Shown here: positions 1 through 31,090 of the stretch, one piece after another
Layout of the letters: each line of letters begins with the position of its first letter
Position numbering within the stretch: the first letter of the stretch is position 1
Virus record (IMG/VR): IMGVR_UViG_3300009551_000095
Span: 1 to 31,090 of that record
Reading direction: 5' to 3' (one strand)
Length of the DNA: 31,090 bases
Origin: a virus
Program-made: the position numbers and the translations under genes
Notes under the pieces: generated by a model
The model's input: only the letters and a program-made list of their open reading frames with translations
The model's database searches: none
What the model was told of the DNA's origin: nothing

Positions 1-199
1 CGCTGCCGCTGACGCTGCCGCGAAGTGGTCGCGCTGGTCCGGTATGAACTGGCTCGACGTCTACTACGCCGTCAAGGCCAAGCTGCTCCCGATCTACGCC
101 GAGGGCCTCAAGGGCTCGAAGTACGCGAAGGTCCGCGACCAGAACATCGCTGAGGGCATCGAACTGCTCGGCGCGATCCTGCACCCGACGAAGCCCTGA
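1..199 (+). CDS. Unknown phage early protein, C-terminal fragment
   Basis: An open frame enters from the left edge (codons start at base 2) and stops with TGA at 197-199. The 65 visible residues are mixed helical in character and begin with an Ala-rich stretch. They include WSRWSGMNWLDVYYAVKAK, then a Lys-rich region ending in LLGAILHPTKP. Third positions are almost all G or C, as in the neighbouring genes, so it is very probably coding. I recognise no domain. The 3-base gap to the next gene suggests the same operon. The start is outside the window. Confidence 0.6.
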   Translation, partial: AAADAAAKWSRWSGMNWLDVYYAVKAKLLPIYAEGLKGSKYAKVRDQNIAEGIELLGAILHPTKP

Positions 200-202
200 C
201 CG

Positions 203-457
203 GTGCCCCTGTCGCCCGACGCGCTGCGGCACATCCGGCACCGGCGCGCTGCACGCAAGGTCCGCTTCACCCCAGCCGCCGACTCGAAAGCCATTCCCCC
301 CATGCAAGACCCGATCACGATCCGCGACGATCACCTGAACCCGGACTGCCGCGACGGCAAGCACGCTGCCTGCCGCGGTGACGCCTGGTGCGACGTCGAC
401 GACGAGCCAACCGGATGCGACTGCCCATGCCACGCGGAGAGCGGAGCGGCAGCGTGA
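203..457 (+). CDS. Small Cys/His-rich probable zinc-binding protein
   Basis: 84 residues from a GTG start 3 bases after the previous stop. An ATG at 301 would give a 51-residue version, but third-position GC bias runs back to 203, so I favour the longer form. The C-terminal half carries HLNPDCRDGKHAACRGDAWC and then a CDCPCH cluster: seven Cys with His, spaced as in a small zinc knuckle. Proteins of this type are common and uncharacterised in actinobacteriophages. The same C-x-C-x-C-H ending recurs at 4974-5147 in this window. The stop overlaps the next gene's GTG start by 4 bases, implying coupled translation. Function is unknown; nucleic-acid or protein binding is only a guess. Confidence 0.6.
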   Translation: MPLSPDALRHIRHRRAARKVRFTPAADSKAIPPMQDPITIRDDHLNPDCRDGKHAACRGDAWCDVDDEPTGCDCPCHAESGAAA

Positions 458-1326
458 CCGCCGAGAAGCTGTCCGGGATCGTAAAGGACCTCCCCGAGTG
501 GGAGTACCACAACCGGCCCGAGCTGAGCAGCACCGAGGCTCGCATCATCCTGTCCGAGACGCCAGCCGTGTACCGGTGGAAGAAGGACCACCCGCCGCTG
601 GTGCAGCCGTCGAAGAAGTTCGACATCGGATCAGCGCTGCACTCGCAGGTGCTCGGCACTGGCTACGAGGCCGTCGTGATCCCTGCAGACATCCTGGCCA
701 GCAACGGTGCCGCGTCCACGACGAAGGCGAAGGAGTTCATCGCTGACGCCCGCGAGAAGGGTCAGATCCCGCTGAAGCAGGAGGACTTCCAGCCGATCGC
801 GGACATGGCGGAGGCGGTGCTGCGGCACACGACCGCACGTGCCCTGCTGGAACAGCCGGGCGCCGCTGAGGCCTCCGTGTTCGCTCAGGTCGACGGCATC
901 GACGTCCGTGCTCGGTTCGACTTCTTGCCCGAGCAGGGTGACCGCCGCCGCATCGCCGTCGACGTCAAGACCACCCGTGACGCGTCAGAGCGCGGCTTCA
1001 CCCGCTCGATCGCCGACTACGGCTACGACGTGCAGCGGCAGTGGTACCTCGACGCCCTCAACGCCATCACCGGGCCGATGCCGGTCGGCTTCGAGCCCGA
1101 GCTGCTGTTCCTCGCCGTCGAGAAGGAGCCGCCGTACCTCGTCGGCGTGTACCAGCTGCCGATGGTCTGGACCGAGATGGGCCGCGTCAAAGCCGAACGC
1201 GCCCGGAAGGTCTACGCCGAATGCGTCGCATCGGGCATCTGGCCCGGCCTCCCCGACGAGGTCCAACTCGTCACTCCCCCCACTTGGTACGTCTACCAGC
1301 ACGAAGAGGACTACTCGCATGTCTGA
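454..1326 (+). CDS. PDDEXK-family exonuclease (RecE/exonuclease VIII-like, DUF3799 type)
   Basis: 290 residues. It should degrade one strand of linear dsDNA to create 3' tails for phage recombination, working with the annealing protein encoded next. The catalytic layout is visible: FDIGSALHSQVL near residues 56-67, Glu139 (EASVF), Asp156 (RARFDF), the D-x-K signature at 170-172 (VDVKTT), and the Q-x-x-x-Y motif at 194-198 (QRQWY). Length suits the family. I chose GTG at 454 because it overlaps the upstream stop as GTGA and has a purine-rich GAGAGCGGAG stretch before it. An upstream start at 388 adds only an Arg-rich tail that overlaps the previous gene. The nuclease fold is solid; the recombination role comes from family and context. 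Confidence 0.85.
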   Translation: MTAEKLSGIVKDLPEWEYHNRPELSSTEARIILSETPAVYRWKKDHPPLVQPSKKFDIGSALHSQVLGTGYEAVVIPADILASNGAASTTKAKEFIADAREKGQIPLKQEDFQPIADMAEAVLRHTTARALLEQPGAAEASVFAQVDGIDVRARFDFLPEQGDRRRIAVDVKTTRDASERGFTRSIADYGYDVQRQWYLDALNAITGPMPVGFEPELLFLAVEKEPPYLVGVYQLPMVWTEMGRVKAERARKVYAECVASGIWPGLPDEVQLVTPPTWYVYQHEEDYSHV

Positions 1327-2173
1327 TGTTGTCAACCTCCCCAGCAAGCCCCGAGCATCCGAAGGGTCACTCGTCGAGCAGACCCGCGCCGCCGCCGAAG
1401 TCGCCGCCGCCGTCCGGGTGGCGCTCGAGTTCCCCCGCGACATCGACTCCGCCGTGTCCGGGATGCAGCAGTCGATGGGTTCCCTCACCGTCGCGCAGCG
1501 CGCCTTCTACGAAGTCCCCAACCGTGGCGCGGGCGGATCTGTCCACCTGGCCCGCGAGCTCGCACGTGTATGGCGGAACCTTGACTACGGGGTGCGCGAG
1601 CTGCGCCGCGACGACGTCGCTGGCGAGTCTGAAATGCAGGCGTGGGCGTGGGATCAGGAGAACAACGTCCGCTCGTCGCGGTCGTTCCTGGTTCCGCACG
1701 CGAAGGACACGAAGGCTGGCCGGAAGAAGCTCGACGACCTGGCCGACATCTACCTCAACAACCAGAACATCGGTGCCCGCGCTGTCCGGGAGTGCATCTT
1801 CGCGGTTATCCCGGACTGGTTCATCGAGGACGCCAAGACGCGCGCACGCGAGACGATGAAGACCGGCGGCGGTGTCCCGATGGCGGACCGGATCAAGGGC
1901 GCGGTCGCCTGGTTCAAGTCGCGCAAGGTCAACCTGGCGCAGCTGGAGACGCGCGTTGGTCGTCCGTCGTCGAAGTGGACCGAGGATGACCTCGCCGACC
2001 TGGGTCGGGTGAAGTTCTCGATCGACGAGGGCATCCCCGTCGCGGAGTTCTTCCCTGACGAAAAGATCACGGTCGACCAGCTCGCGCCGGCCGTTGCTGA
2101 CGACGCAGCACCGGATCCTGACGACCCGGAGTACCAGGCGTTCCTCGACCGTCAGGGGGACGACCGTGCCTGA
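1319..2173 (+). CDS. Probable single-strand annealing (RecT-type) recombination protein
   Basis: 284 residues from ATG 1319, preceded by AAGAGGA at good spacing and overlapping the exonuclease stop by 8 bases. The protein is soluble and charged. The N-terminal part is helical, with EVAAAVRVALEFPRD. The core reads YEVPNRGAGGSVHLARELARVWRN and later NNQNIGARAVRECIFAVIPDW. An acidic tail ends in DPDDPEYQAFLDRQGDD. I cannot point to a diagnostic RecT motif. The assignment rests on its place directly after, and overlapping, a RecE-like exonuclease, on its size, and on the acidic C-terminus common in ssDNA-handling proteins. It could be another DNA-metabolism protein. An open frame runs back to 839, but that part is antiparallel shadow of the exonuclease gene. 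Confidence 0.5.
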   Translation: MSDVVNLPSKPRASEGSLVEQTRAAAEVAAAVRVALEFPRDIDSAVSGMQQSMGSLTVAQRAFYEVPNRGAGGSVHLARELARVWRNLDYGVRELRRDDVAGESEMQAWAWDQENNVRSSRSFLVPHAKDTKAGRKKLDDLADIYLNNQNIGARAVRECIFAVIPDWFIEDAKTRARETMKTGGGVPMADRIKGAVAWFKSRKVNLAQLETRVGRPSSKWTEDDLADLGRVKFSIDEGIPVAEFFPDEKITVDQLAPAVADDAAPDPDDPEYQAFLDRQGDDRA

Positions 2174-2927
2174 GATGCGCAGCAGGTTCGAGCAAGACCC
2201 GAACGCTCCCTATGGTTCATGCCACGACTGCCCGGCGACGTTCGTTGACCGCGCCGCCATGGATGAGCATCTTCACGCGACTTTCGAGGCCAGCGGGAGG
2301 ACGAAGGGCCACCGCGGCAATCCGTCGAACCCGACACGTCCCGAGCGGATCAAGCGCGCGGTTCAGGGCGAGGCTGACGACGCGCTCGACAACGCGCTGA
2401 CCGAGTTCGTGGACGGGGTCTACGACCTCCATCGACGCGAGGGCATCCCCGTTGCCGAGTTGACCGCCGCCGTGCGCGATGTGTTCGCGGAGGCCGACTG
2501 GGCGGAAGCCTGGGGTGAATCGCTCGACGAAGACGATGAGGACGACGAGCCGGAAGAACGCCCCGACGGGAACATGTGCCAACGGTGCCGGCGCCCGTCG
2601 TGTCAGCCGATCGCCCGCGACCACCGGAAGAACCGCTCCCAGGGCGGGCTGACCGTCGTGGAGAACCTGCAACTGCTCGGGCTTCCTTGCCACGAGTGGA
2701 AGACCGAACACCCCGCAGAAGCCAACGAGGAAGGCTGGGGTGTTCCGGGGTGGGCGGAACCCGCCGACTACCCGGCCCGTAGATGGATCCGGGGAATCGG
2801 CGGTGTTCTGCGCCCCGCGTGGGTGCTGTACGAGGCCGCAGCGGATTGGGGCGACGGCCCTGGGTACGTCGAGATCACTGACGCTGAGGCTGCCGAGCGG
2901 CGTGCTGGGTTGCGGGAGGTGGCCTGA
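2166..2927 (+). CDS. HNH-type endonuclease with N-terminal C2H2-like zinc finger
   Basis: 253 residues from GTG 2166, placed just after an AGGGGG ribosome site and overlapping the previous stop by 8 bases. An N-terminal C-x2-C ... H-x-H finger is visible (Cys19, Cys22, His35, His37). After an acidic linker (EDDEDDEPEE) comes an HNH module: C-x2-C near 138-141, the DH pair at 152-153 followed by RKNRSQGG, Asn167 in the ENLQLL strand, and CHEWKTEH at 175-182. HNH proteins cut or nick DNA using one metal. Inside replication modules they can be processing nucleases or simple passengers. The C-terminal 70 residues (rich in Trp, Gly, Ala) are unassigned. Confidence 0.7.
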   Translation: MPEMRSRFEQDPNAPYGSCHDCPATFVDRAAMDEHLHATFEASGRTKGHRGNPSNPTRPERIKRAVQGEADDALDNALTEFVDGVYDLHRREGIPVAELTAAVRDVFAEADWAEAWGESLDEDDEDDEPEERPDGNMCQRCRRPSCQPIARDHRKNRSQGGLTVVENLQLLGLPCHEWKTEHPAEANEEGWGVPGWAEPADYPARRWIRGIGGVLRPAWVLYEAAADWGDGPGYVEITDAEAAERRAGLREVA

Positions 2928-3652
2928 TGCCTCGCGATCCTCGCCTCTACATGACGTTCCCGATCGACTTCGACGAACACCCGAAGGTCGAACCGCTGTC
3001 GGATGCGGCGTTCCGCACGTTCGTGGCCATGAACGGCTACAGCCGCCGCCAGAAGCTCGACGGTCGCATCCCCGCCGTCGTGGCCCGGAAGCGCTGGAAG
3101 GTCCGCGCGCTCACGGAACTGCTCGACTCCCACCCGGAGCGGCCTCTGCTGCTGCTCGACGGCAACACCTACGTGCTCCGCGAATACGCCGAGCACCAGT
3201 TCACAACTCAGGACGAGGCTGACCTTCACGAGAAGCGGTCGAAGGCTGGCGCACTGGGTGGCAAAGCGAAAGCCGCCGCCGTAGCAAGTGCTAGGCAAAT
3301 GCAACAGCAAAACGTAGCAGAGTCAGAGTCAGGGATAGAACCTGATACCGGAACAACTACTCCTGTAGCTCTAGACCCGAACGTGCGCGAGTTCACGGCC
3401 GAGGAAATCGTCGGGTTCCGGTCAGCGCTCAACGACTTCGGCGCTGCCGGACTCAGCGACCTCGCACTCGTGACGCTCGTCATGCTGCTGGTGGAAGCGG
3501 CGCCCCGACCGGTGGCGAACGTCGTCGGGTACGTGGTCCGCTGCACGCAACGGTCGCCGCAGAAGGTCCGGAAGTTGGCGGTCGAGGCGGAACGTCAGGC
3601 GTCGCGGGTTCCGTCGCTGGATGCGCTTGAGCGCAGTCTCGAGGTGGCGTGA
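2927..3652 (+). CDS. Phage replication initiation protein (winged-helix N-terminal domain)
   Basis: 241 residues. ATG 2927 shares one base with the upstream TGA and follows GGGAGGTGG. The first 90 residues have the look of the winged-helix domain of phage initiators: MTFPIDFDEHPKVEPLSDAAFR, then a second helix and an RIPAVVARKRW turn. A polar linker of roughly 35-40 residues (Gln, Ser, Thr, Glu-rich, about 115-150) follows. The C-terminal helical domain starts near VREFTAEEIVGFRSALND and resembles the helper-loading ends of initiators. It would bind the phage origin and recruit host replication proteins. The linker DNA is clearly lower in GC than the rest and may contain the origin. No helicase loader gene is recognisable alongside. 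Confidence 0.65.
   Translation: MPRDPRLYMTFPIDFDEHPKVEPLSDAAFRTFVAMNGYSRRQKLDGRIPAVVARKRWKVRALTELLDSHPERPLLLLDGNTYVLREYAEHQFTTQDEADLHEKRSKAGALGGKAKAAAVASARQMQQQNVAESESGIEPDTGTTTPVALDPNVREFTAEEIVGFRSALNDFGAAGLSDLALVTLVMLLVEAAPRPVANVVGYVVRCTQRSPQKVRKLAVEAERQASRVPSLDALERSLEVA
3276..3375 (+). other. Candidate replication origin: AT-richer repeat tract inside the initiator gene
   Basis: About 80-100 bases coding for the inter-domain linker fall to roughly 47% GC by eye, in a gene otherwise near two thirds GC. The tract holds an interrupted palindrome TAGCAAGTGCTA at 3282-3293, repeated GTAGCA (3281 and 3314), three GCAAA motifs between 3261 and 3312, and a tandem GAGTCA pair near 3320-3331. In lambda the origin lies in the linker-coding part of gene O, so the parallel is reasonable. 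Low GC in a polar linker could also arise from its amino-acid composition alone. Confidence 0.35.
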
Positions 3653-4023
3653 TGGATGTCGATCTGATCCGCACCCGCGTGACTCTGGCCCGGTTGCAGG
3701 GTGAGCAGGAACGCCTGCACGCGCAGCTCGAAGCGGCCGGCCTGACGTCGTTCACGGAGCGGGCGGACTGGCTGATGGGTCACTGGTCGAATGACCAGCA
3801 GCTCGCTTGGCGTCGCCGCTGGCAGCGGTTGGGCCTCACGGACCCGGAGCCGCGTCGTCGCGTCCATGGGGAGCATTCCCCGCAGCCGACTCGGCCGTGC
3901 GAACGGTGCGGCATCCCTCGCGTCGTGAAGCTGTCACGCCGGTCGCCGCTGTGCGCGGATTGCAGGTTCGTTCTGAGCAAGGAAGAGATCGCCCTGTGGG
4001 CGGGAGAGAAGCAGGCAGCATGA
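3652..4023 (+). CDS. Small protein with C-terminal zinc ribbon, unknown function
   Basis: 123 residues. I use ATG 3652, which overlaps the upstream TGA by one base and sits 7 bases after GAGG. GTG at 3649 is the alternative. The N-terminus is a predicted helix pair (VTLARLQGEQERLHAQLEAAG) followed by a Trp-rich stretch. The second half carries CERCG and, about 15 residues later, PLCADCR, giving a four-Cys zinc ribbon like those in small nucleic-acid-binding proteins. It ends by overlapping the next start as ATGA. No specific function can be assigned. Confidence 0.6.
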   Translation: MDVDLIRTRVTLARLQGEQERLHAQLEAAGLTSFTERADWLMGHWSNDQQLAWRRRWQRLGLTDPEPRRRVHGEHSPQPTRPCERCGIPRVVKLSRRSPLCADCRFVLSKEEIALWAGEKQAA

Positions 4024-4526
4024 GTGAGATCGAGAAGGGCGATTACGTCATCGCCCAGGTCAGCGGGTACGGCTCCCGGGTGCAGGGCTACGGCACCGTC
4101 AGCTTCGAGCGTGGCGACGAGCTGCTGGTCACGAGCATCCGGCAGTCGGGGCTGAACGTTCGCAAGGCGTCGGGCGGCTCAGTCTTCCGCATCGCATGGA
4201 AATCCGTCGCCAAGCCAGCGCGCGCTCTTGGTCAGGTGCCCGAAGGGGGCATCGAGATCGACGACCCGCGCATCCAGTGGCTGTTCGAGGACGCCGGCAG
4301 GCTCGCCGACCGGTTCGGCTACTGCCGCGTGTACGAGCAGATCACCGAGATGCTCGGGGCTCCTGGCCGCGAGCGGAACTTCACGATCAAGCTGGCGATC
4401 GCGGACGGGGTCGAGGTCACTGCGAAAGTGCTGGCCAGGTCGAAGCGGCTGGCGGAGCAGGAGCTGCGTTCCCGCTTCGGTGCGACGCCGATGCCTGAGG
4501 TGAAGGCGATCGCTGCGCATGGCTGA
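4020..4526 (+). CDS. Hypothetical phage protein with N-terminal beta-barrel-like segment
   Basis: 168 residues from ATG 4020 (ATGA overlap with the previous stop). Residues 1-60 alternate Gly and hydrophobics (KGDYVIAQVSGYGSRVQGYG), suggesting a small SH3- or KOW-like beta domain. Residues 80-168 look helical, with QWLFEDAGRLADRFGYCRVY and a terminal KRLAEQELRSRFG. No catalytic motif or Cys cluster is visible. It lies in the run of coupled early genes, so it is probably made early. Function unknown. Confidence 0.6.
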   Translation: MSEIEKGDYVIAQVSGYGSRVQGYGTVSFERGDELLVTSIRQSGLNVRKASGGSVFRIAWKSVAKPARALGQVPEGGIEIDDPRIQWLFEDAGRLADRFGYCRVYEQITEMLGAPGRERNFTIKLAIADGVEVTAKVLARSKRLAEQELRSRFGATPMPEVKAIAAHG

Positions 4527-4974
4527 TCACGAGCACGACTACTGGCGCACACCGGGCGGCGGTCTGGTGTGTGCGTGCGGGAAGTCGAAGGGTCCCGCGC
4601 TCGCGCCGTCCCCGGCTGAGCAGGCCGAGATCGACCGATTCGGCATCTTGGAGAAGACCTGGGACGAGATGACGCTGCTGGAGAAGCAGGAAGCCTACGA
4701 GCGCCGGAACCACTACCTCGACATCAGGCCGATGTCGTTCGGGCTGGAGCAGCGAGTCGAGGCATCCGAGCAAGCTGCTGCGCTCGGTCGAGGAGTGCGG
4801 ATGGAAGTCGGCAGCGGAGCCACGCGCTTCTACGCTGAAGCGGATATCCCGGTCGGTCAGATCGAAGTCTGGCGACCGCTGGAATACAAGGGGATGCTGC
4901 ACCGCTGGGGTGTGCTCGCGTCAGCGCATGACGACTGGACGCCGGATCTGCAAGCACCGGGTGGGTCGGTCTGA
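4519..4974 (+). CDS. Hypothetical early protein, short CxC motif near N-terminus
   Basis: 151 residues from ATG 4519, overlapping the upstream stop by 8 bases. The start reads MADHEHDYWRTPGGGLVCAC, so His residues and the C-A-C pair could hold a metal. A helical middle (EIDRFGILEKTWDEMTLLEK) follows, and the C-terminal part is mixed. I recognise no family. Composition and codon use match the neighbours. Its TGA shares a base with the next ATG. Confidence 0.55.
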   Translation: MADHEHDYWRTPGGGLVCACGKSKGPALAPSPAEQAEIDRFGILEKTWDEMTLLEKQEAYERRNHYLDIRPMSFGLEQRVEASEQAAALGRGVRMEVGSGATRFYAEADIPVGQIEVWRPLEYKGMLHRWGVLASAHDDWTPDLQAPGGSV

Positions 4975-5147
4975 TGCCCGGGAAAGACGGGGCACCGATC
5001 CGCCTCTCGTGGTGCAACTGGGCGGCCAGCGCGCTGGGCAAGAGCGGCGGAAAGTCGTCGGCGAAGCACTCGGACTGCCCTGGCGTGCACCCGGAGAATC
5101 CGGCCGTGAGGTGCGACTGCGCATGCCACCGAAAGGCGGCGGCGTGA
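4974..5147 (+). CDS. 57-residue Cys-rich probable zinc-binding protein
   Basis: A short gene from ATG 4974 (TGATG overlap with the previous stop, GGGTGG upstream) to TGA 5145-5147. It contains WCNW, HSDCPGVHP and the C-terminal cluster RCDCACHRK. The spacing and the CxCxCH ending match the protein at 203-457, suggesting the same fold or a paralogue. It ends as a GTGA overlap with the next gene. Start, overlap pattern and motif together make it convincing despite its size. Function unknown. Confidence 0.6.
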   Translation: MPGKDGAPIRLSWCNWAASALGKSGGKSSAKHSDCPGVHPENPAVRCDCACHRKAAA

Positions 5148-5383
5148 TCTGGGAGCGGGGTCAGGGCCGGGTCGGGCGGGGATGCTGCGCCCGGTGTTTC
5201 TCACCGTGGATGTGCGGCGACCACGGATGCCCCTGCCACGTCCCCATGGGAGTGATCTGCCGCGCCGCCTGCTGCCATGCGGGCCTGTATGTCGCGATCC
5301 CCGCCGACACCCGCGAAGCCGACTCCATCGCCCGAGAGCTCGCGAACTGGGCGAAACCGAAACCCGGAAGGAAAGCCGCATGA
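5144..5383 (+). CDS. Small Cys-rich probable zinc-binding protein (79 aa)
   Basis: GTG 5144 overlaps the previous TGA and follows AAAGG by 7 bases. The first 45 residues hold eight Cys and two His: GCCARCFSPWMCGDHGCPCH and then VICRAACCHAG. The dense metal-binding array is followed by a short helical tail ending KPGRKAA. The open frame extends upstream to 4910, but that part overlaps the preceding gene and lacks this character. It may be related to the other zinc-knuckle genes in this module. Function unknown. Confidence 0.6.
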   Translation: MIWERGQGRVGRGCCARCFSPWMCGDHGCPCHVPMGVICRAACCHAGLYVAIPADTREADSIARELANWAKPKPGRKAA

Positions 5384-5738
5384 GCCCGAAACGCATCCAG
5401 ATGAACAGGCAGCGTCCCTGGCTGCCGAAAACCCCGACGCGGTGATCGTCGCCCGACCCACCGAGTGGGGTAATCCGTTCACGGTCGGCGGCTGGTACGT
5501 CCGAGTCGACGGGAAAGCTGAACCGACTCGCTTCCCGCAGCTTCACGACGATGCCATCTGGGTCCCCGACCCTGCCACGGCGGTGCAGCTCTACCGCGAG
5601 CACATCAAGACCATCTCAGGCTTCGGCATCATGGTCCACCGGATGCTCGACGGCTACGACCTCGCATGCTGGTGCCCGCTGGATCAGCCGTGCCACGCCG
5701 ATGTGCTGCTGGAAATCGCGAACGGGGTGACGGCGTGA
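5380..5738 (+). pseudogene. DUF4326-family protein gene with an apparent one-base frameshift
   Basis: The ATG at 5380 has a strong AAGGAAAG site and begins MSPKRIQMNRQRPWLPK, the usual N-terminus of DUF4326 proteins. That frame reaches TGA at 5443. The rest of the family continues in the -1 frame from about 5430: NPDAVIVARPTEWGNPF, then GGWYVRV, and the C-terminal signature LACWCPLDQPCHADVLLEI, stopping at 5738. The break falls in AAAACCCC (5428-5435); one more A or C would restore one frame. The codons there (CCG AAA ACC) do not form a good slippery heptamer, so programmed shifting is unlikely. It may be a real mutation or a homopolymer sequencing error. The family's function is unknown to me beyond being common in phages. 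Confidence 0.65.
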
Positions 5739-6850
5739 GCAAGTTGCCGTGCATCACCACCAGCATGCCCGGCCGCCCGTGCGTGATCCGGGGTGAGCAT
5801 CTCGAGGCGTGCCTGTGGGCGCAGATCGAGGACGCTGCCCGCATCGAGGGTGTGACGACGGGGATGACCATGCAGGCCCGCGAGCAGGTCGGCCTGCCTG
5901 TGCCGTCGAAGCCATGCCACGGCTGCCTGCCCCGCCCCGCTGAGCACGGGCTGCTGTGCGACACCTGCTGGCCGAAGTGGGTCGCGGCCCTCGACGTCGC
6001 CGCCGACCTGATCACCCATCTTCGTTCGGTGGAGCGCGGTCAGCAGTCCGTTGACGGTGTCCGCACCGCGCAGGGGTCGAAGGTTCCCATCCCGGCGTCG
6101 TGGCAGGCCGCTGACCTGCTGTGGTCGCTGCTGTCGCAGGTGGCGATCACCCACGCTGGAACCCCGGCGAAGGAGCCGTGGTGGCCGGCGTGGGTGACGG
6201 TCGGCGGGAAGGAGCGTCTCCGTCGTCGGATGGACGGCTTCACCCCGTCCGTGACCTTGGAGGAGGTCCGCACGGCGGCGCATGATCTGGTCGATTGGGT
6301 GACCGCCGACGCCGCCGTCGTCGCTGCGCGTGCCGAGTCGGCGCAGGCGGCTGTCGAGTTCTTCCGGGCTGTGCAGACGGTTCAGCACCGGTTCCCGATG
6401 GACGACACGGCTGAACCGTTGCCGATGCTCCGTTGCCGCCGTTGCGGCCTGTTCCAGGTGCGGGAGCACCCACCCCTGCACTACCTCGCCGAGCGCGTCC
6501 TGAAGTGCGACGTGTGCGACTTCGAGGCCGACCCCCTGCTCGTGGACTGGGACCTGAAGCTGTACGCGCAGGAGGTCTGGGAAGGCCTCACGGCGGAGGA
6601 ACGCGCCCGCCTCCTGCCGGACCTCGACACCGATGAGAAGCGTGTCGTCCGTCAGCTGGGCCGCACCGACGTCGAGACGATGCGGGCTCGGGTGTGGGAC
6701 CGCCTCGGTGACCAGATCGGCCGCGTCGGCCCCGCACGCGTCGCCTGGTTCAACACCCCCCGCCCTGTGTGGGGTGGCCTGACCGCGGATCAGATGATCG
6801 AAGCCGGTCGCGGGGACGAAGTACTCAACCTGATCGGAGCAGCAGCATGA
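5735..6850 (+). CDS. Large early protein with two zinc-binding segments, unknown function
   Basis: 371 residues from GTG 5735 (GTGA overlap with the previous stop). A first metal site is CHGCLPRPAEHGLLCDTC near residues 62-79. A long helical middle follows, with a WWPAWVTVGGKERLRRRMDG segment. A second four-Cys ribbon lies near 230-265 (RCRRCG ... KCDVCDF). The last 45 residues, ending TPRPVWGGLTADQMIEAGRG then DEVLNLIG, faintly resemble the MbcA/ParS-like C-terminal domain of some antitoxins. That likeness is by eye and weak. It could bind DNA or a host protein. It is the largest unassigned gene in the early module. Confidence 0.6.
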   Translation: MSKLPCITTSMPGRPCVIRGEHLEACLWAQIEDAARIEGVTTGMTMQAREQVGLPVPSKPCHGCLPRPAEHGLLCDTCWPKWVAALDVAADLITHLRSVERGQQSVDGVRTAQGSKVPIPASWQAADLLWSLLSQVAITHAGTPAKEPWWPAWVTVGGKERLRRRMDGFTPSVTLEEVRTAAHDLVDWVTADAAVVAARAESAQAAVEFFRAVQTVQHRFPMDDTAEPLPMLRCRRCGLFQVREHPPLHYLAERVLKCDVCDFEADPLLVDWDLKLYAQEVWEGLTAEERARLLPDLDTDEKRVVRQLGRTDVETMRARVWDRLGDQIGRVGPARVAWFNTPRPVWGGLTADQMIEAGRGDEVLNLIGAAA

Positions 6851-7356
6851 CCGACGACCTGACCACCCGAATTCGCGCGCGTGCGGGCAATACGGACTCT
6901 AACGAGGCCGACGACTGGCGTGAGGCCGCTGACGAGATTGACCGTCTGAACGCCGAGCTGTCCTCAATGACGATTCAGCGCGACACGGCGCGTCTGACAT
7001 CGATGAACTGGGAGTCGGGATTCTCGGCGCAGGAGGCACGCGCGGATGCCGCTGACGCCCAGATCGCGGAGGCGCTGGCCTCGCTGCCCCAGACCTTCGA
7101 TCCCCAGAGCTACGTGGCTGACGTGCACGCGATCCTCTCTCGTGGTTCGCAAGGTGCCGCCGAACCGAGCCCGTACGAGGCAATGGTGGCGGCTCGACGT
7201 GATGCAGAGGACGACACCGAGCCGTGGACCGACCCGTTGCCATTGATCGATCCACGTGGCCGTCGCTACCCGCTGGTGAGCGCACGCCCCGGCGTCGATG
7301 TCTGCGCCTATGAGCCGCGAACCAAAGAGCAGTACGACGCGGAGCAGGGCAACTGA
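6847..7356 (+). CDS. Hypothetical protein with N-terminal coiled coil
   Basis: 169 residues from ATG 6847, overlapping the previous stop as ATGA with GGAG 8 bases upstream. Residues 15-75 are strongly helical and heptad-like (DDWREAADEIDRLNAELSSM, EARADAADAQIAEALASL). The C-terminal part is Pro/Asp-rich and mixed, ending RPGVDVCAYEPRTKEQYDAE. No enzyme motif is visible. It is probably an oligomeric small phage protein of unknown role. Confidence 0.55.
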   Translation: MTDDLTTRIRARAGNTDSNEADDWREAADEIDRLNAELSSMTIQRDTARLTSMNWESGFSAQEARADAADAQIAEALASLPQTFDPQSYVADVHAILSRGSQGAAEPSPYEAMVAARRDAEDDTEPWTDPLPLIDPRGRRYPLVSARPGVDVCAYEPRTKEQYDAEQGN

Positions 7357-7454
7357 TGAAGACCTCGACCAAGGTTCTGATCTTCGTGAGCAGCTTCGTC
7401 GTGTTCACGGCCCTGTTCGTCGTACTGACCGTGATCGGAGGAAACTGTGGCTGA
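7356..7454 (+). CDS. 32-residue single-pass membrane peptide
   Basis: ATG 7356 shares one base with the upstream TGA and is preceded by GGAG/AGGG. The peptide MKTSTKVLIFVSSFVVFTAL continues with FVVLTVIGGNCG. It has a short positive N-terminus and then about 22 uninterrupted hydrophobic residues, so N-in insertion is expected. It ends inside the next gene, whose GGAGGA ribosome site is embedded in its last codons. It may act at the membrane or merely couple translation to the next gene. The overlaps on both sides support it being real. Confidence 0.5.
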   Translation: MKTSTKVLIFVSSFVVFTALFVVLTVIGGNCG

Positions 7455-7980
7455 CCCCCGGAAGACCGAAGGCTCGAAGCGCCCGCCCGTGGCTGACGAC
7501 AAGACCGCCGCCGAACGCGCCGCACTGGAGGCCGCGATCTTCGATGATGGGTCGCGATCACTCGCGGGAGCCTTGGCTCCGGACGCGAACCTGGGCATCT
7601 CGCGCAACGAGGGATCGCTCATGCTGGCGTTCTCGCACCTCGCCCAACGCGCGATCGAGGACGTGTACGCCGATTGTGGAGACACGGATGCTGGTGTGCT
7701 CAGCAGCAACGTGGGGCAGTACATCGCTCGGGAAGTTCACGAGGTGCTATTCGGTGAGCCGGACGGTGTGCTGCGGCATCCCGCCGCTGACCGGGTGACG
7801 GTCGCACCCGACCGCGAGACGCTGGCCGAGGCCCTGTACCGCTCGATTCGTCCGGGCGAACCGGCTATCGCGTGGGCGGAGGTCGGGCCGGTCGTGCAGA
7901 GCCTGTTCTTCGGTCTGGCCGATCCGCTGCTCGCGTCAGGTGTGCTCGGTGCCCCCGCCGACCCGGAGGGGGAACGATGA
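7447..7980 (+). CDS. Hypothetical early protein (177 aa)
   Basis: GTG 7447 follows GGAGGA by 5 bases and overlaps the membrane peptide gene by 8. The N-terminus is charged and probably disordered (MADPRKTEGSKRPPVADDKT). The remainder is a helical domain with ALEAAIFDDGSRSLAGALAP, SHLAQRAIEDVYADCGDTDA and a later ETLAEALYRSIRPGEP segment. No Cys cluster or catalytic motif is visible. Function unknown. Confidence 0.55.
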   Translation: MADPRKTEGSKRPPVADDKTAAERAALEAAIFDDGSRSLAGALAPDANLGISRNEGSLMLAFSHLAQRAIEDVYADCGDTDAGVLSSNVGQYIAREVHEVLFGEPDGVLRHPAADRVTVAPDRETLAEALYRSIRPGEPAIAWAEVGPVVQSLFFGLADPLLASGVLGAPADPEGER

Positions 7981-8165
7981 CACTCACCCTTACGCAGACC
8001 TGCGACGGCTGCCACGTCGCGCGTGAGCTCGAAGGTCAAATGACCGAGGAGCACGCCGGATGGCGAGTCGTCAGCGATGCCAAGCCCAAGAAGCACCTGT
8101 GTGCGGACTGCATCCGAAAGGCCCTCAAAGGCACAGCACCATCAGATTCGGGGCACGAGTCGTGA
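7977..8165 (+). CDS. Small zinc-ribbon protein (62 aa)
   Basis: ATG 7977 follows a strong GGAGGGGG site and overlaps the previous TGA as ATGA. Two C-x2-C pairs (TCDGCHVARE near residues 9-12 and LCADCIRKA near 45-49) frame a short charged middle, the standard four-Cys ribbon. It resembles the many small treble-clef or ribbon proteins of actinophages. A role in DNA or RNA contact is possible but not shown. Confidence 0.55.
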   Translation: MTLTLTQTCDGCHVARELEGQMTEEHAGWRVVSDAKPKKHLCADCIRKALKGTAPSDSGHES

Positions 8166-8578
8166 GCGAGACGCCCGCCGTCCAGCGCACAGCAGACCGC
8201 GAAACGATCGCACGAGCAATCGACCTGCAGACGTTCTCGCCCAGCGTGCTCAGGCGAATCCTCAAGCACAGCGGCGGAACGTCGACAGAGGGTTCGCAGC
8301 GTATGGCGGATGCTGTGCTCGCTGTTCTCGTCCCCGCCGACCGGCCGGGTGATGCTGTCACCCTGCACGCGTACACGGATGAGCAACTCGACCAGGTGCG
8401 CGCCGAAACGCTCGAAGCGGCGGCCGAGGCTCTCGCTGAGCACGACATCCAGCCCGCGCCCGGTGACATGTTCCCCGGTGCTACCTACGACTACGGGCCG
8501 AAAGTGCCTGCCGCCGAGCACGTCAACTGGCTCCGCGCTCGTGCTGCCGAGTACCGGCCGAAGGCGGCAGGCGCATGA
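8162..8578 (+). CDS. Hypothetical early protein (138 aa)
   Basis: GTG 8162 overlaps the previous stop by 4 bases; the ribosome site is weak, so coupling is likely. The protein is helical, with TADRETIARAIDLQTFSPSV and EQLDQVRAETLEAAAEALAE. A C-terminal segment reads PGDMFPGATYDYGPKVPAAE. The style matches early hypothetical proteins at 6847 and 7447. No function can be assigned. Confidence 0.5.
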   Translation: MSETPAVQRTADRETIARAIDLQTFSPSVLRRILKHSGGTSTEGSQRMADAVLAVLVPADRPGDAVTLHAYTDEQLDQVRAETLEAAAEALAEHDIQPAPGDMFPGATYDYGPKVPAAEHVNWLRARAAEYRPKAAGA

Positions 8579-9033
8579 CCTTCTGGGGCGCCATCGTCCT
8601 CACCTGCGCGATCCTCGCCACCGGGTGCCTGATCTGGCTGGCTGTCACGATCACCTACCTGGCCAGGAACCGGTACCGCCGGCGAGTCTGGGAGAACGCC
8701 GTCCGCCTCGCAGCGCTGGCGCCTGAACTCGTCGCCGAGGTCGCAGCTGAGGCAGAAGCCGCCGACGACTCCGAACCAGCCATCGCCGCAGCGGTCGAGC
8801 ATGTGACCACCATCGACAGCCTCCCCCACGCACAGCTGGTCGAGACGGTGCTGATGCAGGAAGCCCGCGAGGCCGAACTCGTCCAGCAGGTCCAAGCCAC
8901 CCAGACCGACGCAATCGCACTCGTCGCCGAAGCCCTCACCGTCGCCGACGCCGCCACAACCGAAGCCGCCAGGCAAGAGCGGGCGAAACGACGCCACTGG
9001 ACCACCGTGAAACGACTGAAAGGCACCTCCTGA
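8575..9033 (+). CDS. Membrane-anchored coiled-coil protein
   Basis: 152 residues from ATG 8575, overlapping the upstream stop. A transmembrane segment at about residues 3-29 (FWGAIVLTCAILATGCLIWL and on) is followed by a basic stop-transfer stretch RNRYRRR. The rest is an Ala/Glu-rich long helix, probably a coiled coil facing the cytoplasm, ending KRRHWTTVKRLKG. It could tether a complex to the membrane or act in exclusion. It is the last long gene of the coupled early run. Confidence 0.55.
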   Translation: MTFWGAIVLTCAILATGCLIWLAVTITYLARNRYRRRVWENAVRLAALAPELVAEVAAEAEAADDSEPAIAAAVEHVTTIDSLPHAQLVETVLMQEAREAELVQQVQATQTDAIALVAEALTVADAATTEAARQERAKRRHWTTVKRLKGTS

Positions 9034-9042
9034 GGTAGCACC

Positions 9043-9068
9043 TCACGAAGTAGTAGCATCATGAAGTG
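9043..9068 (+). promoter_or_regulatory. Direct-repeat site, possible promoter/operator for the HTH pair
   Basis: The 32-base gap after the coiled-coil gene breaks the run of overlapping genes. It contains the direct repeat TCACGAAGT / TCATGAAGT, copies about 17 bases apart. TAGCAT between them resembles an actinobacterial -10 box and ends about 7 bases before the GTG at 9066. No Shine-Dalgarno sequence is present there, which would fit a leaderless transcript. No convincing -35 box is visible. Confidence 0.3.
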
Positions 9069-9251
9069 CCCTACCCGCTCGAGCAAGTAGCCGCCATCCG
9101 CCGCAACCTCCCCACCATGCTCCGCGACTCCATCAACGCCGAACGCGCAGCAGGAACCACCTGGCCCCAGATCGCCGCAACCCTGGGCGTGTCCATCAAC
9201 GGCGCCCGCCTCCTCGCCGGCCACGCCAAGCAGTACCGGGAGACCTCATGA
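9066..9251 (+). CDS. Small helix-turn-helix protein (61 aa)
   Basis: GTG 9066 to TGA 9249-9251. The segment WPQIAATLGVSINGARLLAG at about residues 33-52 is a plausible helix-turn-helix, with a Gly at the turn. The protein is too small for more than the DNA-binding unit. It overlaps the next gene as ATGA, so the two are probably made together as regulators at the end of the early module, just ahead of the terminator and late genes. Confidence 0.55.
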   Translation: MPYPLEQVAAIRRNLPTMLRDSINAERAAGTTWPQIAATLGVSINGARLLAGHAKQYRETS

Positions 9252-9463
9252 CCTCCGACGAGTGGGTCACCATCGCCGAAGCCGTCCGACTCACCGGAGT
9301 CTCCGAACGCACCATCTGGCGCGTCATCGCCGAGTACCAGCTCGACACCAGCAAACTCCGAGGGGAACGCGGACACGGCATCCGCTATTCCACCCTCACC
9401 GCGGCTCTCCTCAAACGCCACGACCGCATAGAACGAGAGCGACACGCCCGCAACGCAGCTTGA
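9248..9463 (+). CDS. Helix-turn-helix DNA-binding protein, MerR/excisionase-like (71 aa)
   Basis: ATG 9248 follows GGGAGA by 6 bases. The protein begins DEWVTIAEAVRLTGVSERTI followed by WRVIAEYQ, a standard MerR/Xis-type winged-helix recognition unit. A basic tail follows (KRHDRIERERHARNAA). Such proteins serve as excisionases, repressors or late-gene activators. With no integrase nearby, and with the late operon starting 160 bases downstream, a regulator of late transcription is as likely as an excisionase. Confidence 0.6.
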   Translation: MTSDEWVTIAEAVRLTGVSERTIWRVIAEYQLDTSKLRGERGHGIRYSTLTAALLKRHDRIERERHARNAA

Positions 9464-9511
9464 CTTGGCACCGTTGGCACTGTTCACTACTCAACGTGGG
9501 AGTAATCCCAC
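9464..9511 (+). promoter_or_regulatory. Early/late divider: TTGGCAC repeats and a small hairpin
   Basis: Part of the 163-base gap between the HTH gene and terminase. TTGGCAC occurs twice at 9465-9471 and 9474-9480, a 9-base period. TTGACT at 9460-9465 looks like a -35 box, but I see no good -10 at standard spacing. A small inverted repeat GTGGG-AGTAAT-CCCAC lies at 9496-9511. The late promoter, an activator site or the packaging (cos/pac) site could lie here. None is proven. Confidence 0.3.
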
Positions 9512-9516
9512 CAGAT

Positions 9517-9553
9517 AGCGCTCCGCAGCCACACGGCCGGAGCGCTTCTTCTT
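9517..9553 (+). terminator. Intrinsic terminator closing the early module
   Basis: A perfect 9-bp stem AGCGCTCCG (9517-9525) / CGGAGCGCT (9538-9546) has a 12-base loop with an inner GCC/GGC pair. It is followed at once by TCTTCTTT (9546-9553). This is the best rho-independent terminator shape before the lysis genes. It should separate early transcription from the late operon that starts at 9627. Confidence 0.65.
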
Positions 9554-9626
9554 TCCCGCGTCGATCCCCCACAGCGAGCGGAACCCCTCAAACGCGGCCA
9601 GGCGCCGCTGAGACGGACCGACAACC

Positions 9627-10118
9627 ATGGGCAACTCCGCGCCGCGCACATTCGACGCCAAACGCGCGCAGACGTTGTATGAGGACGGCCACGGCTGCAA
9701 CGCGATCGCACGCGAGCTGGGTTGTTCCCCGTCGACCGTGTCGAAGTGGGCGCGCGAGAACGACTTGAGGTTTGACCGGTCGCAGACTGCTCTCGCTGTC
9801 CGTGCGCACGTCATCGACATGGCTGAGGCTCGGCTGCTGTTGGCGCAGAAGATGGTCGTGGCAGCCTCCGACCTCCTGGACCAACTCGACGGCCCGTACC
9901 TGGTGTATGCGTTCGGCGGCAGGGACAACGACTACAACGAGCACCAGCTGGATCGTCCCCCGGTTGAGGTGATCCGCAACGCGGTGACGACGGCGGGGAT
10001 CGCGTTCGACAAGGCGTCGAAGGTCGTGGAGGGCACGAACCCCGGTCAGGCTGCTGCGGTGTCGATGCTGACCGGGCTGGCGTCGCTGATGGGTGTGACC
10101 GGACCGACCGATGCCTGA
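9627..10118 (+). CDS. Terminase small subunit
   Basis: 163 residues from ATG 9627. It recognises phage DNA and hands it to the large subunit for packaging. Residues 18-43 form a clear helix-turn-helix (GHGCNAIARELGCSPSTVSK), the usual DNA-binding part. The helical middle (AVRAHVIDMAEARLLLAQKM) suits the oligomerisation region. Size and the 8-base overlap with the large subunit gene fit. The ribosome site is weak (GAGACGGA). Confidence 0.8.
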   Translation: MGNSAPRTFDAKRAQTLYEDGHGCNAIARELGCSPSTVSKWARENDLRFDRSQTALAVRAHVIDMAEARLLLAQKMVVAASDLLDQLDGPYLVYAFGGRDNDYNEHQLDRPPVEVIRNAVTTAGIAFDKASKVVEGTNPGQAAAVSMLTGLASLMGVTGPTDA

Positions 10119-11391
10119 CCTGCTGTCGGAGGCACAGGTCGCGTCGATCCGTGAGTCATGCACGCGTGTCGCCGTGTGGGAAGGGTCGATCCGATCGGGG
10201 AAGACCCTCGGGTCCCTGTTGCGGTTCCTGATGTTCGTCGCCGTCGCCCCAACCGGCGGTCAGCTCGTCGTCGTCGCACGCACCCGCGACACCGCAGCCC
10301 GCAACGTGTTCGCCCCGCTGCAAGACGAGTCACTGTTCGGCATCGTCGCCCAGCAGGTCAGCTACACCGCTGGCGCCCCGTCGGGGACGATCCTCGGCCG
10401 CACCGTCTACGTCATCGGCGCGAGCGACGCGAAGTCGGAGAAGGTTCTCCGCGGCCTCACCGTCGCCGGCGCATACGTGGATGAGATCACCGTCATCCCC
10501 GAAGAGTTCTTCACCCAACTCCTGGGCCGCATGTCCGTCAAGGGTGCGCAACTGTTCGGCACCACCAACCCGGACAACCCGGCCCACTGGCTGAAACGCC
10601 GCTTCCTCGACCGCCTCGAGCAACTGCCCGACTGGCGACGCTTCCACTTCACCCTCAAAGACAACCCGTCGCTGACACCCGAGTACATCGAGTCGATCTC
10701 ACGCGAGTTCACCGGCCTCTGGTATCGCCGCTTCATCCTCGGCGAGTGGGTGGCGGCTGAGGGTGCGATCTACTCCATGTGGGACGAGTCCCGGCATGTG
10801 ATCCCCTGGGCTGCCCTCCCGCCGATGCGACGCCTGCTGGCGGTGGGTGTGGACTACGGCACCACGAACCCGACCGCCGCTGTCCTCCTGGGGCTGGCGG
10901 ACACGTTCGACCAGTACGGCGCCCGGACCGGGTCGGTGCTGTACGCGGTCGACGAGTGGGGCCACAACCCCGCCCAGACCTCAACGCGCCTCACCGATCA
11001 GGAACTGTCCGCCGGCCTCCGCGGCTGGCTGACCAGCGCGCACCTTCCGACACCTTCGGTTCTCGAACCGGAGTGGGTGTTCCTCGACCCCGCCGCCGCA
11101 TCTTTCAAAGTCCAACTGCAGGCGGACAGCATCCCGAACATCCGCGACGCCGACAACAGCGTCAGCTACGGCATCTCCACCGTCGCTTCCCTGCTGTCCG
11201 CCGGGAAGTTGATCATCACCGACCGGTGCCCGAACCTGCTGCGCGAGATCCCCGGCTACTCGTGGGACCCGAAAGCGACCGACAAGGGCGAAGACAAGCC
11301 GGTGAAGGTCGCCGACCACTGGGCGGACGCACTCAGGTACGCCGTCACCACCACCGAGTCAGTTTGGCGCGGCTTCATCCAACCCGTCTAG
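10111..11391 (+). CDS. Terminase large subunit
   Basis: 426 residues: the ATPase and nuclease that drives DNA into the prohead. Visible motifs are Walker A GSIRSGKT at 25-32, Walker B AYVDE at 121-125 with the catalytic Glu125, and the coupling motif TTN at 151-153. The RNase H-like nuclease begins VGVDYGTTNPTAA, with Asp248 as the first acidic residue. A second acidic site is FLDPAAASFK and a late Asp lies in VADHWADALRY. Length is typical for the short actinophage/PBSX-like (terminase_3/6) form. All key residues seem intact. Confidence 0.93.
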   Translation: MPDLLSEAQVASIRESCTRVAVWEGSIRSGKTLGSLLRFLMFVAVAPTGGQLVVVARTRDTAARNVFAPLQDESLFGIVAQQVSYTAGAPSGTILGRTVYVIGASDAKSEKVLRGLTVAGAYVDEITVIPEEFFTQLLGRMSVKGAQLFGTTNPDNPAHWLKRRFLDRLEQLPDWRRFHFTLKDNPSLTPEYIESISREFTGLWYRRFILGEWVAAEGAIYSMWDESRHVIPWAALPPMRRLLAVGVDYGTTNPTAAVLLGLADTFDQYGARTGSVLYAVDEWGHNPAQTSTRLTDQELSAGLRGWLTSAHLPTPSVLEPEWVFLDPAAASFKVQLQADSIPNIRDADNSVSYGISTVASLLSAGKLIITDRCPNLLREIPGYSWDPKATDKGEDKPVKVADHWADALRYAVTTTESVWRGFIQPV

Positions 11392-11402
11392 GAGGCTGCA
11401 CC

Positions 11403-13178
11403 GTGCCGTTGCCTGAGCAGCCGATGAAGTGGCCCCCGATCGAGTTCGACAACGCATACGAGGCCTACCAGGTCTGGGATGCCTGGTACACCGGCGACGC
11501 CGACATGCTCTCCACCCTGTACGCGACGACGCGGATGCAGACGAAGACGTCGCTGTGGGGTCAGGTGCGTCGCCGGTTCTGGAGCACCCCGACGCCGACG
11601 AACGTGTCGCAGCAGCCGAACAAGCTGCACGTCCCCGTCGCGTCGGAGATCGCCCGCATGTCCGCGTCGACCCTGTTCGAGCAGATGCCGCAGATCCGGT
11701 TCCCGGAGCCGGAACGGTCCGACCAGGCTGACGATCCTGCCGCGACGGCGGAGGGCACACCGGTGCCGAAGGCGGTCGTCCCGAAGGACACCCCTGAGGC
11801 GACCGCGACTGACCGGCTTGAGGAACTCCTCGACGACGAAGCACACGCCCGCTTCCTGGAGGCTGCCGAGTTCGCGGCCGCTCACGGTGGCGCGTTCCTG
11901 CGGGTCACGTGGGATCAGAACGTCGTGAAGGATCGCCCGTTCCTCACCACCGTCCCAGCGGACGCTGCAATCCCGGAGTTCCGGTGGGGGCACCTGACGG
12001 GGGTGACTTTCTGGGCGAAGCTCGCACCGATCGCCGGCCAGGGTGGCGTGTACATGCTCCTCGAGCGGCACACTCCAGGGTCGATCGAGTGGGGCCTGTA
12101 CTTCTCCCAGTCGATCGGTGACCTGGGGCGGCGTGTGCCGTTGACGGAGCACCCGGACGCTGCACCGCTCGCCGCCATGGTGGGTGAGAACGCGACCGTC
12201 GACACCGGCTCCGAGCTGATGACGGCCGTGTACATCCCGAACGTGCAACCGAACCGGAAGTGGCGGAAAGACCCGGTCGCGAAGAACCTGGGCCGCTCCG
12301 ACTTCGACGGTGCCGAAGACCTCATGGACGCCCTCGATGAGGCGTACACGTCATGGATGCGCGACATCCGGTTGGCGAAGACGCGGATTATGGTCCCGAA
12401 GGGGATGCTGACCACGTTGGGCGCCGGGAACGGTGCGGCGTTCAACGCCGACCAGGAAATCTTCACCGAGCTCGGCGATCAGGTCGGGTCTTTGAACCCG
12501 AACGCGCAGGGCGGCAACGTCGAGTCGTTCATCAAGACGTTCCAGCCGGGCATCCGTGACAAGGAGCACGCCGCAACGATCTCCGGTCTGCTGGAGCGTG
12601 TGTACTCCGCGTGCGGGTACTCGGCGCAGTCGTTCGGCGACACCACCGACACGACCATCACCGCGACGGAGTCCATCGCCCGCGAGAAACTGACCGTCCT
12701 GACCCGGTCGTCGAAGATCGTCGCCGCCCGCCCCGGCATCGCGCACATCGCCGCCGCGCTCCTCGACGTCGACCAGCACGTCTTCAACGGTCCCGGCCGG
12801 CCGAAGGACACCCTGCCGGAGGTTGAGTTCCCTGACGCCGACGCCGTGAACCCCGAGGTCATGGCCCGCACCCTGCAACTGTTGAACGTGTCCGAGTCGA
12901 TGTCGGTCGAGGAACGCGTGAAACTCCTGCACGACGACTGGACCCAAGACCAGGTAGATGTCGAGGTCGCGAAGATCAAGGACGACCTGTCGATGCTGCC
13001 CGACCCGACGATCGCGCACCTGTGGGCTGCGCAGGCGGACAACGCATCCGCGACCGGTGGTGTGAAAGCCGGTCAGGCGGGCGTGTCTGCCGATCCCGCG
13101 CAGCTTGCTGCGGACAAGAAGACGACCGCGGTGATCAGTAAGCAGGAAGCGGCCCTGAATGGTCCAGCAAACCCCTGA
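11403..13178 (+). CDS. Portal protein
   Basis: 591 residues from GTG 11403, set 6 bases after AGGAGG. It forms the dodecameric DNA gateway at one capsid vertex. The N-terminal part has AYEAYQVWDAWYTGDADMLS, then LHVPVASEIARMSASTLFEQ, as in SPP1-type (DUF1073/phage_portal) portals of actinophages. The C-terminal part has the long helical region with TTDTTITATESIAREKLTVL. The position right after the large terminase and before the minor capsid gene confirms the call. It overlaps the next gene by 20 bases. Confidence 0.88.
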   Translation: MPLPEQPMKWPPIEFDNAYEAYQVWDAWYTGDADMLSTLYATTRMQTKTSLWGQVRRRFWSTPTPTNVSQQPNKLHVPVASEIARMSASTLFEQMPQIRFPEPERSDQADDPAATAEGTPVPKAVVPKDTPEATATDRLEELLDDEAHARFLEAAEFAAAHGGAFLRVTWDQNVVKDRPFLTTVPADAAIPEFRWGHLTGVTFWAKLAPIAGQGGVYMLLERHTPGSIEWGLYFSQSIGDLGRRVPLTEHPDAAPLAAMVGENATVDTGSELMTAVYIPNVQPNRKWRKDPVAKNLGRSDFDGAEDLMDALDEAYTSWMRDIRLAKTRIMVPKGMLTTLGAGNGAAFNADQEIFTELGDQVGSLNPNAQGGNVESFIKTFQPGIRDKEHAATISGLLERVYSACGYSAQSFGDTTDTTITATESIAREKLTVLTRSSKIVAARPGIAHIAAALLDVDQHVFNGPGRPKDTLPEVEFPDADAVNPEVMARTLQLLNVSESMSVEERVKLLHDDWTQDQVDVEVAKIKDDLSMLPDPTIAHLWAAQADNASATGGVKAGQAGVSADPAQLAADKKTTAVISKQEAALNGPANP

Positions 13179-14292
13179 CCAGCAGTTCCAGGCCGCTCTC
13201 GCCGCTCTGATCGCGCAGTACATCCTCGCCGAGCAGCAGCTCCTTGGTGCCGTGGCGCGGATCCTGCAGCAGGTGACACCTGATCCGATCACCCAACTGC
13301 GGGCGCTGTCGTCGCTGCGGCGCCTGGTGCGTCAGGTGAACGTCCGTCTCGTGCGGCAGGACGCCTCACTGGTGCCCTTGCTGGCCAGGTTGTCGATCCG
13401 GGCTGGGGAACACGACGCGGGTACCGAACTGGCCCGCATCGGTGGTGGTGGCCGGAAACCGCCCGGCACCGACCTGACCCTCAGCGGGGAACCGTTCGAC
13501 TTCTCCGTCCCGCACGGCATCCGGTCAGTGCAGGCCATCCGTGACGACCTGATGTCCCCGCTCGAGGATGTGCGCCGCCGCCTGACCCGTCTACCGGACG
13601 ACATCTACAAGATCATCTCCCCGCCCGCTGGCGCCGGTCAGGTGCTCGGTGAGGGGTACACGCCGGCGCAAGCTCAGGCGTACGCGTGGCGCGAGTATGT
13701 GCGCCGCGGCGTCACCGGCTTCACCGACAGGTCGGGCCGGGACTGGTCGCTGTCGGCGTACGTGGAGATGTCGGTCAGGACGACGGCGATGCGCGCGTAC
13801 AACGACTCCCACATGCAGGTGATGACCGCGGCGGGGATTGACCTGTTCACCGTCTCGGATGATGGCCACCCGTGCCCGCTGTGCTTCCCGTGGCAGAACC
13901 GCATCCTCTCCATCACTGATGACCCGCGGGCGCACGCCACCATCGACCAGGCGCGCGCTGCTGGCCTGTGGCACCCGAACTGCCGCCACGTCCTCCTGCC
14001 GTACCTGCCCGGTGTGACGCACCTGCCGGAGCCGCAGGAGTGGACCCCGGACGATCAGGTCAAGTACGACCTGACGCAGAAGCAACGCCGCCTCGAGCTC
14101 GAGATCCGGAAGGCGAAACGGTCTCTCGAATACGCCCGCACCGGCGAGGCGAGGGCTGACGCTCGCGCGGATGTCCTGGCCGCGCAGGCGCGGATGCGGG
14201 CGTTCATCAACGACACGGGCCTGCTGCGCCGGTCACGTCGCGAGCAGCTCGACCTCGCGGACGACCACCTCAAGCTGCCGTCCCTTCAGTAG
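13159..14292 (+). CDS. Phage minor capsid protein (Phage_min_cap2 / MuF-like)
   Basis: 377 residues from ATG 13159. The C-terminal half has the family's zinc-knuckle-like signature: VSDDGHPCPLCFPWQNRILS around residues 233-252, followed by WHPNCRHVLLPY about 35 residues later. The N-terminal half is helical, with EQQLLGAVARILQQV. Proteins of this kind sit inside the head near the portal and may be injected or aid assembly. No ADP-ribosyltransferase or other toxin domain is appended. The last 60 residues are Arg/Ala-rich helix. Confidence 0.8.
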   Translation: MVQQTPDQQFQAALAALIAQYILAEQQLLGAVARILQQVTPDPITQLRALSSLRRLVRQVNVRLVRQDASLVPLLARLSIRAGEHDAGTELARIGGGGRKPPGTDLTLSGEPFDFSVPHGIRSVQAIRDDLMSPLEDVRRRLTRLPDDIYKIISPPAGAGQVLGEGYTPAQAQAYAWREYVRRGVTGFTDRSGRDWSLSAYVEMSVRTTAMRAYNDSHMQVMTAAGIDLFTVSDDGHPCPLCFPWQNRILSITDDPRAHATIDQARAAGLWHPNCRHVLLPYLPGVTHLPEPQEWTPDDQVKYDLTQKQRRLELEIRKAKRSLEYARTGEARADARADVLAAQARMRAFINDTGLLRRSRREQLDLADDHLKLPSLQ

Positions 14293-14293
14293 T

Positions 14294-14338
14294 CCCGCCT
14301 GGCGCGGGTAACCCCATCCGATACGGGCCTGGCGCCCG
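14294..14338 (+). repeat. Twin hairpins with identical CTGGC loops ahead of the scaffold gene
   Basis: Two perfect 5-bp stems lie in the 59-base gap: CCCGC-CTGGC-GCGGG at 14294-14308 and CGGGC-CTGGC-GCCCG at 14324-14338. Both have the same loop. The second abuts the scaffold gene's GGAGGAG ribosome site (14338-14344). There is no T-tract, so termination is unlikely. RNA processing, stability control or a binding site for a dimeric protein are possible. Confidence 0.5.
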
Positions 14339-14351
14339 GAGGAGACACCCC

Positions 14352-15074
14352 ATGAGCGACACCACCACCACGGCTGCCCCGGCGGCGGCCGCCCCTGCAG
14401 CACCCGCAACGACCGCCACCGTGGAGCCCGCGGCGACCGTCGAAGCGACCACAACCCCTCAGGCTCCCGTCGCGCCCACTGCCCCGGCTGGCACGACACC
14501 TCCGGCCGCTCCGACCGCCGACGACATCCCCGACTGGGCGAAGGACCCCGCCACCGCTGCACGCATGGTGAAGGACGCCAACGCCGAAGCCGCGAAGGAA
14601 CGCGTCAAGGCCCGCGACGACGCCAAGGCCCAGGCCCGCGCCGAGCTGCTGAAGGAACTCGGCCTCGCGGAAGCGGCGAAGACCGTCGACCCCGCCGAAC
14701 TCGCGCAGCAGTTGGCGGCGAAGGACACCACGATCCGCGACCTCACCATCCGCTCCGCCCTCTCTGATGCCCTCGCCGAAGCGAAAGCGAAGCCCCTCGC
14801 ACGTGCCGCCGTCCTCGGCGACGGCATCCTCCAAGACCTCGACCCCACCAGCGCCGACTTCCAGGCGACAGTCAACGCCCGGGTGGCCGAGTACATCAGC
14901 AAGAACCCCGAACTCCGAGCTTCCCAGGTGGCGGCTGTCGGAGGCGCGGACATCGCCGGCGGGTCCGGCGTCACCCGCACCTACACGCGAGCCCAGCTCG
15001 CGGACCCGGCCTTCTACCAGGCCAACAAAACCGACATCCTCGCGGCCCTCACTGAGGGCCGAATCACCAGCTAA
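14352..15074 (+). CDS. Scaffolding protein
   Basis: 240 residues from ATG 14352, following GGAGGAG. It should guide capsid assembly and leave the finished head. The first 60 residues are a low-complexity Ala/Thr/Pro tract. A long charged helix follows (MVKDANAEAAKERVKARDDA), then a C-terminal helical end (AQLADPAFYQANKTDILAAL), the part that usually contacts coat protein. Size, composition and position just before the major capsid gene are standard. No protease domain is visible. Confidence 0.85.
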   Translation: MSDTTTTAAPAAAAPAAPATTATVEPAATVEATTTPQAPVAPTAPAGTTPPAAPTADDIPDWAKDPATAARMVKDANAEAAKERVKARDDAKAQARAELLKELGLAEAAKTVDPAELAQQLAAKDTTIRDLTIRSALSDALAEAKAKPLARAAVLGDGILQDLDPTSADFQATVNARVAEYISKNPELRASQVAAVGGADIAGGSGVTRTYTRAQLADPAFYQANKTDILAALTEGRITS

Positions 15075-15088
15075 GGAGCACACACAGC

Positions 15089-16000
15089 ATGGCCAACATC
15101 AACAACACGGTGGCGCTGCCGTTCATCCCGGAGATCTGGGCGAACACGGCGCTGGAGGTGCTGCGGGCGAACATCGTCCTCGCACCGCTCGTCACGAAGG
15201 ACTCCGACGTGGCGTCGTTCACGGTCGGGTCGAAGCTGCACATCCCGTACCCGGGCACGTTCGTCGCGAACGACAAGGCGACGAACACGCCGGTCACGAA
15301 GCAGACCCCGACGTCGACCGACACGACGGTGACGTTGAACAAGCACAAGGAAGTGACGTTCCTCATCGAGGACTTCACCCGCGCGCAGGCGAACCCGGTC
15401 GCGATGCAGGCGTACATGCAGGCCGCGATCCCCCCGCTCGCGGAGCAGGTCGAGACCGACCTGTTCGCCCTGTACTCGTCCTTCACCGGCTCCGTCGGCA
15501 CCTCCGGCACCGACCTGTCGGCGGCCGCGATCCGCGCGGTGAACAAGAAGTTCACCGACAACAAGATCGTCCGCGGCAACCGCAACATCGTCATCTCGAC
15601 GAAGGACACCGCGGCGCTGCTGGCCGACAGCTCGCTGCAGCAGTTCTTCGCCTTCAACGAGGGTGCCCGCGGTGACGTGACGACCGGTCTCGTGACGGAC
15701 AACCTGTACGGGGTCCGCATCCACGAGTCGCAGCTCGTCCCCGTCGTGGCCGGCACCCCGAACAGCACGAAGAACCTGGCCCTCGACCCGGGCGCCATCA
15801 TCATGGCCGTCCGCTCGCTTCCCGACGCCCCCGCGGGCACGGGTGCGGCGCAGGCGGTCGTGAAGGACCCGGTGTCGGGCCTGGTGCTGCGGGTGACGCT
15901 GTCGTACAGCGCCGACAACCTCGGCGTGCAGTGCACCACGGACATCCTTTACGGCGTGGCGAAGCTGCGCGACGAGAAGGGCTTCACGGTCCTGTCCTAA
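15089..16000 (+). CDS. Major capsid protein (HK97 fold)
   Basis: 303 residues from ATG 15089, with AAGGAG about 11 bases upstream. It forms the icosahedral shell. The N-terminal arm (ALPFIPEIWANTALEVLRAN) is followed by LHIPYPGTFVANDKATNTPV, the E-loop region. The P-domain spine helix is AMQAYMQAAIPPLAEQVETD. The A-domain has NIVISTKDTAALLADSSLQQ and the strand NLYGVRIHESQLVPVV. The pattern matches P22/N4-like coat proteins of actinophages. The long N-terminal region seen in fused-scaffold types is absent, agreeing with a separate scaffold gene. Confidence 0.9.
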   Translation: MANINNTVALPFIPEIWANTALEVLRANIVLAPLVTKDSDVASFTVGSKLHIPYPGTFVANDKATNTPVTKQTPTSTDTTVTLNKHKEVTFLIEDFTRAQANPVAMQAYMQAAIPPLAEQVETDLFALYSSFTGSVGTSGTDLSAAAIRAVNKKFTDNKIVRGNRNIVISTKDTAALLADSSLQQFFAFNEGARGDVTTGLVTDNLYGVRIHESQLVPVVAGTPNSTKNLALDPGAIIMAVRSLPDAPAGTGAAQAVVKDPVSGLVLRVTLSYSADNLGVQCTTDILYGVAKLRDEKGFTVLS

Positions 16001-16005
16001 CCGTC

Positions 16006-16051
16006 ACAGTTCCCGCCCGTGCGACTTCCACACGCCCGGGCGGGTTCTGTG
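16006..16051 (+). terminator. Strong clamped hairpin after the major capsid gene (partial terminator or mRNA stabiliser)
   Basis: CCCGCCCG (16012-16019) pairs perfectly with CGGGCGGG (16037-16044) around a 17-base loop. Beyond an internal TT/TT loop, CACAG (16006-16010) pairs with CTGTG (16047-16051). Five bases after the capsid stop, this could end some transcripts or protect the capsid mRNA. Only TTCTGTGT follows rather than a proper T-run, so strong termination is doubtful. The downstream genes must still be expressed. Confidence 0.55.
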
Positions 16052-16083
16052 TCCGCTAGGTCCCCAACGAGAAAGAGACACCG

Positions 16084-16371
16084 ATGACGAAGTACGTGAA
16101 GAACGAAGAGGGCGCGATCCACTCGGTCACGGATGAGCACTTCGAGAAATACCTCCACGAGACGACCCCCGCCGGCAACCGGTTCATGCTGCCCGGGTGG
16201 TCCGAGGTCAAGGAAGCCGACGCGAAGAAGGCGCACCCGCAACTGTTCGGCAAGCCCGACCCGCAGGTCGTGTACACGTCGAAGGAGCTGAAGGAAGTGA
16301 AGGAGCGTCTCGCATGGGACGCGGAGATCGCTGCCGACGAAGCCGCTGAGCCGACCACACCCAGCAAGTAG
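16084..16371 (+). CDS. Small head-associated protein, unknown (95 aa)
   Basis: ATG 16084 follows GAAAGAG by 6 bases. It is highly charged (KEVKERLAWDAEIAADEAAE near the C-terminus), begins MTKYVKNEEGAIHSVTDEHF and contains a short PAGNRFMLPGW motif. Small genes here, between capsid and connector, often encode head decoration or accessory proteins. I have no motif to prove either. Confidence 0.6.
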   Translation: MTKYVKNEEGAIHSVTDEHFEKYLHETTPAGNRFMLPGWSEVKEADAKKAHPQLFGKPDPQVVYTSKELKEVKERLAWDAEIAADEAAEPTTPSK

Positions 16372-16386
16372 CGGAAGGGGACCATC

Positions 16387-16818
16387 ATGGCGACCGTCTA
16401 CGCAACCCCGACCGACCTGACGGCGTGGATGGCCCCGACCGCGATCCCCTCGAACGCAACCCAACTGCTGCGGACGGCTTCGTTCGCGGTCCGGGAGGCG
16501 ACAGAGACAGCGTTCTACGCCGCCGACCCGACCACAGGGATGCCGACCGACTCGGTGGTGCTGCAGGCGTTCAACGACGCCACGTGCGCCCACGCAGCCG
16601 CGCTGGCCACGTTCTCGATCGACCCGCTCGCCGGCGGCACGCTCGAGTCTGGTGTGGTGGAGTCGGCGGTCGGGATCGGCACAGCCCGGATCACCTACGC
16701 GGACGCTGCCGCGTCCCTCGAGGCGCAGGGGCAGCTGGTGAATGGCATCTGCCTGGAAGCGTCCCGCATCCTCCGGCAGGCGGGCATCATCCTCGGTGTC
16801 CCCTGGATCGTCGGCTGA
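16387..16818 (+). CDS. Head-tail connector adaptor protein
   Basis: 143 residues from ATG 16387, after GGAAGGGG. The helical pattern ATPTDLTAWMAPTAIPSNAT, then ATQLLRTASFAVREATETAF and a C-terminal amphipathic helix (CLEASRILRQAG), fits the HK97 gp6/SPP1 gp15 adaptor that docks under the portal. Position after capsid and before the stopper supports it. It shares one base with the next ATG. Confidence 0.7.
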   Translation: MATVYATPTDLTAWMAPTAIPSNATQLLRTASFAVREATETAFYAADPTTGMPTDSVVLQAFNDATCAHAAALATFSIDPLAGGTLESGVVESAVGIGTARITYADAAASLEAQGQLVNGICLEASRILRQAGIILGVPWIVG

Positions 16819-17165
16819 TGGTCCGCCCGCAGGGTGTCGCGAAGCTGTACGTCCACACGGTGGTCGTGGAGACCTTCACCGGCACCTCCGGGTACGGGGT
16901 CGACCAGTTCGCTGCACCTGTCACCCTCGACCCTGCAACGGGCACCGGCTGCTTCGTTGATCCGTCGTCGGAGTTGGTGCGCACATCGGATACGGAGACG
17001 GTGGTGTCGTCCACGACCGTCTACACCTACCCCGCTGCTGCGCCGCTGTTCACCGTGAACTCGCGGGTGACGATCGATGGCGTCGTGTCGCGGGTGATCC
17101 GGGCGAACCTGAACACTTCCGGCACCCTCGGGCTGCCTGACCACGTCGCCGTGAAACTCACCTAG
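16818..17165 (+). CDS. Head-closure (stopper) connector protein
   Basis: 115 residues, ATG 16818 overlapping the previous TGA. The sequence is nearly all beta: YVHTVVVETFTGTSGYGVDQ, SELVRTSDTETVVSSTTVYT and a final DHVAVKLT strand. It matches the small barrel stoppers (SPP1 gp16-like) that plug the filled head. No signature residues exist for this class, so the call depends on fold style and order. Confidence 0.6.
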   Translation: MVRPQGVAKLYVHTVVVETFTGTSGYGVDQFAAPVTLDPATGTGCFVDPSSELVRTSDTETVVSSTTVYTYPAAAPLFTVNSRVTIDGVVSRVIRANLNTSGTLGLPDHVAVKLT

Positions 17166-17173
17166 GAGCACTC

Positions 17174-17533
17174 ATGGCCAGCGGGTGGACGATCGGTATC
17201 GACTTCGGCGCCATCGGTGACGAGGTGCACGCGAAGCTGCCGGCGGCGATCGCGAAGGGCACTGAGTATCTCCGCGGGAAAGTCACGCCCCGCGTGCCGG
17301 TGGAGACAGGCAACCTGGCCGGATCCGGTGGTGTCACCGTCGTCGGCCTCGTCGGCGCGCTCTACTACCCGGGCCCATACGCCCTGTACCAGCACGAGGG
17401 CGTCTATTACCGGCATGGCAGGTTCGGCGCACCCCTGACCCACAACGCGGGCGAGTCGTTCTTCCTGGAGCGGACCGTGGTGGAGGAAGCGCAGACGGTC
17501 ATCGGGATCATCCGCGACGAGGTGTTCAAGTGA
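17174..17533 (+). CDS. HK97 gp10-like neck/tail-completion protein
   Basis: 119 residues from ATG 17174, after AGGAG. The motif TPRVPVETGNLAGSGGVTVV, followed by YYPGPYALYQHEGVYYRHGR, is characteristic of HK97 gp10-like connector proteins. These have a conserved P-V-x-T-G-x-L turn and a Y-A-x-x-x-H-E strand. It acts in joining the head to the tail. Its end overlaps the next gene by 4 bases. Confidence 0.75.
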   Translation: MASGWTIGIDFGAIGDEVHAKLPAAIAKGTEYLRGKVTPRVPVETGNLAGSGGVTVVGLVGALYYPGPYALYQHEGVYYRHGRFGAPLTHNAGESFFLERTVVEEAQTVIGIIRDEVFK

Positions 17534-17991
17534 CCGCCACCTCCGACGTACTCACCGGCATCGCCCAGCTGATCGCGGGCGCCGGCATCGCGACCTGGAG
17601 CCCGAACGGCACGTACACGGCGGATCAGACCGGGATCCTGATGAAGATCATGGCCGACGGTACCGGTGTCCCGGATCGTGTCGTGGTCCTCAACCTGGTG
17701 CCCCTCACGGACGAGATCACCAACCCTCTCGGCCGATCCATGCTGCAGGTCGCCGGCCGAGGTGTGCGCAACGAACCGCTCGACGTCGACTCGTTCATGG
17801 ACGACATCTTCGACCTGCTCCACGGTCGCACCGGCGACATCTTCGGCACCGTCACGGTGGTGCAGATGTTCCGTACCTCGTCCGTCCCAATGGGTGAAGA
17901 CGCGCTCACGCGCAGCGAACGCGCGGACAAGTACTACCTGGACATCGCCGCCGCGCCCACTGCGCTGCGGCCCGCTGGCGGGTCCTGGTAA
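17530..17991 (+). CDS. Tail terminator (phage minor capsid PF12691-like)
   Basis: 153 residues from GTG 17530 (GTGA overlap; GAGGTG upstream). It starts DVLTGIAQLIAGAGIATWSP, then VPDRVVVLNLVPLTDEITNP and an RGVRNEPLDVDSFMDDIFDL segment. This order of one helix followed by strands is shared by tail terminators that cap tube polymerisation. Database entries of this kind are often labelled minor capsid protein. It lies just before the major tail gene, as expected. Confidence 0.7.
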   Translation: MTATSDVLTGIAQLIAGAGIATWSPNGTYTADQTGILMKIMADGTGVPDRVVVLNLVPLTDEITNPLGRSMLQVAGRGVRNEPLDVDSFMDDIFDLLHGRTGDIFGTVTVVQMFRTSSVPMGEDALTRSERADKYYLDIAAAPTALRPAGGSW

Positions 17992-18006
17992 CCGAGCATC
18001 CCCGCT

Positions 18007-18067
18007 GCTGACACCCCGTCAGCGCCCGACCCCGAACCGCGACGGTGAGGGGCATTTCTCACGCCCC
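18007..18067 (+). promoter_or_regulatory. RNA structures in the leader of the major tail gene, possible pseudoknot
   Basis: The 97-base gap has a perfect hairpin GCTGAC-ACCCC-GTCAGC at 18007-18023. GTGAG (18045-18049) can pair with CTCAC (18058-18062). The loop GGGC (18050-18053) can pair with GCCC (18063-18066), the arrangement of an H-type pseudoknot. The AGGAGG ribosome site for the GTG at 18089 begins about ten bases later. Structure near the start of a highly expressed tail gene could tune its translation. Confidence 0.35.
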
Positions 18068-18088
18068 AACGCCTTTAGGAGGCACACA

Positions 18089-18790
18089 GTGTCATTCGCT
18101 CTCGCACGCCGGTTCAAGCAGGACGTCTCGGTCGACGGGACCACCTGGGTTCCGCTCGGTGGTCGCACCGACTTCGCGCCGACGGAAACCCCCACCATGC
18201 CGTCCACGGCGAACTACGACACGAACGGGTTCGACTCGTACGAGAAGACCCTGACCGGGTGGCAGGTCGTCTCGAAGTTCGAGATGCCGACGACCGGTGG
18301 TCTGCCGTCCGACCCCGGGCAGGCGCTGCTCGAGGCGACCCGGTTCCAGTTCGGGGACGCCGCCCGCGCCTACACCCGCTGGTACGACAAGAACGGCGGC
18401 ACCGACGCCTGGTCGGGTCGGGCGCTCATCGACTGGAACCAGTCGAAGACGACCACCGTCGATGTGGCGGAGATCACCTGCACCTTCAAGGGTGACGGTG
18501 TCCTGACCCGCATCGCCAACCCGTACGCGTCCCCTGCGGTCCCGGTGATCACGTCGGCGACCCCGTCGGGTGTCGCCGCGGCCGGTCAGGTCACGATCTA
18601 CGGTGCCGGGTTCCTCGGCACTGTCGCGACGACGGGTGTCAAGTTCGGCGGCACCAACGCCACCAGCTGGGTGGTCCTGTCCGACAACGTCATCGTCGCG
18701 GTCATGCCTGCCGGTTCCGCTGGTTCCGCGGCGATCGTCGTCACCAACGCCGCTGGCGCGTCCAGCTCGTTCCCGTACACGAGGTCTTGA
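18089..18790 (+). CDS. Major tail (tube) protein with C-terminal Ig-like IPT/TIG domain
   Basis: 233 residues from GTG 18089, 6 bases after AGGAGG. Residues 1-150 are the tube domain, with DVSVDGTTWVPLGGRTDFAP and RYTRW-type strands (AARAYTRWYDKNGG). Residues 155-233 form an Ig-like domain: VPVITSATPSGVAAAGQVTI, then YGAGFLGTVATTGVKFGGTN and a C-terminal SAAIVVTNAAGASSSFPYT. This IPT/TIG layout decorates the tail surface and may bind sugars weakly. The 2-base gap before the next gene is occupied by its start. Confidence 0.85.
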   Translation: MSFALARRFKQDVSVDGTTWVPLGGRTDFAPTETPTMPSTANYDTNGFDSYEKTLTGWQVVSKFEMPTTGGLPSDPGQALLEATRFQFGDAARAYTRWYDKNGGTDAWSGRALIDWNQSKTTTVDVAEITCTFKGDGVLTRIANPYASPAVPVITSATPSGVAAAGQVTIYGAGFLGTVATTGVKFGGTNATSWVVLSDNVIVAVMPAGSAGSAAIVVTNAAGASSSFPYTRS

Positions 18791-18792
18791 AC

Positions 18793-19290
18793 ATGACGGA
18801 CGCGACCGAGGTCTGGCTACCTGTGGTGGGCTACGAGTCCACCTACGCAGTATCGAGTCTCGGTCGCGTCCGTTCCATCCGCGCGAACCGCGACCTCAAG
18901 CAGGCATCTTCCGGTCGGGGCTACCGCACAGTGACGCTGTGCGTGGACAGCAGACCGGCGACGAGGTACGTGCATCATCTCGTCGCTGCGGCTTTCCACG
19001 GTGAGCGGCCGAGCGGCCATGACGTCTGTCACAACGACGGCGACCTGCTGAACAACTCGGCCACAAACCTCCGGTACGACACCCGCAACGGGAACATGCG
19101 TGACGCGCTGAAGCACGGGACGCATCGGAGCGTGGGCCGCACGCACTGCGTCAACGGCCATGAACTCACGCCCGAGAGCATCTACATCCGTAGAACCGTG
19201 TCGACGGACGGTGCTCCCAAGGTCTGGCGCAAATGCAAAGTCTGCCAAACGACCGCGACCCGCAAGTACCTGGCGCGTCTCGCCGCCTGA
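18793..19290 (+). CDS. Free-standing HNH homing endonuclease (NUMOD4 + HNH_3)
   Basis: 165 residues from ATG 18793, 8 bases after GAGGT and 2 bases after the tail gene stop. Residues 8-28 are a NUMOD4 DNA-contact motif (WLPVVGYESTYAVSSLGRVR). The HNH core has HH at 61-62, CHNDGD at 79-84 and the NLRYDTRNGNM strand from 92. A C-terminal HCVNGHEL and KCKVC pair adds a zinc-binding end. Such enzymes cut cognate alleles lacking the gene and spread into them. It splits the usual neighbours, tail tube and chaperone. The gene looks intact. It is a passenger rather than a structural gene. Confidence 0.88.
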   Translation: MTDATEVWLPVVGYESTYAVSSLGRVRSIRANRDLKQASSGRGYRTVTLCVDSRPATRYVHHLVAAAFHGERPSGHDVCHNDGDLLNNSATNLRYDTRNGNMRDALKHGTHRSVGRTHCVNGHELTPESIYIRRTVSTDGAPKVWRKCKVCQTTATRKYLARLAA

Positions 19291-19293
19291 ACC

Positions 19294-19331
19294 CCGGGGC
19301 GTGTCCGTATGGGGATGCGGACACGCCCCGG
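19294..19331 (+). repeat. 14-bp perfect hairpin between the HNH gene and tail chaperone G
   Basis: Bases 19294-19307 (CCGGGGCGTGTCCG) pair fully with 19318-19331 around the loop TATGGGGATG. No T-run follows, only CCTCATCCCC. It is very stable, lies 4 bases after the HNH stop, and may limit read-through, protect the 3' end of the tail/HNH message, or mark the edge of the HNH insertion. Confidence 0.55.
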
Positions 19332-19364
19332 CCTCATCCCCAATCCCCGAAGGAAAGGTCCCCC

Positions 19365-19811
19365 ATGTCGAGGTTCGAAGATTACGAGAAGGTCACAGAC
19401 CCGCTCGTGTTGCCCATCCGGGGCAAGGACTACACGATCCCGGAAGTGTCGCTGTCAGATGGTCTGAAGTTCACGGCCATGCAGGACGACCCCGAGGGCC
19501 CGAAGCTGTCCGACGACGAGTTCCTGCACATGTTCCTCGGCACCGCATACGACGAGATGGTCAAGGACGACGTGCCCGCCGCGGCGATCCTCCGCGCCTC
19601 CGCGACAGCGTTCGCTGACTTCCAGCGCGGCCGGGCGACGGCGGAGATCATCTGGGCGACCGGTGGCGACCCAAAAGTGGTGACGGCGTACCTGACGCCG
19701 AACCGAGCAGCGCGGAGGGCATCGCAGCGCTCGACCGGTACGGGGTCGGCGAGAAAGACCCCATCACAGGCATCTACGAGCTCTACGAGAACGTCCCCCA
19801 CAAGTCTGTAG
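19365..19811 (+). CDS. Tail assembly chaperone G (unshifted product)
   Basis: 148 residues from ATG 19365, after AAGGAAAGG. It starts MSRFEDYEKVTDPLVLPIRG, followed by KDYTIPEVSLSDGLKFTAMQ, the common start of siphoviral G proteins. It then has a helical body (DEFLHMFLGTAYDEM) and ends in the zero frame with a Ser/Thr/Arg-rich tail of the low-quality kind expected where the shifted frame is the functional one. Lambda G coats the tape measure during tube assembly. The frameshifted form is listed separately. Confidence 0.85.
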   Translation: MSRFEDYEKVTDPLVLPIRGKDYTIPEVSLSDGLKFTAMQDDPEGPKLSDDEFLHMFLGTAYDEMVKDDVPAAAILRASATAFADFQRGRATAEIIWATGGDPKVVTAYLTPNRAARRASQRSTGTGSARKTPSQASTSSTRTSPTSL

Positions 19812-20029
19812 ACGACGGGACCGCTTTCAACTGGGCGGACCTGATCGAGCAGTGGCGGCTCATCGAGATCGACTTCACGACCGTCCACCACCTCGAGCTT
19901 GAGGACGAGCTGCCGCGCCGGTCGTGGCGGTGGTTCGGGGTGAAAGTCGCCGGCCTGCTCGCGCACCCGCAATCCCTGCTGCGCGCCCACTTCATCCCCC
20001 CTGATAACCCACCGGAGAGGACCATCTGA
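19365..20029 (+). CDS. Tail assembly chaperone GT, made by -1 ribosomal frameshift
   Basis: 104 codons from ATG 19365 to AAA (19674-19676), then a -1 shift and 117 more residues from 19676 to the TGA at 20027-20029, about 221 residues in all. The T part reads SGDGVPDAEPSSAEGIAALD, then YELYENVPHKSVDDGTAFNW and IEQWRLIEIDFTTVHHLELE, ending PPDNPPERTI. It has high GC third positions throughout but no start of its own, as expected for T. GT binds both tape measure and tail tube protein. The stop shares a base with the tape measure ATG. Confidence 0.88.
19670..19676 (+). promoter_or_regulatory. -1 frameshift slippery site CCCAAAA
   Basis: In the G frame the codons read gaC CCA AAA GTG, so the heptamer C-CCA-AAA fits X-XXY-YYZ exactly. 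After slipping, tRNAs re-pair as CCC and AAA. Downstream codons in the -1 frame stay open for 117 residues. A stimulating hairpin or pseudoknot is not needed for all siphophages; I did not find a clear one. Confidence 0.85.
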
Positions 20030-22791
20030 TGTCTGTTGGTCCCACCGAAGAGGGCTCGATCGTTGCCCATGTCCAGGCGGAGCTGTCCGACTTCGACAAG
20101 GGCATGGACCGGGCGCAAGCGCGGACCGATCAGCTCGCCACGTCTGACCCGACCGTGCACGTCAAGGCTGCGGTCGATGAGGCGGTCGCGAAGATCGACA
20201 CCGTCGACCGGGCGGTGAACAAGCTCGGCGACGACCAGGTCAAGGCCTCCGCGAAGACCGTGGCGGCGCAGGCTGCGGTGGAGCAGGCGACGAAGCGGCA
20301 GTCGATCGCGACGGAGGCGCTGAAGCTCGCCTACCAGCGTCTGGACGACATTCAGTCGCGGGACAGCGCATCGTCGTTGCAGGTCGCGGCGGGGCATCTT
20401 GCCGCGGCTCGGGCTGAGAACGCTCAGGAGCGCGCGACCCTCGCGCTGGCGGCCGCGAATGAGGTGCTGAAGCGGTCGCAGGCGAACGACGCCACCCCAC
20501 CGCCTACCACCCCAGCATCATCCGGCGCCAGCACGGCAGGTGCGGGCGGTGGCGGGTACATGCAGACCGTCCTCGCCGTTGTCGCCGCCCTGCTGCCGCT
20601 CATGGCCGCGCTGGCCGGATACGCGGCCACCGTGACCGGTTCCCTGCTGGGGATGGGTGCTGCTGGTGTTCTCGCGGTCCTCGGCATCAAGAACGCGATG
20701 GCTCAGGGCAACGCCGCGGGGAACGTGTTCTCCGGTGGCCTGCACCTGCTCAAGGGCGACCTCGACCAACTGTCCAACACGGCAGCGGTGGCGATGCTGG
20801 TGTCGTTCCAGCGGGCTGTTGACCTGATCGACTCGCAGATGCCGTCCCTGAACAGCGAGATTCGTCTATTCTCGGGCCTGCTCGGCACGACGGGCGACAT
20901 TGTCCTGTCGACCCTCATCTCAGGGTTCAAGACCCTCCTGCCCCTGTTCCTGCAGGGCGGCGTGTACGTCGAGCAGCTCGCCGTCGGGTTCCAGAAGTGG
21001 ACCACCGGCGGGGGGCTCGCGAAATGGGCTGCTGACGCCTCAGTCGCGCTCCCCCAGGTGGCGAACGCTCTCGGGTCACTCCTGCACGGCATCGTCTCCG
21101 TCCTCGGGGCTTTGCAGCCGCTCGGGACGGTGATGCTCGGCATCATCTCCATCGTCGGGAACGTCCTCACCCTGCTGTCCCAGCTCGGGCCCGTGCTGCC
21201 TGTCATCGCGGCTGGAGCTCTCGCCGCCTACGGCGCGTTCCAACTGTTCACCGCTGTCCCCCAGGTGGTGAACCTGGTGTCGAAGGCAGTCACCCTCCTG
21301 GGCTTGTCCGTCGAGACAGCCATCCCGGTCGTCGGGTGGATCGCAGCCGCGATCTCCGCTGTCGCCGCCGTCGCCGTCACCGCGGCCGCCGCAACGAACA
21401 ACGCGACCGACGCCGTGAACAACTACACCGCGGCGATCCAGCAGGACGCCGGCGTGATCGGTGAGCACACGAAGGCGCAAGCCGCGAACAACCTCGAAAC
21501 GAGCGGTGCGCTCGCGATCGCGCAGAAGCTCGGCATCGCCAACAAGACCCTCACCGATGCGACTCTCGGCAACGGAAACGCGCAGGACGTCGTCGCGAAG
21601 AAGATCGCCGCGCTCACCGAGAAGCTGCACCAGATGGACCAGGCCAACGCGAAGGCAGCGGACACCGTCGCAGGCGCCCAGACGCAGGCTGCCGCGAAAC
21701 TCGCCGACCAACTGCAGAAGCTGACCGCCGAGTACGCGGCACAGCAGACGTCCATCAAGGACGCCATCAAGGCGTACAACGACATTGCCTCCGCGCAAGG
21801 TCTCACGACCATCACGACGAAGGCGCAGCTCGATGCGCAGACCGCTCTCGCGGCCTCATACGGCGACTCACTGCCCGTCTATCTGGCTGCGCAGGCGGCG
21901 CAGAAGCAGTCGGAGGATCAGCTCAAGGCGACGACTGCTGCAATGGTGCAGGAGAACGACGCATCGTCGCTGCTCACGAACGCGCTCACGCTGCTGAATG
22001 GTGGGTCACTGTCGGTCGCGCAAGCGCAGACGGGCCTGTCGGCGGCGAACAACTCACTGCTGGACTCATTCCGGCAGAACGGGCAAGTGGTCGACGGGTC
22101 GACGAAAGCGGCGGTCGCGAACCAGCAGGCGATCCAGCAGCAGGTGCAGGCGGCGCAGCAAGCCGCGGAGGCGATCGGGAAGCAGACTGGCTCGTCCGAG
22201 AAGGCTGTCCAGGCGTACAAGGACTCGAAGGACGCCATCGAAGCGCAGCTGAAGGCACAGGGCGACCTGACGCCGGCAGTGCAGGCGTACATCGACAAGC
22301 TGTACGACGTCGCCAACCTGAAGGTGCCGCCGACGAAGCTCGACGTCGATGACGCGGAGGCGCGGAAGAAGCTCGCCGCGTGGGCCGCGTTCGTCGCCCA
22401 GACGATCCCGACCGACATGAGACTTTCCGTGAAGGTCAGCTCGAACGCCGACGGTGGCACGATCGGGCACGCCAACGGCGGCACTGTCGGGTTCGCTGAC
22501 GGTGGCACGTCGGGGACGGTCACCGGTCCGGGGTCGTCGACTTCCGACTCGGTTCGCACACGACTGTCAGTCGGCGAAGAGGTCATCCGCACCGCCGCCG
22601 CGAACCAGGGACGCCCGTTCTTGAAGATGTTCAACCAGGATCCTGGCCGCGCGATGGCGACAGTCGCGGCGGCGGGGGCTGCGGGTGCCCAGAAGAAGGA
22701 GACACACCATCACTGGGGTGTCATCACGCAGGCTGACCCGCGCGCGGCCATCGTCGATGCGATGCGACAGTCGGAGGCGCTAGCAGCATGA
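20029..22791 (+). CDS. Tape measure protein
   Basis: 920 residues from ATG 20029 after GGAGAGG, the longest gene here. It sets tail length; at about 1.5 angstrom per residue the tail would be near 140 nm. The N-terminal 150 residues are coiled coil (ELSDFDKGMDRAQARTDQLA). Hydrophobic membrane-like segments lie around 180-225 (AVVAALLPLMAALAGYAATV) and again in 380-450. Ala/Gln helices fill the middle. The C-terminal end has DGGTIGHANGGTVGFADGGT repeats and RTRLSVGEEVIRTAAANQ, typical of actinophage tape measures. No lysozyme or peptidase domain is visible. Confidence 0.93.
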   Translation: MSVGPTEEGSIVAHVQAELSDFDKGMDRAQARTDQLATSDPTVHVKAAVDEAVAKIDTVDRAVNKLGDDQVKASAKTVAAQAAVEQATKRQSIATEALKLAYQRLDDIQSRDSASSLQVAAGHLAAARAENAQERATLALAAANEVLKRSQANDATPPPTTPASSGASTAGAGGGGYMQTVLAVVAALLPLMAALAGYAATVTGSLLGMGAAGVLAVLGIKNAMAQGNAAGNVFSGGLHLLKGDLDQLSNTAAVAMLVSFQRAVDLIDSQMPSLNSEIRLFSGLLGTTGDIVLSTLISGFKTLLPLFLQGGVYVEQLAVGFQKWTTGGGLAKWAADASVALPQVANALGSLLHGIVSVLGALQPLGTVMLGIISIVGNVLTLLSQLGPVLPVIAAGALAAYGAFQLFTAVPQVVNLVSKAVTLLGLSVETAIPVVGWIAAAISAVAAVAVTAAAATNNATDAVNNYTAAIQQDAGVIGEHTKAQAANNLETSGALAIAQKLGIANKTLTDATLGNGNAQDVVAKKIAALTEKLHQMDQANAKAADTVAGAQTQAAAKLADQLQKLTAEYAAQQTSIKDAIKAYNDIASAQGLTTITTKAQLDAQTALAASYGDSLPVYLAAQAAQKQSEDQLKATTAAMVQENDASSLLTNALTLLNGGSLSVAQAQTGLSAANNSLLDSFRQNGQVVDGSTKAAVANQQAIQQQVQAAQQAAEAIGKQTGSSEKAVQAYKDSKDAIEAQLKAQGDLTPAVQAYIDKLYDVANLKVPPTKLDVDDAEARKKLAAWAAFVAQTIPTDMRLSVKVSSNADGGTIGHANGGTVGFADGGTSGTVTGPGSSTSDSVRTRLSVGEEVIRTAAANQGRPFLKMFNQDPGRAMATVAAAGAAGAQKKETHHHWGVITQADPRAAIVDAMRQSEALAA

Positions 22792-23636
22792 GCGTCACCT
22801 CCTCGACAACCGTGAACCTTGGCGGAGTCATCACTCTCGGGTCTGTCGACTCAAACGGCACCGTCTGGCTGATCAACCAAGACGGTCTCACCGGGATGGG
22901 GCAGCCCGCACCTGACATCGACGTGCAGAAGAAGCCCCGCCGTCCGGGTGCGTGGGCTGGTGAAAGCTTCGACGGCCCGCGGTATCCGACGATCGCCGGG
23001 ACGATCCGCGCGAACGACCCGGCGACGTTGAACGCGGCGCTCGACCTACTGAAGGCGACCGTCACGAACGCGGAGTTCGTCACCACGTTCAACGAGTCCG
23101 GGCGGATCCGGTCGCTGAACACCCGCCGTGCGGGTGAGACGATTGTGCAGAAGGTCACGAACCTGTTCGCGACGTACTCGATCATGCTGGTCGCGCTGGA
23201 CGGGCGTTTCTTCGGCACCACCTACACCGGCACCACACATCTGCCGGCGACGTCCGGTGGTCTGTCGGTCCCGCTCAACGTGCCGTTCTCGATCGGCGCG
23301 ACGGTCGTGTCGGGTCAGATCGCGTTGACCAACGACGGAACCCAGGTCGGCAAGGTGAAAGCGCGGATCGACGGCCCCTGCAACCAGCCGTCGATCCTGC
23401 ACCGCGGAACCGGCACGCAGCTGTGGAGCACGAGCCAGGTGCTCGCTTCTGGCGAGTGGATCGACATCGACATGGACAAGCACACCGTCCTCGCGCAGGG
23501 TCAGGCAGGCCGCAACGGTCTGGTGACCTCGAGGGGTTGGTCCGGGTTCGACGTCGGCGCGAACATCTGGGGCTTCTCCGCGGCGTCCTTCGACGCCGGC
23601 GCCCTGCTCACCATCAACGCGACGCCGGCGGCCTGA
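22788..23636 (+). CDS. Distal tail protein (Dit-like)
   Basis: 282 residues from ATG 22788, 9 bases after GGAGG and overlapping the tape measure stop by 4. It contains GSVDSNGTVWLINQDGLTGM, then YPTIAGTIRANDPATLNAAL, and the strands FATYSIMLVALDGRFFG. The C-terminal half, with ISIGATVVSGQ-like strands, looks like the galectin-type outer domain. Dit forms the hub ring at the tail tip. Order (tape measure, Dit, Tal) is the standard Gram-positive siphophage order. Confidence 0.75.
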   Translation: MSVTSSTTVNLGGVITLGSVDSNGTVWLINQDGLTGMGQPAPDIDVQKKPRRPGAWAGESFDGPRYPTIAGTIRANDPATLNAALDLLKATVTNAEFVTTFNESGRIRSLNTRRAGETIVQKVTNLFATYSIMLVALDGRFFGTTYTGTTHLPATSGGLSVPLNVPFSIGATVVSGQIALTNDGTQVGKVKARIDGPCNQPSILHRGTGTQLWSTSQVLASGEWIDIDMDKHTVLAQGQAGRNGLVTSRGWSGFDVGANIWGFSAASFDAGALLTINATPAA

Positions 23637-24766
23637 TGACCGACACGTGGATCGCGTTCGCCGCCCGCGACGGGGCGATGATCACCGAGATGCCGCTGCT
23701 CACCATCGAGGGCGACACGATCAAGCAGACCATCGGCAGGTATGAGACCGCGACCGCGCACCTGCCGATTGCCCCGGATGTCGCCCCGCCGCTGTGGAAG
23801 AGGGCGACGAAGAAGGGCGCCGCGATCCTGGTGCTTGTCGAGGACAGCCCTCTCGACCCGCGCGGCATCCCCCGCTGGGGCGGCCTCGTCACGCGACGCC
23901 GCCGCAACCAGACAGACATCGTCGACCTCGACCTCATCACCGGTGAGGGGTACCTCGACCGCCGATACACCGGCTTTCAGACGTTCACCGCGACCGGGCA
24001 GAACGCGATCCTGACGACCCTGCTCGGAATCGTGGTCGATGGTGCCGGCGGTAACAACGGCATCCCGTTGCGGGTCGTGAATCTCGACGGTGTGCCAGGC
24101 ACGCTCCGCGACAAGACGTTCCTGGATCAGGACGACAAGACGATCTACTCTGCCCTCGTCGACTTCATGGGCATCATCGGCGGCCCGGAGTGGACGATCG
24201 GTTTGGAGTGGGTGGACAACACCCACATCGGTTTCGTCGCGTACGTCGGGACCCGGATCGGTTCCAGCCCTGTCGCCGGGACGAACCCGGCAGCCCAGTT
24301 CGACCTGCCGGGCAACGTGAAGGACTTCGAGTTCACGGAGGACTACGGGGCCAGCAACGGCGCCACATCCGTCGTCGCGGTGTCGTCCGGGCAGGGGACG
24401 TTGCGGCCTCAGTCGACGCCGATGATCTCGAACGACCCGGAACGACCCACGTTCGAGTACCGGTTCACACCATCCACGTCGATCACGGACGTGGCGACCC
24501 TCAACGGGCACGCCACTGACGAACTCGCCGTCCTTCAAGGTGGGACGTCGTCGTTGACGTTGACCGCTGATCTGCATGATGCGCCGCAGCTGGGTGTCGA
24601 CTGGAACCTGGGCGACGATGTCGGCTACTCGGTCGCTGGCACTGTTCCCGCGTTCGCTCCTGACGGCATCAGCGGGTCAGCACGCGCCGCTGGGTGGGAG
24701 CGCACCCTGACCGGTACCCGCACCATCTCACCCGTCCTCGTTCTACCTGGAGACCTCTATGAGTAG
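23636..24766 (+). CDS. Tail hub / minor tail protein (Tal N-terminal-like)
   Basis: 376 residues from ATG 23636, one base overlapping the Dit stop. Strand-rich, beginning TDTWIAFAARDGAMITEMPL and continuing LTIEGDTIKQTIGRYETATA. A later RWGGLVTRRRRNQTDIVDLD and the VKDFEFTEDYGASNGATSVV segment fit the gp27-like hub domains of siphoviral minor tail proteins of similar length. No enzymatic extension is visible, so it should be the structural plug only. It overlaps the next gene by 8 bases. Confidence 0.7.
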   Translation: MTDTWIAFAARDGAMITEMPLLTIEGDTIKQTIGRYETATAHLPIAPDVAPPLWKRATKKGAAILVLVEDSPLDPRGIPRWGGLVTRRRRNQTDIVDLDLITGEGYLDRRYTGFQTFTATGQNAILTTLLGIVVDGAGGNNGIPLRVVNLDGVPGTLRDKTFLDQDDKTIYSALVDFMGIIGGPEWTIGLEWVDNTHIGFVAYVGTRIGSSPVAGTNPAAQFDLPGNVKDFEFTEDYGASNGATSVVAVSSGQGTLRPQSTPMISNDPERPTFEYRFTPSTSITDVATLNGHATDELAVLQGGTSSLTLTADLHDAPQLGVDWNLGDDVGYSVAGTVPAFAPDGISGSARAAGWERTLTGTRTISPVLVLPGDLYE

Positions 24767-25475
24767 TGCGGTGCGCAGGATCCCGTACGGGGCCGATGTG
24801 GCGGTGCGGAAGCGGCAAGACCTTGAGCGGGCGCAGAAGGAGCAGGCTGCGTCGCGTGGTCTGGCGGCCTCGCAGATCGGGTCGGGCGGCATTCTGAAGG
24901 TCGACGGATCGTTGCAGGTCACTGGCTCGATCACGGTTCCGGGGACGCTCGCCTCAGCAGGTGCGGTCACCGCCGGCACCACAGTCACCGCCGGCACCGA
25001 CGTGAACGCGGGCGGCAACGTGGTCGCCCCCAACGGCACCCTTGTCTCCGTCTACGCGCGAAATCACCAAGTAGCTACCGGGTACGTGTCCGCCTGGATC
25101 GACATTTCGGGGAACGTACTGGCAACCGCGTCAGCCAGGAAGTTCAAGCGCGACATCTCCGACTTCAGCCGCTCGCCGTGGCGCCGCATCCAACCCGTGA
25201 TCTACCGGCTCCGCTCGGCGTGGATCCTCGCGGACATGGAAGGCCGCGACACCGACACGGTTCCGTTCGAGATCGGTGTCATCGCCGACGACCTCTTGGA
25301 GGACTACCCCGAACTTGTCGTGCTCGACGCTAAAGGCGAGCCGTGGTCGTTCCACTACGAACGTCTCGCCGTCGTGGCCATAGACGCCGCACAACAGCTC
25401 GCAGAAGAGAACGACGAGCTACGAGGCGAACTGCAGGCCCTCGCCGAGAGAGTCGCGAAGCTCGAGCAGAGCTAG
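24759..25475 (+). CDS. Minor tail protein with C-terminal S74 (endosialidase-type) intramolecular chaperone
   Basis: 238 residues from ATG 24759, after GGAGA. A helix-forming N-terminus (KRQDLERAQKEQAAS) leads to a short beta repeat region with VTAG-T motifs; an 18-base tandem repeat is visible at 24966-24998. The last 115 residues are an S74 auto-chaperone: ATASARKFKRDISDF from residue 122, IQPVIYRLRSAW, PFEIGVIADDLLEDYPELVV and a final coiled coil EENDELRGELQALAERVAKL. These domains trimerise the shaft and then cut themselves off, with Ser125 as the likely nucleophile. The shaft is unusually short, so a small trimeric tip or tail spike is likely. Confidence 0.82.
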   Translation: MSSAVRRIPYGADVAVRKRQDLERAQKEQAASRGLAASQIGSGGILKVDGSLQVTGSITVPGTLASAGAVTAGTTVTAGTDVNAGGNVVAPNGTLVSVYARNHQVATGYVSAWIDISGNVLATASARKFKRDISDFSRSPWRRIQPVIYRLRSAWILADMEGRDTDTVPFEIGVIADDLLEDYPELVVLDAKGEPWSFHYERLAVVAIDAAQQLAEENDELRGELQALAERVAKLEQS

Positions 25476-25948
25476 TCGCAGGTCGGCACGCCGTTGACGG
25501 TGGACGCTGACCCCGACTCGCAGTACGTGCCAGGGTCGGCGTAGTCGCCGCCGTTGGCGTTCTGCGGATCGTTCGACGGGTAGAACGGGAGCGGCGTCCC
25601 TGATGGGTGGCGCGTGCTGCTTGTCTGCTGAGCAGCGGCCTGCTGCGCTGCAGCCGCTGCAGCTGCCGCAGCAGCCGCGGCGTCCTCACGCGCCTGCTCG
25701 TCAGCTGCGGCCTGCTGGCTGTCCTGCGCGATCTGCTCCGACTCAGTGACCTCAGCGTGGGACAGCAGCGGCGCCTCGGCGACCGCGCGCGGTGCCGGGG
25801 CCGTGTTCGCCTGGCGTGCCGCCCACACCGACCCAGCTCCGGTCCCGACCGCGACAGCCAGCACGGCCGCGCCGACGATCGCGGCGACCTTCCCCGGGTG
25901 GGTGCGCTGCATGAGGCGGTCGCTGGGCAACTTCTGATTCGTGTTCAT
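25472..25948 (-). CDS. Reverse-strand membrane-anchored secreted protein in the tail operon (moron candidate)
   Basis: 158 residues, opposite to every other gene in the late region. A basic N-terminus is followed by one hydrophobic segment at 21-43 (VAAIVGAAVLAVAVGTGAGS), a transmembrane anchor or signal. An Ala/Gln-rich tract at 75-110 forms a long stalk. A Pro/Gly C-terminal part ends YCESGSASTVNGVPTCD, with a likely disulfide between Cys143 and Cys157. The end resembles excalibur-like or cell-envelope proteins of Actinobacteria but lacks a clear motif. Its stop shares the palindrome CTAG with the preceding gene's stop. The start is ATG with only a weak GAGCGG. Expression from the prophage and a role in changing the host surface are inferred. 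Confidence 0.68.
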   Translation of the reverse strand: MNTNQKLPSDRLMQRTHPGKVAAIVGAAVLAVAVGTGAGSVWAARQANTAPAPRAVAEAPLLSHAEVTESEQIAQDSQQAAADEQAREDAAAAAAAAAAAAQQAAAQQTSSTRHPSGTPLPFYPSNDPQNANGGDYADPGTYCESGSASTVNGVPTCD

Positions 25949-26008
25949 GGCCCGCTCACTTAACCGCCGCTGATCCGTTCTGTCTACCCCCCGTTTGAGG
26001 AGAGTTCC

Positions 26009-26998
26009 ATGGCTGTCGCCGTCTACCCGCTCGACGCTATCTCGAGCGTTCCCCTCTACACGGGCCGGATGCTGCGCGACACCCTCGCGGCGATCCTCGG
26101 CGGCGCCACTTCCACCCGCCCGCTCGGCATCCGGTCGGGTCTGCGACCGAACACCCCGACCGACTGCATCACCATGAGCGGCCTGAACTGGACCGCGGTG
26201 AAGAGCTTCGCTGGCGCGGTCGATGTTCAGACGGCCGCTGAGGCTGGGCCGTACCTCTTCGCGATCACCGGCTCACCGACCGGCACGATCGCTGCACAGG
26301 ATGCGACGAATCCGCGCAAGGACATCCTCACGTTGCTGGTGTCCGACAACGCGGAGGACTCCACCGGAGTCGCGAGCGGCACCCTCGTCTACACGCAGGG
26401 GGTGGCTTCGGCGTCGCCAGCCCAACCGGCAACACCGGCGCGTTCGTTCCTGATCGGCGTGTTCAACGTGCCCAAGTCCGGCACCGGTTCGCCGACGTTC
26501 ACCCTCACCACCGCGGTCCTGTCTGCCGCCGGCGGAATCGTGAAGACCTCCACCGCCGCCGACTACCCGGCTTCACCTGTGGTCGGCGACTACATCGACG
26601 ACTCCACCCTCGGGCTGCTTCGGTGGAACGGGTCATCGTGGGTGAGCGTCCCCGCGTCGTCGTCGGGCTCATACTCCCTCGGTTCGGGGATCACGAACCT
26701 GTCGGGTTACACGCAGGTGCTCCGGAAGAACGGCAACGTCGTCACTGGTGCTTTCGCTTTCGTCAACGCCAACACCACCACTACGGCTGCCCCGGGCGCG
26801 GGGACGACGATCGCGACGCTGCCGGCGGGGTTCCGACCCACGATCGACCCGCTCACGATCTTCAGCGGCGTCAACAACGGTGGAACTATCCCCATCGCCT
26901 ACTCGATCGACACGTCCGGAAACATCAAGGTGAACCCTTCGTCTGGGCTCGGCGCGGGCGCCACCCTGTTCGGTTCCTTCTCCTTCTCGGTGGCTTGA
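26009..26998 (+). CDS. Probable receptor-binding / baseplate tail protein
   Basis: 329 residues from ATG 26009, after GAGGAG. The N-terminal 190 residues have the actinophage minor tail pattern YPLDAISSVPLYTGRMLRDT, then RPNTPTDCITMSGLNWTAVK and NPRKDILTLLVSDN. A short linker with GLLRWNGSSWVSVPASSSGS follows. The last 110 residues are a beta-knob: NVVTGAFAFVNANTTTTAAP, IATLPAGFRPTIDPLTIFSG, ending SGNIKVNPSSG. Such knobs cap phage tail fibres and touch the cell surface. Its place just before the lysis genes fits. Confidence 0.65.
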   Translation: MAVAVYPLDAISSVPLYTGRMLRDTLAAILGGATSTRPLGIRSGLRPNTPTDCITMSGLNWTAVKSFAGAVDVQTAAEAGPYLFAITGSPTGTIAAQDATNPRKDILTLLVSDNAEDSTGVASGTLVYTQGVASASPAQPATPARSFLIGVFNVPKSGTGSPTFTLTTAVLSAAGGIVKTSTAADYPASPVVGDYIDDSTLGLLRWNGSSWVSVPASSSGSYSLGSGITNLSGYTQVLRKNGNVVTGAFAFVNANTTTTAAPGAGTTIATLPAGFRPTIDPLTIFSGVNNGGTIPIAYSIDTSGNIKVNPSSGLGAGATLFGSFSFSVA

Positions 26999-27000
26999 CC

Positions 27001-27987
27001 ATGACCGCTATCGACATCTCGACCTACCAGGGCCACCCGGACTTCGCCGCGGTCAAGGCTGCCGGTGTGCAGCTGGTGATCATGCGCGAGGGCGGCGCTG
27101 ATGGCGGCCTGTATCTCGACAAGGTCTACCTGGCCAACCGGGCAGCCGCGCGCGCTCAGGGCCTGCCAATCGGGTCGTACTTCTTCAACGGCCCCGCGAT
27201 CGCCCCAGCAGCTTGTGCGGACTGGATGCTGGCGAACGGCGACTACCGGCCCGGGGATCTGATGATCCTCGACGTCGAAGGCGCCGGGCTGGCCTGGTCG
27301 CCGGCGCAGGTGCTCGTGTGGGTGCAGCGGATGCTGGCCCGCGGGGTGCGGATCGCTGACATTGGCGTCTACATGTCGGCCTCTCCGGAGCGCTCGCAGG
27401 ACTGGTCAGCGGTCGCAGCCACGGGCGCGTTCCTGTGGGTCGCGTCCTACGGGACGAACAACGGCTCGCCAGGCACTCCGCCGAAGCCGACGCATTGGGC
27501 GGCCTGGTCGCTGTGGCAGTACACGTCGACCGCAACCTGTCCCGGAGTGGCCGGGCGGGTCGATACCAGCATGATCGCTGCCGGATTCCCCGCCAGCACA
27601 CACCCTCAGGAGGACGAAGACATGAAGGCTCTCATCTGGCACGCGACGAGCGCGTCGACGGCGGCTGCGCCGATGAAGATCGCTGCGGGCGACTTCTGGG
27701 CGATCGGCTCGCCGCAGGATGCCGCGTACGTGAAGGTCGACAAGTACAAGGCGCAAGACATGGTCCTGATGGGGGCGAACCAGCAGGACAACTCGGGCGA
27801 CAACATCGCCGCGTATGTGAGCGTCTACAAGCCGCTTCCATCGCAGGCGGGGTCGAGCGCCAGCGCTCTCCCGGATCCCGCGGCATGGGGCAAGCTCGCC
27901 GGGGACGCTGCGGCTGCCGAGATCACGTCGGCCCTCGAGAGCCTCGGGTTCACCGTGACCGGCGGGTTCGCACCCAAGAAGGCTTGA
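27001..27987 (+). CDS. Endolysin, GH25-type muramidase with C-terminal domain
   Basis: 328 residues from ATG 27001, which follows the previous stop by 2 bases. It should cut the glycan chain of peptidoglycan. GH25 features: Asp5 in TAIDISTYQG, the D-x-E pair at 91-93 (MILDVEGAGL), YMSASPERSQDW, WQYTST at 172-177, and Asp188 in GRVDTSMIAAGF. A linker near 198-207 (ASTHPQEDED) leads to a 120-residue C-terminal part with no known motif that could bind cell wall. A strong internal ribosome site and ATG (Met208) make a second, shorter product probable. There is no signal peptide, so it depends on a holin. Confidence 0.85.
   Translation: MTAIDISTYQGHPDFAAVKAAGVQLVIMREGGADGGLYLDKVYLANRAAARAQGLPIGSYFFNGPAIAPAACADWMLANGDYRPGDLMILDVEGAGLAWSPAQVLVWVQRMLARGVRIADIGVYMSASPERSQDWSAVAATGAFLWVASYGTNNGSPGTPPKPTHWAAWSLWQYTSTATCPGVAGRVDTSMIAAGFPASTHPQEDEDMKALIWHATSASTAAAPMKIAAGDFWAIGSPQDAAYVKVDKYKAQDMVLMGANQQDNSGDNIAAYVSVYKPLPSQAGSSASALPDPAAWGKLAGDAAAAEITSALESLGFTVTGGFAPKKA
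27608..27613 (+). promoter_or_regulatory. Internal Shine-Dalgarno AGGAGG within the endolysin gene
   Basis: A consensus AGGAGG, 8 bases from the in-frame ATG at 27622. It encodes part of the linker (PQED), where the peptide sequence is free to vary. Confidence 0.7.
27622..27987 (+). CDS. In-frame internal translation product: endolysin C-terminal domain alone (121 aa)
   Basis: AGGAGG at 27608-27613 lies exactly 8 bases before an in-frame ATG at 27622, a better ribosome site than that of the full gene. Translation from here gives MKALIWHATSASTAAAPMKI and on to the shared stop. In several clostridial and enterococcal phage endolysins the cell-wall-binding domain is also made from an internal start and assembles with the full enzyme. 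The same is inferred here. The alternative is that two separate genes have become fused in frame. Confidence 0.6.
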   Translation: MKALIWHATSASTAAAPMKIAAGDFWAIGSPQDAAYVKVDKYKAQDMVLMGANQQDNSGDNIAAYVSVYKPLPSQAGSSASALPDPAAWGKLAGDAAAAEITSALESLGFTVTGGFAPKKA

Positions 27988-27989
27988 TC

Positions 27990-28292
27990 GTGGCGGTCCC
28001 GGCTCAGCACCCGATCCCCCCCGGCTCGGTGATCGTCACCCCGGAAGACATGTGGGCCGCGATCGGCGAGATCCGCGAGACGGGCCACCGCACAGAGAAC
28101 ACGTTGAACGAGCTGCGGCTCACCCTCAACCCCGCCATGAACGACCTGCGTCAGGACCTCGACTCCATCGACAAGCGTCTGACGGCCGTCGAGCAAGCGT
28201 CATGGTCGTCCCGGTGGGTGCCCGCGATCGTCATGTCCCTGATCGTCACCGTTCTCGGCGGCGTGACCGTCTACATCATCACCCACATCTAA
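27990..28292 (+). CDS. Coiled-coil protein with C-terminal transmembrane segment (lysis-associated, holin-like)
   Basis: 100 residues from GTG 27990, two bases after the endolysin stop. Residues 20-70 are coiled coil (IRETGHRTENTLNELRLTLN, LDSIDKRLTAVEQ). A single hydrophobic segment at 78-98 (PAIVMSLIVTVLGGVTVYII) ends the protein. This form is common next to endolysins in actinophages and may act as a second holin or holin regulator. The orientation would leave the coil in the cytoplasm. Function not proven. Confidence 0.65.
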   Translation: MAVPAQHPIPPGSVIVTPEDMWAAIGEIRETGHRTENTLNELRLTLNPAMNDLRQDLDSIDKRLTAVEQASWSSRWVPAIVMSLIVTVLGGVTVYIITHI

Positions 28293-28303
28293 AGGAGTAC
28301 CGC

Positions 28304-28669
28304 ATGACCATCAACAAGTACCTGGCCGGGTTGCTGAGTTTCGCGCTCGTCATCCTCGGCGCCCTCGTCGCGATCCCGTCCGGGGCTCTGGACTGGAAGG
28401 CGGCCATCCAGCTCGCGATCGTCGGCGTGAGCGCCGGCGTGACCCTGCTCGTCCCGCTGGTGCCGTCCGTGAAGTGGCAGGGCATCCTCAAGACCGGCAT
28501 CCCGGTCCTGCTGACTGTGCTGAATGGCCTCACGCCCTTGATCGTCGGCGGGGTGTACGACCACGTCACCATCGGCCTGATCGTCCTGAACGGCTTCCAG
28601 GTCCTCGCATCCGAACTCGGCGTGCAGGTCCGCACCGACTCGAGCACCCCGGCCGTCGCGACCAAGTAG
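28304..28669 (+). CDS. Holin
   Basis: 121 residues from ATG 28304, after AAAGGAG. It has about three to four hydrophobic segments: LAGLLSFALVILGALVAIPS, IQLAIVGVSAGVTLLVPLVP, IPVLLTVLNGLTPLIVGGVY and VTIGLIVLNGFQVLASEL. A polar C-terminal tail follows. It should form the membrane lesions that let the endolysin out. Being last in the late operon, right before the terminator, fits. Confidence 0.75.
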   Translation: MTINKYLAGLLSFALVILGALVAIPSGALDWKAAIQLAIVGVSAGVTLLVPLVPSVKWQGILKTGIPVLLTVLNGLTPLIVGGVYDHVTIGLIVLNGFQVLASELGVQVRTDSSTPAVATK

Positions 28670-28680
28670 CTCACGTTCCT

Positions 28681-28724
28681 GGCCCCCGGGCTCGACTCAC
28701 TCAGAGTCGGGCTCGGGGGCCTTT
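28681..28724 (+). terminator. Strong intrinsic terminator of the late/lysis operon
   Basis: A 17-bp stem (28681-28697 with 28705-28721), all paired apart from two G.U wobbles, has the 7-base loop CACTCAG and is followed by TTTCGT. It lies 12 bases after the holin stop. It also faces the end of the leftward cassette (28732), so it may block both. Confidence 0.85.
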
Positions 28725-28731
28725 CGTGCGT

Positions 28732-28902
28732 CTACGCGACGTTCCGGCGGATGATCTGCTGGATGCGCCAGAGCACGTTGTAGAGGTTGAGCGGTGCCTG
28801 GTCGTAGGTGTCCCAGGTCTGGCCGACGTGAGCGGTCCAGTCGGGGATGCGGCCGCAGCAGATGCGGTGCCCGAAGAGGCGGTAGAGCGTGGTTGCGAAC
28901 AT
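28732..28902 (-). CDS. 56-residue leftward protein, unknown
   Basis: ATG at 28902 (reverse strand) has GGAGGG 7 bases upstream. The protein begins MFATTLYRLFGHRICCGRIP, continues DWTAHVGQTWDTYDQAPLNL and ends in a helix YNVLWRIQQIIRRNVA. The CC pair and amphipathic ends could favour membrane or metal association. No family recognised. The ribosome site and intact frame make it credible. It is the last gene of the leftward cassette. Confidence 0.55.
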   Translation of the reverse strand: MFATTLYRLFGHRICCGRIPDWTAHVGQTWDTYDQAPLNLYNVLWRIQQIIRRNVA

Positions 28903-28969
28903 GGAGTGTCCCTCCGTTGTGGCTGGCCCCTGGGCGGGGCTTGCTTCGGTTCGCGCTCATGCCGTCATG

Positions 28970-29269
28970 CTAGCTGCGAACGGTGACGGCGGAGGCCCAC
29001 AGCCAGGCGCGATGCTCGACATCGTCGGGTGTCTTCCACTTCACCGCTACGGCTCGTGCGGTCCAGGCGGTTGCGAGCCCGTCGACACGGATCGCTTCGG
29101 CACCGTATCTGACCCACGCGGTGCAGGGGAGCGCTCGAGGTGGCCTGGTTACGGGTTCGTGCTCGAGGTCGAGTTCGGCGGGCGTGAGCGACTGAGGGGC
29201 GTGGTCGCGCATCATCATCCGGTCGATGCCGCGATCGACGGATGCCGCGGTGCCGCGCGTCTGGCCCAT
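28970..29269 (-). CDS. Leftward hypothetical protein (99 aa)
   Basis: Starts MGQTRGTAASVDRGIDRMMM from ATG 29269, which follows AGGAG by 6 bases. A TTG at 29329 would add 20 residues but falls inside a terminator hairpin and lacks a spaced ribosome site. The C-terminal part RYGAEAIRVDGLATAWTARA, then VAVKWKTPDDVEHRAWLWAS, is Trp-rich and beta-like. The pattern resembles small lysogeny-region proteins of actinophages, but I know no function. Confidence 0.6.
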   Translation of the reverse strand: MGQTRGTAASVDRGIDRMMMRDHAPQSLTPAELDLEHEPVTRPPRALPCTAWVRYGAEAIRVDGLATAWTARAVAVKWKTPDDVEHRAWLWASAVTVRS

Positions 29270-29304
29270 GCCATGCTCCTGGTCGAGCAGCCGGCCGTCT
29301 GCGT

Positions 29305-29363
29305 CAAGAAATAGGGGTCGCCCCGACAACCTCCCCGAAGGGTCTTGGCCGGGGTCGACCTAT
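29305..29363 (-). terminator. Leftward intrinsic terminator after the two-TM gene
   Basis: Read on the reverse strand, ATAGGTCGACCCCG and CGGGGCGACCCCTAT form an imperfect inverted repeat with two small bulges. An inner CCC-TTCG-GGG lies between them, and TTTCTT follows the stem. It sits 7 bases beyond the stop at 29371. This would insulate the upstream gene from the two leftward genes beyond it. Confidence 0.5.
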
Positions 29364-29370
29364 TGCGATG

Positions 29371-29757
29371 CTACCGGCGGTCGCGGACGCGGCTCCCCGC
29401 GATGATGACGCCAAGCGCGCCGGTGCTGATGATGACCCATCCGACCGCGTGAACCGCCTGAACGATCGCGCCCTCGATCCCGGTGTACGCGTCGCCGCCG
29501 TACGTCTCAGAGTTGACGCCGAAGATGAAGATCAGGCCGATGATGACGGCGGCGATCGCCCAGATGATCGCGACGACCAAGGCCCAGGGTGTGGACGGTG
29601 ACGGCGCGGTGGGAGGCGCGACTTCTGCCTCGAGGTCGTCATCCTTGGGCGGCGGACCGTCCCTCTTCGGCAGTGGCTCGCCGTTGTGCTTCTCGATCTT
29701 TGCGATGAGGGCGGCGCGTCGTGCGTCGGCCTCGGGTCCGGTCGTGGGGCTGCTCAT
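29371..29757 (-). CDS. Leftward two-pass membrane protein (128 aa)
   Basis: ATG at 29757 with no Shine-Dalgarno sequence; TACGCT ends 7-8 bases before it, so the message may be leaderless. The N-terminal 55 residues are charged and Pro-rich (KIEKHNGEPLPKRDGPPPKD). Two transmembrane segments follow: PWALVVAIIWAIAAVIIGLI and VHAVGWVIISTGALGVIIAG, joined by an Asp/Gly-rich loop, with a basic end SRVRDRR. Both ends should be cytoplasmic. It may act in superinfection exclusion, but that is inferred only from location and topology. Confidence 0.65.
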   Translation of the reverse strand: MSSPTTGPEADARRAALIAKIEKHNGEPLPKRDGPPPKDDDLEAEVAPPTAPSPSTPWALVVAIIWAIAAVIIGLIFIFGVNSETYGGDAYTGIEGAIVQAVHAVGWVIISTGALGVIIAGSRVRDRR

Positions 29758-29805
29758 GGCCGTCAGCGTAGCGCCGTGTCGGTGGTCGGCGACAGAGTCT
29801 CTGCC
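29758..29805. promoter_or_regulatory. Divergent 48-base control region with palindrome
   Basis: The only sequence between the leftward membrane gene and the rightward DUF3263-like gene, so both promoters must fit or extend into coding DNA. CAGAG-T-CTCTG at 29793-29803 is a perfect 5-bp inverted repeat just before ATG 29806. On the reverse strand TACGCT lies 7-8 bases before the 29757 start. No good -35 boxes are apparent. A shared operator is plausible. Confidence 0.3.
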
Positions 29806-30069
29806 ATGCCCACCCTCACTGACCTCGACGTCCGGATCCTGGAGTTCGCGGAGCGTCGCGAGCAGAACCCGCGCCTGCCGATCGGTCAGGTCATCACCGA
29901 GTTCGAGGTGTCGCCGGCCAGGTACACACAGATGCTCATGCATTTGGTGCAACGGCCCGAGGTCGTTGCCGATCCCCGGTGGACGATGATGGCGAAGCGC
30001 ATCCAGAAGGTCATGTCCGGTGCGACCGCGGCGCGCGCCGCTCGGACCTTCACTCGCCGCACCGCATAG
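29806..30069 (+). CDS. DUF3263-like small DNA-binding-type protein (87 aa)
   Basis: ATG 29806 begins TLTDLDVRILEFAERREQNP and continues LPIGQVITEFEVSPARYTQM, then LVQRPEVVADPRWTMMAKRI. The order (an ILEFE-like helix, an S-x-x-R-Y-x-x-L turn, then a PEV..DP..... RI..V end) matches DUF3263 proteins, small helix-turn-helix-like units in Actinobacteria and their phages. A basic tail follows. It diverges from the membrane gene and could regulate the right-end cassette. It lies immediately inside the probable right attachment junction. Confidence 0.65.
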   Translation: MPTLTDLDVRILEFAERREQNPRLPIGQVITEFEVSPARYTQMLMHLVQRPEVVADPRWTMMAKRIQKVMSGATAARAARTFTRRTA

Positions 30070-30225
30070 ACGGCATCAGACACCAATCACGAGCGTGATC
30101 AGCACCCAGCCGGGAACGTCGCCGCGATCCTCGGCCAGAAGCCCGGCGATTCGTTTCTTCAGCGTCAGAACCATGCCCCGCAGGGTGGCAGAGATCGCGG
30201 ATCACCGGTCAGAACTATCCACACC
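30070..30225. other. Probable right prophage-host junction (attR region)
   Basis: Phage-style genes end at 30069 and a clearly chromosomal-type membrane gene ends at 30226. The region between contains a short leftward ORF that looks like the truncated 5' part of a host gene. The junction should lie near its stop, roughly 30070-30110. No core repeat can be named because attL is outside the window. Serine integrases use only a 2-base shared core, so even with attL it could be hard to see. Confidence 0.45.
30076..30174 (-). pseudogene. 5' fragment of a small host gene, probably cut by prophage integration
   Basis: ATG at 30174 gives MVLTLKKRIAGLLAEDRGDV then PGWVLITLVIGV and a stop. A small actinobacterial protein, as I recall it, has a basic start, a (D/E)RGDVPGWVLITL motif and then a continuing hydrophobic helix before a polar end of some 25 residues. 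Here the helix stops after L-I-T-L-V-I-G-V, as though the 3' part were replaced by phage DNA. It has a poor ribosome site and lies 51 bases beyond the host membrane gene. The alternative is an intact 32-residue peptide. Confidence 0.4.
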
Positions 30226-31090
30226 TCACGCGAACCCGAACACCACCGGCAGCACCAGCACCGCCGCCGTCACCCAGGCGCCGATGACCAGCAGGTACGA
30301 GGTCTGCCAGCGCTCGAGGGCGAGCACCGGGGTGCGACCCCGCAGCATCCGGATGATGATGACCGCCGTGACCACGAGGTCGACCAGCAGCACGATGTTG
30401 AGGCCGAGGGCGGCGACGCGGTTGGCGGTGAAGCCGAACTCGCTGACCCGGGTGAGCATCGCCACCAGCACGAGCAGGTCGAGCAGCACGGCCGCGACGA
30501 CCGCAGTGAGGCGCAGGGCATCCATCAAACCGGGGCGGCGCGTGCTGCGGGCCGAGATGCCGTAGATCACCAAGCCGACGACCACGACCAGCAGCGCGTC
30601 GAACAGGCCGAGCGAGTTGCGGTCGAAGCTGCGGCCGAATGCCGTCACCGCATAGATCACGGTGCTGACCAGCAGCATCGCGGCGAACAGCGGCGTGAAG
30701 ATCGCGGTCAGCACGGGCGCGATGTTCTCGATCACGCTCTTCTTCGCCTCGACCAGCCAGGCGGCGACCAGCACCGCGCCTGCTGCCCCGGCGGGCACTA
30801 CCCAGACGAACACGGCCTGCGCCGCGTTGGCAGCGGCCAGCGAGAGCACGCCGTCCATCAGCCCGACGAGCACACCGCCGGCCAGCGCGATCAGCGCGTA
30901 GTAGACGATGAACTCGCCGGTGAAGCGCAAGAAGTCCATCCGCCGATCCGACGAGCGCCACTCGCCGCCGAGGTAGGCGAGCCCGACCACGAACCACAGC
31001 ACGACGGGTAGGTGGATGGCGACGATCACCTCGGTAGCCCGGTCGCCGTGATACGGGAACAGGTTCACCGCGAGCGCGAGCACCACCACG
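30226..31090 (-). CDS. Multi-pass membrane protein, DUF4153-like, probable host gene (5' end beyond window)
   Basis: At least 287 residues on the reverse strand, running to the window edge; the beginning is probably outside. About seven or more hydrophobic segments are visible: HLPVVLWFVVGLAYL, YYALIALAGGVLVGL, VFVWVVPAGAAGAVLVAAWL, LFAAMLLVSTVIYAV, ALLVVVVGLVIYGI, VVAAVLLDLLVLVAML and LLVIGAWVTAAVLVLPVVFG. The RFTGEFIVYYALIALAGGVL region resembles DUF4153-type proteins of bacterial chromosomes. Nothing is phage-like, so I treat it as the flank of the prophage. Function unknown. Confidence 0.65.
   Translation of the reverse strand, partial: VVVLALAVNLFPYHGDRATEVIVAIHLPVVLWFVVGLAYLGGEWRSSDRRMDFLRFTGEFIVYYALIALAGGVLVGLMDGVLSLAAANAAQAVFVWVVPAGAAGAVLVAAWLVEAKKSVIENIAPVLTAIFTPLFAAMLLVSTVIYAVTAFGRSFDRNSLGLFDALLVVVVGLVIYGISARSTRRPGLMDALRLTAVVAAVLLDLLVLVAMLTRVSEFGFTANRVAALGLNIVLLVDLVVTAVIIIRMLRGRTPVLALERWQTSYLLVIGAWVTAAVLVLPVVFGFA

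Follow-up and report, generated by a model that had tools for sequence, protein, structure and literature searches.

A reverse-strand gene convergent with the S74 tail-fibre gene of actinobacterial phages encodes a predicted exported, stalked protein with a two-Cys module

RESULTS

A leftward gene among the late genes

The window analysed here is the whole length of a virus record of 31,090 bases. Its reverse-strand open reading frame at 25472-25948(-), called P0001 below, has an ATG start and encodes 158 amino acids (aa). The features of the gene and its surroundings are as follows.

24759..25475, forward: tail-fibre protein with a C-terminal chaperone domain of Peptidase_S74 type (Pfam, PHROG, HMM), the constant convergent neighbour
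25472..25475, no strand: CTAG, the antiparallel stops common to P0001 and the S74 gene; overlap conserved in relatives
25472..25948, reverse: P0001, 158 aa, exported and probably membrane-anchored, stalked protein; ATG start, dN/dS <0.3, homologues at the same site
25475..25612, reverse: C-terminal two-Cys module, residues 113-158 (alignment; AlphaFold mean pLDDT 94.6)
25625..25759, reverse: Ala/Gln helical stalk, residues 64-108 (AlphaFold helix 64-108, mostly high pLDDT)
25823..25891, reverse: predicted hydrophobic signal-anchor or signal peptide, residues ~20-42, after a charged N-terminus (hydropathy; AlphaFold helix 18-37, low confidence)
25958..25986, reverse: promoter-like TAGACA - 17 nt - TTAAGT, 9 nt before the ATG, with no Shine-Dalgarno; contains the only TTAA of the window (25960)
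26009..26998, forward: tail or virion structural protein on the 5' side of P0001 (phrog_3398, E=1.8e-20), an inconstant neighbour

P0001 is a real gene under purifying selection. Comparison with its closest relative, L009, over 106 conserved codons gave a dN of 0.16 and a dS of 0.74 (dN/dS about 0.22), and ratios of 0.06-0.25 were obtained for other pairs. An earlier note on this DNA had described a lone leftward gene among about 20 late genes, sharing CTAG with the stop of its neighbour. Both observations were borne out: codon-model gene calls gave about 21 rightward genes and P0001 as the sole leftward one from the terminase (10111) to 28669, and CTAG at 25472-25475 contains the TAG stops of both P0001 and the S74 gene. 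Beyond the tail and lysis genes, two more small leftward genes were seen at 28732-28902(-) and 29371-29757(-), the latter membrane-protein-like. No terminator was found within 24700-26200, and no RNA family in the P0001 region.

The fibre gene at 24759-25475(+) matches the S74 family in Pfam with E=2e-4 and 21.9 bits, just under the 22-bit cut-off, and also matches PHROG tail-fibre families. The gene on the 5' side varies among phages carrying the module gene, so that of the two tail-fibre-type genes which P0001 was said to split, only the S74 gene is a constant partner.

The window looks like a prophage, because the gene at its right end (30226-31089) has its best relatives in Microbacteriaceae chromosomes. 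A stretch of 34 nt at 30102-30135 is 89% identical to the anchor-coding part of P0001 and is probably a chance GC-rich match.

Protein architecture and predicted fold

The earlier description of a membrane-anchored, Ala/Gln-stalked protein with a C-terminal Cys pair was supported for the stalk and for the Cys pair, while the anchor is a likely prediction. The N-terminus of P0001 is positively charged and followed by the hydrophobic segment (residues ~20-42), which makes membrane anchoring likely, a cleaved signal peptide being the alternative. Such an N-terminal hydrophobic helix was present in the members read; a clear lipobox occurred only in L122, a carrier of the second module described below. 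AlphaFold modelled the stalk of full-length P0001 as a helix, but predicted the anchor poorly. In contrast, the module alone (46 aa, 13 sequences) was modelled with a mean pLDDT of 94.6 and ends in a C-terminal beta-hairpin near the Cys pair. C143 and C157, 14 residues apart within this confidently predicted domain, are invariant in the 13 aligned members. From this arrangement we infer a disulphide in the module, which would be displayed at the cell surface.

The module had no significant match in a PDB profile search or in Foldseek searches against PDB and BFVD, and none of Pfam, PHROGs, NCBIfam and PADLOC has a family that covers it. Pfam and NCBIfam matches to TolA, DUF2514 and adhesins reflect the low-complexity composition of the stalk and were rejected.

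Relatives of the module gene

The one relative recovered by full-length searches, L003/L009, has its gene at this site and in this orientation, with 76% identity over residues 1-89 and an unrelated C-terminus. The C-terminal 32-42 residues as query identified nine viral contigs (L109-L117) and three clear loci in Microbacteriaceae genomes (L095-L097, extended as L102-L104). Neither full-length P0001 nor window-type C-terminal modules were matched in 50,697 phage genomes, and a genome scan with two full-length sequences was likewise empty; the module-only query was needed. A module search of 346 genomes from the genus of Microbacterium sp. BR1 found none, and the module is therefore rare in this genus or found in other genera. 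The tail genes have Arthrobacter and Streptomyces relatives, in which the place of P0001 holds rightward genes only and a P0001-type gene is absent.

A weak module-like match broken by TGA in a 1.3-Mb Microbacteriaceae genome (G111; L098/L108) is possibly a decayed copy. The match of contig L011 to a promoter-derived DNA pattern was unrelated and due to chance.

Convergent linkage with the S74 fibre gene

At all 15 loci where an S74 gene adjoins, the module gene is antiparallel to it and the stops overlap, by 4 nt in 13 cases, 11 nt in L121 and 39 nt in L102. A scan in the other direction, with four S74 proteins drawn from carriers as queries, returned 12 loci. In each of the eight close ones (L132-L137, L139, L140; six of them new contigs) a two-Cys gene converges on S74 and overlaps it by 4 nt; the four distant matches (L138, L141-L143) have none. 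After removal of duplicates (in this region L137 repeats L136 and L140 repeats L139, and L132/L133 are L116/L117), the scan added four distinct cases. Altogether a convergent gene with overlapping stops lies beside S74 in 19 distinct phages or prophages including the window, with the exact 4-nt overlap in 17 of them (16 of 18 without the window). Two of the 19, L009 and L121, carry a second Cys module at this site.

Modular exchange of anchors and stalks

Anchors and stalks are largely unrelated across groups and include Ala/Gln or Ala/Lys helices, a Pro/Thr-rich stalk (L109) and a PKD domain (L117; Pfam E=2e-22). The modules of the window and of L109 share 85-88% identity and stand on unrelated stalks, that of L109 being Pro/Thr-rich, and L117 joins a window-like N-terminus to a C-terminus of the L104/L116 group. 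Thus the parts have been exchanged as modules. In pairwise comparisons, module identity correlated with the identity of the S74 C-terminus next to it (Mantel r=0.69, p=1e-4). The correlation with the N-terminus of the module protein itself was weak (r=0.19, p=0.03), and there was none with the S74 N-terminus (r=0.06). One exception was observed: the window and L109 have similar modules beside S74 C-termini at 34% identity. The correlation fits a functional pair of module and S74 C-terminus but is no proof of such a pairing, because physical linkage alone is also expected to give it.

A conserved promoter-like sequence

Most copies of the module gene have no Shine-Dalgarno sequence. Of 15 convergent genes, 11 have TANNNT at 5-8 nt ahead of the start codon, compared to 13 of 255 other genes at the same loci, a contrast whose Fisher p-value is inflated because relatives are not independent; four further convergent members also have TANNNT before the start. 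TAnnnT is found ahead of 97% of transcription starts in Corynebacterium glutamicum, also an actinobacterium, in which 33% of mRNAs have no leader (PMC3890552). The spacing of the -10-like TANNNT in most copies, 6-7 nt from the start codon, suggests leaderless mRNA here too, and P0001 would have its own promoter. The window and L009 have a weaker form of the element, TAGACA-17-TTAAGT at 9 nt from the ATG, which a strict consensus scan did not detect; the -10 of the window is non-consensus (TTAAGT or TAAGTG).

TTAA occurs once in the 31,090 nt, at 25960 inside this element. Across 15 loci (194 kb) there are 26 TTAA sites, of which 17 fall in the 45 nt preceding module-gene starts, and several relatives have paired TTAA 20 bp apart at this position, which might represent -10 and -35 elements or an operator. 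The scarcity of TTAA is about that expected from trinucleotide content, which does not explain its placement.

A second Cys module, and the lifestyle of carriers

The second Cys module (CPAGS...NDTSC...) was first met in L003. As a query it identified the Microbacterium phages Wyvern and Isperia, contigs L119-L123 and genome loci L105-L107. The two Cys modules could not be shown to be homologous (hhalign probability 2%); they are linked by site, architecture and Cys loop only. Second-module genes adjoin integrases in L119, L120 and L107, and lie between terminase and portal genes at four loci, where a TTGACA/TTGACT-like -35 was seen and the starts suggest leaderless mRNA:

L093:3659-4144
L094:3150-3641
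L122:1558-1989
L123:1561-1998

In Microbacterium sp. BR1 the module gene (L107:9831-10373) adjoins tRNA-Lys and an integrase, and the short gene after it (L107 oriented 9977-10303) is a second lipoprotein-like one.

Among carriers of either module, tyrosine integrases are present in L109, L111 and L114, and a serine recombinase in L121. No integrase was detected by HMM search in Wyvern and Isperia, nor in the annotation of Isperia. The presence of a second-module gene in these lytic-looking phages may mean that lysogen-only expression is not general.

DISCUSSION

We favour, with moderate confidence, the reading that P0001 is an exported, independently transcribed surface protein whose module is inherited with the S74 fibre gene and which acts in superinfection exclusion in the manner of Llp. 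The N-terminus would hold this small protein at the cell envelope, and a rigid, replaceable stalk would raise the compact, disulphide-looped module to the cell surface. Transcription, antisense to the late tail operon, would start from its own sigma-A-type promoter and give a mostly leaderless mRNA, so that P0001 could be made while the late genes are silent, in the lysogen or early in infection; convergent transcription may switch it off once late transcription starts. The module, co-inherited with the adjacent fibre gene, would probably mask, or compete for, the surface structure which the S74 fibre presumably binds. The earlier proposal of exclusion of phages sharing a receptor makes sense at such a location.

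The closest analogues are the lipoproteins Llp of T5 and BF23 and Cor. In T5, llp adjoins the receptor-binding gene oad, and its lipoprotein product blocks the receptor (PMC4728585), as detailed by work on Llp and FhuA (PMC9586334); the Llp of BF23 is cognate but non-homologous to that of T5 (PMC4728585). P0001 would resemble these proteins in being small, exported and anchored, and has in common with them a Cys pair, a gene beside a receptor-binding or fibre gene, and cognate versions that differ between phages (PMC4728585, PMC9586334). The linkage to a tail-fibre gene that marks Llp and Cor is found here as convergence with S74 in the 19 distinct phages and prophages. However, no PDB chain matched P0001 in sequence or fold, and it differs in its long stalk, its Gram-positive host and its antiparallel gene with overlapping stops, so the likeness is an analogy at most. 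The prophage defence of mycobacteriophage Butters, gp30/gp31 (PMC7542560), is another case of actinophage-encoded protection with a membrane protein; unlike P0001, it is a two-component system with a cytoplasmic partner and is located between the lysis and immunity cassettes.

P0001 also shares features with morons, as which the earlier note had classed it: a promoter-like element of its own, an orientation independent of the late operon, a predicted exported product, temperate carriers, and second-module relatives at variable sites (by an integrase or between terminase and portal). What did not hold is the notion of a sporadic insert, since the site is conserved: P0001 has a constant S74 fibre partner (8 of 8 close S74 loci). 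A terminator of its own was not found within 24700-26200. The note had reasoned that a position conserved in the tail set of all relatives, combined with phage-phase expression, would speak against a moron. All close S74 relatives examined have the gene at this position. For late phage-phase expression there is no indication, as the gene lies antisense to the late operon, with a promoter-like element of its own.

Among other explanations, the strongest, though unlikely, is a lysogenic-conversion protein that alters host adhesion or fitness and has nothing to do with exclusion, the side of S74 being a stable insertion site. Genes of the same architecture carrying the second module by integrases (L119, L120, L107) and between terminase and portal (L093, L094, L122, L123) would suit it, as would stalks resembling the spacers of bacterial surface proteins, including the PKD domain. 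This is difficult to reconcile with a near-invariant convergent linkage to one type of tail fibre and with a module that co-segregates with that fibre. Moreover, Wyvern and Isperia, with no detected integrase, would profit little from long-term host fitness; for a promoter usable by the host polymerase in a lytic-looking phage, early exclusion similar to that by T5 Llp suits better than pure lysogenic conversion.

A virion protein or an assembly factor for the S74 fibre, encoded by chance on the opposite strand, would account for the strict adjacency to S74 and for the co-segregation with it. The hydrophobic export signal, the antisense orientation, the promoter-like element and the missing Shine-Dalgarno make such a role improbable. 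Genes of the same architecture are also found far from S74 elsewhere, where codirectional genes directly follow S74.

Since P0001 ends on the fibre stop and no terminator was seen, antisense regulation by the reverse transcript is conceivable. That the transcript serves mainly as antisense RNA, or in transcriptional interference with the tail operon, would agree with the convergent overlap, the absence of a terminator within 24700-26200 and the conserved promoter-like element; as the protein is under strong purifying selection and contains a conserved folded domain, we consider it highly improbable. A spanin-like lysis protein can hardly be correct: the weak PHROG and Pfam matches (Rz-like spanin, E=0.02; DUF2514, E=0.003, under the Pfam cut-off; Ala/Gln region) are confined to the anchor and low-complexity stalk, endolysin and holin-like genes lie elsewhere and rightward while P0001 is antisense to the late operon, and the Gram-positive host has no outer membrane.

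More tentatively, P0001 may represent an undescribed family of actinophage surface-display proteins. In these, a minimal disulphide-looped domain of new fold would be carried on interchangeable stalks and encoded tail-to-tail with its cognate S74 gene, fibre specificity and exclusion recombining as one cassette, possibly the first of this kind in Gram-positive hosts. The module, for which Pfam, PHROGs and NCBIfam have no family, could be named and searched for. Were this true, phages of Microbacteriaceae, and probably of other actinobacteria, would carry an attachment protein and its matching exclusion protein as a portable pair. The resistance of a lysogen to given phages would become predictable and the co-evolution of fibre and exclusion protein testable, and the pair would offer a direct route to the surface structures bound by such phages.
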